This document shows positions 1-63,463 of a DNA stretch of 63,463 nt, piece after piece. Position 1 is the stretch's first letter. Each line of letters starts with the position of its first letter. Made by a program: the position numbers and the translations under genes. The stretch covers positions 1-63,463 of the forward strand of contig RDOG01000022.1 of the NCBI GenBank assembly GCA_011365055.1, written 5' to 3'. The stretch comes from Promethearchaeota archaeon (GTDB lineage Archaea; Asgardarchaeota; Lokiarchaeia; Helarchaeales; RDOG01). Below the pieces are notes generated by a model, which was given only the letters and a program-made list of their open reading frames with translations, was not told the origin of the DNA and did no database searches.

Positions 1-15
1 GGCTGCTTTTGGCAT
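1..15 (-). CDS. Start of an unidentified gene running off the window
   Basis: On the minus strand an ATG at 15-13 opens a reading frame that begins M-P-K-A-A and leaves the window. A GAGG stretch lies about 10 nt upstream of it, a reasonable Shine-Dalgarno site. Only five codons are visible, so no product can be named. It would be co-directional with the UPF0179 gene, but it lies downstream of that gene's stop with 71 nt between, so it could be the next gene of the same transcript. Confidence 0.35.
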
Positions 16-86
16 TTTAACTTGCCTCTTTTCTTGAAAATTAATTTAAAAATACAGAAAATTATAATTTTTTAAATTTTATTATT

Positions 87-545
87 TCATAAAATTTTTA
101 TTTTTGCGATTTTTAACCCGAGCTTGTTTTTGCATGATATATTCTTAGGTGTTAAAATTTCATTTATTTTGCATTTTTGACCCACTTTTATTTTTGCATT
201 GCATTTTTCATAATATTCGCATTCATAATCGGCACATTTAATTTGCTGAAAAGTGATGTTTGCACCCTCAAATGCCAAATTAGATGGAATTGAAGCAATT
301 ATGTCTAATTCTTTTACTTCAACAACAGTTACACCATCTTCATGTATAAAACATTCATGTTTTTTAGGTCTAACCTCAATTATTTCATACATACTATTAA
401 TTTTTAAGTTCTTCATGCAAACTTGAAATAATTTACATTCCTCACACTTTTCTAAATAACCTAAATGAATGAATTTATAGCCTTTCTTTGCTTGTTTATT
501 ACCAATCAAAGTAATTATCTTTCTGTTATCCAAAATAATCTCCAT
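87..545 (-). CDS. UPF0179 family protein
   Basis: Small archaeal protein of unknown function with the UPF0179 pattern: an N-terminal ITLIG(N)xxAKKGYKF segment, a C-x2-C...C cluster (CEECKLFQVC), a KKHECFIHEDGV stretch, an EGANITF motif and a second Cys group (CADYECEYYEKC) that suggests metal binding. I chose the ATG giving M-E-I-I-L; the frame stays open 21 codons further upstream, but the extra residues (hydrophobic, then basic) have no counterpart in the family. Divergent from psmB with a short shared promoter region. The role is unknown; the Cys pattern is seen directly, metal binding is inferred. Confidence 0.8.
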   Translation of the reverse strand: MEIILDNRKIITLIGNKQAKKGYKFIHLGYLEKCEECKLFQVCMKNLKINSMYEIIEVRPKKHECFIHEDGVTVVEVKELDIIASIPSNLAFEGANITFQQIKCADYECEYYEKCNAKIKVGQKCKINEILTPKNISCKNKLGLKIAKIKIL

Positions 546-611
546 TTTTTTTAAATTCGTTCTCAGATCAAACATTTTTAATAATAATAGTAAAAATTTA
601 TTAATCAAAAC

Positions 612-638
612 TTTTATATTATTCTTGAGTTTAACTCA
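612..638. promoter_or_regulatory. Promoter-like TATA plus 13-nt palindrome ahead of psmB
   Basis: In the 143-nt divergent region between the UPF0179 gene and psmB, a TATA-like run (TTTTATATT, 612-620) is followed at 626-638 by TGAGTTTAACTCA, a perfect 6+1+6 inverted repeat. Its place just downstream of the TATA-like box is where an archaeal repressor operator or a TBP-proximal regulator would sit. The sequence symmetry is seen; regulation is inferred. Confidence 0.35.
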
Positions 639-688
639 TTTAATAAACCTCTTTTTTACAAAATTTTACTTGCTTTGAGGTCAAATTA

Positions 689-1423
689 ATGCTATTTAAT
701 GATTATAATGATCAAATGATGAATAATTTATTCAAAAAAGAATCTTTTAATAACATATATGATAAAAATAAGAATGGAAATGTTCTTTTAACAGGAACCA
801 CTACTTTATCTATTCGATGTAAAGATGGAGTGGTTTTTGGAACTGATAGACGGGCTACAGCTGGCTATTATGTTGCATCTAAACATGCAAAAAAAACTCA
901 TAAAATTAATCAATCTGCTGCAATGACAATTGCAGGTGTTGTAGCTGATGCTCAAGCCTTAATCGACATACTGAGAATTGAATGCAATTTATATAATTTA
1001 AAACATGAGCATCCTATTTCAGTTTTAGCAACTGCAAGATTATTATCTAATATATTATTTGAAAGGCGTTGGTTTCCCTATTATACTCAACTTTTAATAG
1101 GTGGATATGATAATACTGGAGCAAGGGTTTTTTCAATGGATCCAGTTGGCTCCTTAATTGAGGAAAAGACGATTTCTGCAACTGGATCTGGAACTACATA
1201 TGCTATAGCTGTTTTGGAAGATGGATATCACGAGGGAATTACTATTAAAGAAGCAATTCCCATGGCAATTCATGCTGTTCGAACTTCAATAGAGCGAGAT
1301 ATTGGAAGTGGAAACGGCATAGATATCACCGTTATTGATAAAAATGGCTATAATGAATTAAGTAATCCAGAAATTGAAAAAGAATTGGAAAAGATTGGTA
1401 AAAAAATAAAGAGTTTTACTTAA
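689..1423 (+). CDS. psmB: 20S proteasome beta subunit
   Basis: N-terminal-nucleophile protease subunit of the archaeal 20S proteasome, which forms the inner catalytic rings and degrades unfolded proteins delivered by an AAA ATPase. A 36-residue propeptide ends in LLTG, followed by Thr37-Thr-Thr, so Thr37 is the predicted mature nucleophile after autocleavage. Counting from it, Asp17 (D53) and Lys33 (K69) of the active site are present. The GSGTTYA segment and C-terminal region fit the family. The 36-residue propeptide is long for an archaeon. The next gene is fttA, a neighbour seen in other archaea. The alpha subunit lies 35 kb away at 36058. Confidence 0.96.
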   Translation: MLFNDYNDQMMNNLFKKESFNNIYDKNKNGNVLLTGTTTLSIRCKDGVVFGTDRRATAGYYVASKHAKKTHKINQSAAMTIAGVVADAQALIDILRIECNLYNLKHEHPISVLATARLLSNILFERRWFPYYTQLLIGGYDNTGARVFSMDPVGSLIEEKTISATGSGTTYAIAVLEDGYHEGITIKEAIPMAIHAVRTSIERDIGSGNGIDITVIDKNGYNELSNPEIEKELEKIGKKIKSFT

Positions 1424-1511
1424 GATAATTAAATTTGAAAAAAAATTGCATAAGTACCATTGCATTATTTTTAAAATAACGCTTAGAAATTTAAAAGCTG
1501 GAAGTAAATAA

Positions 1512-3431
1512 ATGTTTTCTGAAAAAATATTAGATGAGATCACAGATCTTATACATAAAGAAGTACCAAAAGACGTACAAATAACAGCTATAGAATTTGA
1601 AGGTCCAGAGATTGCTATATACTCAAAAAATCCAAGAGTTCTTATGGATTACCGTGAAATGGTAAAAGATTTCGCTAAAAAAATTAAAAAGAGAATAGTT
1701 ATCAGATCAGATCCAAGCGTTAGATTGGATAAAGAAGAAGCAATCTCGCTTATAAATGAGATTTGCCCCGAAAAAGCGGGAGTCACAAGCATTAATTTTG
1801 ATGATAATGTTGGAGAAGTTATCATAGAAGCTAAAAAACCAGGTCTAGTAATTGGGCGAAATGGTTTAACTTTAAAGGAATTAACTAAAGCGGTCTTATG
1901 GAGGCCTTCTGTTGTTCGTACTCCTCCTCTAACATCAAAGATGATCAGCGGTATAAGAGACGTTTTAAAAAAAGGAAGTGTAGAAAGAAAAAAAATTATG
2001 AAAAATATTGGAGCTAGAATTCATCGCCCTTTATATTTAAAAGAAGAAGGTAATTATTATATAAGGTTAACTGCTTTTGGTGGTTTCAAAGAAGTTGGGA
2101 GAACTGCCATGCTTGTTCAAACCCCTGAAAGCAATGTTTTAATTGATTGTGGCATCAATGTAGGATCAACAAATCATAGCATATATCCCCAATTAGATCT
2201 TCCTGAATTTGATATTGAAGATATTGATGCAGTGATTATTACACATAGTCATTTAGATCACCAAGGATTCACGCCTTTTTTATTCAAATATGGTTATAAA
2301 GGCCCCCTTTATTGCACAAAAGCTACTAGAAATTTAATGACACTATTACAGTTAGATTATTTAGACATTTCAAATCGCGAAGGAAAAATTGCTCCATACG
2401 GTCAAAAGGATGTAAAAAAAGCAGTACTTCATACGATACCTTTGGAATTCGGTGAAGTTACAGATATTGCACCGGATATTCGCTTAACTTTACATAATGC
2501 AGGTCATATTTTAGGATCCTCGATAGTACATCTCCATATTAATGATGGAATGTATAATTTAGCCTATACTGGCGATTATAAATATGGTAAAACTCGCTTA
2601 TTAGAACCTGCAAATTATTTATTTCCAAGATTGGAAACACTCATTATTGAATCTACTTATGGTGGGCCAAGCGATAATCAACCAAATAGGAGAGAAGCTG
2701 AAAGAATCCTCGTTGACTCAATAAATCGGACATTACAAGTAGGTGGAAAGGTTTTAATCCCTGTTTTAGCAGTAGGCAGAGCTCAAGAATTAATTATTAC
2801 AATTGAAGAATATATGAGAAAAAATATATTGATGAAAGTTCCAGTTTTTATAGATGGAATGATTTCAGAAGCTACTGCAATTCATACTACGCATCCTGAA
2901 TATTTATCGAGAGATGTAAGAGATCAAATATTTCATCAAGGGCATAATCCATTTTTATCTGAAATTTTTGAACAAGTAGACAGTCAAAATGCTCGAGATG
3001 ACATCTATAAGGGTGATCCCTGTATTATAATGGCTACTTCTGGTATGTTAACAGGAGGTCCTTCTGTCGAATATTTCAAGAAATTGGCACCTGAGGAAGA
3101 AAATATGATGATATTCGTTAGTTATCAAGTCGAAGGCACTCTCGGGAGAAAAGTCCAGAAAGGTTTTCGAGAAATACCAATGAGGGATGATGATGGAAAA
3201 ACAAGAGCTGTTCGAGTCAATATGAAAATAGTAACTAATGAAGGATTTTCGGGACATTCATCAAGAACTCAAGCAATAGAATATGTTAGGAGAATGAAAC
3301 CTAGGCCAGAGCGAATAATTACTTGTCATGGTGAAGAAGCGAAATGTAATGCATTAGCAAGCGCTTTTCATAAGTTAATTAAGTGTGAGACAAGATCTCC
3401 TCAAAATTTAGAAACTTTAAGATTAAAATAA
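1512..3431 (+). CDS. fttA: Transcription termination factor FttA (aCPSF1), KH plus metallo-beta-lactamase/beta-CASP ribonuclease
   Basis: Archaeal homologue of eukaryotic CPSF73, known in the family to cleave nascent RNA and terminate transcription. Layout: N-terminal KH-like region (residues 1-70), a second KH domain with a GRNG loop at 115-118, the metallo-beta-lactamase core with THSHLDH at 244-250, further metal ligands in HNAGHILGSS and TGDYK, then a beta-CASP domain and C-terminal SGHSS and CHGEE motifs. At 639 residues it has the normal full length. It follows psmB after 88 nt and converges with sepF. Confidence 0.96.
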   Translation: MFSEKILDEITDLIHKEVPKDVQITAIEFEGPEIAIYSKNPRVLMDYREMVKDFAKKIKKRIVIRSDPSVRLDKEEAISLINEICPEKAGVTSINFDDNVGEVIIEAKKPGLVIGRNGLTLKELTKAVLWRPSVVRTPPLTSKMISGIRDVLKKGSVERKKIMKNIGARIHRPLYLKEEGNYYIRLTAFGGFKEVGRTAMLVQTPESNVLIDCGINVGSTNHSIYPQLDLPEFDIEDIDAVIITHSHLDHQGFTPFLFKYGYKGPLYCTKATRNLMTLLQLDYLDISNREGKIAPYGQKDVKKAVLHTIPLEFGEVTDIAPDIRLTLHNAGHILGSSIVHLHINDGMYNLAYTGDYKYGKTRLLEPANYLFPRLETLIIESTYGGPSDNQPNRREAERILVDSINRTLQVGGKVLIPVLAVGRAQELIITIEEYMRKNILMKVPVFIDGMISEATAIHTTHPEYLSRDVRDQIFHQGHNPFLSEIFEQVDSQNARDDIYKGDPCIIMATSGMLTGGPSVEYFKKLAPEEENMMIFVSYQVEGTLGRKVQKGFREIPMRDDDGKTRAVRVNMKIVTNEGFSGHSSRTQAIEYVRRMKPRPERIITCHGEEAKCNALASAFHKLIKCETRSPQNLETLRLK

Positions 3432-3437
3432 TTTTTT

Positions 3438-3746
3438 TTAATTCTTATGGAATTGAATTTCAGGTCCTGGAGTAAGAATTAGATAATTTTTTCCTAACTG
3501 AGCGATTTCTCCATTATTCATTTTTGAAAAATAAGTTAGTTCCTCAATTATATGTTTTAATTCAATATTTTGTCTACTATTATTTCTTTTTACAAGCATA
3601 CTTAAATTCAAAATTACAATATTCCCTTCTCTCATTTCATCTTTAACTGGTGAAACGTCATTAATGCTCGAAAGTGAGATAGATTTTATATAAGTCACTC
3701 CATCTTCAATTTTATTTGTATTTTTTCTTTTTATGAAATCAAACAT
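3438..3746 (-). CDS. sepF: SepF-like cell-division protein
   Basis: Archaeal SepF, in other archaea the membrane anchor of FtsZ. The 102-residue protein has a short basic N-terminus (MFDFIKRK), which may act as the membrane-binding amphipathic helix, then the SepF core: a strand with NIVILNLSML, a helix around IIEELTYFS, and the closing GEIAQLGKNYLILTP, matching the family's GEI.KIG...FLVTP ending. It stands alone between convergent fttA and divergent PUA gene. No ftsZ is in the window. Confidence 0.85.
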   Translation of the reverse strand: MFDFIKRKNTNKIEDGVTYIKSISLSSINDVSPVKDEMREGNIVILNLSMLVKRNNSRQNIELKHIIEELTYFSKMNNGEIAQLGKNYLILTPGPEIQFHKN

Positions 3747-3803
3747 TTAAATTTCACCAATATGATTTAGTTTTATAATAGTTTTAATTAAAGTGACATC
3801 GTG

Positions 3804-4313
3804 ATGTTACAAGTAAAGGATAGACACTTTTTAAAGAAAAAAGTATTAATTGAGCTTAAAGAAAAACTAATTAATCTTTATCCTATGAAAGATAATGAAA
3901 TTTTCCCGAAATCTTCAAAGATAGAGATGGTAAAAACTGAAAAAGATTTAATAATTTATTTTATTAATGATGAAGCCATGCTAATACAAGACAGAGATTT
4001 ACTTTTTCCAACATTGAATGCCGTATTAGATAAAAAATTTAAATTATTTGAAGCGAGTGTTGATAAAGGAGCTATCAAATTTGTAGCCAATGGTGCAGAT
4101 GTAATGATTCCTGGTATTGTTAATGTTGATGAATCAATTGAAAAAGGGAATATTATAGCTGTTGTGGATGATGAATTTAAAAAAACTTTAGCAATTGGTT
4201 TAGCATTAATGAGTGCTAATGAAATTAAAAAGAATAAAAATGGGAAAGCAATCAAAAGCATACATCACATTGGTGATAAAATTTGGAACACCATTAAAAA
4301 TTTGAAATCGTGA
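3804..4313 (+). CDS. PUA-domain RNA-binding protein (MCT-1/Tma20-like, COG2016 type)
   Basis: 169-residue protein with an N-terminal alpha/beta region (KKKVLIELKEKL...) and a C-terminal PUA domain (about residues 75-160): KGAIKFVANGADVMIPGIV, then KGNIIAVVDDE and AIGLALMSANEI. This matches the archaeal relatives of eukaryotic MCT-1/Tma20, which act on ribosomes during initiation or recycling. The frame also opens at a GTG one codon earlier; I take the ATG. It lies upstream of LSm and L37e, an information-processing neighbourhood. Confidence 0.82.
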   Translation: MLQVKDRHFLKKKVLIELKEKLINLYPMKDNEIFPKSSKIEMVKTEKDLIIYFINDEAMLIQDRDLLFPTLNAVLDKKFKLFEASVDKGAIKFVANGADVMIPGIVNVDESIEKGNIIAVVDDEFKKTLAIGLALMSANEIKKNKNGKAIKSIHHIGDKIWNTIKNLKS

Positions 4314-4463
4314 AAAAAAAATTAATAATTAAACTTAAAAGCAAATATACTTGAAAATATTTAATAAAATAAAATTAAAAAGAACTCAATGAAAATCTTA
4401 AAGAGAGAATTTTTATTTGAAATACTAAAATTATTATTATTACATTGATAGGATTGAATTAAT

Positions 4464-4718
4464 TTGATAGGATCTCAAAAACCATTGGAATTATTAAGTA
4501 AATCACTGGATCAACGGGTACTTATTAAACTAAAAGGAAATCGAGAACTTCGAGGCCGATTAATTGGCTTCGATCAACATATGAACTTAATATTAGAAAA
4601 TGCAGAAGAAGTAATTGCCTCTGATGAGGAGACTGTAAAAAGTCTTGGTACAATAATCGTAAGAGGAGATAATGTTATCATAATAAGTCCCCCCAGACAA
4701 AAAATAACTAAAGAATAA
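4464..4718 (+). CDS. Sm-like (LSm/SmAP1) RNA-binding protein
   Basis: 84-residue archaeal Sm protein that should form a heptameric ring binding U-rich RNA. Sm1 motif: RVLIKLKGNRELRGRLIGFD followed by the HMNLIL strand; Sm2 motif: IIVRGDNVIII. The start is a TTG (TTGATAGGATCTC); no in-frame ATG lies upstream. L37e follows after 20 nt, a gene pair that is conserved widely in archaea. Confidence 0.95.
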   Translation: MIGSQKPLELLSKSLDQRVLIKLKGNRELRGRLIGFDQHMNLILENAEEVIASDEETVKSLGTIIVRGDNVIIISPPRQKITKE

Positions 4719-4738
4719 AAATCAATTTGGTTTGAAAA

Positions 4739-4924
4739 ATGACGAAAGGTACTTCTCAGTTTGGAAAGCACAATAAAAAAACTCATATAAGGTGCCGAAG
4801 ATGTGGAAGACACTCCTATCACGTACGGCATAGTATTTGTGCTGCTTGTGGATTTGGAAAATCCGCTAAAATAAAAAAATATAGTTGGAAAACTAAAAAC
4901 ATTAATAGAATCCGCAAAATCTAA
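4739..4924 (+). CDS. rpl37e: 50S ribosomal protein L37e
   Basis: 61-residue basic ribosomal protein with a zinc ribbon C19-x2-C22...C34-x2-C37 (CRRCG and CAACG) and the family's N-terminus MTKGTxxFGKxNKKTHxRCRRCG. Full length. Co-directional with the LSm gene 20 nt upstream and ends 18 nt before tRNA-Ala. Confidence 0.98.
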
Positions 4925-4942
4925 TTTTCTATTTCTAAATTT

Positions 4943-5046
4943 GGGCCAGTAGATCAGCCATTTCAATTAAAGAATTGGAACTGCAATGGTAGATCGTCTC
5001 GTTGGCATCGAGGAGGTCGCGGGATCGAGGCCCGCCTGGTCCACCA
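4943..5046 (+). tRNA. tRNA-Ala(GGC) with a ~29-nt insertion in the D-loop
   Basis: Acceptor GGGCCAG (4943-4949) pairs with CTGGTCC (5036-5042) including the G3:U70 wobble that marks alanine tRNAs; discriminator A and an encoded CCA (5044-5046). Anticodon stem TCTCG/CGAGG encloses TTGGCAT, anticodon GGC. T arm GCGGG/CCCGC with loop ATCGAGG. D stem GATC/GATC is interrupted: after GATCAG (to 4957) about 29 nt (around 4958-4986) come before TGGTAGATC. The insert contains the hairpin CAATT-AAAG-AATTG. Removing it restores a normal D loop, so I read it as a non-canonical archaeal tRNA intron; the exact splice sites are not fixed. Confidence 0.88.
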
Positions 5047-5048
5047 AC

Positions 5049-6299
5049 TTAAAAAATAAGTGTTAAAATTAAAAATATAGCTGCTAATATATTTAATACA
5101 ATATTTGAAATAAATAATTCATTCTTGGGTAGATCCGTTTTATCATTTGTTAATAAAAGTAATACTGAAAATTGTAAAATTAAAACTCCCAGACCGAATA
5201 AAATCGAGCCATAAATAGAAAAAGTAATGAAAAAGTTTTCAATGGAACTTATTAAAGGAATCTGACCTAAAACTATAAAATATCCTGGCAATGAATACAT
5301 CAAGAAATTTATCCCTATGAATATTTGTACAAGCCATATTTTCTTCTCTATATTATCTTTTTGAACCAAATGGTATATCGGCATAATCCAAACAAAGAAC
5401 CAAGGAACTAAAAATGATTGGAATAATAAAAATAGTGTAAATGACCAAAATATCGTATTTATGGATAAGTCTTCTTCTTTTCTCTCTATATATAAGACAT
5501 AAAATATTATTATGCCAATTGCTGTGAAACTTGAAGCATATTGGAGAATTTGTTTTGCAACTCCGAATCCATGAATTAAATAATACGGTTGATTCAACGG
5601 ATGCCCCTCGGTCATTCTAAAAGGATTTAATATAATATCAAATATCGAAACATTTGAAAGAAAATAAAAAGGTAAAATTAAAGCTAAAAAGGTCGCTAAA
5701 AAGCTAATTACTAATAATATAATATTTTTTATCTCTTTTCTTTTAATTAAAAAAAGTCCAACAGGAATAAGAATAACAATAGCAAATAATTTGGTCAGAA
5801 GACCAAGAGCAACTGTAATACCCACACCAACATAATTCTTTCTTAGATAAAAATTTAAACTTAAAGCAATTAATAGAACAAGAAGTATGTCATTATTTAC
5901 TTGAACTATTGAAAAAAATATCATTATTGTATTAAGACTGTAAAAAAACATTATCTTATTTGAGTTTTGAATCCCTAAAACCTTACAAATATCATACATT
6001 ATTAGAAATATTACAATATTTATCCCCGCTTGAATACATCTAGCAATTAAAACATTCATTGACATTAATCCTAGCAATCCTAAATAATATTCCATCACTA
6101 TAGGATAAAAAGGAATGAAATCTCTGAATAATAGATGCCCTTGGGCAATATGTATCCCATCAATGGCATAATAATAATAAAAATCCTCAAATGCAGGAAC
6201 ATTAAAGAGCGTAAGGAATAAAATTAAGATAAAAATGATGGAAATATAAAAAATCAACACTCTTTTGAAATCAGCTTGAATTCTAGTAAAGATACTCAT
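5049..6299 (-). CDS. Polytopic membrane protein, GT-C-like glycosyltransferase candidate
   Basis: 416 residues with about ten to twelve hydrophobic helices. The first loop after TM1 carries DFYYYYAIDG and GHLLFRDFIPFYP, the acidic and aromatic pattern seen in lipid-linked-sugar glycosyltransferases of the GT-C fold (GT87/PIG-M-like); a conserved-looking ND sits later (VNNDILL). It would use a polyprenyl-phosphate sugar on the outer face of the membrane. The exact substrate cannot be told. Its stop codon lies 2 nt beyond the CCA end of tRNA-Ala, on the opposite strand. Confidence 0.6.
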   Translation of the reverse strand: MSIFTRIQADFKRVLIFYISIIFILILFLTLFNVPAFEDFYYYYAIDGIHIAQGHLLFRDFIPFYPIVMEYYLGLLGLMSMNVLIARCIQAGINIVIFLIMYDICKVLGIQNSNKIMFFYSLNTIMIFFSIVQVNNDILLVLLIALSLNFYLRKNYVGVGITVALGLLTKLFAIVILIPVGLFLIKRKEIKNIILLVISFLATFLALILPFYFLSNVSIFDIILNPFRMTEGHPLNQPYYLIHGFGVAKQILQYASSFTAIGIIIFYVLYIERKEEDLSINTIFWSFTLFLLFQSFLVPWFFVWIMPIYHLVQKDNIEKKIWLVQIFIGINFLMYSLPGYFIVLGQIPLISSIENFFITFSIYGSILFGLGVLILQFSVLLLLTNDKTDLPKNELFISNIVLNILAAIFLILTLIF

Positions 6300-6446
6300 G
6301 AATTTTTATTCCTTTTTTATCTATTGATATTTCTAATACAAAACCAGAATAATAATTTTTTTAATTTATTTAAAAATAATCTTTAAAAATAAATCCAGAT
6401 AAACAATCTTAAAGAGTTTGAAATATTAAAGAAGGATAATTTTATT

Positions 6447-7853
6447 ATGTTTGTAAACGAAAAAGATAAAAAAGAATTCATTTTTTTCGTAGTTTTAATA
6501 ATAATTATTAATTTTATCTCAATTATTAATTATTTTAACGGATTTTTTATTAGCGACGAACTCACGATGATTCATTGGCAACAAACTCAGAAAAATTTCT
6601 TTCTTGATTTTACTTTAATTTATTATCGACCAATTCCAATGTTCATAATAGGTTTATTTTATTCAATTTTTGGGTTAAATCCCATTCCATATCATTTATT
6701 AACGGTATTAATGAATTCCGTTAACACGATCTTATTTTTAATCATTTCCCGAAAATTATTTAAAAATAAATTAATAGGATATTTTGCTACCATTATTTTT
6801 ATAATTTTTTATGGAATATGTTTCGAAGTTCTTCTTTGGATTGCCGTTTACTTTGATTTATTCTTCATATTTTTTGCACTATTAAGTTTATTTTTCTTCA
6901 TAAGATATTATCAAGAGGAAAAAAATAAAATTCTTAATTTTCTAATTGCTGGTTTATTAATCAATATTGCTTATATTTGTAAGGAAACAGCATTATTCAT
7001 AGTTCCAATATTTGTTGTATTTGATTTCTTAATTGAAGAAAATTTTAAGAATTTCGTAAAAAAAATATGGCGATATCTTGTTTTTATCCCAATTCCTGCA
7101 ATAATATTATTAAATTATTTTAATTCCTCTACTAGAACATTATACACCATTTGGAATTATCTAGGAATGGGAATGCTCGCCATTTTACTTTTACCCATTC
7201 TCCTAAAATTAAGAAAAATAGATAATAATAACTTAAAATTAACTTACTTATTATTATATTTTAGTTGTTTTCCATTAATGGTCGCACCTACAAGCAGAAT
7301 TTGGTACTTTACAGCTTTAGGATTAAGTCTTTTTATTTCTCAAATGCTATTTAAAAACGTTAAATATTCTTTTTTTGAGTTCTTACAAAGGATTAGAAGT
7401 TTTAATTACACTAAAAAAAGAAAAATTAGCCTTCTTTTACTGATTTCCTTAATCAGTTCTTCATTAACTTTGTATATTTTTGCTAATCTATCTTATACTT
7501 GGGCTAGTTCTTCCACTTATAACGTCTCAAGCACAATTATCAATATTAACACAACAGGAAAGACGGTTTATCTTGTAAATGTTCCTTATAATCCATTAGT
7601 ATGGGCAATGCATGAAGATCATATCCAAACAAGCGTGTTGGTAATGAGTGGAAAAATTATCAACATTAATTTCATTTTTATAGACGATCAAAATAAATTA
7701 TTATTTCAAGGTCAAGCTGAATATGGTGCAGAATTAGTATCAATTGATAAATACAATAATTTAACTCAAAACTCTTCAAATATTATGTTTCTCTATGATC
7801 TACCAACATTTAGTCTTCGTAACGTCAGTTTTGTAAATTATGCTAATTGGTAA
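6447..7853 (+). CDS. Polytopic membrane protein, PMT/ArnT-like GT-C candidate
   Basis: 468 residues; about nine to eleven membrane helices and a C-terminal extracytoplasmic domain of roughly 100 residues after the last helix (from about residue 350). The first loop has FISDELTMIHW, an acidic DE pair in the place used by GT-C enzymes to bind the lipid donor, followed by YYRPIPMFIIG, similar to dolichyl-phosphate mannose:protein O-mannosyltransferase relatives. Divergent from the other GT-C-like gene; together with the FkbM gene downstream it suggests cell-surface glycan work. Confidence 0.6.
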   Translation: MFVNEKDKKEFIFFVVLIIIINFISIINYFNGFFISDELTMIHWQQTQKNFFLDFTLIYYRPIPMFIIGLFYSIFGLNPIPYHLLTVLMNSVNTILFLIISRKLFKNKLIGYFATIIFIIFYGICFEVLLWIAVYFDLFFIFFALLSLFFFIRYYQEEKNKILNFLIAGLLINIAYICKETALFIVPIFVVFDFLIEENFKNFVKKIWRYLVFIPIPAIILLNYFNSSTRTLYTIWNYLGMGMLAILLLPILLKLRKIDNNNLKLTYLLLYFSCFPLMVAPTSRIWYFTALGLSLFISQMLFKNVKYSFFEFLQRIRSFNYTKKRKISLLLLISLISSSLTLYIFANLSYTWASSSTYNVSSTIININTTGKTVYLVNVPYNPLVWAMHEDHIQTSVLVMSGKIININFIFIDDQNKLLFQGQAEYGAELVSIDKYNNLTQNSSNIMFLYDLPTFSLRNVSFVNYANW

Positions 7854-7915
7854 GATAGAAAATTTATTATTTACAAAATTTTTAAGAATAAAAGACATGA
7901 AATATCTATGAAAAT

Positions 7916-8022
7916 GGTCGCGTGATCTAGTTGGTTATGATGCTGCCTTGACGTGGCAGTTGTCTCCTTGCATTGAGGTGACAGCTTAAATGTCCCCAGT
8001 TCAAGTCTGGGCGCGACCACCA
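7916..8022 (+). tRNA. tRNA-Val(GAC) with a ~30-nt insertion in the variable region
   Basis: Acceptor GGTCGCG (7916-7922) pairs perfectly with CGCGACC (8012-8018), discriminator A, encoded CCA (8020-8022). Anticodon stem CTGCC/GGCAG with loop TTGACGT, anticodon GAC. T arm CCCAG/CTGGG with loop TTCAAGT. Between the anticodon stem (ends 7959) and the T stem (starts 7995) lie 35 nt instead of about 5. The extra ~30 nt hold TGTC (7961-7964) pairing with GACA (7980-7983), a plausible central helix of a bulge-helix-bulge splice motif. Splice sites are ambiguous because of short direct repeats (TTGTC/ATGTC). Confidence 0.88.
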
Positions 8023-8065
8023 TTTATCTTTTATAAAAATAATTAATTTAAACAGTTAGAGAAAA

Positions 8066-8818
8066 ATGGGACAACTATACGGTAAGGGTGATGCACATAG
8101 ACGACTTTTACGCATCAATTCTCTTCTTAAAATAATTTATAATAAATCTTTAAAACCCTTTTCAAAATTATTAAAAAATTTAATTACACATCTTCCTTTA
8201 TCTAACTTTTATTTCCGTCCCTATTATATTGATGATATCTACATGGCTCTAGGATTATGGGAACCTTATGTAAATGAATTTTTTACTCCCAAAAAAGGAG
8301 ATATAATACTCGATGTTGGTTCTCATATTGGTTATTTTACTTTAATAGCAGCACATCGGGCAGGATCTGAAGGAAAAATCATATGTGTTGAACCTGATCC
8401 CAGAAATTATAAATTATTAAAAATGAATATAGTAAAAAATGGATTAAAAAATATTATTTTATTCCACGGTGCTTTAGGTTCAAAATCCGGCTTGACAGAA
8501 TTCATAATTGATGAAAATCCTTTGGAATCTGAATTGTCAGTGGAATCAAATCATTTTAAAAAAATAATTTCAGTAAAAATGTTAACTATGGATGCTTTAA
8601 TGGAAAAATTACACATTAAACAGGTCGATTGGATAAAAATTGATGTTGAAGGTGCTGTAAACGACGTACTCTTAGGTGGAAAAACCACACTTCAGAATAA
8701 AAATAAAATGATCATAGAGACACGAGGTGAAACAACCTTAAGGATTCTTTCAGATTATGGATACACTTATTATCCTTTATTGGATCCGAAATATAATTAT
8801 TATTTAGCGAAGAAATAA
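8066..8818 (+). CDS. FkbM family SAM-dependent methyltransferase
   Basis: 250 residues. The SAM-binding motif DIILDVGSHIGYFT is followed by the acidic loop VEPDP, then an FHGALG strand and the FkbM hallmark DWIKIDVEGAVNDVLLGG. These enzymes methylate hydroxyls on sugars or small molecules, and with two GT-C-like genes nearby a role in modifying a surface glycan is likely. The N-terminal 70 residues are basic and may touch the membrane. It starts 44 nt after tRNA-Val and is followed after 12 nt by a membrane protein, probably in one transcript. Confidence 0.85.
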   Translation: MGQLYGKGDAHRRLLRINSLLKIIYNKSLKPFSKLLKNLITHLPLSNFYFRPYYIDDIYMALGLWEPYVNEFFTPKKGDIILDVGSHIGYFTLIAAHRAGSEGKIICVEPDPRNYKLLKMNIVKNGLKNIILFHGALGSKSGLTEFIIDENPLESELSVESNHFKKIISVKMLTMDALMEKLHIKQVDWIKIDVEGAVNDVLLGGKTTLQNKNKMIIETRGETTLRILSDYGYTYYPLLDPKYNYYLAKK

Positions 8819-8830
8819 GGTATTAAAAAC

Positions 8831-9316
8831 ATGTCGATCAACATTGACTGGAGCAATAGAGACTATTTCCAGTATTTATTGCTCATCTTTGGGATTTCAG
8901 GAATTATTCACTACTTTTTAATCCTACAAGTCGAATTATTTCTTAATATTAGCAGCATCTTTGTTCTTTTACTAGTTCCAATAGGTGTTAATTTAGTTAA
9001 TTCTGCCGCAATAGCCATCTTAATCGAAATGATTCTTCGCTGGCGTAATAAAAAAATTCAAGAAATGAAATTTCAAAAAGAAATCAAGGAATTTTCTTTT
9101 AGAACTGCTTCTATAATTTCATTTGCTGTAATAAATGGTGGTTTTTTAGGTTTATATTTTATATTCTTTGTGATTTTTCTCGATCCAACAATTATTTCTG
9201 AACTTCCAACTTTTGGTAAATTCGTTATTAGTGAATTGATTTCTACTCTAGTAATTATTGGAATCGTGATGTTGTCAGATTACTTACAAAGCAGAAAGAA
9301 AGGGAAGAAAAAGTAA
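8831..9316 (+). CDS. Small four-helix membrane protein of unknown function
   Basis: 161 residues with four hydrophobic helices (near residues 14-32, 40-68, 92-118, 130-150) and a strongly basic end (RKKGKKK), implying a cytoplasmic C-terminus. A charged loop between helices 2 and 3 (RWRNKKIQEMKFQKEIKE) is probably cytoplasmic too. No recognised motif. It follows the FkbM gene by 12 nt and may serve the same surface-glycan task; that is context only. Confidence 0.6.
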   Translation: MSINIDWSNRDYFQYLLLIFGISGIIHYFLILQVELFLNISSIFVLLLVPIGVNLVNSAAIAILIEMILRWRNKKIQEMKFQKEIKEFSFRTASIISFAVINGGFLGLYFIFFVIFLDPTIISELPTFGKFVISELISTLVIIGIVMLSDYLQSRKKGKKK

Positions 9317-9324
9317 AATATTAA

Positions 9325-9428
9325 TGGCGCCGCGAGTGAGATTTGAACTCACGACAACTGGATCTTCAGTCCAGCGCTTACGGGTTAATTAAAATACGTG
9401 TTAAACTCCCGACCTAAGCTATCGCGGC
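9325..9428 (-). tRNA. tRNA-Phe(GAA) with a ~28-nt insertion in the D-loop
   Basis: On the minus strand the gene runs from GCCGCGA (9428-9422) to TCGCGGC, discriminator G and an encoded CCA (9327-9325). Anticodon stem CTGGA/TCCAG with loop CTGAAGA, anticodon GAA. T arm GTGAG/CTCAC with loop TTCAAAT. The D stem GCTT/AAGC encloses about 36 nt rather than 8-9; the extra ~28 nt are bounded by CGGG (9411-9408) and CCCG (9384-9381), which pair and could form part of a splice motif. It converges with the FkbM/membrane-protein pair, 8 nt past their last stop. Confidence 0.86.
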
Positions 9429-9593
9429 TTATATCCGTTAATAATAAATATAAATATCATTTTAAATTTAACTTAAAAAACTTTCTTGCTTTAGAATTTT
9501 TAACGTTTATGAAAAATTAATAATTGAAAAAGACAAATTTTAAATACATGAGAGAAATCTATTTAATAAAACTTTTAAAGGAGATTAAAAGTA

Positions 9594-10049
9594 ATGAGCA
9601 GCACAGCTGGTTCTAGGTTCTTTAAAGAAATGTCTGGCTTATTAGACGCAAAAATTAAGGTGATTACAAAAACAAAGATTTACGAAGGGACTCTACTCGG
9701 ATTTGATAGAAATACTATGTCCATCGTCCTATCAAATGCAGAGGATGATGAAGGAATTGAATACATTAAAATAATCATCTTTGGTAATAACATCCTTGAA
9801 TTAATTGAAACAGGAAAAGCATTTGATTTGAAAGCTCTTTCAGACGATCTAGCAAAATTATTCCCAAAAGGTGAAGTAACTTATTCTCCAGAAGCAAGAT
9901 CTATTATGGTTTTAAATAAGATTAAAGTTACAGAATATGGTGTAGAAGGTACTGGTCCTTTAGCAGAAAGAGTTCGACAAGTATACGATAGATTTGTGGA
10001 AAAATTAGAAAAAGAAACTATTTCTGAAGAAGAAATGAGGTTAGAATGA
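9594..10049 (+). CDS. Two-domain Sm-like protein (SmAP3-like)
   Basis: 151 residues. An Sm fold occupies the N-terminal half: IKVITKTKIYEGTLLGFDRN and SIVLSNAE form Sm1, IIIFGNNILELIE forms Sm2. The C-terminal half (from about residue 75) is a separate alpha/beta domain with EVTYSPEARSIMVLNKIKVTE, as in the archaeal SmAP3 type, which forms higher-order rings. Likely binds RNA; the partner is unknown. A clear AAAGGAG Shine-Dalgarno precedes the ATG, and the Rpo8 gene follows after 10 nt. Confidence 0.85.
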   Translation: MSSTAGSRFFKEMSGLLDAKIKVITKTKIYEGTLLGFDRNTMSIVLSNAEDDEGIEYIKIIIFGNNILELIETGKAFDLKALSDDLAKLFPKGEVTYSPEARSIMVLNKIKVTEYGVEGTGPLAERVRQVYDRFVEKLEKETISEEEMRLE

Positions 10050-10059
10050 GGATATAAGT

Positions 10060-10413
10060 ATGTTATCATTTGCTGGATCAATCAAAAAAATTGAGAATGC
10101 TGAATCCATCGGAAATAAAGTTATTGAAATCATTTCTAAGAAAGATAATACGGTTGTTAAAATTGAACTTCCTGAAAAAATCCTTTTTTTTGATAATCAA
10201 ACAAAAGAAGATATAAACATTATTATTGAAAATGAAGAAATAAAAAATAAAGATTTGAAGATAATAATGAGAGGAAAAATATATTCGATAAAAAAGAAAG
10301 AAGATCCTAATGTTATCCAAGTAAGTTTCGGCGGATTGCCTTTAAGACTTGAATTAAAACCTGAATTAAATAAATTTAAACTTCGTTCTGATTTTTGGAT
10401 TGGAATGTATTAA
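10060..10413 (+). CDS. rpo8: DNA-directed RNA polymerase subunit Rpo8 (RpoG), Rpb8 homologue
   Basis: 117-residue protein whose C-terminal half matches Rpb8: a GKIYSIKK strand, then QVSFGGLPLRLE and a closing KFKLRSDFWIGMY, parallel to the YVSYGGLLMRLQ...VDSRVYLLM ending of eukaryotic Rpb8. The middle (PEKILFFDNQTKEDINIII) fits the OB-like fold. Rpb8 is known in eukaryotes and in a subset of archaea (TACK and Asgard groups) and not in most euryarchaea. The gene sits between SmAP3 and the thermosome, 2.2 kb upstream of Rpo A'. The call rests on motif memory without an alignment. Confidence 0.75.
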   Translation: MLSFAGSIKKIENAESIGNKVIEIISKKDNTVVKIELPEKILFFDNQTKEDINIIIENEEIKNKDLKIIMRGKIYSIKKKEDPNVIQVSFGGLPLRLELKPELNKFKLRSDFWIGMY

Positions 10414-10438
10414 TTAAAATAAAGAATCGTGAAGATAA

Positions 10439-12118
10439 ATGACGCGTTTAGTTGGCCCCCCTGTTCAGATTTTAAAAGAAGGTAGTAAAAGAATAGAGGG
10501 AGAAGATGCACAAAGGGTAAATATCCGAGCTGCACGTACTATTTCTGAATCTTTAAAATCCACTTTAGGACCCAGGGGGTTAGATAAGATGTTGATAGAT
10601 AGGTTAGGCGGTATCGTAATTACAAATGATGGAGCTACGATTCTTGAAGAAATGGATGTGCAACATCCAATCGGAAGGTTATTGGTAGAAATTGCACGAG
10701 CACAAGATGATGAGGTTGGAGATGGAACTACTTCTGTAATAGTAATAATTGGAGAATTACTAAAAAGAATTGAATTATTATTGGATTTAAACGTGCATCC
10801 CAGTTCTATTGTAAAAGGATTAAAGATTGGCGGTGTAGAAGCTAAAAAAATATTGAAAAATTCGGCAAAAAAAGTAAATTTAGATGAAAATAACGAAATA
10901 TTGATTGAAATCGCTAAAACTTCCTTAAATTCAAAACTTGTTGCAAAAGGAAAAGAAAAATTTGCTGAATTCTGTGTTAAAGCTGCATTAAAAATACAAG
11001 AAAAACGAGATTCTGGTAATTATATCCAACCTGAGGATGTTAAGATAATTAAAATGCAAGGAAAAAGTCTATTAGATTCAGAATTTATCGAAGGAATCAT
11101 TATTCAAGAGGAATTACTCCATCCATTAATGCCTAAACAAATAAAAAATGCAAAAATAGCTTTATTACACACCGGTTTAGAAATTGAGAAGTCAAATATC
11201 GATACCGCAATTGAAATTAATGATCCTGAACAAATAAATGCTCTTTTAGAAGAAGAAGAAAATACTTTAAGAAGATATGCTCAAAAAATAATTGAAATTG
11301 GCGCAAACGTTGTTATATCTCAAAAATCTATTAATGATTTTGTTCAAGAAATATTCGTAGAGCACGGTATACTTGCCCTTAAAAGAATAAAAAGAAAAGA
11401 TATGAATAAAATAGTCCGAGCAGTAGGAGGAACCGTTGTTACCTTCATCGATGATTTAGAAAAAAAAGATTTAGGGTATGCAGGTTTGGTTCAGGAAATT
11501 GAAGTGGGAAGGAAAAAAATGGTTGTTGTTAAAGAATGCAGCAATCCAAAGTCTGTGAGTATTTTATTACGGGGTAGCATTGATAAAATGATTGATGAAG
11601 CCGAAAGAGCAATTCATGATGGAATCTGTGTTATTGGTGATTTAATAAAGAATAATTACATCATTCCTGGTGGCGGGGCAATTGAAGTTGAACTTGCGAG
11701 GAAGTTGAGAAAACATGCTCAAAGTATTGGTGGAAGAGAGCAACTTGCAATTGAAGCCCTTGCTGAATCATTTGAAATCATTCCAAAAACTTTAGCGATT
11801 AATTCAGGTTTTGATCCAATCGACAAGATTATTGAATTACGCGCAAAACATGAAGAAGTACCAGGAAGTACATATGGAATAAATGTCTATAATGGGAAAA
11901 TAGAAGAAATGTTAGAAAAAAATAAAATTATTGAACCTCTTGAAGTGAAACTCCAACAAATTAGTTCAATTGTTGAAGCAGTTAGTATGATCCTCCGAAT
12001 TGATGATGTCGTAGCAGCAAAATTAATTTCTCCTGAAGCAAAATCCGGAGCTCCGATGGCTAATCTACCCCCAGGATATCGACAAGATCCCACATCTGGA
12101 AAAATATTAAAACCTTAA
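10439..12118 (+). CDS. thsA: Thermosome (group II chaperonin) subunit
   Basis: 559-residue ATP-driven protein-folding chaperonin. Conserved segments: LGPRGLDKML (43-52), TNDGATIL (62-69), GDGTTS (94-99) for ATP binding, and GGGAIEVELA around residue 405. The length is typical. The tail is unusual: instead of Gly-Gly-Met repeats it ends MANLPPGYRQDPTSGKILKP. It follows Rpo8 after 25 nt and precedes tRNA-Glu. Only one subunit gene is present here; others may be elsewhere. Because several paralogues usually exist, the symbol is tentative. Confidence 0.95.
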   Translation: MTRLVGPPVQILKEGSKRIEGEDAQRVNIRAARTISESLKSTLGPRGLDKMLIDRLGGIVITNDGATILEEMDVQHPIGRLLVEIARAQDDEVGDGTTSVIVIIGELLKRIELLLDLNVHPSSIVKGLKIGGVEAKKILKNSAKKVNLDENNEILIEIAKTSLNSKLVAKGKEKFAEFCVKAALKIQEKRDSGNYIQPEDVKIIKMQGKSLLDSEFIEGIIIQEELLHPLMPKQIKNAKIALLHTGLEIEKSNIDTAIEINDPEQINALLEEEENTLRRYAQKIIEIGANVVISQKSINDFVQEIFVEHGILALKRIKRKDMNKIVRAVGGTVVTFIDDLEKKDLGYAGLVQEIEVGRKKMVVVKECSNPKSVSILLRGSIDKMIDEAERAIHDGICVIGDLIKNNYIIPGGGAIEVELARKLRKHAQSIGGREQLAIEALAESFEIIPKTLAINSGFDPIDKIIELRAKHEEVPGSTYGINVYNGKIEEMLEKNKIIEPLEVKLQQISSIVEAVSMILRIDDVVAAKLISPEAKSGAPMANLPPGYRQDPTSGKILKP

Positions 12119-12164
12119 AATTTCTATCTATATCGTTTTTTAAAGTTTAATTATGAAATAAGAT

Positions 12165-12273
12165 GCTCCGGTAGTGTAGCCCGGCCAAGCATTTAGGGCT
12201 CTCACCCCTAAGACGAGCATGGTATTTTATCATTCAGTAGGAAACCCGGGTTCGAATCCCGGCCGGAGCACCA
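12165..12273 (+). tRNA. tRNA-Glu(CTC) with a ~31-nt insertion in the variable region
   Basis: Acceptor GCTCCGG (12165-12171) pairs with CCGGAGC (12263-12269), discriminator A, encoded CCA (12271-12273). Anticodon stem TAGGG/CCCTA with loop CTCTCAC, anticodon CTC (12201-12203). T arm CCGGG/CCCGG with loop TTCGAAT. Between the anticodon stem (ends 12210) and T stem (starts 12246) there are 35 nt rather than 4-5. The extra nucleotides contain the hairpin ATGGTA-TTT-TATCAT. Deleting about 31 nt gives a normal tRNA, so this is read as a non-canonical intron next to the variable loop. Confidence 0.9.
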
Positions 12274-12596
12274 ATTTTCATATCAATTGTTTAATTGGAA
12301 TCATTTAACTTGTGAAAAATTCAAATTTTTTAATTGCATTTCTTAATTGTAGCGATATAGAATAGTAAGATTTTTATATTTGTTATTTCTCAAAATATTG
12401 ATTACGTACTCCGTTCTAATTTGCTGTGGTTACTTTTGGATAGTTTCATTTCCTTAGATGATAACCCACACGATAGAGTTGATATAATAAAGTGGTTAAT
12501 AAGAAAAATTTTAGACCGTTTGCTAATTATACATTTTTAAATTGTAATCCTACTTATTATTGTAATTATTTTAAATTTTAGGTTGATGAATGTTAA
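12274..12596. other. 323-nt gap before rpo A' with a long inverted repeat
   Basis: No ORF of note. At 12425-12432 TGTGGTTA pairs with TAACCCACA at 12462-12470 (eight pairs and one bulged C), enclosing about 30 nt. This patch is richer in G and C than the surrounding AT runs, which suggests a structured transcript or a leader of the polymerase operon. No known RNA family was recognised. A GGTTGAT stretch 8 nt before the rpo A' ATG looks like its ribosome binding site. Confidence 0.35.
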
Positions 12597-16755
<4,159 letters not shown>

Positions 16756-16788
16756 AATAAAATAATTTCTCAAAATCTTTAATATTTC

Positions 16789-16796
16789 TTTTTTTT
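16789..16796 (+). terminator. T-run after rpoA2, possible archaeal terminator
   Basis: An uninterrupted run of eight T on the coding strand 34 nt after the rpoA2 stop, the kind of U-rich site at which archaeal polymerase releases RNA. Other T-rich stretches exist in this AT-rich DNA, so this is only suggestive. Confidence 0.35.
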
Positions 16797-16857
16797 AATA
16801 ATAAATCTTATAAAAAGTTAAATAATATTTATGAAATAATTTAATTGATGACTCACT

Positions 16858-17466
16858 ATGTTAGATAAGTTATTTAAAATTATTATGGAAGAATTAGATA
16901 TAAAAGACAGTATTAGAGAAAAAATTCTTCAAAAAACTCGGAAATTAGTGAGAAAATCAAGTGAAATTATTAAATTAATTCATAGAAATAATATTTCCGA
17001 AGCTGAAAAACTATTAAATGAAGCTAATCAACTTCTTAAGGAAATAAATGAAAATGAAACTGCATTTCCAGATTTATTTTATTCTGGTTCTGTAATTACT
17101 GCACATCAAGAATTTGTCGAAGCAAGATTATTTTTAGCCATTATAAACAAAGAAGACTTCAATTCAATCACTCCGGAAAGTTTAAATATTAAAGCTTTAC
17201 CTTATCTACTTGGTATGGCAGATTTATGTGGTGAATTGAGGAGATTAATTCTAACTAAAATCAAACATGATGATTATGTCTCTTCGGAAGAATATTTAAA
17301 GTGGATGACTGAGATTTATGAAAATTTGATGACTTTGGATTATCCTAATGGACTCATACCTGGATTAAGAAGAAAAGTTGATGTGACAAGAAGTTTAATA
17401 GAAAAAACTCGTAGTGAAGTTATTACAAGTGAAAAAATGTTTGAATTATCTAAAAAGTTAAAATAA
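16858..17466 (+). CDS. Translin/TRAX family protein
   Basis: 202-residue all-helical protein matching archaeal translin (COG2178): an N-terminal helix hairpin RKLVRKSSEIIKLIHRNN, the central LPYLLGMADLCGELRR motif and the C-terminal LRRKVDVTRSLIEKTRSEV. Translin binds RNA and single-stranded DNA and, with TRAX, forms an endonuclease in eukaryotes. The acidic residues expected of a catalytic TRAX (E in EFVEARLF, D/E in MADLCGE) appear, so nuclease activity is possible but not shown. Stands 103 nt after rpoA2. Confidence 0.88.
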   Translation: MLDKLFKIIMEELDIKDSIREKILQKTRKLVRKSSEIIKLIHRNNISEAEKLLNEANQLLKEINENETAFPDLFYSGSVITAHQEFVEARLFLAIINKEDFNSITPESLNIKALPYLLGMADLCGELRRLILTKIKHDDYVSSEEYLKWMTEIYENLMTLDYPNGLIPGLRRKVDVTRSLIEKTRSEVITSEKMFELSKKLK

Positions 17467-17511
17467 AATATTCACTTAGAAATATTAAATGAATTATTAA
17501 GTTGTGTTAAA

Positions 17512-18168
17512 ATGACTGAATGGCAAAATTTTGTTAATGTAGAAGAAGATTTAATCGCAGCAAATGTAAAATTGGCAAAAGAAAACGAAGAAATTTTCAA
17601 TAAAAGAGACTTGATGGTCTACGAAATTATGGGGAACATAGGCTCAGGAAAAACAAAAATTATTGGAAAATTAGTTGAACATTTAAAAGATAAATACAAA
17701 ATTTTCGTTATTAATGGAGACTGTGCAACTGATATTGATGCTGAACGTATAAAAAGCCATGGAGCAGAGACCATACAAATTAATACTGGAAAAGAATGTC
17801 ATTTAGATGCTTTTACGATAAGACCTGTTTTTAATAAAATTCCAAAAGACGTAAATTTATGTTTTATTGAACAAGTAGGAAATATGATTTGTCCTGCAGA
17901 TTTCCCCTTAGGAGCAAAACATAGAACTGTTGTTTTTGAGATCACGAATGGGCCCTATATTGTAAGAAAACATCCATTTATTTTCGCGATAACTAATATT
18001 GTTTTTATTAATAAAGTTGATATTGCTGAGTATGTTGATATGGATAAACCGGCAAGGGACAAATTAAAAGAAGATATCAATAAAATTAATAAAAATGTTA
18101 AAGTAATCTTTGGTAGCGCGAAAACTGGCGAAGGAATTGAAGAATTAATTTCAGCTATGGATCTCTAA
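17512..18168 (+). CDS. hypB: HypB-like nickel-insertion GTPase
   Basis: 218-residue SIMIBI-class GTPase. P-loop GNIGSGKT at 41-48, NGDCATDIDAER at 69-79, the metal-binding GKECHLDA with C96 and H97, EQVGNMICPADFPLG and the guanine-specificity INKVD motif. HypB delivers nickel to [NiFe] hydrogenases with HypA. No His-rich N-terminus, no hypA and no hydrogenase genes are in the window. The next gene (18 nt on) encodes a MoaD/ThiS-like protein, an unusual partner. Confidence 0.9.
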   Translation: MTEWQNFVNVEEDLIAANVKLAKENEEIFNKRDLMVYEIMGNIGSGKTKIIGKLVEHLKDKYKIFVINGDCATDIDAERIKSHGAETIQINTGKECHLDAFTIRPVFNKIPKDVNLCFIEQVGNMICPADFPLGAKHRTVVFEITNGPYIVRKHPFIFAITNIVFINKVDIAEYVDMDKPARDKLKEDINKINKNVKVIFGSAKTGEGIEELISAMDL

Positions 18169-18185
18169 ATGGTGCAACATTATCA

Positions 18186-18464
18186 ATGAAGATTGGTTTA
18201 AAATATTTTGCTCGTATTGCTGAATTGACTGGGAAAAAGGAAGAAGAATTTACCTTTGAGAACGATATCTTTCTACAAGATCTTATATCTTTTCTAATTT
18301 CAAAATATGGGGATGAATTCAAATCCTATCTTTTTGATGAAAATTCAAATGAAATAAAATCTTTTTTTAAATTTATAATCAATGGAAAATTATCTGAATA
18401 TAAAAACGTAAAAATTTCGGATAATTCAGAGATTATAATCATTCCTCCAGTTAGCGGTGGTTAA
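18186..18464 (+). CDS. MoaD/ThiS-family ubiquitin-fold sulfur carrier
   Basis: 92 residues with the beta-grasp pattern of MoaD (KIGLKYFARIAELTGKKEE at the start, LQDLISFLISKYG helix) and the essential C-terminal VSGG whose last glycine is thiocarboxylated by an E1-like enzyme. In molybdopterin synthesis MoaD partners MoaE; in archaea similar proteins also supply sulfur for tRNA thiolation or act as SAMPs. The neighbour downstream is a tRNA methylthiotransferase overlapping by 8 nt, while a Moco operon lies 2.6 kb away, so either role is possible. Confidence 0.85.
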   Translation: MKIGLKYFARIAELTGKKEEEFTFENDIFLQDLISFLISKYGDEFKSYLFDENSNEIKSFFKFIINGKLSEYKNVKISDNSEIIIIPPVSGG

Positions 18465-19752
18465 ATCGTCTAAAAAAATCCAGATATTTACATTTGGATG
18501 CTCGATGAATATCGCAGAATCGGAAATGATAGAGGGAATTTTGGTTGAAAGGGGTTATGAACTAACCGAAGATCCTAAAAAAGCGGATCTTTTGCTTTTT
18601 AATTCTTGTTTTGTAAAAAGTCCAACAGAAAGTAAACTTATTTCAAAAATTAGAAAATATATTAAGCAATTTCCAAATAAAAAAATGATTATTAGCGGTT
18701 GCATGCCTGAAGTTCGTTCAAGTTATTTAGAAAAGATATTCCCATCTATTTCAATGATAGGTACTTCTGCAATTAAACAAATTCCAAAATATATAGAAAA
18801 AATTTTTCAAGGTGAAAAAATTCAAGCGATTAACCAAACTAGACCAATAAAATTAGGATTTCCAAGAATATTAAAAAATGAAGTTATAGGGATCATTCCC
18901 ATAGCAGAAGGATGTAATCATAAATGCAGTTTTTGTTGTACGAAATTAGCAAGAGGCGAAATTTATTCGTATCCTGCGTCACAAATTTTAAAGGAAATTA
19001 AAAATTTATTAGACAAAGGTTGTAAAGAGTTTTGGATAACAGGTCAGGATGTTTCAGCATATTATAATGATATACTTCGATTACCAGATTTGTTAAAAGA
19101 AATTAATAAAATAAATGCATCTTTTTTTTATAGAATAGGAATGATGAATCCCTCAAATTTAAAAAAAATTTTACCTAATTATCTTAGAACTTTAAATGAA
19201 GATAAAATGTATAAATTTGTTCATCTCCCTCTTCAATCTGGTTCAAATCATATATTGAAATTAATGGATAGATCATATTCAATCAATGATTTCCTGAAAA
19301 TAATTGAAAAAATTAGAAATGTTACCAAGATATCTTTAGCAACTGATGTAATTGTAGGATTTCCCGGAGAAATTAATGACCATTTCAACGAAACTCTTGA
19401 AAAAATTGCCATTATTAAACCCGATATTGTAAATATTTCTCAATTTGGAGCAAGACCAAAAACTCCAGCTATAAAATTGGAAAATAAAGTTCATTCTGAA
19501 ATAATAAAAGAACGGAGCAGAAAGCTAACAAAATTCTGCGAAGAAATTATTAAAAATAGAAATGAAGATTGGATAAATTGGGAAGGATCCATCTTAATTT
19601 CTGAAAAAGGTAAAAAAAATGGTTTTATAGGACGAAATTTTTGTTATAAACCTGTTCTGATAAAAGATAAAAATTTGAATTTAGGACAAATAATTAATAT
19701 TATTGTTACTTCGGTTGGCAAAGGTTATTTAATTGGTTCCGTTATCAAATAA
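18457..19752 (+). CDS. Radical SAM tRNA methylthiotransferase (MtaB/CDKAL1-like)
   Basis: 431 residues. N-terminal UPF0004-type domain with the three cluster cysteines C15, C51 and C82 (FGCSMN, NSCFV, SGCMPE), radical SAM motif C153-x3-C157-x2-C160 (EGCNHKCSFCC), then HLPLQSGSN and DVIVGFPGE, and a C-terminal TRAM-like domain. Archaeal and eukaryotic members convert t6A37 to ms2t6A37 in tRNA. The GTG start lies inside the end of the MoaD gene (8-nt overlap). The domain architecture is complete. Confidence 0.92.
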   Translation: MVKSSKKIQIFTFGCSMNIAESEMIEGILVERGYELTEDPKKADLLLFNSCFVKSPTESKLISKIRKYIKQFPNKKMIISGCMPEVRSSYLEKIFPSISMIGTSAIKQIPKYIEKIFQGEKIQAINQTRPIKLGFPRILKNEVIGIIPIAEGCNHKCSFCCTKLARGEIYSYPASQILKEIKNLLDKGCKEFWITGQDVSAYYNDILRLPDLLKEINKINASFFYRIGMMNPSNLKKILPNYLRTLNEDKMYKFVHLPLQSGSNHILKLMDRSYSINDFLKIIEKIRNVTKISLATDVIVGFPGEINDHFNETLEKIAIIKPDIVNISQFGARPKTPAIKLENKVHSEIIKERSRKLTKFCEEIIKNRNEDWINWEGSILISEKGKKNGFIGRNFCYKPVLIKDKNLNLGQIINIIVTSVGKGYLIGSVIK

Positions 19753-19854
19753 GGATTGATTTCGTTAAAAATCTATAGTTATTACTTAAAAATAAAGAAA
19801 AAATTCTTTTGAAATCTACTTTAATCAGAGTTTTCGGGCTTTAAATAATATTCA

Positions 19855-19897
19855 ATTATACTTAACTAATTTCAATAATTCTTGAAATTAGTATAAT
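19855..19897. promoter_or_regulatory. Long inverted repeat upstream of truA
   Basis: ACTAATTTCA (19865-19874) pairs exactly with TGAAATTAGT (19883-19892) across an 8-nt loop, and outer arms ATTATAC (19855-19861) and GTATAAT (19891-19897) continue the symmetry as an alternative or extended stem. It lies 34-76 nt before the truA ATG in a 178-nt gap. It may end the upstream transcript or form a leader hairpin. Confidence 0.4.
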
Positions 19898-19930
19898 AGC
19901 ATTAAGAATCTTAGGAAAAATATTATTAGA

Positions 19931-20776
19931 ATGAGCATTATAAAGAATTTAATGAAAAAAAAAGTAGCGTTTAAAGTATTTTATATTGGCAGTAACTATT
20001 ATGGGCTACAAAAACAACCAAATTTAAAAACTATTGAGGGAGAAATTAAAAATTCCTTAATAAACAAATCCTATATTAATTCTGATGATTATGGAAATTT
20101 GGATTATTCTTCAAGAACTGATAGTGGTGTTCATGCATTAGAACAAATTATTTCTTTTAAAACTGATAAAAGAATCATAATTCCTGAAATAAATCATGCA
20201 TTACCAAAAGATATAATATTCTGGGCATGCGCATATGTTGATAATGAATTTAATCCAAGATATGATGTCATATCACGACATTATAAATACATATTTGTTA
20301 AAGATTACAACCAATATGATATTAATTTAATGAAAAAAGTTGCTATATTGTTTATTGGAGAACATGATTTCACGAATTTTTCAAAAATTGAAAAACAAAA
20401 GAATCCTTATCGTGAAATTTTAAAGTTGGAAGTTAAGGAAATTGGAGATTGTTTTGTTTTTGACGTAGTTGGAAAATCTTTCCTAAGACAGATGGTAAGG
20501 AGAATAGCAAAAGCAATCCTCGAGGTTGGTTCATCTCAAATATCTGTAGAAATTATTCAAAAATTATTGGAAAAGTCAATTTCATTGAAAGATAAAATTG
20601 GACCTGCTCCTTTAGAACCCTATGGAAGCCTAATTCTTTATAAAATTGAAAATAATCTTGATTTTATGATTAATGAATATAGTCAAGAGAAACTAAGAAG
20701 GATCTTTTATAATAAAATAAGAGAATATACATTAAAAACGAAGACATTTGAAACTTTTTTAAATGAAATAATTTAA
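19931..20776 (+). CDS. truA: tRNA pseudouridine synthase A (TruA)
   Basis: 281 residues. Converts uridines at tRNA positions 38-40 to pseudouridine. The catalytic motif SRTDSGVHA lies at 61-69 with D64 as the nucleophile; HALP (INHALPKDI), the FNPRYDVISRHYKYIF segment and the late FLRQMVRRI motif complete the two-domain fold. The last 4 nt overlap the end of the convergent moeA gene, so transcripts are antisense at the tail. Confidence 0.93.
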   Translation: MSIIKNLMKKKVAFKVFYIGSNYYGLQKQPNLKTIEGEIKNSLINKSYINSDDYGNLDYSSRTDSGVHALEQIISFKTDKRIIIPEINHALPKDIIFWACAYVDNEFNPRYDVISRHYKYIFVKDYNQYDINLMKKVAILFIGEHDFTNFSKIEKQKNPYREILKLEVKEIGDCFVFDVVGKSFLRQMVRRIAKAILEVGSSQISVEIIQKLLEKSISLKDKIGPAPLEPYGSLILYKIENNLDFMINEYSQEKLRRIFYNKIREYTLKTKTFETFLNEII

Positions 20777-22017
20777 GAGAAAAGAACTATATCAACCATT
20801 TCTCCTTCTTCTAATATTTGAGTATCTTCTAAAATAATTATATAACCATCTGTATTAGCTAAAGTAGTAATAGACTCAGATCCCGTATGTATAGCTTCGG
20901 CTTCAATTTCTTGTTCATAAAATAGACGAACCATCCTGTATTCTCGTCTACCAAATTCTGAATATATTCGTTTTCTTAATTTTGCTTTAACGGTATTATA
21001 TTTTTTGGGAGGAAGCTGCCTGAATTCAAAGATTAAAGGAGAAATGAGTTGGTAAAATATTGTTAGTGCGCTTGTTGGATAACCGGGTAGAATTGCCAAA
21101 ATTTTATAATCATCAGATTTTTTTAAACCTGCTAATATTGTTGGTTTCCCAGGTTTTATTCTAATTCCATGAATAAAAAAATCGAGATCTTTAATTTCTT
21201 TTATAATAATTGGCATAAAATCCCCTAGACCTTTTGATGTCCCTCCAGAAATTAACAATATATCAAATTTCTCCAAATTTTCATTTATCACTTTTCTCAT
21301 TAATTCAAGATTATCTTTTAAAATTCCAAGGAATGTAGGTTTTCCTCCAGCTTCTTTTATTCCTTGAAATAAAGTTGTAGAATTGATATCATAAATCTTC
21401 CCCAAGGATAATTCTTGACCTGATTGGATTAGTTCATCTCCCGTACTAAAAATTCCAATTTTAGGTGGAGAAAATACTTTTAATTTTTGAATGTTAATTG
21501 CTGCTAATACTCCTAGATCTCTAATATTTAATAATTTTCCTTTTGAAATTACTTTAGAACCTTTTTTAATATCTGTACCGGTTTTTATTACGTTTTGTCC
21601 TGGTGTTGAAGCTTTATGAATTAAAACTTCATCATTATTTCTTTCAGTATATTCAACCATCACGATTGCATCTGCACCATCAGGAATTGGAGCACCTGTT
21701 GCTATTTGAACTGCTTCTCCAGTACTTAACTTTCCTTCAAAAAAATATCCTGCTTGAATTTCCCCTATTACTCGTAATTTTATTGGATGATTTTCTTCTG
21801 CATCAAACGTGTCTTCAGCAATAACAGCATATCCATCCATTCGTGATTTAATAAATTGAGGAACATCAATTTTTGATATTATATTTTCTGCTATTACACA
21901 ATTTAATGCATCATTTATGCTTATTTCTTCAAGTTTAGGTTTAAAATTAACTTTTTTTGCTAAAATATTTTTAACTTGATCAACAGATAGCGTTGAAAAA
22001 TATCGTTCAATTTCCAA
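20773..22017 (-). CDS. moeA: Molybdopterin molybdenumtransferase MoeA (copy 1)
   Basis: 414 residues. MoeA inserts molybdate or tungstate into adenylated molybdopterin. Seen: N-terminal domain with KSRMDGYAVIAEDTF, TGAPIPDGADAIVMVE, the MogA-like domain with ISGGTSKGLGDFMP and LPGYPTSALTIF, and a C-terminal beta domain with RREYRMVRL. Last gene of a four-gene minus-strand operon moaC-moaB-moeA-moeA, 4 nt after the second copy. Two copies in one operon fit the archaeal habit of having separate Mo and W ligases, but which does which cannot be read from the sequence. Confidence 0.93.
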   Translation of the reverse strand: MEIERYFSTLSVDQVKNILAKKVNFKPKLEEISINDALNCVIAENIISKIDVPQFIKSRMDGYAVIAEDTFDAEENHPIKLRVIGEIQAGYFFEGKLSTGEAVQIATGAPIPDGADAIVMVEYTERNNDEVLIHKASTPGQNVIKTGTDIKKGSKVISKGKLLNIRDLGVLAAINIQKLKVFSPPKIGIFSTGDELIQSGQELSLGKIYDINSTTLFQGIKEAGGKPTFLGILKDNLELMRKVINENLEKFDILLISGGTSKGLGDFMPIIIKEIKDLDFFIHGIRIKPGKPTILAGLKKSDDYKILAILPGYPTSALTIFYQLISPLIFEFRQLPPKKYNTVKAKLRKRIYSEFGRREYRMVRLFYEQEIEAEAIHTGSESITTLANTDGYIIILEDTQILEEGEMVDIVLFS

Positions 22018-22021
22018 AGTA

Positions 22022-23281
22022 TCACCAATAAGACTTATTATATGGCATATATAATAATATATTAACTAATTCGTCCTTTTCAAATCCTTCTCTTTCTTCT
22101 GGAATTATTAGTATACCATCCGCATTTACGGTTGATGAAATTATGCCCGAACCAGATGCCCTAGTAGGTATTGCAACGAATCCAGTTTCAGTTTCTTCGA
22201 TTCTAATCCTAACAAAATCTCTTCTTCCTAGAACTGATGGAACTGCTTTTCCCAATCTAATTTTTATTTTGGGACGTGGTTCAATTAATTTATATCTTTG
22301 AACATAACGAATATAAGGACCAACGAAGGTCTCGAATGCAATAATACTAGCAACAGGAAAACCAGGAAGGCAAAAGATTAACTTATTATTGACAACAGAT
22401 ATTGCTGTTGGGCTTCCCGGTCTCATCGAAATGCCATGAACCAAAATTTCTCCATTCATTTCCATTATTTTGGGCAACAAATCTAACTCTCCAACTGAAG
22501 TTCCTCCAGTAAATACTATAATATCATATTTTAAAGCTTCAAAAAGCATTTCATTTAACACTTTAACATCATCAATAGCTTTTCCAATCCTTATAGGAAT
22601 GCCACCATATAATGTAGTATGATTCATCAACATGTAACTATTAGTTTCGTATATTTGGCCTATATCTAATTTTTTCTCGTGTTCTATTAATTCATTTCCA
22701 GTTGAAATTATGGCAACTGTAGGTTTTTTATAAACTTTAACCTTAAATTCTCCACATGCTAAAAGCATTCCAATATCTTGAGGCCTAATTAAATGCATTT
22801 GTTTTAATATCAAATCTCCACTTTTTACATCTTCTCCTTCGCGTTGAACATTCTTTCCTCTTGGAACTGAAAAATAAATTTCGATATTATCATCAATTTT
22901 TTTCGTTTCCTCTATCTTGATAACGGCATCAGCTCCCTGAGGAATTGGAGAGCCTGTTGCAAGCTTGATGGCTTCACCATTCTTTAATATCATATTAGAA
23001 ACTTTAGATATTCCGATTTCATCAATAACTTTTAGTACATTTGGTTTATGTTGCGATGCATTGAAAGAATCTTCTGCTTTTATTGCATATCCATCCATTG
23101 CAGATCTTACAAAGTGAGGAACATTAATATTTGAAATAATTTTTTCTGCAGTAATTCTTCCAATCGATTCAATAGTCTTAATTATTTCAGTCTCCATGTA
23201 CTTTGAATGCTTGTAGATGTAATCCCAAGCATCATCGACAGGCGTTAATTTTTTAAACCCGATATTATGAATTGAACTCAT
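22022..23281 (-). CDS. moeA: Molybdopterin molybdenumtransferase MoeA (copy 2)
   Basis: Second MoeA, 419 residues from the chosen start. Landmarks: RSAMDGYAIKAEDSF, TGSPIPQGADAVIKIE, the MogA-like FTGGTSVGELDLLP, LPGFPVASIIAFETF and a C-terminal GRRDFVRIRI. The frame is open 8 codons further into moaB, but an ATG at 23281 directly after the moaB stop, preceded by GGGAAAA, is the better start. Clearly a paralogue of its neighbour and not a recent duplicate, since the two differ throughout. Confidence 0.93.
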   Translation of the reverse strand: MSSIHNIGFKKLTPVDDAWDYIYKHSKYMETEIIKTIESIGRITAEKIISNINVPHFVRSAMDGYAIKAEDSFNASQHKPNVLKVIDEIGISKVSNMILKNGEAIKLATGSPIPQGADAVIKIEETKKIDDNIEIYFSVPRGKNVQREGEDVKSGDLILKQMHLIRPQDIGMLLACGEFKVKVYKKPTVAIISTGNELIEHEKKLDIGQIYETNSYMLMNHTTLYGGIPIRIGKAIDDVKVLNEMLFEALKYDIIVFTGGTSVGELDLLPKIMEMNGEILVHGISMRPGSPTAISVVNNKLIFCLPGFPVASIIAFETFVGPYIRYVQRYKLIEPRPKIKIRLGKAVPSVLGRRDFVRIRIEETETGFVAIPTRASGSGIISSTVNADGILIIPEEREGFEKDELVNILLYMPYNKSYW

Positions 23282-23282
23282 T

Positions 23283-23825
23283 TTAATTTTCCCTTTTTTT
23301 TCCAATCATTTTTAATGCATGCCCGGATTCTTTTAAAATTAATTTTTCTAATGCTAATTTACATGCATTTGGAGATCCTGGTAAACAATAAATGATTTTT
23401 TGTTTAATAACTCCTGCAAAAGCTCTAGACAGCATTGCCGCGCTTCCTATTTCTATATAACTTAAATATCTAAAAATTTCTCCAAAACCCTCGATTTTTT
23501 TATCTAATAAAGGCATAATTGCTTCAACAGTCACGTCTCTCGGACTGATACCTGTGCCTCCAGTAGTTATTATCATATCGATGGAATCATTAGCTAACAA
23601 TTCATTAACTGCAGCAGAAATTTTAGATATTTCATCAGGAATAATAATATATTTAATAATCTTATGATTATTTTCTTCTAAGATTTTTTGAATTAAACCG
23701 AGCGATTTATCTGAGCTAGCTTTTCCTTCTTTAAATTCATTATAACGAGTGTCACTAATTAGAATGATGCTAAAATTTATTTTTTTTTTTGTATCTTTTT
23801 TATGTTCATAAACAGGAGATGCCAT
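23283..23825 (-). CDS. moaB: Molybdenum cofactor protein MoaB/MogA
   Basis: 180 residues with the molybdopterin-binding fold: ILISDTRYNEF, a DDE-like IIPDEISKI, TTGGTGISPRDVTVEA and the late YCLPGSPNACKLAL. The family adenylates molybdopterin before MoeA loads the metal. Seven nt after moaC and almost touching moeA copy 2; translation is probably coupled across the operon. Confidence 0.92.
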   Translation of the reverse strand: MASPVYEHKKDTKKKINFSIILISDTRYNEFKEGKASSDKSLGLIQKILEENNHKIIKYIIIPDEISKISAAVNELLANDSIDMIITTGGTGISPRDVTVEAIMPLLDKKIEGFGEIFRYLSYIEIGSAAMLSRAFAGVIKQKIIYCLPGSPNACKLALEKLILKESGHALKMIGKKREN

Positions 23826-23832
23826 TTTTAAT

Positions 23833-24288
23833 TTACACTTCCTTAATTTTTTTAATTACTTTCACTTCAACGATTTCCGTTTCTGGATATTGTCCATCTT
23901 TGTCTTTTTCGACATATTTTGTCATATCCCATATAGTTAGAAGTGCTATTTGAACTCCCAAAATTGCCTCCAATTCAACTCCCGTTTTACCTTGAGACTT
24001 AACTTCAACTCGTGCTTTAATAAAAGCATTATCTAGATCAATTTCAAAATTAACTTCGATTCCCATAATAGGTATTGGGTGAGCTAAGAAGATAAAATCT
24101 GGAGTTTTCTTGACTGCATTAATTGCCGCAAGCTCTCCATTACTAAGAACATCCCCTTTTTTAATCTTATTCTCTTTAATTAATTTAATTGTTGATTTTT
24201 TAAGTTTTATTTTACCTTCTGCAATTGCTATTCTTAATGAATCTTTTTTCTCGCTAATATCAATCATAGAAATGTTTGAACGATGCAT
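23833..24288 (-). CDS. moaC: Cyclic pyranopterin monophosphate synthase MoaC
   Basis: 151 residues. Acts with MoaA to make cyclic pyranopterin monophosphate, the first step of molybdenum/tungsten cofactor synthesis. Family motifs: SMIDISEKKDSLR at the start, LAHPIPI, GKTGVELEAILGV and TIWDMTKYVEKD...GQYPETEI at the end. First gene of the moaC-moaB-moeA-moeA operon; moaA and moaE are not in the window. The cofactor most likely serves tungsten or molybdenum oxidoreductases elsewhere. Confidence 0.95.
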   Translation of the reverse strand: MHRSNISMIDISEKKDSLRIAIAEGKIKLKKSTIKLIKENKIKKGDVLSNGELAAINAVKKTPDFIFLAHPIPIMGIEVNFEIDLDNAFIKARVEVKSQGKTGVELEAILGVQIALLTIWDMTKYVEKDKDGQYPETEIVEVKVIKKIKEV

Positions 24289-24449
24289 AATTTTTCATCT
24301 TTTTAGAAATATTTATTAAAATCACGATAAAAATCTATAAAAAATCTATTAACATGAACAATCAATTTTTTACATTTGAAGTTATTAAATTAAATTACTC
24401 TTAATGAATCAAAGATAATTTTTACATAGAAAAATATGGATGACTAATT

Positions 24450-26237
24450 ATGGCAGACTCCACCCAAAATATTCTACCAAAAGGGAAAGTTTTATTAAAA
24501 TCTAAAGCTTATAAGAAAATATTTCTTCACTCATCGAGATTTTGTAATCCAAATATTGCTCGAAACCAATGGAAAGAAGTCTATGGTTTTTTAGTTGGCT
24601 TTATCGAAGAAGAAGATGTAATTATAGAAGATGCCGTTCCAATGACTCACGGAGGGACTACAGAGGTGCAATTTGAAGAAAAACACTACATTGAAGCTGC
24701 TGAATTAGATTCTAAGCTTGCTATTGAGGGTAAATTTTTTATTGTTGGATGGTATCATAGTCATCCTGGTCTTGATTTATTTCTATCTTCTGTTGATGTT
24801 CATAATCACATGGGTTTTCAAGGTCCAAATCCTAAAAGTATTGCTTTAGTATGTGATCCTACTAAAATTGCTATTGCTGGTCATGCCGGATTTGAAATCT
24901 TTAAATTAAAGGAAATTTTACCGTCTTCTGGTTACTATTCTGTTGAGTGGAAAATTCCAGATGCTGACCATTTATTTTTAGGTAGAACACTTTTTGAATT
25001 AGCAGAAAAAAGTTCTGCACAAAAACCAGTAGTTGAAGAATATGGTGAGCCCGAACAACCAGTTCAAGCAGTAGATACTTTATCAAAACCTGTTTTAATT
25101 GAACAAACGAGAGAAGAATTTTATGAAGAACCAAAAATTCTTATAGATAAACAAGAACAACCAGTCCTATCACAAGAATTAATTGAAGCTCAAGAAAAAT
25201 TAACAAAAGCAATTCAATTAGCGGAAAGGTCAGAATATGAAAAAGCTATAGATTTAGCTCTTAGTTTAGGACAAGAAATGGAAAATAAAAATGAAGAGGC
25301 TCTAGCATCAGACGCATTTTTACAAGTAGGAAGCATATTTTACGATTTTTGGGATAAAATTTATAAAATAAGAGGAAAAATTTTTTCACATCAAAGGGAT
25401 CCAAAGGAAGATGACGTGAATCTTGTTATTTTATTGGCTAAATTATTGAATCAAACTAAAAAAAGAGTGGAATTTTCTAAAATCGGATTGGAATTGGAGA
25501 TAAGAAATTTAACTGGAGAAATGATAAAAATAAATGACGTAAACATACAAATTTCAAATATTCTCTATGAAGCTGCAGAAATATCCATGATAATGAATAA
25601 TTTAGCATTCAAGAGAAAAGATATACCCTCTCAAATAAAATATTTAGAACGATCTTGTGAAATTTTAAAAACCGTTGAAAATTTTATAGAAAAATCCAAG
25701 GTAGAATCCGATTTTATTAAGAATGTTTTTAATATTAATCAAATTATCAGTAAAATTCATTATAATCGCGCTCGAATTCTAGAGCTAAAAGCCATTCAAG
25801 ATATGAAGGGTGCAAATCACGAGCGAGCATCAAAATATTATGCTGGTGCTTCAGAAGTTTCTAAGAAGGGTTCTGCAAAAATTAGTTATCAAACAATCAA
25901 GAATAACCTTCTTGGTTATTCTGAAACGTTAAAGGGGAGAGCTTTTTTTGTATTGGGTGAAAAGCAATCATATGATATAAAAAATTATTGTAAAGCAAAT
26001 AGTTATTATGAAATCTCAAGAGGTTTTTTTGAATATGCAAAAAATCTTTATCCTGTTCATGCTAAATGGGATTTAGATCGAAATAATGATTTTCTTGAAT
26101 TTGCAGAAAGACAAGCAGCTAAAACCCGTGGAAAATGCTTAGAATCTAAAGGAAAGCTTGTAAATTTAGAAGAAAAAGAATTAGATTTAGAATATCTTAT
26201 TGATTTAAAAGAATTAGAACCTTTATTTTTTCCTTAA
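24450..26237 (+). CDS. JAMM/MPN+ metalloprotease with a long C-terminal helical domain
   Basis: 595 residues. The N-terminal MPN domain (about 12-175) has the full catalytic set of an isopeptidase: E43 (WKEVYGFLVG), H103-x-H105, S113 and D116 in HSHPG-x5-S-x2-D spacing, with GWYHSHPG and ALVCDPTK much like Rpn11 and Csn5, which remove ubiquitin-type modifiers. A Pro/Glu linker (180-235) leads to a mostly helical region (240-595) with repeated amphipathic helices resembling TPR/MIT-type scaffolds. No ubiquitin, E1 or E2 genes are adjacent. Deconjugating activity is inferred from the complete motif. Confidence 0.85.
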   Translation: MADSTQNILPKGKVLLKSKAYKKIFLHSSRFCNPNIARNQWKEVYGFLVGFIEEEDVIIEDAVPMTHGGTTEVQFEEKHYIEAAELDSKLAIEGKFFIVGWYHSHPGLDLFLSSVDVHNHMGFQGPNPKSIALVCDPTKIAIAGHAGFEIFKLKEILPSSGYYSVEWKIPDADHLFLGRTLFELAEKSSAQKPVVEEYGEPEQPVQAVDTLSKPVLIEQTREEFYEEPKILIDKQEQPVLSQELIEAQEKLTKAIQLAERSEYEKAIDLALSLGQEMENKNEEALASDAFLQVGSIFYDFWDKIYKIRGKIFSHQRDPKEDDVNLVILLAKLLNQTKKRVEFSKIGLELEIRNLTGEMIKINDVNIQISNILYEAAEISMIMNNLAFKRKDIPSQIKYLERSCEILKTVENFIEKSKVESDFIKNVFNINQIISKIHYNRARILELKAIQDMKGANHERASKYYAGASEVSKKGSAKISYQTIKNNLLGYSETLKGRAFFVLGEKQSYDIKNYCKANSYYEISRGFFEYAKNLYPVHAKWDLDRNNDFLEFAERQAAKTRGKCLESKGKLVNLEEKELDLEYLIDLKELEPLFFP

Positions 26238-26347
26238 TTATTTGATTGAGGATTGAAATAATAAATAATTACTTTAAAACTCAATTAGAAGGTAAATCAT
26301 CAAATTTTTCTATTTAATAAATATTTTTTATATGAAAAAATTTGATA

Positions 26348-26935
26348 TTATTCTTCATCTAACACTTTTGTTTTTAAGACAGAGTATATCGGTCCTTTTG
26401 GAGTTAATTCACTCCTCTTTATGAGAATTTTATCTACTTTAATTTTCCCATATGTAATATCTTTTGCTTTAATATTTTTTATGATAGATACTAAATGTCC
26501 AATATGCTCTCCGCCTTTTATTCTTCCAATTGTTATATGTGAACTAAATTTTTTTTCTCTTTTAAAACCTAATTGAGATAAATTTGTTTCTAAGAACTTA
26601 GAAATTTTAATTACTTCTTCTGATCCTATGCTGGTACCGATCCAAATTACCTTGGGTGATTTCAAAGAAGGAAAAACGCCAATATTTTTTATTTCCAATT
26701 CAAAACTTTTTTGTTGAATTTTATTCAAGATATTTTCTTCAATAACATCAATCATTTTTTCGGATACATTACCAAGAAATTTTAGTGTTAAATGAACATT
26801 ATTTCTTTCAACCATCTTAATTTTTGCTTTTGATAATTTCAATTGATGTTTAGTTTTTTCTATCTCTTCTAATATTTCTTTAGCCTCTGGATCTTTTACT
26901 TCTATGCATATAAAGCTTCTAATCTCATCCTTCAT
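26348..26935 (-). CDS. thpR: RNA 2',3'-cyclic phosphodiesterase ThpR (LigT-like)
   Basis: 195 residues of the 2H phosphoesterase superfamily with both histidine motifs: HLTL (H48, in NNVHLTLKFLG) and HITI (H133, in SSHITIGR). Hydrolyses 2',3'-cyclic phosphates on RNA ends and has ligase activity in vitro; such ends are made during tRNA splicing, which is relevant given the intron-bearing tRNA genes in this window. Stands alone, convergent with the JAMM gene. Confidence 0.92.
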   Translation of the reverse strand: MKDEIRSFICIEVKDPEAKEILEEIEKTKHQLKLSKAKIKMVERNNVHLTLKFLGNVSEKMIDVIEENILNKIQQKSFELEIKNIGVFPSLKSPKVIWIGTSIGSEEVIKISKFLETNLSQLGFKREKKFSSHITIGRIKGGEHIGHLVSIIKNIKAKDITYGKIKVDKILIKRSELTPKGPIYSVLKTKVLDEE

Positions 26936-27131
26936 ACAAATTCAACGAAAGTTTTATCGAAGAGTTTAAATTATTTTATATATAAATCTTAGATTATTTC
27001 CTTTTCAAATAAATAAATTTGGTTTTATTGAAATGCAAAAAAATTTTAAACTCAAAATAAATTGGTTGAATAATTGAAATATGTGTTAATTACTACTATT
27101 AATGAATATAATGACCTAGTGGTTTCATAAA

Positions 27132-28277
27132 TTGGCCGGAAAAAAAAGAAAATTAAAACAAATATCTTTTAAAAAAGACGATATTGAACAGAAAGAAATA
27201 GAATCGCAAGAAATTTTTGAGTTTACTAACGTAAAAACATTAACATTACGGCCAATAGGATACCCAATTAGCTCTGCTAGTGATGATAAGCAATCTTTAA
27301 TCAGAGTTGATAATCCTAAATTATTTGAGGCATATGCTTTGGAACAATGGTCTGGTTTTTATGTTCAAAAGCATTCATATATCTTTGATCAGTTTTTATA
27401 TCCCGATTTTGCATTTGAAGTCGTAAAAGTAATTCCTGGACCTGGAAAAATTAATGCAGAAACGAAAATTGAATTAGAAAACATTCCCTCTCTTATTAAT
27501 AAAGAAATACCCAAAGTTACTTTTTCTGAAATCATTGGTAATAAAATTGCTAAAGATAAATGTAAAATAATTCTCGAATATCTTAAAGATCCAAAAAAAT
27601 TTGGTGAATGGGCCCCAAGAAATGTTTTATTTTATGGACCACCAGGAACTGGAAAAACTATGACTGCAAGGGCTCTTGCGACTGCTGCGAAAATTCCAAT
27701 TTATTTAATTAGAGCTACAGACCTTATTGGATTACATGTTGGTGATGGTGCAAGACGTGTTCATAACTTATATGCTGATGCTGCAATCGATGCTCCGAGT
27801 ATTATATTTATTGACGAATTAGATGCGATTGGATTGGATAGAAGATATCAATCAATTCGTGGTGATGTTTCAGAAGTAGTAAATGCATTGTTAGCTGAAA
27901 TGGATGGACTTAGTACTAAACAAGAAATAGGTGTAGTAACAATTGGTGCAACCAACAGTCCACATCTTTTAGATACCGCAGTTAGAAACCGATTCGAAGA
28001 AGAATGTGAATTCAAGATATTTGATGAAGAAGAGAGGCTTGAATTCTTGCAGCTTTATGTTAAAAAACTTCCGATTCCAATGACCGCAGATATTATTAAA
28101 ATTTCTAAAAAAACTGAAAATATGTCTGGTAGGGAGATTAAAGAAAAGGTTTTAAAAGTTGCTTTACACGCAGCTATTTTACAAGATTTAAATGAAATAA
28201 ATTCTGAATTAATCGAAGATATATTTGATAAACTGGATGAAAAAAGCGATATTAAATCGAAATCTATGTTTACTTAA
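27132..28277 (+). CDS. AAA+ ATPase of the archaeal COG1223 type
   Basis: 381 residues. Walker A GPPGTGKT at 169-176, Walker B IIFIDELDAI at 224-233, second region of homology GATNSPHLLDTAVRNRFEEE with R285 and R287 as arginine fingers. The N-terminal 130 residues hold a small domain (GYPISSASDDKQSLIRVDNP..., cut short here) typical of this archaeal family and not the coiled coil of PAN. Function unknown; ATP-driven remodelling is likely. Start is TTG with no good Shine-Dalgarno. The UPF0200 gene follows after 18 nt. Confidence 0.88.
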   Translation: MAGKKRKLKQISFKKDDIEQKEIESQEIFEFTNVKTLTLRPIGYPISSASDDKQSLIRVDNPKLFEAYALEQWSGFYVQKHSYIFDQFLYPDFAFEVVKVIPGPGKINAETKIELENIPSLINKEIPKVTFSEIIGNKIAKDKCKIILEYLKDPKKFGEWAPRNVLFYGPPGTGKTMTARALATAAKIPIYLIRATDLIGLHVGDGARRVHNLYADAAIDAPSIIFIDELDAIGLDRRYQSIRGDVSEVVNALLAEMDGLSTKQEIGVVTIGATNSPHLLDTAVRNRFEEECEFKIFDEEERLEFLQLYVKKLPIPMTADIIKISKKTENMSGREIKEKVLKVALHAAILQDLNEINSELIEDIFDKLDEKSDIKSKSMFT

Positions 28278-28295
28278 TTTTTTTGTGATAATTTT

Positions 28296-28841
28296 TTGAA
28301 ATTTAAAGTATATGCTTTGGTAGGCATGCCTGGTTCAGGAAAAACGGAAGCCACATTACTTTTGAAAGATTTAAACATTCCAGTAATTACAATGGGTGAT
28401 AGAATACGAGAAGAAATGAAAAAAAGAAATATAGAAATAAATTCCGAAAATATGAGAAAATTTATGTTGAATTTGAGGGAAGAAGAGGGAATGGATGCAG
28501 TTGCAAGAAAATGTCTTCCTTATATTTATAATATATCCTCTGATATAGTTATTATTGATGGTATCAGAAATCAAGAGGAAATAGATTTTTTTAAAATAAA
28601 TCTAAATAATTTTAAAGTTATTGCAATTCTTGCCAAACCCGAGATAAGATATCAAAGATTGATGGATAGAAAGCGTGAAGATGATTCCTTTGATATTAAA
28701 AAGCTAAAAGAACGAGATTATAAAGAATTATCTGTAGGTATTGGGAAAGTAATTGAAAATGCTGACTATAATATAATTAATGAGAGCACAAAAGAACATT
28801 TAAAAAATGAATTTAAAAAAATATTATTTAATGATGGATAA
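28296..28841 (+). CDS. UPF0200 family P-loop kinase-like protein
   Basis: 181 residues resembling nucleotide kinases and dephospho-CoA kinase: GMPGSGKTEA P-loop at 10-19, MGDRIREEM, IVIIDGIRN Walker B-like strand and the RLMDRKREDD lid. UPF0200 proteins have no proven substrate. The TTG start fits the family's short N-terminus before the P-loop. Its stop overlaps the next gene's ATG by 1 nt; the two partners are fused in some archaea, which supports a joint role. Confidence 0.87.
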   Translation: MKFKVYALVGMPGSGKTEATLLLKDLNIPVITMGDRIREEMKKRNIEINSENMRKFMLNLREEEGMDAVARKCLPYIYNISSDIVIIDGIRNQEEIDFFKINLNNFKVIAILAKPEIRYQRLMDRKREDDSFDIKKLKERDYKELSVGIGKVIENADYNIINESTKEHLKNEFKKILFNDG

Positions 28842-29272
28842 TGAACGAAGGTTTACAAGTTAAAATTAAGATAGAAACTCCATTTAATAATACTGAATCT
28901 TTTATTAAAATAGAAAAAGCCATAAAAACTTTATTTTTTAATGTTAATTGTCAAGTTGAAGGGGAAGGAGTAAAAAGGAAAGTTTTTGCAGAATTGGAAG
29001 GCATTAAAGAATTATCAATTTTGTATAATTCATTTAGAAATCAAATGATCTTAGATGTAGCAAGAAGAATGATGTTTAAAGAATTATTGGGTGATACTTT
29101 TACTATATATTTTAATAAACAAGCTGCATTTGTTGGAAAGATTCATTTTTCGTTAGTTGAAGAAGAAAATAAAATGTTAGGTCCTATTAAAGTTTTAATA
29201 CAGGCAAATTATATTGAAAAATTGATTAATTATTTAGCTCCAGAAACTATTGATGGAAAGATTATTGAATAA
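28841..29272 (+). CDS. UPF0201 family protein
   Basis: 143 residues, alpha/beta protein of the archaeal UPF0201 family (COG1325): N-terminal strand VKIKIETPFNNTES, central FRNQMILDVARRMMF helix and the characteristic ending LGPIKVLIQA...YLAPETIDG. Likely interacts with RNA or with the UPF0200 kinase-like protein; both statements are inference. It overlaps the upstream gene by one nucleotide, so translation is coupled. Confidence 0.85.
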   Translation: MNEGLQVKIKIETPFNNTESFIKIEKAIKTLFFNVNCQVEGEGVKRKVFAELEGIKELSILYNSFRNQMILDVARRMMFKELLGDTFTIYFNKQAAFVGKIHFSLVEEENKMLGPIKVLIQANYIEKLINYLAPETIDGKIIE

Positions 29273-29310
29273 TAAATAAGTTATGAATATATCAAAAAGG
29301 GGTTTTTAAA

Positions 29311-30906
29311 ATGGTTGAATCTAACTCATTCATTAAAAAAATACAAACATCTAATTTTATCATATATATTGCTCTCTTCATAGCAAATATTGCTAGCTGG
29401 GTCGTTTTTTCTAGTTTAGCTGGATATAATTCAATCAATCAATTACCTGGGAGAACTTTGGATCCTTTTAATTATTTATTATTATTGCTTTTCTTTATTT
29501 TTGCTAGTATTATTACTGCCTTTATAAGTGGAATGATTACAGATAAAACTTTCAATCGTATTCCATTAATAGTTATTGGTTTTATACTTTTTTCCGTAAG
29601 TTTTATACTTTTAATAATTAGTTATTCTGATAGTCATTACATTTATATATTTCTTGCATATTTGTTTGCAGGAAGCGGATTTGGATTAAACTTATCAGCT
29701 TTAGGAGCTTTTTTCGGAGATATAACGGAACCCAAAGATAGAGGGAAATTGCAGGGTATTTCTTTATCATTAGGATATTTATTTGCGCTATTTATATTGA
29801 ATATACAAGATCTCATTGCAGCAATTGCTATTTTGATAGGATTTTTATTTGTTGTGACTGGAACTTTCATATCATTTTCAAGAAAAACTAATGAAAAAAG
29901 AAATCGAGAAAAAAATACACCAATGGAATCATTTATTGATATTTTCACGAAGAAAAATTATCTATATTACGTTTTTTCTTTTCTATTATTCTTAATTGCA
30001 CTACCAATTATTAATATACTCTTTGAACCTCTTTTCGTAACAAATCGAATAACAACAATATCTCTTCAAGATTTATCTATGATTTATTACCTTATTGTTC
30101 CTTTATTTGCTATCATTGGAGGCATTACTGTTGACCGATTTGGAAGAAAAGCAGTTATTCTATTTTTATTTTTAACCTTAGGATTTGGTTTTGTTATCTG
30201 GGGAATTACTCCTGAAGCAGTTTCTTTAACTAGTACTTATTTAGTATTTATTGCTATATTTTTATCCGCTGGGAATTCGCTCACAAATATTTTTGATTAT
30301 ACAATTTCTTCAGATTTTGCAGAACCTAGATCGAGAGGACGACTCGTTTCCTTATTCTTCATAGCTAGTAATGTTGGATTAATAATTTCAACAATTTTAC
30401 GCCAAATTATCGAAGAATTATCTATTGCAACTATTGCATTAATCGTTACTTTTTTTCTCTTACTTTCAATAGTACCTATTGTTCTAGCAACAAAATCCCT
30501 TGATGAAGCATTAGCAAAACAAGTAAGTGTTAAAGGCATCTTTATAGTTACTCAAGATGGCAGGTGTATGGTTGATGCTACATTTAAAGGAATTTCAGTT
30601 GAAACAGATTTAATTACAGGCGCATTATCCGCAGTTGGTGATTTAATAAAAGAGAGTGTTCATTCTCAGAAACAATTAAAAACTATTGATCAAGAGGATG
30701 TGAAAATAATGATCAGCTACGGTGATCACGTAAATGCTTGCTTGATAGCAGATAAAGAAACTAAAGAACTAAGAGAAAGATTGGATAAATTCCTTGATCT
30801 ATTTGAAGATAAATATAAGGATTATGTTGTTGAATGGTCTGGCGCATTGAGACCATTTATGGGTGCATATAAAATAATCGAAGAAATATTTGGAGTTTAT
30901 ATTTAA
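29311..30906 (+). CDS. MFS transporter fused to a cytosolic longin/roadblock-like domain
   Basis: 531 residues. Residues 10-405 form a 12-helix major facilitator; the loop between helices 2 and 3 region has GMITDKTFNR and the second half repeats it as GITVDRFGRKAVIL, the MFS signature. The last ~125 residues form a soluble domain beginning VKGIFIVTQDGRCMVDATF, with LITGALSAVGDLIKES and ISYGDHVNACLIADKE, a pattern like longin/roadblock-type domains frequent in Asgard signalling proteins. Substrate unknown. The fold assignment of the tail is from pattern only. Confidence 0.8.
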   Translation: MVESNSFIKKIQTSNFIIYIALFIANIASWVVFSSLAGYNSINQLPGRTLDPFNYLLLLLFFIFASIITAFISGMITDKTFNRIPLIVIGFILFSVSFILLIISYSDSHYIYIFLAYLFAGSGFGLNLSALGAFFGDITEPKDRGKLQGISLSLGYLFALFILNIQDLIAAIAILIGFLFVVTGTFISFSRKTNEKRNREKNTPMESFIDIFTKKNYLYYVFSFLLFLIALPIINILFEPLFVTNRITTISLQDLSMIYYLIVPLFAIIGGITVDRFGRKAVILFLFLTLGFGFVIWGITPEAVSLTSTYLVFIAIFLSAGNSLTNIFDYTISSDFAEPRSRGRLVSLFFIASNVGLIISTILRQIIEELSIATIALIVTFFLLLSIVPIVLATKSLDEALAKQVSVKGIFIVTQDGRCMVDATFKGISVETDLITGALSAVGDLIKESVHSQKQLKTIDQEDVKIMISYGDHVNACLIADKETKELRERLDKFLDLFEDKYKDYVVEWSGALRPFMGAYKIIEEIFGVYI

Positions 30907-30964
30907 TAATTTCTTAATTTAAATTATAGAAATAAACAAAAATTTTCTATTTTTTTATAATACT

Positions 30965-31594
30965 TCATTTAATTCCATTTTTGTAATATTCAGAAGCAGG
31001 GCATCCAATACATTTTCCATTTTTATATTTTTCACATGAAACACACTCAAATTGTCTTAAGTCATCTTCAATCTTGCACCCTTGATTAAATATTCTCGTT
31101 GGAATGAATTTTGGAACGATTGGCGTGTCACAGATTGATACTTCTGAACGTCGAATTCCTTCTTGATTCCTTAATGAACAGACAGCTAATACGCTGTTTA
31201 AGGTTTCCCTATCTTCGCATGCGATAATGCAAGCCACATTATATGATCCACCACCTAAAGTAGAGAGAAATATCACTCTAGGGCATCCCGAAAATTTTCG
31301 GATTATTTTTTGAGTTGCTTCATGGGATTCAACTTCAGCAGAAATCAATGCAAGCTGAAAATTAAATTTTTGGGCATTTAAATCTGCAGTAACCTTAATA
31401 AATTGGTTTTCTACTAATTTATTTAAACGTTTTTTAACACTTACATGAGATATTCCGTGTTGATCTTCTAATTTTCCATCATTGCTCTTTTTTTTCTTTA
31501 CTATTTCACTTCCAATCGCAGTTAATGATTTTCGACCATCTTCTTGCAAGTCTGAAATAATTTTCAAGTCAATTTCATCAACCATTTTTATCAT
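30965..31594 (-). CDS. Lrp/AsnC-like regulator with a C-terminal cysteine cluster
   Basis: 209 residues. N-terminal winged helix (IDLKIISDLQEDGRKSLTAIG ... HVSVKKRLNKLVE, shown in parts) is followed by a RAM-like effector domain (ISAEVESHEATQKIIRKF, RVIFLSTLGGGSYNVA). The tail carries CVSCEKYKNGKCIGCPAS, four cysteines that could bind zinc or an Fe-S cluster. An insertion in the helix-turn-helix (KKKKSNDGKLEDQH) is unusual. Divergent from the structured RNA and F420 operon, so it may control that operon; this is inference. Confidence 0.75.
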   Translation of the reverse strand: MIKMVDEIDLKIISDLQEDGRKSLTAIGSEIVKKKKSNDGKLEDQHGISHVSVKKRLNKLVENQFIKVTADLNAQKFNFQLALISAEVESHEATQKIIRKFSGCPRVIFLSTLGGGSYNVACIIACEDRETLNSVLAVCSLRNQEGIRRSEVSICDTPIVPKFIPTRIFNQGCKIEDDLRQFECVSCEKYKNGKCIGCPASEYYKNGIK

Positions 31595-31721
31595 CTCAAA
31601 AGGTTACGAGGTGTAACTAAAAATAATTAATTTGGTTAAAATCTGTATAAATTTAGATAAAAAAAGTTAAAAAATTTTTGGTATTTATCGCAATATTTTT
31701 AATTTTTTACGCTAATATATT

Positions 31722-31799
31722 TTGGGATGTGATAACGGCGCTCCAAAATGATTCGACCAACCTCGAAAATGATTAACCCGAGCGACGATTTGATCCCAA
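31722..31799 (+). ncRNA. Structured RNA element ahead of the F420 operon (leader or C/D-like sRNA)
   Basis: A closing stem TTGGGAT (31722-31728)/ATCCCAA (31793-31799) surrounds an inner stem CG-g-CGCTC (31736-31743)/GAGCG-a-CG (31780-31787) with a G-A mismatch. The internal loop holds GTGATAA on the 5' side and TTGA on the 3' side, which resemble degenerate box C and box D sequences forming a kink-turn. Two copies of AAAATGATT lie in the apical region. A T-run follows at 31809-31814 and the nitroreductase ATG at 31827. It could be a regulatory leader or an independent guide RNA. Drawn on the + strand because the operon is. Confidence 0.5.
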
Positions 31800-31826
31800 T
31801 AAATCTACTTTTTTGAAGATGTTATT

Positions 31827-32426
31827 ATGGAATTTTACGAAATATTGGATAAAAGGAAAAGTATTAGACAATTTAAATCGGAATTTCCTTCAGATAGGCT
31901 AATATATAAAATTATCCAAAAAGCAATACAAAGTCCAAATGCACACAATTCACAACCATGGAAATTTATTATTTTAAAAAATTATAAAGTCAAGTTAGAT
32001 ATGATTAATGAAATGGGCAAAAAATTTGCTAAGGATCTTATGAAAGATGGTATTTCTAATAAAGAAATAGAAAAGATTGTGGAATATTCACATAAAAAAT
32101 TCATGAATGCGCCAATTTTAATAATTCCATGTCTTGATAAAAATGCCTTACCCCATATTAAAGATGAAGAACGCAAGGAAAATGAATATATTATGGGTGT
32201 ACAAAGCGTGAGTTCTGCAATTACATATCTATTATTGGCTGCACATGCAGAAGGCTTAAGTAGTTGTTGGTATTGCGCTGCACTTTTTACTAAAGAAATC
32301 ATTCAAAAACATTTAAATCTAGACATCAATTTAGAACCTCAATGCATCATAACGATAGGATATGCTGATGAAGATCCTAAAAAACCAAAAAGAAAACCAT
32401 TAAGTGAAATAGTAATTGAAATATAA
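31827..32426 (+). CDS. Nitroreductase-family FMN oxidoreductase in the F420 operon
   Basis: 199 residues with the nitroreductase pattern: a start with RKSIRQFKS, the FMN-binding AIQSPNAHNSQPWKFIIL (R-S and S-x-N-x-Q-P-W), late GVQSVSSAITYLLLAAHAEGLSSCW and a closing GYADEDPKKPKRKPLSE. It lies 12 nt before cofD. In actinobacteria the C-terminal domain of FbiB is a nitroreductase-type enzyme that reduces dehydro-F420; a stand-alone version here is an attractive reading but remains inference. Confidence 0.85.
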   Translation: MEFYEILDKRKSIRQFKSEFPSDRLIYKIIQKAIQSPNAHNSQPWKFIILKNYKVKLDMINEMGKKFAKDLMKDGISNKEIEKIVEYSHKKFMNAPILIIPCLDKNALPHIKDEERKENEYIMGVQSVSSAITYLLLAAHAEGLSSCWYCAALFTKEIIQKHLNLDINLEPQCIITIGYADEDPKKPKRKPLSEIVIEI

Positions 32427-32438
32427 AGAGGTTAATTG

Positions 32439-33365
32439 ATGATTGTGGTACTAGCTGGAGGTGTTGGTGCAGCAAGATTTCTAAGTGGTTTAGTACAAAT
32501 AATGGACCCTAAAGATTTATTTATTGTTGTAAATACTGGAGATGATATTGAATTCTTTGGATTAAAAATATCTCCTGATTTAGATATTATTATGTATACT
32601 CTTGCAAATATTGTAAATGAACGGGGTTGGGGCAGAAATGATGAATCTTTTAATTTTTTATCAGCTTTAAAGGATTATGATTATGAATTATGGTTTAATT
32701 TAGGTGATAAAGATCTTGCAACGCATGTTATTCGAACAGATCTTATGAATCAAGGTAAGAATCTCGCAGAAATTACTCAAATTTTATCCGATAGATTAAA
32801 AATAAAATCTATTATAATCCCAATGACGAATCATCCTGTTCCCACAATGATACAGGTACCAGGAAAAATAATGCATTTTGAAGAATATATGATTAAAAGA
32901 GGGGCAACGGACCCTGTTAAAAAAATCATTTATAAGGATATTGAGAAGGCAATTCCTACTGAGGGAGTCATTGATGCGATAGAAAAGTCTGAAGGGATAA
33001 TAATATGTCCAAGTAATCCTTTGGTTAGTATAAACACTATATTATCCATAAAAGGTATAAAAGAAGCAATTTTGAATAATAATAAAAAAGTTATTGCAAT
33101 CTCACCAATAATTGGCTCAAATCCGGTAAAAGGTCCATTAGATAAATTAATGAGAGGATTAGGAATGGAAGTTTCTGCATTTTCTATTGCTAATTACTAT
33201 AAGAATCTTATTTCTGCCTTTATAATTGATATTCAAGATGAATCTCAAAAAGAAAAAATAGAAAAATTAGGAATAGAAGTTTTTATAACAGATACTTTAA
33301 TGAAAAATATGGAAATTAAGAAAACTCTTGCTGAAATTGCTTTGAAATATATCAGAAGTTCGTGA
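32439..33365 (+). CDS. cofD: 2-phospho-L-lactate transferase CofD
   Basis: About 308 residues. Transfers the phospholactyl-type moiety from its GDP-activated form to the deazaflavin FO, giving F420-0. Family marks: the starting VVLAGGVGAARFLSGL, VVNTGDDIEFFGLKISPDLD, NLGDKDLATH and a late ISPIIGSNPVKGP. An ATG with GAGG 8 nt upstream is preferred over the TTG one codon earlier. CofC follows 4 nt after the stop. Confidence 0.95.
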   Translation: MIVVLAGGVGAARFLSGLVQIMDPKDLFIVVNTGDDIEFFGLKISPDLDIIMYTLANIVNERGWGRNDESFNFLSALKDYDYELWFNLGDKDLATHVIRTDLMNQGKNLAEITQILSDRLKIKSIIIPMTNHPVPTMIQVPGKIMHFEEYMIKRGATDPVKKIIYKDIEKAIPTEGVIDAIEKSEGIIICPSNPLVSINTILSIKGIKEAILNNNKKVIAISPIIGSNPVKGPLDKLMRGLGMEVSAFSIANYYKNLISAFIIDIQDESQKEKIEKLGIEVFITDTLMKNMEIKKTLAEIALKYIRSS

Positions 33366-33369
33366 TTTG

Positions 33370-34017
33370 ATGAATTATATTATCATTCCAATAAAATCTT
33401 TCAAAAATTCGAAAAATAGATTAAAAATAAAATTAAGAGATGATATTAGAATAAATTTATGCTTATTCATGGCAATGGATGTTCTCAATGTTGTTTCTAA
33501 AAACAAAGATTTTGAAAAAATAGTCATTATCACACGAGAAAAGGGCGCTTTTTCTAAATTTGAGAATGAAAAAATAAATATTTTAATGGATAATGATGAA
33601 CTAGGAATCAATCAAGCGATTTTAACTGTATATAAAAACTATAATATTAATGAAAAAGATTCTGTACTTATTTTACATTCTGATATTCCCTCAATAACTC
33701 CCGAAGATCTGGATTTGATTGTTAAAAAAGCAAATTCCTCGAATAAAATTGCTATATTAGTTCCTTCAGAAAAAAAAGATGGTACTAATGCCGTTTATAT
33801 AAAACCCGCCAATTTAATGGATTTCCAATTTGGGAAGAATAGTTACGAAAAACATCTAGAACAATTAAAAAAGGTCAAAAATATTGATTTATTTGTTCTT
33901 GAAAACAAAAATCTTTCTTTAGATATCGATACCTATGAAGATTTAATAAAATTTATAGAAAGAAAAACAAAAACTCTATCTCAGAATTATTTAAGTAAAA
34001 TAAAAATAAAAAATTAG
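33370..34017 (+). CDS. cofC: 2-phospholactate guanylyltransferase CofC
   Basis: 215 residues with a Rossmann-like nucleotidyltransferase fold. Starts MNYIIIPIKSFKNSKNRL (P-x-K-x8-K-x-RL, the family's nucleotide loop), contains VLILHSDIPSITPEDL (the HSDIP/GDLP-type metal motif) and SLDIDTYEDL near the end. It activates the lactyl-type precursor used by CofD next door. cofE, cofG and cofH are not in the window. Confidence 0.92.
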   Translation: MNYIIIPIKSFKNSKNRLKIKLRDDIRINLCLFMAMDVLNVVSKNKDFEKIVIITREKGAFSKFENEKINILMDNDELGINQAILTVYKNYNINEKDSVLILHSDIPSITPEDLDLIVKKANSSNKIAILVPSEKKDGTNAVYIKPANLMDFQFGKNSYEKHLEQLKKVKNIDLFVLENKNLSLDIDTYEDLIKFIERKTKTLSQNYLSKIKIKN

Positions 34018-34026
34018 GCGTTTTAT

Positions 34027-34704
34027 TTACCACATAATAATCGATAACCAACCAGCAGTAAGCGTTCCATCAACATATACTGGAATTATGATTAGGATTA
34101 ATTGGACTAAACCGACACCCATCATTATAAAACTACCTATTTTTGATGCGAATAACTTTCCAATGAGGCTCATCATATCTCCTGCAAATTTAAACATCAT
34201 ATAAATGAAGACAAATATGATTCCAAAGATTATTAAGAAAACCCATGGCAAAATTTGAGCGATCCAAGGTATTCCAGTTAATAAAGTCAGGGGCGTTCTA
34301 TCGATAAATAATGCTAATAATAAGATTACAATTAAGCCTGCACCACCACCAATCAAACTTGCCCAAGGAACATCTTTTAAAGGTTTTAAAAATAATCCCA
34401 TCCCCATTACAATTACTAGAATTTTAGTAAAATTCCGGATTACGTAAAATTGACCTGTTACCGTGTTAAATGCATTTGGGATGAAAAACATGGTAATACC
34501 TGAAGGTATGATTATTAAAACACCAATAAACATTCCCAAAATGTCAATTATTTTAAGTAACTTTGGGGACTCTTCTTCTTCTTCAGGTTTGGCAATAATT
34601 TGATATAAAAACCAAGAACCCGCAAATAAAGTACAAATCAACAATAATAAAGGGGGTTGATAAGCAAGAAAGCCGTATAAATCCATAAAAAAGTTATTAC
34701 TCAT
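34027..34704 (-). CDS. Seven-helix membrane protein of unknown function
   Basis: 225 residues with about seven hydrophobic helices and a short acidic cytoplasmic loop (KPEEEEESPK) after helix 1. No recognisable motif. Start set at the ATG with GAGGT 9-13 nt upstream, five codons inside the longest frame. It converges on cofC with a 9-nt gap and lies next to a JAMM gene on the same strand, but with 81 nt between. Confidence 0.6.
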   Translation of the reverse strand: MSNNFFMDLYGFLAYQPPLLLLICTLFAGSWFLYQIIAKPEEEEESPKLLKIIDILGMFIGVLIIIPSGITMFFIPNAFNTVTGQFYVIRNFTKILVIVMGMGLFLKPLKDVPWASLIGGGAGLIVILLLALFIDRTPLTLLTGIPWIAQILPWVFLIIFGIIFVFIYMMFKFAGDMMSLIGKLFASKIGSFIMMGVGLVQLILIIIPVYVDGTLTAGWLSIIMW

Positions 34705-34785
34705 GAAATATAACCTCAAGACAATTTGTAATGTATATTCATTATTTCTTTTTTATTAAATTTAATGATATTTATTAAGGAAAAT

Positions 34786-35229
34786 TTAAATAATTTGTAT
34801 TTCAACTTCTTGAACTGAATCATTTCTCCATATATATCCTTTAATATTTTTAAAAGCAAAGTCGGATTCGGCAATTGATCCTCCTAAAATTAGCCAAATT
34901 ACTTGATTAACCTTCATATTTGGAATATCTATTTGTGAGGGATACGAGGGCGCCGGATGTGAATGAAAAATCCCTATAAATTTTCTATTTGCATCCTCAT
35001 TTTTTAAATATATTTTATAAAATTCTTCAGGATCGATTTCAAAGGTAATGGGGGAATCACGTATGTTTTTCATTGGTTCTAATACTTCTAAAAATGCCCA
35101 ATCCTGACTTATTTGTCCAAATAATAACATCACTGCTTCTGTTGGATAAGATTTTTTCGCAAATTTTATCATTTCATTTAATAATGCTTTTTTTAAATTT
35201 ATTCCCTTGATAGTTTCAAACAAATTAAT
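34786..35229 (-). CDS. Small JAMM/MPN-domain protein
   Basis: About 147 residues with a metalloprotease-type MPN fold: catalytic Glu in SYPTEAVMLLFG, HSHPAPSYPSQID giving H-x-H, S and D, and FEIDPEEF before it. The spacing between HxH and S is six residues rather than the usual seven. Small prokaryotic JAMM proteins cleave thiocarboxylate or ubiquitin-like tails, as in sulfur-carrier processing. The frame is open to 35415, but that part overlaps the divergent gene's start and lacks similarity, so I place the start at a TTG near 35229; this is uncertain (35220 is another TTG). Confidence 0.7.
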   Translation of the reverse strand: MNLFETIKGINLKKALLNEMIKFAKKSYPTEAVMLLFGQISQDWAFLEVLEPMKNIRDSPITFEIDPEEFYKIYLKNEDANRKFIGIFHSHPAPSYPSQIDIPNMKVNQVIWLILGGSIAESDFAFKNIKGYIWRNDSVQEVEIQII

Positions 35230-35342
35230 CAACTCATTAATAAAATGATTTAACCAAAAATATTTTTTTAAAAGATGAATCTTTTTTAATAGAATTTTAT
35301 AGTTATTATTTAAATTAAATTTATATAATTGAGCGGAAGAAC

Positions 35343-35816
35343 GTGAGTAAAAGATCGGAATTAAAAGATCAAAGGAGAAAGAGACAAGAAACAAAATCGC
35401 ATATCCAGCAGACAATTGTTATTTGTACTGCAATTGCAATAGCGTTAATAATTATAATTATTTCGTTTTTAATTTCTATTTATTTTAGAGAAGGATTGAC
35501 ATATGACATATTTTTTAGAAACATTTACGAATTTCTTTCAAGTTTCGATATTGGACTCATTACTGGTTTTTCCCTTTTCATATCTTTTATGTTAATCATA
35601 TTTTATTTTTTTGTTATTATTGCCATCGCAAATTATCGAGAATATCAACGTGAGGTTGCTGGTTGGTGGGAAATTATCATTACGGCTAGCGGAACTGTTG
35701 CTTTAAGCTCGTTATTTGATTTAGTCCTTTTTATTCCATTAGCTTTAACTCTAGTAGGATGTATTGTTGTAACATTTCTTTTATATATTATTCAGACTCC
35801 TTCTGAAGTCGAATAA
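35343..35816 (+). CDS. Three-helix membrane protein of unknown function
   Basis: 157 residues. A basic N-terminus (KRSELKDQRRKRQETK) precedes helix 1 (about 26-47), helix 2 (72-97) and helix 3 (118-148), with an acidic tail. GTG start; a TATA-like TTTATATAA lies about 20 nt upstream, so the transcript may have little or no leader. No family recognised. It faces away from the small JAMM gene. Confidence 0.55.
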   Translation: MSKRSELKDQRRKRQETKSHIQQTIVICTAIAIALIIIIISFLISIYFREGLTYDIFFRNIYEFLSSFDIGLITGFSLFISFMLIIFYFFVIIAIANYREYQREVAGWWEIIITASGTVALSSLFDLVLFIPLALTLVGCIVVTFLLYIIQTPSEVE

Positions 35817-35986
35817 ATTCGTTTTTAAAGAGGATCAATTCATTCAAGATTAAAAGGTTTAGAGTAATTTTTTTTAAAATTTACGTTATGGAAAATTTTT
35901 AAATTAATAACTTCATATTTCCTCTAAAAGAAAAAATCGGTTTAAAAAATCAAATGAAAAAAAGTTATTATTTCAATTGATTAATT

Positions 35987-36020
35987 AACCAATTTACGGC
36001 AAAGAAATAATAAATTGGTT
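35987..36020. promoter_or_regulatory. 10-bp inverted repeat in the psmA leader
   Basis: AACCAATTTA (35987-35996) and TAAATTGGTT (36011-36020) are exact complements with a 14-nt loop. The element ends 22 nt before the psmA Shine-Dalgarno (GGAGG, 36043-36047). It could be a leader hairpin or a binding site controlling the proteasome/exosome superoperon. Confidence 0.4.
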
Positions 36021-36057
36021 TAATAAAAATAAATGTTTTTATGGAGGATATGTGTAT

Positions 36058-36777
36058 ATGTTTGCACCACCTGGTATGGGATACGACAGGGCAATAACTA
36101 TTTTTAGCCCTGATGGTAGGCTCTTTCAAGTCGAATATGCTATTGAAGCGGTTCGTAGAGGAACGACCGCAATTGGAATTGTTAGTTCTGAAGGAGTAGT
36201 TACCGCCGTTGAGAAAAGAATATTAAATCTCCAAGAACCTGATAGTATTGAAAAAATTTTTAAAATAGATGAGCATATTGGATGTTCTATTGCGGGATTA
36301 ACCGCGGATGCGAGAGTGTTGGTTGATCACGCCCGTGTTCAAAGCCAAATAAATAAATTGACATATGATGAAGATATTGATATTGCCATGCTAACGAAAA
36401 AGATTAGTGATTTGTTACAATTATATACCCAACACGCCGGTGTTAGACCTTTTGGCGTAAGTCTTTTAATTATTGGTGTAAATCCAAATGAAAATTCACC
36501 TAAATTATTTATGACTGATCCGAGTGGAGCATTTTGGGGTTATCTAGCGCAAGCTATTGGCTCGGGTGCTCAAACTGTTAGAGAAATTTTAGAAAAGGAA
36601 TATAAAGAAGGAATAACACTAGATGAGGCAATTTCTTTAGCATTAAAAGCGCTTAAAGAAGTTATAGAAAGTGAATTTGATTCCTCCAAAGTTGAGGTTG
36701 CAGTAATACGAAAAGATAACAGAATATTTGAAAGATTGAGTGATGAGAATCTGGATAAATATATTAAAAGTATCTAG
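36058..36777 (+). CDS. psmA: 20S proteasome alpha subunit
   Basis: 239 residues, forming the outer, gating rings of the 20S proteasome. Starts MFAPPGMGYDRAITIFSPDG with the alpha-type N-terminal gate helix (LFQVEYAIEAVRRG), then TAIGI and the K/E pattern lacking a catalytic Thr. The frame opens at a GTG two codons earlier, but the ATG has GGAGG 10 nt upstream and the family start. First gene of a long conserved superoperon; its stop overlaps the SBDS start by 1 nt. Confidence 0.97.
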   Translation: MFAPPGMGYDRAITIFSPDGRLFQVEYAIEAVRRGTTAIGIVSSEGVVTAVEKRILNLQEPDSIEKIFKIDEHIGCSIAGLTADARVLVDHARVQSQINKLTYDEDIDIAMLTKKISDLLQLYTQHAGVRPFGVSLLIIGVNPNENSPKLFMTDPSGAFWGYLAQAIGSGAQTVREILEKEYKEGITLDEAISLALKALKEVIESEFDSSKVEVAVIRKDNRIFERLSDENLDKYIKSI

Positions 36778-37511
36778 TGAGAATAATGAGCGCTATTCGC
36801 GGAGATAAGCGAGTCGACATAGGAAATCACGTTATTGCAAGACTCGACAAAAAGAAAAAGCGGTTTGAGATATTAGTTGATCCCAAGAAAGCTTGGGATT
36901 TTAAAGAAGGAAAAGAAGTCGATATACGAGATATTGTAGAGAGTTTTACTATTTTTGAAAACCTCTTGAGGGGAGAGAAAGCAACAGACGCTGATTTACA
37001 GTATGTTTTTGAAACAGATGATGTTTTTGAGATCTCTAAAATAATTCTTAAAGAAGGTGAGATCCAAATAACCGAAGAAATGAGACAGGAATTTACAAAG
37101 GAATTAAGAAGAAAAATTATAAATTTTATAAGTACTCATTCAATTAATCCCCAAACTAACCTGCCTCACCCTCCAGATCGAATAAAAAGAGCAATGCTGG
37201 AGGCTAAAATTTCAATAAGAGATACTAAAGAAGATATATCTGAACAAGCTAAGCGTATTATTAAAGAATTACAATCGATAATTCCGATCCGCATGGAAAG
37301 TTATTCTCTCGCTATTAGAATTCCAGCGGAATTTACTGGAAAAGCCTATAACGTAGTCTCTAAATACACTTCTATAAATAAAGATGAGTGGCAATCTGAT
37401 GGTTCTTGGGTTGCCGTTGTAGAATTACCTGCCGGTTTACAAGCCACATTAAATGATGAATTAAATAGCTTGACAAAAGGGAAGTTCGAAATTAAAAAAT
37501 TGAAAAAATAA
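36777..37511 (+). CDS. SBDS ribosome maturation protein
   Basis: 244 residues (241 if the internal ATG at 36786 is used). Archaeal homologue of SBDS/Sdo1, which with an EF-2-like GTPase releases the anti-association factor aIF6 from new large subunits. Domain I: VIARLDKKKKRFEILVDP and RDIVESFTIFENLLRGEKA; domain II helices RRKIINFISTHSINPQTNLPHPP (in parts); domain III ferredoxin-like end with YTSINKDEWQSDGSW. Positioned between psmA and rrp4 as in many archaea. Confidence 0.96.
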   Translation: MRIMSAIRGDKRVDIGNHVIARLDKKKKRFEILVDPKKAWDFKEGKEVDIRDIVESFTIFENLLRGEKATDADLQYVFETDDVFEISKIILKEGEIQITEEMRQEFTKELRRKIINFISTHSINPQTNLPHPPDRIKRAMLEAKISIRDTKEDISEQAKRIIKELQSIIPIRMESYSLAIRIPAEFTGKAYNVVSKYTSINKDEWQSDGSWVAVVELPAGLQATLNDELNSLTKGKFEIKKLKK

Positions 37512-37579
37512 TAACTTCTTTGAAAATTATTCCGATTTTTTCTTAAATACTTGAATAAGATATTCAAGGAGGTTAATAC

Positions 37580-38290
37580 ATGGAAGAAGATTTTAAAAAA
37601 AGACATATCGTTGTTCCTGGAGAGATTTTAGGAGATTCTTCCCAATATAAATCTGGATGGGGAACATTTGTCGATAAAAATAACAATATAGTAGCTCAAA
37701 TAGTAGGGTTAACAGATTTAAGAAATAAAACCATTTATATTGTTCCATTCTCAGGTCCTTATGTGCCCAAAGTAGGCGATCTAGTAATTGGAATGGTGAT
37801 AAACACGAGTATAGTGTCATGGAAGATTGATATTAATTCTCCATATGGTGCCTCCTTACACGCTTCCAATGTTTTAAATAGATCGTTCAATCCTCTGAAA
37901 GATGATATTAGAAAATATTTCGATATAGGGGATACTGTATTTGCAGAAATAATTGCATTTAACAGAACGAGAGACCCCGTTTTAAGCATTTTAGGTAAGG
38001 GGTTGGGTAAATTGAGTGGAGGAAAATTAGTTGATGTAGTTCCTTCAAAAATACCTAGATTAATTGGAAGGAAAGGAAGTATGATTAATCTGATTAAAGA
38101 CACTTTAAGAAATTCTGAGATTGTAATTGGTAAAAATGGGAAGATATGGGTAAAATCCAGAAACCAGGCGGAAGAAGTTCTATTTTTAAAAATATTAAGA
38201 AAGATAGAGAAAGAAGCCCATACATCTGGACTAACTGATAGAATAAAAGAATTAATTAAAGAAGAAAAGGCAAAAGTAAGAGGTGAATGA
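37580..38290 (+). CDS. rrp4: Exosome cap subunit Rrp4
   Basis: 236 residues. RNA-binding cap of the archaeal exosome. N-terminal strand region (VVPGEILGDSSQYKSGWGTF), an S1 domain near 65-145 and a KH domain near 150-215 with LIGRKGSMINLIKD and VIGKNGKIWVKS. A GGAGGTT Shine-Dalgarno lies 9 nt before the ATG. Overlaps rrp41 by 8 nt. Confidence 0.96.
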   Translation: MEEDFKKRHIVVPGEILGDSSQYKSGWGTFVDKNNNIVAQIVGLTDLRNKTIYIVPFSGPYVPKVGDLVIGMVINTSIVSWKIDINSPYGASLHASNVLNRSFNPLKDDIRKYFDIGDTVFAEIIAFNRTRDPVLSILGKGLGKLSGGKLVDVVPSKIPRLIGRKGSMINLIKDTLRNSEIVIGKNGKIWVKSRNQAEEVLFLKILRKIEKEAHTSGLTDRIKELIKEEKAKVRGE

Positions 38291-39092
38291 AATGAGTTAT
38301 TTATTTCCTCAAGATCCTGTAAAATATTTAATTAAAGATGGAATAAGAATTGATGGAAGAAAATTTGATGAATTACGCCCAATAAAATTGACTGTGGGGG
38401 TATTAGAAAAACCAAACGGATCTGCTTTAATTGAGTTTGGTAAAAATAAAATTATTGCTGGTGTTTATGGACCTCGCGAAGTACATCCAAGGCATCTAGC
38501 AAAGCAAGATACTGCAGTATTACGTACTACATATATGATGAGCACGTTTGCAGTAGATGAAAGAAAAAGTCCTGCGCCCAGTAGAAGAGAAAAAGAATTA
38601 TCTATGATTATTCGACAATCATTAGAGCCTGCAATATTTTTAAGATATTATCCAAAAACATTAATTGATGTACATATTCAAGTGTTATGTGCTGATGGAG
38701 GTACCCGCTGTGCAAGTATCATTGCTGCAGCATTAGCTTTAGCAGATGCAGGTATTTTTATGAGTGATCTTGTAACAGCTGTCGCAGTTGGTAAGGTACA
38801 AGATGAAAATGGACAAGGACATATTGTTTTAGATCTTTCCGATATCGAAGATAAAGAAGGTTGGGGCGATCTACCAATAGCGATGATGCCAAGAACTAGA
38901 GATATAACATTATTGCAATTTGATGGTGAATTATCCAAGGAAGAAATGAATCAAGCAATCGAATTAGCCTATAAAGGAATTGATAAAATTTATCAATTAC
39001 AAAATGAAGCTTTAAAGGCGAAATATCAAATGAAAGATGAAGAATCAGAAGATTATATTGATGATGATATTGAAATGGAGGGAGAAGAATGA
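38283..39092 (+). CDS. rrp41: Exosome catalytic subunit Rrp41
   Basis: 269 residues of the RNase PH fold. Catalytic 3'-5' phosphorolytic subunit. Marks: DGIRIDGRKFDELRPIKL start, YGPREVHPRH, RREKELSMIIRQSLEPAIF, LCADGGTRCASIIAA and a DLPIAMMP strand. The acidic C-terminal tail (DEESEDYIDDDIEMEGEE) is longer than in many archaea. Overlaps rrp4 by 8 nt and rrp42 by 4 nt; expression is clearly coupled. Confidence 0.97.
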   Translation: MNEMSYLFPQDPVKYLIKDGIRIDGRKFDELRPIKLTVGVLEKPNGSALIEFGKNKIIAGVYGPREVHPRHLAKQDTAVLRTTYMMSTFAVDERKSPAPSRREKELSMIIRQSLEPAIFLRYYPKTLIDVHIQVLCADGGTRCASIIAAALALADAGIFMSDLVTAVAVGKVQDENGQGHIVLDLSDIEDKEGWGDLPIAMMPRTRDITLLQFDGELSKEEMNQAIELAYKGIDKIYQLQNEALKAKYQMKDEESEDYIDDDIEMEGEE

Positions 39093-39925
39093 GTGAAGCA
39101 TATAAAGTAATTTCAGAAATAGAAAAAAATCATATTACCCAGCTAACAAAGAAAAATTTACGAATTGATGGTAGAGATTTCAATGAATTTCGTTCGATAG
39201 AGATTGAAACTGATCTCATAACGAAAGCGGAAGGATCCGCATATGTAAAATTAGGGAATACTCATATTATAGCGGGAGTTAAAGCCATTACTGGTGAGCC
39301 TTATCCCGATATTCCTAATGAAGGTGTAATAACCGTTAATGCTGAATTAATTCCATTAGCTTCACCACATTTCGAATCAGGTCCACCTGGCGAAGAGTCA
39401 ATAGAAGTTGCTCGAGTTGTTGATAGAGGGATTAGACATTCTGAAATAGTTGATAGAACCAAATTATGTATCATTCCCGGTAAACAAGTCTGGATCATAT
39501 TCGTTGACCTTTATGTATTGTCATATGATGGAAATATGTTTGATTGTGGTGAACTTGCAGCAGTTTCTGCATTGTTAACAACTAAAATCCCTAATATTGA
39601 AATAAAAGATGATAAAATAATTGCTGTAGGTGATAAATATAACAAAGATAATTGGAATTATTTACCAATTCAAAACCTCCCGACTTCAATAACCATTGGT
39701 AAGATAGCAAATAAATTATTTATTGATCCAAATGAAAATGAAGAACGAGTATTAGATGCAAGAATTACTCTTACCATTGATGAAAAGAATAATATAGTGT
39801 CAATGCAAAAAGGTGCAGAGGGATATTTTACTCCTGAAGAAATTCAACAGGCTGTGCATATGGTACTTGAAAAATCAGACACGATACGGAAATTATACCC
39901 TCCAAAACCAGTGAGTAATCTCTAA
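39089..39925 (+). CDS. rrp42: Exosome non-catalytic ring subunit Rrp42
   Basis: 278 residues, RNase PH fold. Pairs with Rrp41 in a hexameric ring and shapes the RNA-binding site while lacking its own phosphorolytic centre. Marks: NLRIDGRDFNEFRSIEIE, HIIAGVKAITGEPYPD, HFESGPPGEESIEVARVVDRGIR (in parts), and the YDGNMFDCGELAAVSAL helix. Starts at ATG overlapping the end of rrp41 by 4 nt. Confidence 0.97.
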   Translation: MSEAYKVISEIEKNHITQLTKKNLRIDGRDFNEFRSIEIETDLITKAEGSAYVKLGNTHIIAGVKAITGEPYPDIPNEGVITVNAELIPLASPHFESGPPGEESIEVARVVDRGIRHSEIVDRTKLCIIPGKQVWIIFVDLYVLSYDGNMFDCGELAAVSALLTTKIPNIEIKDDKIIAVGDKYNKDNWNYLPIQNLPTSITIGKIANKLFIDPNENEERVLDARITLTIDEKNNIVSMQKGAEGYFTPEEIQQAVHMVLEKSDTIRKLYPPKPVSNL

Positions 39926-39932
39926 AATGAGA

Positions 39933-39941
39933 TTTTTTTTT
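39933..39941 (+). terminator. T-run after rrp42
   Basis: Nine consecutive T begin 7 nt after the rrp42 stop, in a 134-nt gap before L37Ae. It could end or attenuate the psmA-rrp42 part of the superoperon. AT richness lowers its weight. Confidence 0.4.
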
Positions 39942-40059
39942 CCTAATTTTTTATTTGTTTTAATAAATAATATATAACTTTTTTTTTGAAAAAATTAAAA
40001 TATCAAATAATGAAAATTAAGTAAAAATCCAGATACAACATAAAATTGATGAGAAAAAA

Positions 40060-40338
40060 ATGCCTAAAAAAACAAAAAAAGTAGGACCAACTGGTCGATA
40101 TGGATCCAGATATGGTGTTACATTGCGTAAGAGGGTTAAAGCAATTGAAGTTAAAATGCTTAAACCTGATTTTAAATGCCCTCAATGCAAAACAAAGGCA
40201 GTTAAAAGACTTTTTACTGGTGTTTGGTCGTGTAAAAAATGTGGAACAACATTTTCCGGAGGTGCATATTTTCCACAGACTGACGAAGGTAAAAAATCGG
40301 TAAGAAACGTCTCCAGAATTAGGGAAAAAATGGGATAA
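40060..40338 (+). CDS. rpl37ae: 50S ribosomal protein L37Ae
   Basis: 92 residues, zinc-ribbon ribosomal protein: C40-x2-C43 (CPQCKT) and C58-x2-C61 (CKKCGT), GRYGSRYGVTLRKRV at the start and the AGGAY-like FSGGAYFPQTDEGK segment. Normal length. In many archaea it is followed by rpoP; here the Pcc1-like gene follows at once. Confidence 0.98.
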   Translation: MPKKTKKVGPTGRYGSRYGVTLRKRVKAIEVKMLKPDFKCPQCKTKAVKRLFTGVWSCKKCGTTFSGGAYFPQTDEGKKSVRNVSRIREKMG

Positions 40339-40349
40339 CCTTTTTTTTG

Positions 40350-40604
40350 ATGAAATTTATGATTGATTCGATAGTCTCAACGATTTCATTTAATACGAAA
40401 AACGAAGAACTAACTTCAATTTATTTCAAATCATTAATATTAGAATCAAGAAGTTCTGCAAACAATAGGGTAACTGTCGATTTACAAAAGGAAAATAATG
40501 AAATAATGGTAAAATTCATTGCCAAAGATTTCACTGCATTAAGAGCAGCGATGAATTCTTACTTAAGATGGTTTAAATTAATAACTGAAATTGTAAATTT
40601 CTGA
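40350..40604 (+). CDS. KEOPS complex subunit Pcc1-like
   Basis: 84 residues with the Pcc1 pattern: an N-terminal beta-hairpin containing IDSIVSTISF, the helix SIYFKSLILES, the strand NEIMVKFIAKD and the closing helix FTALRAAMNSYLRWFKLI, very typical of Pcc1. Pcc1 dimerises the KEOPS complex that makes t6A in tRNA, the substrate of the methylthiotransferase encoded at 18457. I use the ATG one codon inside the TTG-started frame. Its place between L37Ae and prefoldin beta is the usual archaeal order. Confidence 0.87.
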   Translation: MKFMIDSIVSTISFNTKNEELTSIYFKSLILESRSSANNRVTVDLQKENNEIMVKFIAKDFTALRAAMNSYLRWFKLITEIVNF

Positions 40605-40678
40605 AAATCTAATTTTAAAAAAGCTTAAAAATTTAATTTTTTATTAACTAGATATTAAAATAATTGGTAATGATAAAC

Positions 40679-41065
40679 ATGGCACAAAATATTCCACCTC
40701 AATTACAGAATCAAATTGTTGAATTACAACAGCTTCAACAGAGATATGAAATGTTACTCCAACAGAAAGGCACGTTAGATAAAAATATTAGAGAAATAAC
40801 TAAAGCAATCGAAGAATTAGAAAAAATAACTGATGATAGTAAGGTATATAAAAGTCTAGGCTCTATTTTATTGAGCGCAGATAAAACAAGCTTAAAAGAA
40901 GAACTTGTTGAAAAAAAAGAGACTTTTGAAATGCGATTAAAAACCATCGAAAGACAAGAAGAAAGAACTAAAAAGGCTTTTGAAGAAAAAAGGGCCGCAG
41001 TACAAAACGCATTATCATCACAGATGGGTGCATCTGGAGGTAACCTTGACCTCGGTCCAATGTAA
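40679..41065 (+). CDS. pfdB: Prefoldin subunit beta
   Basis: 128 residues from the chosen ATG (MAQNIPPQLQNQ). Two long coiled-coil helices (VELQQLQQRYEMLLQQK and MRLKTIERQEERTKKAFEEK, given in parts) flank a hairpin KVYKSLGSILLSADK, the beta-type prefoldin layout. It hands unfolded proteins to the thermosome. The frame opens five codons upstream at a TTG, but a GGTAATGAT stretch there is better read as the ribosome binding site. Confidence 0.94.
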   Translation: MAQNIPPQLQNQIVELQQLQQRYEMLLQQKGTLDKNIREITKAIEELEKITDDSKVYKSLGSILLSADKTSLKEELVEKKETFEMRLKTIERQEERTKKAFEEKRAAVQNALSSQMGASGGNLDLGPM

Positions 41066-41097
41066 TAAATATTTTTTTATCATTTTTAGGTAATTTC

Positions 41098-41394
41098 ATG
41101 TCTATTGATTTAGGGGTCAAAGATCTCGACGTTGAGACCCTTGAAAGATTAATCATTATAATAGAGCGTAATATTAGAAAATACATTTTTTCACAAGTTA
41201 ACCAAAAAGATGTGATTGATTTAAGCATTTCCGCAGAAATTAATCAAGAAGAATCTTTATTAATCGATATTGAAGTAGATGCAGAAATACAGAATATGGT
41301 GGATAATGAAATTAAACTCTTAATAGAAAAAGCAATTGATCAAGCTGATTATGCAGTTTCAAGTGAATTAAAACAATTAAAACGAAAAAAATAA
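41098..41394 (+). CDS. DUF3194 family protein
   Basis: 98-residue protein resembling the archaeal DUF3194 family that commonly sits right after prefoldin beta: an N-terminal helix (TLERLIIIIERNIRKYIFS), a strand pair (DLSISAEI, LLIDIEVDAEI) and a C-terminal helix rich in charged residues. No function is known. It closes the psmA superoperon. Confidence 0.75.
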   Translation: MSIDLGVKDLDVETLERLIIIIERNIRKYIFSQVNQKDVIDLSISAEINQEESLLIDIEVDAEIQNMVDNEIKLLIEKAIDQADYAVSSELKQLKRKK

Positions 41395-41399
41395 TCATC

Positions 41400-41660
41400 C
41401 TATATGTAAGAAATTCCATATAAAATGACCATTATTACCACCATTGCAACGATAGCAATGATCATAAAGTATGTAGTTCTTTTTTCTTTCTTATCTTTTT
41501 TTTGCTTCCAATCAAAGTATTCTCCAGAACATTTATTCGAACAAAAATCCTTACCTGGCTCAATAGATAACCCACATACATTACAATGACGATGAGGTTC
41601 CCATTTTTTGATCCATTTCTGTTTTTTTTGTTGCTGCTGTGGTGGTGTTTGTTTTGACAT
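41400..41660 (-). CDS. DUF2116-type zinc-ribbon protein with a C-terminal membrane helix
   Basis: 86 residues. A Gln/Lys-rich start, then HCNVCGLSIEPGKDFCSNKC with C26, C29, C40 and C44 as zinc ligands, a GEYFDWKQKK segment, and a single C-terminal transmembrane helix (about 63-84) making it tail-anchored. Archaeal proteins of this type are of unknown role. It converges with the DUF3194 gene, 5 nt apart. Confidence 0.82.
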   Translation of the reverse strand: MSKQTPPQQQQKKQKWIKKWEPHRHCNVCGLSIEPGKDFCSNKCSGEYFDWKQKKDKKEKRTTYFMIIAIVAMVVIMVILYGISYI

Positions 41661-42052
41661 AAAAAATCAACTTTAATTCTACTTATTTTTTTATTTTAAT
41701 AATATTGCTAAATTAAAAAATTTTCTGAGAATTAAAAAAAAAGAAGTATAATTTAAATGTTTTAATAATTACATTACTTCTTTAAATTCTTATTCTGTAT
41801 TTTCTCCCTTAAATAGATATATCATTAAAATTTCGATTAAAGTCATCAATAAATATCATTAAATTACCAATTCCTGAATTCCAAATAAATGAATTATTCA
41901 TAACTAGCAATTATATAGTTCTGGTATAGATTTGTATTTTTAATTGAAAAAAGATGAAAATTTTCAAATAATTTTTTTAACCTTACTTTTTTAAAGCTAC
42001 AAATTATATTATGATTAATATTATAATTTCTTACTTGTTGAGTGGATTCTTT
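41661..42052. other. AT-rich gap with a 9-bp inverted repeat
   Basis: About 390 nt between divergent genes with no convincing ORF. AAAGAAGTA (41740-41748) and TACTTCTTT (41775-41783) are exact complements 26 nt apart. The remainder is long A and T runs; promoters for both neighbours must lie here but cannot be told apart with confidence. Confidence 0.35.
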
Positions 42053-42691
42053 TTGAGTATACAGGTAATAGATAGGGAATTTTTCAAGACTTATTTTAAG
42101 GACAAACCACCTGGTCCTCAATCATTTTTCAATGATTATCATTTTGAATTAGTCTTGAGACATATATCTGAAAATACTCCAATAGGTCGAAATAAGTTAG
42201 CATCAGACTTGGGTCTGGGAACTGGGAGTATTAGAAGTATTATGAAAGCCCTTAAAAAATTTGAATTGATAGATTCCGACCAAAAAGGTCATTCACTTAC
42301 TGATTTAGGTAAAAAAGTGGTTGAAAATTTAGAAAAAAAGATCCCAAAAATTTCGTTTGAAATTGACCTACCGAAAGAAATTTCAATAGCTGAATATAAT
42401 CAAGTACTTTTTATAAAAAATGTTGCTTCTAAAATTAAATTAGGAATGGATCAAACCATTGCTGCCCTAAAAATAGATGCTAAAGGTGCATTAACTATCA
42501 TCTTAAGAAATGATAAATTTATAATACCAAATTTATATTCTGATTTGTCCAAAGAATTCCCAAATTTTATAGAAAAAATACAAAATCTCTTTAATTTAGA
42601 GAATAATGATGTTGTTGTTATAGGTTCAGGTGAAAATAAACAACAAGCCATTAAAGGAGCTTGGGCTGCTGTTTATACTTTAATTGAGTAA
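42053..42691 (+). CDS. Winged-helix protein of the DUF4443 type
   Basis: About 212 residues. An N-terminal winged helix (HFELVLRHISENTPIGRNKLA, LGLGTGSIRSIMKALKK, GHSLTDLGKKVVE) follows a PPGPQSFFNDYH segment as in archaeal DUF4443 proteins; the C-terminal domain (LFIKNVASKIKLGMDQTIAALK ... GSGENKQQAIKGAWAAVYTL) may bind a ligand. Probably a transcription regulator. The frame is open to an ATG at 42011, but that adds a hydrophobic stretch foreign to the family; a TTG at 42053 with GAGTGGA upstream fits better. It lies just before the ECF operon and could control it. Confidence 0.72.
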   Translation: MSIQVIDREFFKTYFKDKPPGPQSFFNDYHFELVLRHISENTPIGRNKLASDLGLGTGSIRSIMKALKKFELIDSDQKGHSLTDLGKKVVENLEKKIPKISFEIDLPKEISIAEYNQVLFIKNVASKIKLGMDQTIAALKIDAKGALTIILRNDKFIIPNLYSDLSKEFPNFIEKIQNLFNLENNDVVVIGSGENKQQAIKGAWAAVYTLIE

Positions 42692-42767
42692 TTTGAAGTC
42701 ATTATCGATTTTTTTTAGAATAGTTTAAATAGAAATCTTTAAATATTTAATACAGAAAAATTTTGGA

Positions 42768-42803
42768 GGTTGGATAATCCAACCATACAAGTTCGGTGAA
42801 CTT
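42768..42803 (+). promoter_or_regulatory. Two tandem hairpins in the ECF operon leader
   Basis: GGTTGGA-TAA-TCCAACC (42768-42784) and AAGTTC-GGT-GAACTT (42789-42803) are perfect short hairpins ending 2 nt before the ATG at 42806. The second loop holds GGTGA, a good archaeal Shine-Dalgarno 6 nt from the start, and GGAGGT overlaps the first stem. Folding would hide the ribosome binding site, so translational control is plausible. Confidence 0.5.
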
Positions 42804-42805
42804 AA

Positions 42806-43447
42806 ATGAGTGAACAAGTAGTAATTAAAAAAAAGGAATTCGATGAAAAACCAGAAGATGAAACCAGATTCGATAAGAAAAAAAATGTTGCGATTCAAGT
42901 ATCATTAATTGGAATAATGGCTGCAATGGGAATAGGTGGATCTTATGCACTTTCATTTCTTCCTAATGTAGAGATATTAATTACAACAATCTTCATTACT
43001 TCGTTCTTATTTGGAATACCTATAGGTTGCGCTATTGCTACAGTTTCATCACTAATCTATCACAGTTTCAATCCATGGGGTGTTGCACCGCTACCAACTC
43101 TTATCATTTTAACTTTATTATATGTAGTAATTGCTATAATTGGAGGGCTTACAAAGATCCTTTATAAAAAATATTCAAAAATAGATTTTGAATATTCCAA
43201 ATGGACTATCTATAGATTTGCTGTAATTGGTGTTAGTTTAACCCTTTTCTTTGACTTCATTGGAGCGCTAACAATTTTCTTCTATACAGGACAGGCAATT
43301 GATCTTTCAGTCTTAATTACAACCTATATCATGCAAGTCCCTTTTACATTAATCCATGTTGCTTGTAATTTGTGTTTATTTGCGTTTGTTGCTCCGATTG
43401 TTATTCAAAGAACATATAATTTTATGATGGAGAATGAAATAACATGA
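42806..43447 (+). CDS. ECF transporter substrate-specific (S) component
   Basis: 213 residues. A 35-residue charged start, then about six membrane helices; the first membrane segment (VSLIGIMAAMGIGGSYALSF, in part) has the small-residue A-x3-A-like pattern used by S components to dock EcfT. It binds the substrate in the membrane. The DUF4430 gene overlaps by 4 nt and EcfA/EcfA/EcfT follow, making a complete group-I style ECF operon. Substrate unknown; DUF4430 partners hint at cobalamin or a related cofactor (inference). Confidence 0.82.
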   Translation: MSEQVVIKKKEFDEKPEDETRFDKKKNVAIQVSLIGIMAAMGIGGSYALSFLPNVEILITTIFITSFLFGIPIGCAIATVSSLIYHSFNPWGVAPLPTLIILTLLYVVIAIIGGLTKILYKKYSKIDFEYSKWTIYRFAVIGVSLTLFFDFIGALTIFFYTGQAIDLSVLITTYIMQVPFTLIHVACNLCLFAFVAPIVIQRTYNFMMENEIT

Positions 43448-43854
43448 ATGCCGAAAAAGTGATATTTATATGCTTGACTATTGCTATTGGTGCAGCTATC
43501 ACTCCATTTGTAACTATGTATACAATTTATGAAGTTGATCGAATATATCGATTAAATAATACACCTATAGCTTCAAATATAACGGTTACTATTGATTACG
43601 GGAATGGAACGATTGAAAATCATTATGATCTTGCAGCTAATACACCTTTAAAGGCATTACAGTTAGTCGCTGTTGTTTCAATTCAATCATCAATATATGG
43701 AGACTATGTTGATGGTATTAACGGGCATTTTGGTGACACAACTCATGGATGGGGATATGAAGTAAATAATGTTTCAGTTATGGATGCTGCGAGTGATTAT
43801 ATACTAGGAAACAATGATAGAGTTCTATGGGAATATTTTTTGTTTGAATGGTGA
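43444..43854 (+). CDS. DUF4430 domain protein, membrane-anchored
   Basis: 136 residues. One N-terminal helix (VIFICLTIAIGAAITPFV) anchors or exports it; the rest is a single DUF4430 domain (transcobalamin C-terminal-like): VTIDYGNGTIE, TPLKALQLV, YGDYVDGINGHFGD, GWGYEVNNVSV and a final DRVLWEYFLFEW. In vertebrate transcobalamins this fold covers the vitamin. Encoded within an ECF operon, it may be an extracytoplasmic substrate-capture lid. Starts at an ATG overlapping the S component by 4 nt. Confidence 0.82.
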   Translation: MNAEKVIFICLTIAIGAAITPFVTMYTIYEVDRIYRLNNTPIASNITVTIDYGNGTIENHYDLAANTPLKALQLVAVVSIQSSIYGDYVDGINGHFGDTTHGWGYEVNNVSVMDAASDYILGNNDRVLWEYFLFEW

Positions 43855-43929
43855 ATGAATTCCCAAATTATTTTTAAATTAAAAATTTTTTTCTTTTTTT
43901 AAAAGAATTTGCATTAAGGAATACTTTCA

Positions 43930-44769
43930 ATGATAATAACTGTAAAAAATTTTAGTTTTAGATTTTTGGGTTATAAAGAACATGTACTCAAAAATATAAA
44001 TTTGGAAATCAATGAAGGTGAGTTTATTTTAATCACCGGTCCAACAGGATGTGGAAAAACTTCGCTATTAAAATGTTTAAATGGTTTAATTCCACATCAT
44101 CATTCTGGTTATATAGCTGGTTCGGTTTTAGTTAATGGAAAAGATACAAAATCCTTAGAAGTTTTCGAATTAGCTCCTCAAATTGGTTTGGTTTTTCAAA
44201 ATCCTGATAATCAATTAATATCCTTTACAGTAGAAAAAGAATTAGCTTTTGGTCTTGAAAATTTTGGCACGCCGCAAAATAAGATGCAAGAAAAAATAGA
44301 AGACTTATTAAGATTAGTCAACTTAAATCATATTAAATTAGCAGCTCCTCAAGACCTTTCTGGTGGTGAACAACAATTAGTAGCAATAAGCTCAGTAATG
44401 ATATTCAATCCTCTAATAATATGTTTAGATGAACCAAGCTCTAATTTAGATCCCCTTATAACTAATCAGATTCTCAAAATTTTATATGAATTAAATCAAA
44501 AATTTTCTATAACCATAATAATTGTAGAACATCGATTAGATCTTCTTCTACCTTATATCAATCGTGTAATAATAATGAAAGATGCAAGGATTTATGCTGA
44601 TGGGGATCCATTAAAAATTCTATTGGATGATAAACTCGAGGATATTGGAATTAACGTGCCTTTAATTCTAAAATTTTTCAAACATTTACAGGCTAATAAT
44701 ATTAAATCAAATGAAATTCCAAGAAATTTTCAAGAATTATTAACTTTATTAAAAACAAATCGGGGATAA
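43930..44769 (+). CDS. ecfA1: ECF transporter ATPase (EcfA, first copy)
   Basis: 279 residues. ABC ATPase: Walker A GPTGCGKTS, Q-loop VFQNPDNQL, signature LSGGEQQLVAI, Walker B IICLDEPSSNLDP, switch His in VEHRLD. Part of the heterodimeric ATPase that powers uptake. Four nt before the second ATPase gene. Confidence 0.95.
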   Translation: MIITVKNFSFRFLGYKEHVLKNINLEINEGEFILITGPTGCGKTSLLKCLNGLIPHHHSGYIAGSVLVNGKDTKSLEVFELAPQIGLVFQNPDNQLISFTVEKELAFGLENFGTPQNKMQEKIEDLLRLVNLNHIKLAAPQDLSGGEQQLVAISSVMIFNPLIICLDEPSSNLDPLITNQILKILYELNQKFSITIIIVEHRLDLLLPYINRVIIMKDARIYADGDPLKILLDDKLEDIGINVPLILKFFKHLQANNIKSNEIPRNFQELLTLLKTNRG

Positions 44770-44773
44770 ACTA

Positions 44774-45592
44774 ATGATTCAAATCCAAAATATGTGGTTT
44801 TCTTATCAAAATGATAAAAATATATTAAAAAACATTTCTTTTCGAATAAAAGATGGTGAAAGTGTTGGAATTTTGGGAAAAAATGGCGCTGGTAAAACTA
44901 CTTTAATAAAAACTTTTAATGGTCTTTTAAAACCTAATAAAGGTGAAGTATTAATTGATAAAGTTTCTACTTTTTCTGAAAGTATTTCGCGATTATCAAA
45001 AAAAGTTGGTATAGCATTTCAAAATCCTGATCATATTCTTTTTTCTGGAACTGTTAGAGATGAAATATTGTTTTCTTTAAAAAATTGGAATTTAAGCACA
45101 CAAGATATTGATGAAAAATTTGAAAAAACAGTTAAATTATTTCAATTAGAACCATTATTGGATAAATCTCCGTTCATTTTAAGCGGTGGTCAAAGAAAAT
45201 TAGTATCTATAGCAAGTATATTTAGTTGGGAACCGAAACATATTATTTTAGATGAACCTACAATTGGACAAGACTCAAATCATAAAAAACTTTTAACAAG
45301 AATCCTTAAAAATTACGTCAATGATGGAAATGTTCTCATAATAATAACACACGACGTGGACTGGGCAATAAAAATATTTTCTCGCATAATCATATTAAAA
45401 GATGGACAAATTTTGGCTGACGGTTCTCCTGAAAGAATCTTTTATCACTCAAATATCATTGAAAAGTCCGAATTACTCCCTCCTCAAATAGTTTCATTAA
45501 ATATTGAAATAGCTAAGATCTGGAACGATTTCCCGAAATATATTATAAATGAGGATGAAATGAAAAAATTAATGATAGATTACTCAAAGTGA
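44774..45592 (+). CDS. ecfA2: ECF transporter ATPase (EcfA, second copy)
   Basis: 272 residues. Walker A GKNGAGKTT, Q-loop AFQNPDHIL, signature LSGGQRKLVSI, Walker B HIILDEPTIGQD, switch His in ITHDVDW. Differs from the first copy throughout, so the pair should form the usual EcfA-EcfA' heterodimer. EcfT follows 7 nt later. Confidence 0.95.
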   Translation: MIQIQNMWFSYQNDKNILKNISFRIKDGESVGILGKNGAGKTTLIKTFNGLLKPNKGEVLIDKVSTFSESISRLSKKVGIAFQNPDHILFSGTVRDEILFSLKNWNLSTQDIDEKFEKTVKLFQLEPLLDKSPFILSGGQRKLVSIASIFSWEPKHIILDEPTIGQDSNHKKLLTRILKNYVNDGNVLIIITHDVDWAIKIFSRIIILKDGQILADGSPERIFYHSNIIEKSELLPPQIVSLNIEIAKIWNDFPKYIINEDEMKKLMIDYSK

Positions 45593-45599
45593 AAAATTT

Positions 45600-46373
45600 A
45601 TGTCTGTTGATTTTTTAAGTGCATTTAAATTCAATAAAAAGCATAATACCATCTATAATTTGGATCCAAGAACAAAAATTTTCATTTTATTAATTTATTC
45701 AATATTATCTCTTATATTTCAAAATTTCTTCATATTAGTAACTCTATTTTTAACACTAGTAATATTTTTTGCTCTTGCAAGAGATTTAAAAAAACTTATT
45801 GCATATAATAAAAGCCTAACATTTATGATTTTTTTTATTTTTTTTATAAATATTTTTTACTTTAATATTGATTTTGCATTGGCAATGATATTTCGTCTTT
45901 TAATAATGATGGATTCATTTCTTTTATTTTTCGCAACAATACATCCAGATGAATTATCTCAGTCTCTTTATAAAATGAAAATTCCATTTCAATATGCTTT
46001 TAGTATAAGTTTGGCTGCTAGATTTGTACCCAGCTTAACTTCTGAAGCTAGGAACATCAGAGATGCACAAATGTCAAGAGGAATTGATTTTCAGAAAGGA
46101 AGCCTATTTTATAAAATAAGAAAATATATTCCTTTGCTCATTCCGTTATATATTTCTGCAATAAGGAAAGCGCATTTTGTTGCAGAAAGCATGGAATCTA
46201 GAGGTTTTAATCAAAAAATAAAACGGAGTTTTTTATATGAGCTTAACATGAAAGTATTGGACTATTTTTTAATAATTTTATTTAGCATAATTATGTTTTT
46301 AGGACTATATTTTACGTTTTTTTTATCATCAATTATTCCAACAATTACACAATTAATTCAATTAATGATATAG
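45600..46373 (+). CDS. ecfT: ECF transporter transmembrane coupling protein EcfT
   Basis: 257 residues with about five helices and the two coupling helices bearing small-residue motifs: DAQMSRGID and AESMESRGF, which dock into the ATPases. RDAQMSRG-type motifs identify EcfT. It links the S component to the two ATPases. Followed after 15 nt by a further membrane protein. Confidence 0.92.
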   Translation: MSVDFLSAFKFNKKHNTIYNLDPRTKIFILLIYSILSLIFQNFFILVTLFLTLVIFFALARDLKKLIAYNKSLTFMIFFIFFINIFYFNIDFALAMIFRLLIMMDSFLLFFATIHPDELSQSLYKMKIPFQYAFSISLAARFVPSLTSEARNIRDAQMSRGIDFQKGSLFYKIRKYIPLLIPLYISAIRKAHFVAESMESRGFNQKIKRSFLYELNMKVLDYFLIILFSIIMFLGLYFTFFLSSIIPTITQLIQLMI

Positions 46374-46388
46374 AGGAGAAATTAAGTA

Positions 46389-46943
46389 ATGAAAAATTAT
46401 TTCGGAATATCTCTCATAATATGGGCTTTATTAATGATAATTTCAATTATTTTTACTTGGAATATGATTCAACAAGAAATTAATAGTTTATTAATTACCC
46501 AAATTGACAAAAGATTTTTTTTTACTATTTTTAATATTATTTTCAACCCTTTTTATTTTCAATTTACTTGGTATCTCTGGTTTATTGCTGGATTCATAGG
46601 AGGTTTGCTGATTAGAGAACCAAGAGATGGTATTTTTTTGAATATATTTTCAATTTCTTCCTTTTATTTAATTTATTTAATTTACCAAATACAATTTAAC
46701 ATTTTTATGGGTTTTAGTTTAATAGGTTTATTAATTTTTATGCTAATTTCATCTTTCGGAGGTTTATTAGGTGGTTTAATTCATCGAGATAACATTAAAA
46801 CTTTAGAACATAAAAAAGAGGCGAGTATTTCTTCCTTGTCAACATGTACAAAATGTGGACAAACTTTTGATTCAAATCCATTGTTATGTAGTTATTGTGG
46901 CAGTGAAATTTCCAAAAAAAAAGAATCCATCATATCAAATTAG
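46389..46943 (+). CDS. Membrane protein with a C-terminal zinc ribbon
   Basis: 184 residues. Four hydrophobic helices (about 5-25, 50-78, 88-105, 112-130) and a cytosolic tail with CTKCGQTFDSNPLLCSYCG, a C-x2-C...C-x2-C zinc ribbon. A GAGGAG ribosome binding site (46374-46379) lies 9 nt upstream. Last gene of the ECF operon; its function is unknown. Confidence 0.65.
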   Translation: MKNYFGISLIIWALLMIISIIFTWNMIQQEINSLLITQIDKRFFFTIFNIIFNPFYFQFTWYLWFIAGFIGGLLIREPRDGIFLNIFSISSFYLIYLIYQIQFNIFMGFSLIGLLIFMLISSFGGLLGGLIHRDNIKTLEHKKEASISSLSTCTKCGQTFDSNPLLCSYCGSEISKKKESIISN

Positions 46944-47296
46944 TTTCAAGTGCAAATAAAAATATTAAAATAGATATTTGTTAAAGTTCCAATTGAGATT
47001 TAAGATTATAATTTATTCAAAAAGAATTAACAATTCAATCATTATATAATCATTTCACTTAATCATCTATTATTATCAATCATCATTTCAAGTTTATCCT
47101 TGATTTAGGGAAACAAGAAACGAATTAAGTAAATTACTTATAAATAATCTAAAAGAGGCTCGATATAAGTAATTAAATTTGGATTGATCCTTAGAATTTC
47201 GAAGAAATTCTTTGATTGACCTGTTAATTATTTTTTGATTAAATTATCATTATTAATCCAATAATTAAAAGTTAATTTCAATAGGTAGGTGTAAAG
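46944..47296. other. 353-nt AT-rich gap with a dnaG-leader hairpin
   Basis: No gene seen. A hairpin AGAATTTC-GAA-GAAATTCT (47193-47211, eight exact pairs) lies about 85 nt before the dnaG start. A TATA-like stretch (ACTTATAAATAA near 47136-47147) precedes it by about 45 nt, so the hairpin could be transcribed in the dnaG leader. Confidence 0.4.
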
Positions 47297-48544
47297 TTGC
47301 AACATAAAGAAGAATTAACCACGACAAAATATATCATAAAAGCAAATATTGAGATAGAAGGTATCGTGGAAAAACCAGACATCGTCGGGGCCATTTTTGG
47401 ACAGACTGAAGGATTATTGGGAGAAGATTTGGATCTCAGAGAGTTACAAAAAACTGGCAGAATTGGCAGAATACAAGTAGATGTAACTTCTGAAGGTGGA
47501 AAAACTCTAGGGAATGTCATTATTCCTTCTAGTCTGAATAAAGTCGAGACTTCAATTTTAGCATCTGCATTGGAGACTGTCGATCGAGTTGGTCCGTGTT
47601 TGGCAAAAATAATTTTAAAACGTATTGAAGATATAAGAAATTCAAAAAGAGATAAAATTATTAGAAGAGCTGCTGAAATTTTAAAAACTTGGGAAGAAAA
47701 AGTAACTCCTGAAAGCCAGGAAATTTCTCAAGAAGTATTAAAATCTGTTAGAATCGAAGAAATTGCAAAATATGGTCCCGATCAATTACCCGCAGGTCCA
47801 GGAATTGATGAAAGCGATAACATCATCATTGTTGAGGGTCGAGCTGATGTTTTAAATCTCTTAAAATATGGGTTCAAAAACACGATCGCTGTTGAAGGGA
47901 CCAGCATACCTGAATCAATCATCGAATTATGTGAAACTAAAAATGTTATCACCTTTTTAGATGGTGATAGAGGAGGGGAATTGATTTTAAAAGAATTAAG
48001 TCAAGTTGCTGATATTGATTATGTAGTTAGTGCTCCTTCTGGAAAGGAAGTTGAAGCTCTAACTCGAAAAGAAATAATCAAAGCTCTTAGAAATAAACTA
48101 CCTTATGAACAATATGTTTTAGAAAAGCAAAAGGAAAAGGATAAAGACAAACCAAGAGAGGCGAAACAAAAGAAACCTAAAAAAATTGGTCGAAAAGAAG
48201 TATCTAAATCTCCAGAACTCGTAAAAGTTCCGGATTCACTAGTTGATGGTATAAAAGAAGTTCAAGAAACGTTAGAGGGTATTATTTTCGATGAGAATTT
48301 TGAAAAAATTGAAAAAATTGGAGTGCAAGATTTAGCTGATAAGTTGACTTCATTAGAGGATCCGATTAAAGCAATAGTATTTGATGGTATCATCTCGCAA
48401 AGATTGGTTGATATTGCTGAAGAAAAAGGTGTAGAAATCATAATAGGTGTAAGAAAAACCGAACTTGCAAAAAAACCTTTAAATATTAATATTATTGAGT
48501 TTAGTCAAGTAAAATTAGAAGAGGAGAAAGAAGAAGAATCCTAA
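47297..48544 (+). CDS. dnaG: Archaeal DnaG, Toprim-domain primase-like protein
   Basis: 415 residues. The central Toprim domain shows NIIIVEGRADVLNLL (E180) and FLDGDRGGELI (D222, D224), the metal-binding residues. A basic low-complexity linker (residues 273-312) is followed by a C-terminal domain. In archaea DnaG has primase activity and also associates with the exosome through its N-terminus and Rrp4/Csl4. The start is TTG with GGTAGGTG 5-12 nt upstream. Ribosomal protein S2 follows after 132 nt. Confidence 0.95.
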   Translation: MQHKEELTTTKYIIKANIEIEGIVEKPDIVGAIFGQTEGLLGEDLDLRELQKTGRIGRIQVDVTSEGGKTLGNVIIPSSLNKVETSILASALETVDRVGPCLAKIILKRIEDIRNSKRDKIIRRAAEILKTWEEKVTPESQEISQEVLKSVRIEEIAKYGPDQLPAGPGIDESDNIIIVEGRADVLNLLKYGFKNTIAVEGTSIPESIIELCETKNVITFLDGDRGGELILKELSQVADIDYVVSAPSGKEVEALTRKEIIKALRNKLPYEQYVLEKQKEKDKDKPREAKQKKPKKIGRKEVSKSPELVKVPDSLVDGIKEVQETLEGIIFDENFEKIEKIGVQDLADKLTSLEDPIKAIVFDGIISQRLVDIAEEKGVEIIIGVRKTELAKKPLNINIIEFSQVKLEEEKEEES

Positions 48545-48676
48545 ATTTTTTTAATTCAACATTTCTTCTTCTTTTCATTTTTTATATTGAGATTTATATT
48601 AAATTAAGATAATTGAAGAAAAATTCAAAAATCCAAAATCTATGTTAAAAAAAAGTATAGTTATACTCATTCGGAG

Positions 48677-49327
48677 TTGTTTGAATTAGCTGAAAATGTA
48701 GAAGGTCCAGATTTGTTGATCCCCCGAGATCAATATTTGGCAGCAGGAATCCATATTGGAACTCAAATAAAAACAAAAGACATGATGCCTTTTATTTACA
48801 GAATTACTCGTTCTGGGTTATATGTTATAGACATTCGTAAAACTGATGAGAGAATTCTAACAGCAGCAAAAATGATTGCACGTTACGAACCTCAACATGT
48901 ACTAGTGATCTCCGCACGTCGTTACGGGCATAGACCAATTAAAAAGTTTTGCGAAATAACAAAATGTCATCCTGTTGCAGGTCGATTCATACCTGGGACA
49001 TTAACTAATTATACTGCAGGTGAATACCATGAGACAGATCTCGTGATAGTGGGGGATCCTAGAGCTGATAAACAAGTAGTAAAAGAAGCATCAAGAATCA
49101 AAGTCCCTATTATTAGTTTATGTGATACCGATAATAATTTAACTGACATTGATTTAGTTATTCCTGCAAATAATCGTGGTAGAAAAGCATTAGCACTTAT
49201 TTTTTGGTTGCTTGCTAGACAAGTTCTTTTAGAAAGAGGCGTTATTACTACATCAGAAGAATATAACGTCGAATTAGATGAATTTCACACCTCGAAAGAA
49301 TTTATCGTCGCTCCAAAAACGGAATAA
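48677..49327 (+). CDS. rps2: 30S ribosomal protein S2
   Basis: 216 residues (uS2). Marks: AAGIHIGTQIKTKDM at the start, IRKTDERILTAAKMIARYE, GRFIPGTLTN, VVGDPRADKQVVKEA and IPANNRGRKALALI near the end. A TTG start after CGGAG is used, with an unusually close ribosome binding site; no better start is in frame. The N-terminus is of normal archaeal length. Confidence 0.95.
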   Translation: MFELAENVEGPDLLIPRDQYLAAGIHIGTQIKTKDMMPFIYRITRSGLYVIDIRKTDERILTAAKMIARYEPQHVLVISARRYGHRPIKKFCEITKCHPVAGRFIPGTLTNYTAGEYHETDLVIVGDPRADKQVVKEASRIKVPIISLCDTDNNLTDIDLVIPANNRGRKALALIFWLLARQVLLERGVITTSEEYNVELDEFHTSKEFIVAPKTE

Positions 49328-49645
49328 TTTCTTTTCTTTAATATTTTTAATATTATTACCTTATCACCAAATTTTATTACTTTTAAAAAACATACTACAA
49401 CTCAATGTATTGGAACGAAAAAACTATAGAGGCTTTAGATTTAAAAGCATTACAAGAACAGTTAAATAAATTAAAAAATTCAAAGGATCAATATATTTAT
49501 TGTTTTATTAAAAAGCTATTTTATTTTAATAATCTTATTAATTAACCCTAATAAAAATTACTTCTTTTAAATAATACATAAAAAGATTTTTCTTTGTGTT
49601 TTTTCATATTTAAATCAAATATTATTTTTTAAAATGGTGATTGAA
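49328..49645. other. 318-nt gap with a small ORF, otherwise AT-rich
   Basis: Apart from the 46-codon frame at 49405-49545 described separately, the gap holds only AT runs and, near its end, the GGTGAT Shine-Dalgarno (49636-49641) that decides the start of the adenosine-specific kinase. Confidence 0.4.
49405..49545 (+). pseudogene. 46-codon ORF resembling the first residues of phenylacetate-CoA ligase
   Basis: An ATG opens MYWNEKTIEALDLKALQEQL and ends at TAA after 46 codons. The start resembles the N-terminus of the PaaK/AMP-ligase family (YWN-x-E-x-IE, then a LQ-rich helix leading to a VY-x-NSPFY-like segment). Here the tail continues as YIYCFIKKLFYFN and stops, so the adenylation domain is missing. 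It could be a decayed remnant of a ligase gene or a chance match in AT-rich DNA. No ribosome binding site is evident. Confidence 0.35.
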
Positions 49646-50131
49646 ATGGAAAGTGAAATTATAACTGTCGAGAAACTTGATGAAGATCAAGTAATAATCG
49701 GCCAAGGTAATTTTTCTATTTACACGTGCGACGATATTTTTAGAACTCTTCTTACTACTGCTCCTGAAATCAAAATTGGAGTTGCAATGAATGAAGCAGT
49801 TCCTAAATTAGTTAGATATACAGATAATGATGAAGATCTTGGAAAGAAAGCTGCAAATACAGCTTTAAAAATCGGGGCGGGCCATCTATTTGTAATATTT
49901 ATGCGGAATGCTTACCCTATAAATGTTTTGTCTACTTTGAAAGCTATCCCTGGTGTTGTTAATATTTATATTGCAACGGCAAACCCTATTGAAGTTATTA
50001 TAGGGAAAACAAAGCTCGGAAACTCTATTCTTGGAGTAGTTGATGGTCAAACAGCTAATAATATCGAAACAAATGAACAAAGAGAAGAAAGACGATCATT
50101 AGTAAAAAAAATAGGATATATTCTTGGTTAG
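49646..50131 (+). CDS. Adenosine-specific kinase family protein (COG1839)
   Basis: 161 residues. Strong match to the archaeal family: IKIGVAMNEAVPKLVRYTDND (in parts), AANTALKIGAGHLFVIFMRNAYP, IYIATANPIEVII and the closing GNSILGVVDGQTANNIE. Members bind adenosine and AMP. The frame opens 4 codons earlier at an ATG that overlaps the GGTGAT Shine-Dalgarno; the second ATG has ideal spacing. The helicase gene on the other strand ends directly after its stop. Confidence 0.85.
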   Translation: MESEIITVEKLDEDQVIIGQGNFSIYTCDDIFRTLLTTAPEIKIGVAMNEAVPKLVRYTDNDEDLGKKAANTALKIGAGHLFVIFMRNAYPINVLSTLKAIPGVVNIYIATANPIEVIIGKTKLGNSILGVVDGQTANNIETNEQREERRSLVKKIGYILG

Positions 50132-52753
50132 TTATTCATCTTTATTTTTTTCTTGTTCAAACGATGGTTTTTCTATATTTTTAATATATTTATCGAGTTT
50201 ATTGACGGCATCTGATAAGTTCAACGCCTTGGCTATCCTTTTAATTCCAACTAAAATATGAATAATATTATCTAAATAGGCAAATAAATCACCTGTGAAA
50301 ATTGTAAGATTATATTCCCTCTCAAAATATTTTCCTATTGATTTTGGTGTTAATCCATTCATTCTTAGATTAATAATTTCCTTGTTTAATTTTAAGAATG
50401 CACAATTACATTCGAATTTATCTATATGCTCACAATCGTAAAAAGTCTGATGCCATTTAATTATGACATCCAGTAACCAAGGAAGCAACCTTTTCCGATA
50501 TTTTTTCAATGATTGAGATAAATCTATAAAAAATCCCGTAAGAAATTTAGATGGAACGTTAGTATTAAAGTTTTTATTCAATTCATCTTGAATTTTTTCA
50601 GAAATATATACATTTTCAAAATATTCTGTTTTTATTGCTATATCAAGTGGATCATCTTTGTTTTTCAATTCTTTTATTATTAGGGTTGCTTCATCTTCAT
50701 CAAAAAAAGAAAGTGCAATTGCTCTACCTAATTTTGTAATTAAATACTCGCTATTATTTTTTTTAATCCACTTATTTTTTAGTAATTTTTTCAATATTTC
50801 AGAAAGATTTTCTTCTGCATATAGCATTTCTTCATAAAAACTTCTAATTTTTGAATCAGTTGTAAGTCCACTTGATATTGCACATAAAACCTGAACGGGA
50901 ATTTCATCCGGATTTTGGAATACTTCAAGTGGTTCTGGTGTTGAATCTAATAATTTTAAAGCTAATTGATCCTCAGTAACTTTTGATCGAAGAAATGATC
51001 TCCCCATTTCAATTAAAATTACTACTCGACCTTCATCATGCATTTTATAACGACCGGCACGCCCTAACATCTGGTGAAACATGTTTGGTGTGAGTTCCTC
51101 TCTTCCCATATATAGCGTTTCAAAAATAACTTGGTAAGCTGGAGCATCGAATCCTGCTCCCAACGCATAAGTAGTTACTATTGCTTCATTTTTACCCCTT
51201 TCAAACCCTATTTCTATTCTTTTTCTATCAAAATATGATAATCCTGCATGATACGAAACTGCATTAATGCCTCTGTTTTTTAATTTCTTTGCCAAATACT
51301 GGGTTCTCATTCTTGAGTTAGTAAAGACTATAGTCGTTCCTTTATAGCCATAGGAACTCACTTTTTTAGATGCATCTTTAATTAATTGAGCCATCCTTTC
51401 TATTTTATCCCCTTCATTTCTGTTCAATATTAGATGCCGTTCTATTGAAACAGGTCTTTTATCAAATAAAACGGGTTCTACTTTTATGTTATTTGCAAAA
51501 TCTGCTGCGTTACTCACAGTTGCACTCAAAAAAATGAGTTGAATATTTGGGAATAATAATTTAATCCGAGCTATCAATCCATCAAGTAAAGGACCTCTAT
51601 CTTCATCATTTAACATTTGAATTTCGTCAACAACTATGGTAGATGGTTCTTTTATTTTATTTATGTAATCACCATTTCTTAATAAAAAATCAAAAGCTTC
51701 ATATGTCGCTGTAATAATATCTACTTGTATTAGATCATCATCTTTTATGACTAAATCTTCTTTTTCCAAATCTTTTAATGCTGACATTCCAACTTTTATT
51801 CCAGTCTTAATATTTAAAGGTCTATATCTCTTACTAAATCTATCCTTTTGTTGATTACAAATAGCTTTTAATGGATTTAAGAAGATTAAGGATCTATTTT
51901 GTTTCTGGAATTTTTTTTCATATAGTATTTTTGGAATTCCAGCAATTTCGCCAATTAGTGTCTTTCCTGATGAAGTAGAAGAAACAACTAACAAGTTTTT
52001 TCCATTAAGTACTCCTGCATCAAGAGCTAATTCTTGTACTGGAAGAAAATGTTTAAAACCTGTCTTTTTTAAAACATTAATAAACTCCTCATTTAGATGA
52101 TAATGTTCCATGGGTTTTTCTTTTTTATATTGAAAATCACGTTCAATCGTGTCATATATGGTGAGATCTTTTTCTTGAATAATATCTGAACCAGGCTGAA
52201 ATAAAAGTTTAATTATTTTTTTTGTATTCTTTACTCTCTTCAGAAGCGTTTTTAGATTTTCCATAAGGGTCTCATTAGGAAAAAAATTATGAAAGGTCAT
52301 TTCAGATTTTAACTCTTCTAGTGCACAATTAAAACAAATTTGTTCATTAAAACTGGTTATACTATTCGATTGATCCAATAATCCAATTTTATTGACATTA
52401 ATACATAATCGACAGAAATTTATGTATTTAAAATTAATTTGATATGATTTCATAAAATTTTCAAATAAGATCATTTTTTCTTTATGTTTGATATTTATGT
52501 AAATATTTTTACTGTTTCTAAATCTTTTTATTAATTCCTTTACTTGTAAAAAAATATCAATTTCCTTTAAATTTCTTACTTTATAAGGTCTTAATCTTTC
52601 CTTTTCCTCTTCATAATCAAATAAAACTTCAAATTTTTCGATGATTTGATTTTCTTTTTCATTATTTTCTTCAAGAAAAGAACAAATTTCCATTTTTAAT
52701 TTTTTTTCATCAAAATCTATGATTAAAAAAGATTCTTGATTGTTATTATTCAT
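50132..52753 (-). CDS. Ski2-like superfamily 2 helicase with an N-terminal zinc-cluster region
   Basis: 873 residues. Motif I SSTSSGKT at 258-265, DEIQ in VVDEIQML near 375, SAT in IFLSATVSN, GAGFDAPAYQ and QMLGRAGRY (motif VI) identify a Ski2/Hel308-type SF2 helicase. The first 215 residues are extra and carry C114-x2-C117 and C140-x2-C143, a likely zinc ribbon; similar archaeal helicases have such an N-terminal domain (DUF5814-like, from memory). The C-terminus holds a winged-helix and helical region. RNA or DNA as substrate cannot be told. Stop codon abuts the convergent kinase gene. Confidence 0.87.
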   Translation of the reverse strand: MNNNNQESFLIIDFDEKKLKMEICSFLEENNEKENQIIEKFEVLFDYEEEKERLRPYKVRNLKEIDIFLQVKELIKRFRNSKNIYINIKHKEKMILFENFMKSYQINFKYINFCRLCINVNKIGLLDQSNSITSFNEQICFNCALEELKSEMTFHNFFPNETLMENLKTLLKRVKNTKKIIKLLFQPGSDIIQEKDLTIYDTIERDFQYKKEKPMEHYHLNEEFINVLKKTGFKHFLPVQELALDAGVLNGKNLLVVSSTSSGKTLIGEIAGIPKILYEKKFQKQNRSLIFLNPLKAICNQQKDRFSKRYRPLNIKTGIKVGMSALKDLEKEDLVIKDDDLIQVDIITATYEAFDFLLRNGDYINKIKEPSTIVVDEIQMLNDEDRGPLLDGLIARIKLLFPNIQLIFLSATVSNAADFANNIKVEPVLFDKRPVSIERHLILNRNEGDKIERMAQLIKDASKKVSSYGYKGTTIVFTNSRMRTQYLAKKLKNRGINAVSYHAGLSYFDRKRIEIGFERGKNEAIVTTYALGAGFDAPAYQVIFETLYMGREELTPNMFHQMLGRAGRYKMHDEGRVVILIEMGRSFLRSKVTEDQLALKLLDSTPEPLEVFQNPDEIPVQVLCAISSGLTTDSKIRSFYEEMLYAEENLSEILKKLLKNKWIKKNNSEYLITKLGRAIALSFFDEDEATLIIKELKNKDDPLDIAIKTEYFENVYISEKIQDELNKNFNTNVPSKFLTGFFIDLSQSLKKYRKRLLPWLLDVIIKWHQTFYDCEHIDKFECNCAFLKLNKEIINLRMNGLTPKSIGKYFEREYNLTIFTGDLFAYLDNIIHILVGIKRIAKALNLSDAVNKLDKYIKNIEKPSFEQEKNKDE

Positions 52754-52877
52754 TTTAAAGATTCTTCATCAAATTAATTAAGTATTAATCATTCATTCAA
52801 TATTTTTAAATTCTAAAAAGACAGCTTTAAAATATTATTACAATATTAAACAAATAGGTTTTTGGTGCGTGTAATTT

Positions 52878-53303
52878 ATGACTAAAACGAAAAAAAGACG
52901 AACTTCAACAAAAAGAAAAGGATCTTCAAAAACACATGAACTCACTACTGCTGTCAAAGTTATTGCAGTTATTGGTTGTATATTAATTATATTAACTTCA
53001 ATCTTTCAGATATTAGGAGCTCTTGGATTCGCATCCTTTCCCCTATATAATGTTGGGATATTACAAGGTTTAGGTGTTGTAATATATGAAGTAGTGTTGA
53101 TTATATTTGCAATCATAAACATAATTCTTGCGCTTCTATTACTCGCAGGATTCGGTATAATTGATTGGGATAAGTACTTAGCAGCAAATTTCATAATATT
53201 ATTGGTAATTGGCATCGTTACAATTCTTTTAGGCTCAGTTTTAGGTGGTGCTTGCTTAATAATTGCTGCCATTCTTGATATTATTGGACTATTATTAAGA
53301 TAA
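52878..53303 (+). CDS. Four-helix membrane protein with a basic N-terminus
   Basis: 141 residues. The first 25 are strongly basic (KTKKRRTSTKRKGSSK), then four helices (about 24-48, 64-90, 99-118, 120-140), rich in Ile and Leu. No motif recognised. It may bind nucleic acid or anionic lipid through its basic tail; this is a guess from charge only. Confidence 0.55.
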   Translation: MTKTKKRRTSTKRKGSSKTHELTTAVKVIAVIGCILIILTSIFQILGALGFASFPLYNVGILQGLGVVIYEVVLIIFAIINIILALLLLAGFGIIDWDKYLAANFIILLVIGIVTILLGSVLGGACLIIAAILDIIGLLLR

Positions 53304-53459
53304 AACTAAAAAATTCCCATTTTATCTTTTTTTTAATCATCGAAATTAAAATATTTTTTCATCTCATACACTTTAGCATTGCGCTGGGCTTTTTTTTCTT
53401 TGAAATTATATGCAGCTACAAACTAAATTTTGTAATTTTATTTATAACTAGCTGTATGG

Positions 53460-53535
53460 AATTGCCAAACGCCGCCACTCCTAATGATTTCACATCTTAC
53501 AATATTGATGATAAAAGGCGTGATATTTTTTATTA
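53460..53535 (+). ncRNA. Possible small structured RNA
   Basis: A gene-free 300-nt stretch contains a G+C-rich patch. ACGCC (53469-53473) pairs with GGCGT (53517-53521), enclosing a segment with AATGATTTC and TTGATGATAA, which look a little like box C sequences. A TATA-like TTTATAACTA (53441-53450) lies just upstream and a T-rich run follows (53526-53531). No known RNA family was recognised, and strand is chosen from the TATA/T-run order. Confidence 0.3.
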
Positions 53536-53603
53536 AAAAATTACAAAACCGTTAAATATCATAAGATCTTATATCATATAGGAGTCATATAGGAGGATGG
53601 AAG

Positions 53604-55502
53604 TTGAGTATATATGAGAATGATGATTTAATATCTAAAAAAATGTCAGTGTATCTTAAACCAGGAGAAAAATTATTATTTAAGACCTCTACAACGGTGC
53701 AAGAAGGATTATTCAATCTTTATATAACATCAATCCCTGTATTTCTCCTATTGGGCATATTTTTCATTGTATTAGTTACCAATACTAGTCTGGGTAGTAT
53801 TACAAGAACAGATATTATGATCTTACCAGGATTGGCAGTAATTCTTATGGTACCAGTGATAATTCTCATTGGTTTAATAAACTTGAAATCAGGAAAATAT
53901 AAGATTGAATCGACTCTTTTTATCACTGATCAAAAGATATACGTGTATATTAAGAATAGGCATGGAGAAAATGTTTCAACCATCGAATATATTAATTTAG
54001 AAGCTGTTATTTTTAAGGAAAAAAAGTTATTGGATCTTGATAGCTATTATAACAGGATAGAATTCATTATTAAAAGACCTAAGACCGTGATAATCACGAT
54101 TAAAAATATAGAAGATATGATCTCGTGTCAAAAGGTTATAGAATCCGTTCTTTATCATTATGGTGAATTTAATATTCATGATAATAAAAAAAGTGTCTAT
54201 CTTGAAAAACCACTAACATTATCTAAAAGCCTTTGGAACCAAATAATTATAAGAATAGGACAACTTAAGATATATTTAGGATTAAATTTCATAATTTCTT
54301 TCATAATTGGATTAATATCATACATATTCATGCCTTTATTAATTACTTATCTTTTAGAATTAACTATTAAAGGTTCTTTTACTCCAATCCCCAACCTCTA
54401 TGAATTGATGCAAATAGCGATTATAATCTTAGTGATTTTTTGTAGCATGATAGTGTTTATAGGTAATTATTGGGAATATAGCATCTTAAAAAAAGGTGTT
54501 GGGTTTGACAGTGATAAGCTGGTGCTAAAAGATCAACTTTTCATTCTGGAAAGTGAGAGTAAATTAAATATGATTTCAATTAATAATGAGACTTGTCTAG
54601 ATTACTTGAAACTAAAAAAATTATCCAGGTATAATTTAGATTGGGATGCTGAAATCAAAGGATTAGTAATAAAATCATCATATAATTCAAAAAAAATAAT
54701 TTATTTCGGTCCCCTTAAAGATTTTTCTAACATATATAAGTCATGTTATTGGTACATGCTTCAGCAAAAGAATAATCAAAATTTATTATATCCGATAAAC
54801 GAATTACATGCTCTCCATCTGCATCGATTTTATCCTGAAGAACCATCTAATGGCGTCTCTACACAGCAATTTACCCAAAAAAAGACTTATTTTGAACAAA
54901 TTGATGAAAATAATGAGTTGTACGAGTTTTTTAATGATTATATGGTACCAAAAGAAAAAATTATATTTTCTTATAAATGTAACTTTAGTAATTCATATGA
55001 AATAAAAAGATTAGTTTTTGGAATAAGTCTTATTATTATAGCTATTATACTAATGATTTTTTCATTTTTAGCATTTGCGATTCCTGATAACGCTTTTATA
55101 TATTTTTTAATCTCAATTATTCCAAATTTTACTTATCAACATTTAATGATCGTTGCATTTATAGGAGTGGGTGGTTTCGGATTGTTATTCATAGCAATAT
55201 ATAGTATGATAGCGCCTGCAGTTAATTTATTAATGTATTACATTTTTAAAAATTCAGTTTACGTGTTTACAGATAAAAAAATTATGATTCAATATCCAAG
55301 TAAAAGAGTTGATGTCATATTGTATGACAACATCTCTACTATCACACGGAAAGATAAAAAAGATAGATATGACATTACAATTGAACTAAAAAAATCCACG
55401 GAGCTCTCTGGTGCAGTGTACATCCCTAGAATTCCAAGAAAAGAAGATCTTATTGATAAAATTAATTATTTAAAAGAATCTAGTAAAATGCAGCAAGAAT
55501 GA
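53604..55502 (+). CDS. Membrane protein with duplicated PH-like domains
   Basis: 632 residues. Two units, each with a P-x-EKxLF entry strand (KPGEKLLFKTS near 18; VPKEKIIFSYKC near 451), two membrane helices and a PH-like domain (TLFITDQKIYVYIKN near 110; YVFTDKKIMIQYP near 553). A third helix pair lies between (about 215-300). The pattern matches bacterial PH-like (bPH) membrane proteins of unknown function. Start is TTG, supported by an excellent GGAGGATGG 5-13 nt upstream. No partner genes are near. Confidence 0.7.
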   Translation: MSIYENDDLISKKMSVYLKPGEKLLFKTSTTVQEGLFNLYITSIPVFLLLGIFFIVLVTNTSLGSITRTDIMILPGLAVILMVPVIILIGLINLKSGKYKIESTLFITDQKIYVYIKNRHGENVSTIEYINLEAVIFKEKKLLDLDSYYNRIEFIIKRPKTVIITIKNIEDMISCQKVIESVLYHYGEFNIHDNKKSVYLEKPLTLSKSLWNQIIIRIGQLKIYLGLNFIISFIIGLISYIFMPLLITYLLELTIKGSFTPIPNLYELMQIAIIILVIFCSMIVFIGNYWEYSILKKGVGFDSDKLVLKDQLFILESESKLNMISINNETCLDYLKLKKLSRYNLDWDAEIKGLVIKSSYNSKKIIYFGPLKDFSNIYKSCYWYMLQQKNNQNLLYPINELHALHLHRFYPEEPSNGVSTQQFTQKKTYFEQIDENNELYEFFNDYMVPKEKIIFSYKCNFSNSYEIKRLVFGISLIIIAIILMIFSFLAFAIPDNAFIYFLISIIPNFTYQHLMIVAFIGVGGFGLLFIAIYSMIAPAVNLLMYYIFKNSVYVFTDKKIMIQYPSKRVDVILYDNISTITRKDKKDRYDITIELKKSTELSGAVYIPRIPRKEDLIDKINYLKESSKMQQE

Positions 55503-55875
55503 GATACATTAGTAACAATAATAAACAAGCTTACCATCATTCATCCTTTTATATTACGTTACGAATTCTAAAATTAACTAATTTTCATTCGCTAGTATAC
55601 TTTTTTTTAAATAAAATCTCTCTAATAATTTTCTTTTCAATCTAAAAAAAATAGTGTTATCAATGATTTTTTATATTTTTCAACTTATAAACAGATAAAA
55701 ACCAAGAAGAAAAATTTTTAATTAAATTTAAAAATTTATAGTAGATATTCTTAATCTAAGTAGTAAAATTTTTTCTATTTTGGAATAAAATTTAATATTA
55801 TATTAGATTTTAAAGAAATAATAAATAAATAAATTTAATTTAATATGAAATACAGAATTGTATGTTGGATTTAGT
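55503..55875. other. 373-nt AT-rich gap before rpl30e
   Basis: No ORF, tRNA or clear repeat. Long A/T runs, including TTTATAGTAG and AATATTATATTAG, could hold the promoter for L30e-NusA, but none stands out. Confidence 0.4.
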
Positions 55876-56169
55876 ATGAGTGAAGAGACTTCTATCAAAA
55901 TTGCGCTAAAAACTGGCGAAGTAATATTGGGTTATAAAAACTCAATGAAAGCACTTAGAAATAATAAAGCAAAAATGATTTTAACTGCAAATAATTGTCC
56001 TGCTAGTCTTCAAGATGAAATTAATAGGTTATGTAAATTTGGAAATATCACTAACCGTATAGTAAATAAAACGAGCTGGGATCTTGGATTTATTTGTGGA
56101 AGGCCTCATATGGTTGCGGTCATGGCGATTGTTAATCCCGGCGATTCTGATATTTTAAGTAACCAATAA
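55876..56169 (+). CDS. rpl30e: 50S ribosomal protein L30e
   Basis: 97 residues of the L7Ae/L30e fold: IKIALKTGEVILGYKNSMKAL, KMILTANNCPASLQDEI, and a late ICGRPHMVAVMAIVNPGDSD. Starts at an ATG (M-S-E-E-T-S); the TTG six codons upstream is less likely. In many archaea this gene lies behind rpoA2; here the pair L30e-NusA is 39 kb away from it. Confidence 0.93.
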   Translation: MSEETSIKIALKTGEVILGYKNSMKALRNNKAKMILTANNCPASLQDEINRLCKFGNITNRIVNKTSWDLGFICGRPHMVAVMAIVNPGDSDILSNQ

Positions 56170-56185
56170 AATATGAGGAAATTGC

Positions 56186-56623
56186 ATGAGCGTATCAATT
56201 AAACTGAGCGATGCTCAAATAAGATTTATTTCATTATTTGAGAATATAACGGGTGCTGTTGCTAGAGATTGCATTATTGATGATGAATCAGAAAGAATTA
56301 TTTTTATCGTAAAACCAGGAAATATCGGACTAGCAATAGGAAAAGGTGGAATTAATATAAAAAGAGTAAGAGAATTTATTAACAAAGATATTGACGTCGT
56401 TGAATTTGCCAATTCTGAAGAACTATTTATTCAAAATACTTTAAGTCCGGCAAAAATAAAGAATGTTGCTATACAAGAGAAAAGAGATGGAAGGCGAATT
56501 GCTCTTGTTACTGTTGATAATAAAGATAGAGGAATTGCAATTGGAAAAAATGGGCGAAATGTGGCAAGAGCGAGGTTATTAGCAAAACGTCATTATAATA
56601 TAGATGACGTCATCATAAACTGA
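56186..56623 (+). CDS. nusA: NusA-like KH-domain transcription factor
   Basis: 145 residues made of two KH domains, as in archaeal NusA (no S1 or polymerase-binding N-terminal domain). First KH: IIFIVKPGNIGLAIGKGGIN (in part), second: GIAIGKNGRNVARARLLAKRHYN (in part) with GXXG loops GKGG and GKNG. Binds RNA and probably aids termination or antitermination. It follows L30e after 16 nt, the usual archaeal pairing, but S12 does not follow. Confidence 0.94.
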   Translation: MSVSIKLSDAQIRFISLFENITGAVARDCIIDDESERIIFIVKPGNIGLAIGKGGINIKRVREFINKDIDVVEFANSEELFIQNTLSPAKIKNVAIQEKRDGRRIALVTVDNKDRGIAIGKNGRNVARARLLAKRHYNIDDVIIN

Positions 56624-56633
56624 TTTTAATAAT

Positions 56634-57668
56634 TTAAAATTCTAATTGTAAATCTCCATAATTATTCTTATATCTTGTCTTAAATTCGGAAATGGCATAT
56701 TTATGATTTTGTGTGCCATTTTTTTCCACAGCATATCCTCCCGATACTGCACCGACCTGACTGGCTAATTTTATTTCATTTAAAGATAAATCCGCTAAAT
56801 TCTTTTTCATTTTTGCTATCGCTGCTAAGAAACCACCTCTAAAAGCATCACCAGCACCTGTCGGATCTACTAATTTATCTATAGAAATCGCAGGAATATC
56901 AATCTCTTCTTTTCCTTTATAAATTGAACATCCTTTCTCTCCCCTTGTTATGATATGAATATCAAGTAAATCTCCTATTTTTGTACTTAATTTCTGTTCA
57001 ACTAAGCTAGCTTCGTAGTCGTTTACTATAAGCATAACTGCATTTACCACGAACTCACGTAATTGATCTTGATTCATCATATTAATCATTTGACCTGGAT
57101 CAGCAATATATGGGATATTTAAGCCTTTAAATTGTCTTGCATGTTTAATCATGGTATCTACAGGATTTGGAGAAATTATCGCAAGGTTTACATTTAATTT
57201 TTTAACAATTTTTGGAATATTCATATCGCAAGTTTGATATAAAGCCCCCGTGTGGAATATTGACATCTGTCCGCCTTTTTTACCCGTTACAATATACGCT
57301 TCTGCAGTTTCTTCATCTGCTTTTACTTCAATTCCTTGGGTTGGAATTCCTAATTTATCTAAATGTTCCTTGTAACCTCTAAGGGCAAAGTCCCTTCCAA
57401 CACAAGAAATTGGAAGTGCTTTAACTCCAAGAAGAACCATATTATAAACAATATTTAAAGCAGTACCTCCAAATGAAACTTTTTTATTAACTAAAAAACT
57501 CATGCTTATTCTTGCATCAGTAGTTTCTTCTTTTGATTTTAAAGTCTTCTTAAAAATATCGTCAATTTCTTCGTCCGTGAATGCAATTACATCATAAGCT
57601 GCTGAACCAGATACAACAATTACCTTTTCTTTATCCATCATTTTCATCTCAACAAATACCTTACTCAT
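56634..57668 (-). CDS. PfkB-family carbohydrate/nucleoside kinase
   Basis: 344 residues of the ribokinase fold. Marks: VSGSAAYDVI at the start, SFGGTALNIVYNMVLLG (substrate Gly motif), IITRGEKGCSIYKG and the catalytic DPTGAGDAFRGGFLAAI with the Asp base. Closest in look to archaeal adenosine/nucleoside kinases, but the substrate cannot be fixed. Downstream Met codons at 57647, 57641 and 57638 are alternative starts; the longest frame leaves only 36 nt to the divergent GNAT gene. Confidence 0.88.
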   Translation of the reverse strand: MSKVFVEMKMMDKEKVIVVSGSAAYDVIAFTDEEIDDIFKKTLKSKEETTDARISMSFLVNKKVSFGGTALNIVYNMVLLGVKALPISCVGRDFALRGYKEHLDKLGIPTQGIEVKADEETAEAYIVTGKKGGQMSIFHTGALYQTCDMNIPKIVKKLNVNLAIISPNPVDTMIKHARQFKGLNIPYIADPGQMINMMNQDQLREFVVNAVMLIVNDYEASLVEQKLSTKIGDLLDIHIITRGEKGCSIYKGKEEIDIPAISIDKLVDPTGAGDAFRGGFLAAIAKMKKNLADLSLNEIKLASQVGAVSGGYAVEKNGTQNHKYAISEFKTRYKNNYGDLQLEF

Positions 57669-57704
57669 GAAATTATTTTTAGACTTTATCTATATTTTTA
57701 CTAT

Positions 57705-58820
57705 ATGTCTGATTTTACTTTTCGTGTGATAAAACCAATTGACTGGAATGAATTGTCAGATTTTTTCAAAAAAAATTGGCAAGGAAAATATCATTTTAAA
57801 GTTGGTGCTTATGAGTGGGACTTAAATTATACTAAATGGGCTATTTTAAAATATTTCTGGGACGAAAATTTGCTTTTTGGTATGTATAAGAATTCTCAAT
57901 TAATAGGATTAATGTATGGTTGCCCACAAGATCTAATTTTAAATATAGAAGCCGAAAATTCAATTCCTTTGAAGGGAATCTCAATAACCTATACAACAAT
58001 AGATGTTAATTACAGAAAAAAAGGTCTCCTTCACCAGTTATTAACATCTTATATTGAACACGTTAAGAATTTAGGATACGATATAATAATCTCCTTTGCT
58101 ATACAAAGATGGGAGGAGGTATTGGGCAGATATGGGTTCAATTACATTCATGATGATCCGCAATTTTATATCAAATTCTTATCCAAAGAAGGTGTTGACA
58201 AGATTAGATTAATTCGAGGTCTAAATCGAGCACTTGTAATATTAGCTAAGACTATGGCTGGTATTCCTGATTCAAAATTACCTTTCGGGAGAATTATCGA
58301 TGGTTCAAGTGAAGATGCAGGAAGGATTGTTAATCTTCTTAATTCATATCAAAAAATCTTACCACTTACTCCAATTTGGAGTGAAAATAATTTTAAAAAT
58401 TACCTTAAGGAAAGCATAAAATTCTTTAAATCACTCGATTTACCGCAAGAATTCTGCATTAAATTATGGGAATCTGAAGAACATGAACTTTTAGCTGTAT
58501 TAATTTATAACACACAAAGAATTTACTTTGTAAATGGTTCTTCATTCATTAATTTTATAGATTTTATTGCTTTTCACGAGAAAATTTCTGAAAAAGAATA
58601 TAAAAGAGGATTTATTGCAGAAATCTGGAAAAAATTAGATCCAGAAATTCCATTATCAATAGATAAATTTCCTTATAATGATCTCAAAGCACGCAAGGCA
58701 GTAAAATCCAGTAATGACCGAGATCCTAGACGATTATTTGTCTTACCAATCACAAATAAAGGACAAAAAATATTCATGATAAAAAAAATGAAAGAATTTT
58801 TCTTATTAAACTTGGATTGA
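57705..58820 (+). CDS. Tandem GNAT-like acyltransferase
   Basis: 371 residues. The N-terminal half is a GNAT domain: LFGMYKNSQLIGLMYG, then GISITYTTIDVNYRKKGLLHQLLTSYIEHV (in parts) with the R-K-K-G-L pyrophosphate loop, and LGRYGFNYIHDDP. The C-terminal half (from about 190) looks like a second, degenerate GNAT-like domain with no clear acyl-CoA loop. Two fused GNAT folds are the layout of N-myristoyltransferase and FemX-type enzymes; a link to either is only structural reasoning. Substrate unknown. Confidence 0.7.
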   Translation: MSDFTFRVIKPIDWNELSDFFKKNWQGKYHFKVGAYEWDLNYTKWAILKYFWDENLLFGMYKNSQLIGLMYGCPQDLILNIEAENSIPLKGISITYTTIDVNYRKKGLLHQLLTSYIEHVKNLGYDIIISFAIQRWEEVLGRYGFNYIHDDPQFYIKFLSKEGVDKIRLIRGLNRALVILAKTMAGIPDSKLPFGRIIDGSSEDAGRIVNLLNSYQKILPLTPIWSENNFKNYLKESIKFFKSLDLPQEFCIKLWESEEHELLAVLIYNTQRIYFVNGSSFINFIDFIAFHEKISEKEYKRGFIAEIWKKLDPEIPLSIDKFPYNDLKARKAVKSSNDRDPRRLFVLPITNKGQKIFMIKKMKEFFLLNLD

Positions 58821-58910
58821 AACCAAAATTTTAAAAATGATCTATTTAATCTTTCAAATCATCAATTAAATCCTAAAAATTATATTTCTATATAAAAAAT
58901 TTCTAATAAA

Positions 58911-59924
58911 TTAGAAAAAGTACATTTGTCGAGCTTTACTTTGCGTGTAATATTCAGCTATGTGATTATAACCTGCATGTGAGGTTAATGGAAACGATTG
59001 AACAGAAAAGTTTCTTGTTACTGCCCAACCCGTAAAAACTGCTATAGATTTTCTCCCAAATATTTCTGATAATTCCCTAATTTTACTCATATAATAAAAT
59101 GGAAGTAGAAATATTGATTTTTTCTTGCCATTGGGTTTTGGTATATTTTCACCATCAACAAAAAAACGTTCTAGGTCATTAATTCCTTGTTCTCGTTTAA
59201 TTTCGAAGGGATCTTTCTTGTATTCAAATCGTCCCAATTTGGAATAACTTGAATGGACTTCATTAATTTTGTAAACCGCAGGATGAGCAAAAATCTGTCC
59301 TTTGAAAGTTGAATAATTTATCAAACTTGTCAACTCTTGACAGGTACCTAATTGACGACCAATCAAAAAAAGATTGTTTGTTTTTGATAAAGTATTCTTC
59401 ATCCATTGATATATTTCTTTATAAAGTAGTTTTCTTTCTGGAAAAACATATTCTTTTTCACAATAAGTGGGATCTATTATTAAAATTCCATCTTTTATTT
59501 CGTGAATATTGCCTGAATCAAATCCCAATCTGTTTTCTAAGCAAAAATCTCCAGTATATAGGAATTTTTCATTTTCAAATTCTATTAAGAATTGAAGACT
59601 CCCAATGCAATGACCAGCTGGATAGGCAGTAATTTTTAAAAAATCATCAATTTCTATTGAATTTTTCTCAGGATTTGATGGATCTAAAATTTTGTAATTA
59701 TCTATCTGAATTGGTTTTTTACTTTTAACTGATAATACGTCTAAAGTTGGTTGAGAAGTAATTTTTAAGGATTTTATGCTTTGAATACTTCTTATATGAT
59801 CTGAGTGAGAATGACTTATCAGAATTAAATCTGCCTCATTAGCACTTCTAACAGACGTTGGGTCAATACAAATGTGAAATTGATCAGATTTTAAGTGAAA
59901 ACCACTCTGCTTATAAATTTCCAT
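58911..59924 (-). CDS. Metallo-beta-lactamase fold nuclease-like protein (SNM1/beta-CASP related)
   Basis: 337 residues. Metal site HSHSDHI near residue 38, TAYPAGHCIGSLQF and LYTGDFCLENR; the middle region (CQELTSLINY, YKINEVH) resembles a reduced beta-CASP part, and SFPLTSHAGYNHI is the late His motif. It resembles archaeal exonucleases of COG1236 and the SNM1 family; substrate could be DNA or RNA. Starts at the ATG with GGGAG 8 nt upstream, rather than the TTG five codons earlier. Confidence 0.78.
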   Translation of the reverse strand: MEIYKQSGFHLKSDQFHICIDPTSVRSANEADLILISHSHSDHIRSIQSIKSLKITSQPTLDVLSVKSKKPIQIDNYKILDPSNPEKNSIEIDDFLKITAYPAGHCIGSLQFLIEFENEKFLYTGDFCLENRLGFDSGNIHEIKDGILIIDPTYCEKEYVFPERKLLYKEIYQWMKNTLSKTNNLFLIGRQLGTCQELTSLINYSTFKGQIFAHPAVYKINEVHSSYSKLGRFEYKKDPFEIKREQGINDLERFFVDGENIPKPNGKKKSIFLLPFYYMSKIRELSEIFGRKSIAVFTGWAVTRNFSVQSFPLTSHAGYNHIAEYYTQSKARQMYFF

Positions 59925-60263
59925 CAATAAAACTCCCAAATCTGATCCTTAACATAGCTTACACTCATACAAGTATTTTGTCGATCTCTTGATTACGTTA
60001 AAATAAAATTAATTGGTTCTTATTTATTATTTGGTAGGTGAATATTATTAAATTAACTCTTATTTTTAGAATTTAAAATCTCTCAATTTAAGACTGAAAA
60101 ATATGTCTGTGATAAATCTAAGCTCCTAAAACCAAGTTCTAATTTTTTTGGATTTTAAAATACTACGGTAAAGATATATATACACAAAGAATAGAAAAAA
60201 TGATTCTTTTAAATAGTAAATTTCCGTATTATTTAAAATAATGGATAAATTAATTGATGCTAA
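59925..60263. other. 339-nt gap that holds repeat copy A
   Basis: No gene. Holds the noncoding repeat element described separately (60086-60182) and AT-rich spacer up to the GNAT start. The GNAT ATG lies 81 nt after the TATA-like end of the repeat. Confidence 0.4.
60086..60182 (+). repeat. Diverged noncoding repeat, copy A
   Basis: Starts with ATTTAAGACTGAAAAATATG (60086-60105), has GGATTTTAAAAT at 60150-60161 and continues ACTACGGTAAAGATATATAT up to 60181. Copy B at 62886 shows the first block and GGATTTTAAAAT at the same 64-nt spacing, and the third block in a changed form. The GATATATATA tail looks like a TATA box directed at the GNAT gene 81 nt downstream. Confidence 0.55.
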
Positions 60264-60710
60264 ATGAAAATTAAGAATAGTAAAAACATTGAATTTGCTG
60301 TAAATATCGCAAAAAATTTATCAGAATGGTTTACGGAAGAAGCTATTAAAAATATTTCACAAGATGGACTTAATAATGAATTATTAATTGCAAAAATAAA
60401 TGAGAAAATAGTAGGTTTCTTAATATACAAAATAATAGGAAAAAATTGTGAAATTCAATGGCTTGGAGTAAATAGAAACAATTGGAGAAGAAATGTTGGA
60501 ACTAAATTAATAAGAGAATTAGAAAAAATTCTAAAAAATGATGAAATTGAAGAAATTTTTCTTTCTACTTTGGCCGATACAGTAGATTATGAACCTTATG
60601 AAATAACCCGTAAATTCTTTAGGAAAAATGGATTTAGAAATAAGAGGATTGATAAAGATTTTTATCCCGATGGTGGAGATCGACTTATCTTACACAAAAA
60701 ATCTAAATAA
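60264..60710 (+). CDS. GNAT family N-acetyltransferase
   Basis: 148 residues. Compact GNAT domain: NELLIAKINEKIVGFLIYK, CEIQWLGVNRNNWRRNVGTKLI (in parts; the R-R-N-V-G-T acetyl-CoA loop), a FFRKNGFRNKR strand near the end. N-acetylates an unknown amine. First gene of the small island that also holds the tiny ORF and radical SAM gene, all on the same strand. Confidence 0.85.
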   Translation: MKIKNSKNIEFAVNIAKNLSEWFTEEAIKNISQDGLNNELLIAKINEKIVGFLIYKIIGKNCEIQWLGVNRNNWRRNVGTKLIRELEKILKNDEIEEIFLSTLADTVDYEPYEITRKFFRKNGFRNKRIDKDFYPDGGDRLILHKKSK

Positions 60711-60781
60711 AATATGTGGTTCTTAAATATTAATTTTTGAAATATCCCATAAAGCACAAAGTAAGAAAGGAAGGAATATGA

Positions 60782-60862
60782 GTGTCAAAATGTAAACCAG
60801 ATCTTGATATTAATAGGATAAAAAAAATAGAAATTAAAGTTAAGAAGAAAAATCAAAAATAA
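60782..60862 (+). CDS. 26-codon ORF upstream of the radical SAM gene, candidate precursor peptide
   Basis: A GTG with AAGGAAGG 7 nt upstream (60767-60774) opens a frame of 26 codons: MSKCKPDLDINRIKK, then a Lys/Ile-rich end (VKKKNQK). The single Cys is at position 4, with P-D-L-D-I in a leader-like stretch. Being between GNAT and the radical SAM/SPASM gene, with a good ribosome binding site, it could be a modified-peptide (RiPP) precursor. Low complexity in AT-rich DNA makes chance possible. Confidence 0.4.
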   Translation: MSKCKPDLDINRIKKIEIKVKKKNQK

Positions 60863-60945
60863 TTCTCACAAATCTCATTCCATTTTATTTTTTAATATAA
60901 AAAAAATTCGAATAACAATTAAATATTAAAGGTTTAGAGATTAGA

Positions 60946-62241
60946 ATGAAAAAAATAAAACATTATAGTGTCCCGCATTTACTTCATATCGAAACTACAT
61001 ATATATGTAATTCAAAATGCATTTTCTGTTATAATCCAAATCGAAAATCAAAGATTAATTATAAAATTCTTGATAGAATTGTTGAAAAGGTATGGAAAGA
61101 ACAAATCCCTCATGTTTATCTCATTGGTGGAGAACCTTCACTATTAAATATTGAAAAGTTGAATGAATACATAGAAATGTTATCTGAAGTATCTTCAGTA
61201 ACTATTGTAACTAATGGAATAAAATATTTAAAAAATCTATCTAAAAATTTAGCTTGTATCGGTATTCCAGTACATGGTACAAAGGAAACTCATGAATTTG
61301 TAACTAAAGTTAAAGCATTTGATAAATCTGTTAGTTCTATTAGAAGATATGTTGATCAAGGATTTGATCTCCGTTGTATTCCTGTCTTAATGTCAATCAA
61401 TTATGATCAAATCTATCAAATTATAGAATTTGCAGATAAATTGAAAATGTCTAATGTATTTATTGATAGATTTGAATCGGGGGGAATCGGTAGCAAATTA
61501 ATGGAAAAACTGAAACCAAGTAATGAACAATTTAAGGAATCAATAACACAAATCATTAAAGCAAAAAACGACTTTGAAATTCCAATTGGATTTGGAACTG
61601 CTATTCCTTGGTGTATTGATGAAAGGTTGATTGAAGAAGAACTTATTTCTGATTGTGGTGTTGGAATAACTTTTGCAGCTATTAATCCTAAAGGGGATTT
61701 AAGGATTTGTAATCAATCTCCAATAGTTTATGGAAATATTCTGAATGAGTCCATTGGGGAAATTTGGAACAAAAAATCTATAAATGATTATAGAAATTTG
61801 GAATGGATAACTGAACCTTGTAGAAGTTGTACTTTGGTTTATGATTGTATTTGCGGATGTAAGGTTGATGTTTCTTTTACTAAAAAATACTGTGTGGATT
61901 ACGCGGTAAGGGATATGAAAGAGAGTCCATTTAAAAATTTCAAACCAAAAATAGACAGGGATTTTAATTTAGATTATCCCAAAAAAAATCGTACATTTGA
62001 AATTTCTCCCTACTCAAAATCAAACCTAATTCATAAAGAAAAATATATAGTTACTCGTTATCAGACCGTTGAATTAGATAAAACTGCATTAAAAATGTAT
62101 ATGGACATAAAAAATGGTATTAATAATGAGACTGAATTAATTAATAAATATTCAAATATCATAGATATAGAGAATATAAGGAAATTTGTATCAAAGTTAG
62201 TTTTTATCGATTCAATACGTGTAAAAGGGTTGGATACTTGA
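60946..62241 (+). CDS. Radical SAM/SPASM protein with a PqqD-like C-terminal domain
   Basis: 431 residues. Radical SAM motif C21-x3-C25-x2-C28 (YICNSKCIFCYNP), LIGGEPSLL for SAM binding, then a SPASM region (about 265-310) with DLRICNQS, EPCRSCTLVYDCICGC and KKYC giving auxiliary-cluster cysteines. The last ~70 residues (VTRYQTVELDKTALKMYM..., NNETELINKYS, VSKLVFIDSI) fit a PqqD-like RiPP recognition fold. Such proteins modify ribosomal peptides. Neighbours: tiny ORF 83 nt upstream, YkgJ protein 24 nt downstream. Confidence 0.85.
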   Translation: MKKIKHYSVPHLLHIETTYICNSKCIFCYNPNRKSKINYKILDRIVEKVWKEQIPHVYLIGGEPSLLNIEKLNEYIEMLSEVSSVTIVTNGIKYLKNLSKNLACIGIPVHGTKETHEFVTKVKAFDKSVSSIRRYVDQGFDLRCIPVLMSINYDQIYQIIEFADKLKMSNVFIDRFESGGIGSKLMEKLKPSNEQFKESITQIIKAKNDFEIPIGFGTAIPWCIDERLIEEELISDCGVGITFAAINPKGDLRICNQSPIVYGNILNESIGEIWNKKSINDYRNLEWITEPCRSCTLVYDCICGCKVDVSFTKKYCVDYAVRDMKESPFKNFKPKIDRDFNLDYPKKNRTFEISPYSKSNLIHKEKYIVTRYQTVELDKTALKMYMDIKNGINNETELINKYSNIIDIENIRKFVSKLVFIDSIRVKGLDT

Positions 62242-62265
62242 GTATTTAGGAGTAATGGGTTAAAA

Positions 62266-62808
62266 TTGATTAATAATCTTCCATCGCTCTATAAGGAATT
62301 AGATTTTTTATTTGAACCTATGAAACTCTATTGTAAACAATGCAAAGATTGTTGTACAACATATGGATGGCTTTTACCTGAAGAAGCAAAATTTCTCTAT
62401 GAGGAAGGAATTCAGATATTAGAAATTAATAATCAATATTATTGCATTGATTCCATTTTAAAAGATCAATATGGTAACTTTAAAAATATTGAACTTGTAC
62501 CGATATGTAATTTTTATAAAAATTTTCAATGTACTCTTTATAAAAAAAGACCACTCATTTGTAGACTCTATCCAATAACATTTAAGTTTAAAAATAATTC
62601 AATTTTAATAGGATTAGATAAAGATTGTTTTTTTATTAATTCGATTAGTGATCAAAAAATTGAAAAATTGATTAATAACGCAAAAAAACTAGTTAAATTC
62701 TGTAGAAAAGATTTTTTAAATAAAATAATTACAACTTATCAAAATATTAATTCTTTATGCAAACCAAAAGAATATGATATAATAAAAATAATAAGTTGGG
62801 AGCCTTAA
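62266..62808 (+). CDS. YkgJ-family cysteine-cluster protein
   Basis: 180 residues. C23-x2-C26-x2-C29-C30 (CKQCKDCC) near the start, GWLLPEEAKFLYEEGI, then CNFYKNFQCTLYKKRPLICRLYP, the second part of the YkgJ/zinc-iron-cluster family (UPF0153). These proteins bind a metal or Fe-S centre and often occur beside radical SAM enzymes. Start is TTG, GGAG lies 13 nt upstream. Co-transcription with the radical SAM gene is likely. Confidence 0.82.
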   Translation: MINNLPSLYKELDFLFEPMKLYCKQCKDCCTTYGWLLPEEAKFLYEEGIQILEINNQYYCIDSILKDQYGNFKNIELVPICNFYKNFQCTLYKKRPLICRLYPITFKFKNNSILIGLDKDCFFINSISDQKIEKLINNAKKLVKFCRKDFLNKIITTYQNINSLCKPKEYDIIKIISWEP

Positions 62809-62885
62809 TTAGAATATTTTAATTCATTTATTTGATTATTAATTCATTAATATATATTTTCGCCGTAGGATTTTTGAATCCATAT

Positions 62886-63066
62886 ATTTAAGACTAAAAA
62901 ACATATTTAAAATGAACCTATTCTTCTAGAATCCAATTATTTTTTTCTTGGATTTTAAAATCCAAAGAAATTTGAACTCGCGTTCTGAATGAAAATACTC
63001 ATCCCTTTGACAATTTTTAACAATTAAATTTTATATTCCAAAATACCGCGGCGAAGATATATATCG
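62886..63066 (+). repeat. Diverged noncoding repeat, copy B
   Basis: ATTTAAGACTAAAAAACATA (62886-62905) matches the opening of copy A; GGATTTTAAAAT at 62950-62961 has the same 64-nt spacing. Here it is part of a perfect 18-bp palindrome, TTGGATTTTAAAATCCAA (62948-62965). The third block, AAAATACCGCGGCGAAGATA (63040-63059), continuing TATATC, follows after an extra ~78 nt. It lies in the 335-nt gap between the YkgJ gene and the GC-rich kelch segment. Confidence 0.55.
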
Positions 63067-63143
63067 AATATATAATCAATATTAAAGAAATTTTATAATT
63101 CCAAAATTAAAAAAAAAAAGAATATATAATTTTTTATTACCAT

Positions 63144-63392
63144 TCACGGTGAATATTTCCAGAGATCGTTCAACCAGTCAAAATTACTCGCATTGTCGGA
63201 TCCCCAGCCGCCGAAGAGCCACAAATTACCGCCAATATCCGTCCAAGATACACCACCATACCTCGCACCGGGCACGTTCGCTGCATCCGCCACGCCCTGC
63301 GTGCCGTAGATGCCTGGCTTATCGCTCGTATCATTGCCGGATACCCACGTCCAGGTCGCATCGCTAACATTGAACCTCCAGAGATCGTTCAA
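63144..63392 (-). pseudogene. Kelch/galactose-oxidase-type beta-propeller fragment in foreign-looking DNA
   Basis: The minus-strand frame encodes NDLWRFNVSDATWTWVSG, GARYGGVSWTDIGGNLWLFGG and ends NDLWKYSP before a TGA: two kelch blades of a type common in bacteria and green algae. An in-frame TAG lies four to ten codons upstream of the first blade, so no intact gene is visible. Composition turns GC-rich from about 63141 to the end, unlike the rest. The segment also repeats CCAGAGATCGTTCAA at 63159-63173 and 63377-63391, the NDLW repeat. Chimera or transferred remnant; see findings. Confidence 0.6.
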
Positions 63393-63463
63393 AAGTGCCC
63401 GAGAGCACGCCTAGGACAACCAGTCACCACCGTAGAGGCACAAGACATCGACAACATCCGACC

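Follow-up and report, generated by a model that had tools for sequence, protein, structure and literature searches.

The locus considered here raises a simple question: is the 26-codon open reading frame that lies ahead of a radical SAM gene in this archaeal DNA a gene at all, and, if so, is its product what the enzyme acts on? By the window we mean the whole stretch of 63,463 nucleotides that was analysed; it belongs to an Asgard archaeon of the Helarchaeota, since the RNA polymerase A' encoded on it shares 91% identity with one assigned to Candidatus Helarchaeota. An earlier note on it had described a short frame with a ribosome binding site, a radical SAM enzyme with SPASM cysteines (here rSAM1) and, next in line, a Cys-cluster protein of the YkgJ family; all three descriptions hold, with the Pfam models for the protein domains scoring above their cut-offs (Table 1).

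Organization of the locus

Together with a GNAT acetyltransferase gene, the short frame, rSAM1 and YkgJ all run in the same direction across 60264-62808, separated by gaps of 71, 83 and 24 bp. Compared with related operons, which can add genes such as a second radical SAM gene (rSAM2) and RNHCP, the window holds the minimal core of peptide, rSAM1 and YkgJ. Close to the contig end, at 63144-63463, the G+C content rises from about 0.2-0.3 to 0.54-0.62 along with a Kelch-like frame on the minus strand; this segment is possibly a chimeric contig end.

Table 1. Positions of the genes, domains and signals of the locus in the window
Feature	Position	Strand	Details
GNAT acetyltransferase, optional neighbour	60264..60710	+	Pfam Acetyltransf_1 44.9 bits, cut-off 20.7
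Shine-Dalgarno-like motif AAGGAAGG	60767..60774	+	7 nt 5' of the GTG start
MSKC peptide gene, proposed precursor	60782..60862	+	GTG start, 26 codons, MSKCKPDLDINRIKKIEIKVKKKNQK
rSAM1, radical SAM/SPASM enzyme with C-terminal RRE	60946..62241	+	431 aa, Pfam
Radical SAM core, rSAM1 residues 15-163	60988..61434	+	PF04055 57.6 bits, cut-off 29.5
SPASM domain, residues 237-296 by Pfam	61654..61833	+	PF13186 38.4 bits, cut-off 21.5
C-terminal winged-helix domain, RRE/PqqD type, residues 346-431	61981..62238	+	Predicted structure
YkgJ/CxxCxxCC Cys-cluster protein, 180 aa	62266..62808	+	PF03692 32.5 bits, cut-off 23

The short frame is a conserved gene

On length and ribosome binding site alone, the 26-codon frame stands barely above chance. 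When the 235-bp gap that contains it (60711-60945) was dinucleotide-shuffled 2000 times, 25% of the shuffles held a sense frame of at least 26 codons and 3.4% held one that also carried a Shine-Dalgarno-like motif; moreover, the Shine-Dalgarno sequence of the window frame would also serve an overlapping frame of 5 codons that starts with an ATG at 60778. These figures would suit a chance frame beside an ordinary radical SAM enzyme with some small-molecule function. Conservation, however, clearly sets the window frame apart from chance. The earlier note had proposed looking for a conserved short frame at related loci, and a homologue, which we call the MSKC peptide, is found at 20 of the 22 loci (L001-L018, L024 and the window). 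At the archaeal loci L003 and L017 a frame starting MSKC lies 13 and 25 bp upstream of rSAM1, and several of the homologous frames have AGGAGG-type sites at the position matching AAGGAAGG. A profile built from the 16 bacterial peptides alone and run against the 1689 short-frame starts of the whole window gives the window frame as its one significant match (E 1.9e-5; the next has E 4), and a profile of the three archaeal peptides (L003, L017 and the window) finds the peptide at the other loci with E values of 4e-10 to 2e-6. Exactly one peptide match is present in 18 of 20 genomes searched whole. The combination of locus conservation, the bacteria-only profile and whole-genome co-occurrence contradicts a chance frame, to which we now give next to no probability.

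The two loci at which the peptide is absent, L019 and L020, yield no match in searches of their whole genomes either, and their rSAM1 is truncated to 88 and about 75 matching residues; RNHCP is kept beside the truncated gene at both (L019:7632-8333 and L020:43-759), and these are decayed copies. At L016:4881-6274, rSAM1 is split over two overlapping frames by either a frameshift or a sequencing error.

Distribution of the enzyme and the peptide

A search with rSAM1 returned 388 relatives at E <= 1e-3; among the best 120 of these, one is 99% identical and the others are 49-59% identical. Scanning genomes with rSAM1 alone found no locus, and scanning with 25 aligned relatives found 20 loci, mostly in Patescibacteria, to which a genome sample added one further independent archaeal locus (L024). 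Among the genomes sampled from two phyla (379 and 371), 3 and 2, respectively, carry rSAM1, and the peptide is found in the same 3 and the same 2. These five genomes fed the peptide model, and the informative part is therefore the near-absence of the peptide elsewhere; the two extra weak matches (E 0.007 and 0.008) fall inside long frames, of 329 and 444 aa, and look like chance.

The position of the peptide gene differs between the domains, being upstream of rSAM1 in four archaeal loci and just after YkgJ in 15 bacterial loci, with L004 having it upstream on the opposite strand; mostly it overlaps the operon or lies within 83 bp of it. At L006:10171-10851 the end of the YkgJ frame and the peptide share one reading frame, an arrangement that is either a natural fusion or a nested start. 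In a tree of 20 enzymes the window groups with L001, L004 and three DPANN sequences (91/89, not a firm branch), and the tree does not give the direction of transfer because the archaea need two changes on it. No relatives were found in viral contigs, nor, at E 1e-30, in plasmids or phages, and a mobile element was rejected as an explanation. The peptide gene is kept with rSAM1 across two domains of life, and because it recurs beside the same enzyme in both archaea and bacteria, the product of this tiny gene is probably the starting material for a modified peptide of a kind not yet described.

An invariant head and a variable tail

Residues M1, S2, K3, C4 and D9 are invariant in all 20 locus peptides, three of which have GTG as first codon. 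Over codons 2-12, comparison of all sequence pairs counts 916 synonymous, 506 non-synonymous and 668 identical codons. In a database search, 142 peptide clusters matched at E <= 10; the candidates had been gathered by shared 5-residue words, which biases the set towards conserved heads. Among the best 120 of the 142, S2, K3, C4 and D9 are present in every one and K12 in 119. The earlier note had remarked on a peptide with a single Cys at position 4 that fits no familiar RiPP class. No NCBIfam model matches any of the 20 locus peptides, and Pfam has no family for them, three of its models matching one or two of the 20 members at E >= 0.02. A trait of ranthipeptides, a Cys and an acceptor Asp or Glu at short spacing, is present as Cys4 and Asp9 in all 20.

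In the best 120 of 142 peptides the pattern is nearly fixed to residue 21, after which conservation drops and the tail becomes variable and of low complexity. A conserved N-terminus followed by a variable C-terminus is the usual RiPP layout, and the head could accordingly be read as a leader and the tail as the core that is modified. The composition of the tail argues against this: in the same 120 peptides it has no conserved residue and consists mostly of Ser, Lys, Gln, Glu, Ala and Pro, a Cys after position 4 occurs in 9, and any Trp, Tyr, Phe or His in 29. An invariant Cys within a leader would also be odd. We consider the classical layout unlikely and favour the head as the part that is modified.

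The enzyme and its C-terminal domain

The AlphaFold model of rSAM1 has a pLDDT of 78.7 and a pTM of 0.82. In the CX3CX2C motif, C25 and C28 are present in 121 of 121 sequences and C21 in 120, and the SPASM cysteines C237, C255, C292, C295, C301 and C305 are present in all 121, the last two lying beyond the Pfam domain. Two further cysteines, C104 (61255-61257) and C223 (61612-61614), lie outside the core and SPASM motifs; because they are conserved in 121 of 121 sequences and belong by position to neither Cys set, they are candidates for a catalytic role, which we offer as a lead only.

Among family models, the SPASM domain model TIGR04085 matches above its cut-off (31.2 vs 27 bits), and no radical SAM equivalog of NCBIfam reaches its cut-off among the 25 matches listed of 50. 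Membership of the PqqE family (TIGR02109; 69.1 vs 381.35 bits) and of the PapB ranthipeptide maturases (NF047865; 39.7 vs 340 bits) was rejected, as was a viperin-like defence enzyme (NCBIfam viperin, 31.7 vs 180; PADLOC pVip, 37.6 bits on a partial match to the model). Closest to the catalytic part among solved enzymes are the peptide-modifying PqqE, SkfB, SuiB and CteB; by sequence the nearest is PqqE, and by structure SkfB, SuiB and anSME.

The kinship with PqqE invites a reading in which the peptide serves as a scaffold and yields a small molecule or cofactor, as PqqA yields PQQ, with an aminotransferase and the second radical SAM enzyme performing later steps. A class I/II aminotransferase gene is indeed present at L001 and L004, and no exporter recurs. 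Yet these are only 2 of the 19 judgeable loci, the peptide is not PqqA-like and lacks a Glu/Tyr pair, and the PqqE cut-off is missed by far; we regard release from a scaffold as distinctly improbable.

The C-terminal domain had been called PqqD-like in the earlier note, a description that survives at the level of the fold and fails at the level of the family. The Pfam PqqD model (PF05402) matches neither the window rSAM1 nor any of 17 C-terminal domains, and finds nothing above cut-off in three related genomes. Since a fold search with the whole model was dominated by the barrel, residues 346-431 were modelled alone (pLDDT 80.9), and the best structural matches are RREs. The peptide-recognition domain that is a trait of RiPP pathways is therefore present, by the fold of this predicted domain.

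YkgJ and other genes of the operons

A YkgJ relative is present at all 19 loci that can be judged downstream. Its CxxCxxCC motif is intact at five of them, including the window, and degenerate at 14, so that for most of them a FliB-like catalytic role is disfavoured. rSAM2 is present at 16 of 19 judgeable loci; the other three (the window, L011 and L013) lack it, and queries with rSAM2 find nothing there but rSAM1. RNHCP occurs as a single copy at the operon in all 16 bacterial genomes with an intact locus; as a substrate or hallmark of the system it was rejected, since it is absent from all three archaeal genomes that carry the system, and its zinc-ribbon domain occurs in 137 of 379 Patescibacteria-group genomes as against 3 for rSAM1. 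A literature search that most subscription papers lay beyond found no biological paper on RNHCP. Fusions join RNHCP to rSAM1 (P0047), rSAM1 to rSAM2 (L004 and seven long proteins from the database, with a Pfam check on five), rSAM2 to YkgJ (L003, L010, L012 and L014) and rSAM1 to YkgJ (P0082).

The upstream GNAT had been suggested as a possible further modifier. GNAT homologues (E 1e-14 or better) occur at three other loci of 21 (L003, L006 and L014); the best genome-wide match adjoins the locus in genomes G003 and G005, G524 has none, and the GNAT beside L024 is unrelated to that of the window by sequence. With a homologue at only 4 of 21 loci, GNAT was rejected as a required modifier. Two protein clusters are possible accessory genes: one, whose L008 member is an Amidohydro_2 protein, has members within 8 kb of rSAM1 at 6 of 21 loci (L002, L005, L007, L008, L009 and L018), and the other, of class I methyltransferases, is represented at 5 of 21.

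No peptidase or exporter is found among the gene families common to the loci, nor among 10 further annotated proteins, 9 of which are locus neighbours (part of the neighbours being annotated). This, along with the single invariant Cys, would suit an MSKC protein that is not a substrate and serves as a small subunit or a metal or Fe-S ligand, with Cys4 as the ligand and the tail as a flexible linker; the strict co-occurrence with the enzyme and the in-frame continuation of YkgJ at L006 fit such a role equally well. Analogy argues the other way: in RiPP pathways the RRE fold binds peptides, and the solved enzymes most similar to the catalytic part are peptide modifiers. A subunit or ligand role seems improbable to us, and we judge it likely that the MSKC peptide is the substrate of rSAM1. 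The suggestion in the earlier note of a small peptide-modification system is supported: a radical SAM/SPASM enzyme bearing an RRE and the peptide gene have remained together.

A possible mechanism

With the peptide as substrate, the C-terminal RRE would bind it and present its invariant head, the N-terminal MSKCxxxLD, to the active site. The contact would probably be made by the stretch with alternating hydrophobic residues that follows Asp9, K-[IV]-x-x-[IL]-x-[VI]-K, which would serve as a follower. In the active site, rSAM1 would abstract a hydrogen with the 5'-deoxyadenosyl radical and modify the head. YkgJ may be a required metal-binding partner with an Fe-S, electron or assembly role; rSAM2, RNHCP and the aminotransferase may add further steps in other lineages; and the variable, low-complexity tail may stay unmodified. 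As for the chemistry, a thioether between Cys4 and Asp9 (CX4D) is proposed because the two residues are invariant at this spacing and PapB makes such links. By this analogy it is the most likely option, held tentatively and short of an even chance because the window peptide carries Asp7 besides Asp9 and the enzyme is not a member of the PapB family. With somewhat more reserve still, we suggest that the system may represent a new RiPP class of reversed layout, in which the core, MSKCxxxLD, sits at the N-terminus and the follower, at the C-terminus, is recognized by an RRE that is itself C-terminal, common to Asgard archaea, DPANN archaea and Patescibacteria, the peptide being kept in the cell in a cofactor- or regulator-like role and not secreted.

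Relation to known systems

Radical SAM RiPPs are already known as a kind, and archaeal ones are known from broad surveys (PMC12144867, in its accessible part). One close parallel is PapA/PapB (freyrasin, a ranthipeptide), in which, as here, a radical SAM/SPASM enzyme has an RRE and the peptide has a Cys and an Asp a few residues apart. According to the accessible part of PMC9413430, PapB forms Cys-Asp thioethers at CX3D and accepts CX0D to CX6D, reacting to completion with 1-5 spacers. The present system departs from PapA/PapB in having its RRE at the C-terminus of the enzyme and only one Cys, placed close to the start of the peptide; the PapB family model also scores far below its cut-off. 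The PQQ pathway (PqqA, PqqD and PqqE) differs in its peptide, in the PqqE cut-off and in the Pfam PqqD model, as noted above. The extra domain of the SkfB, SuiB and CteB maturases is N-terminal, as judged from solved chains in which residues near 85-100 align to the start of rSAM1, whereas that of rSAM1 is C-terminal, and their peptide sequences are unrelated. FliB and YkgJ-type proteins share the PF03692 domain, and FliB, which has a similar motif, needs a [4Fe-4S] cluster for lysine methylation (PMC8598068, in the portion available); FliB, however, acts alone on flagellin, whereas YkgJ here always accompanies rSAM1 and mostly lacks the intact motif. Finally, the daptide protein MpaB is a modification partner that likewise ends in an RRE, and the reaction stops when this RRE is removed (PMC10036551, as far as its available text goes), but daptide chemistry is not radical SAM and involves other enzymes and other peptides.

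The pair of peptide and enzyme is described by no family model or paper that we found, and no paper on MSKCKAVLD was found; subscription literature lay mostly outside the search, and absence from it is not proof. There is a real chance that the MSKC system is a class of its own.

Only a few peptide products are known from Patescibacteria, DPANN and Asgard archaea, groups that are seldom brought into culture. The present system offers a compact core of three genes, a peptide, a radical SAM enzyme with a built-in recognition domain and YkgJ, which contains a strongly conserved substrate candidate and is small enough for direct testing, and in which the YkgJ and RNHCP proteins gain a concrete context. 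That enzyme and peptide stay together in two domains of life points either to a function worth preserving or to joint transfer as a single cassette.
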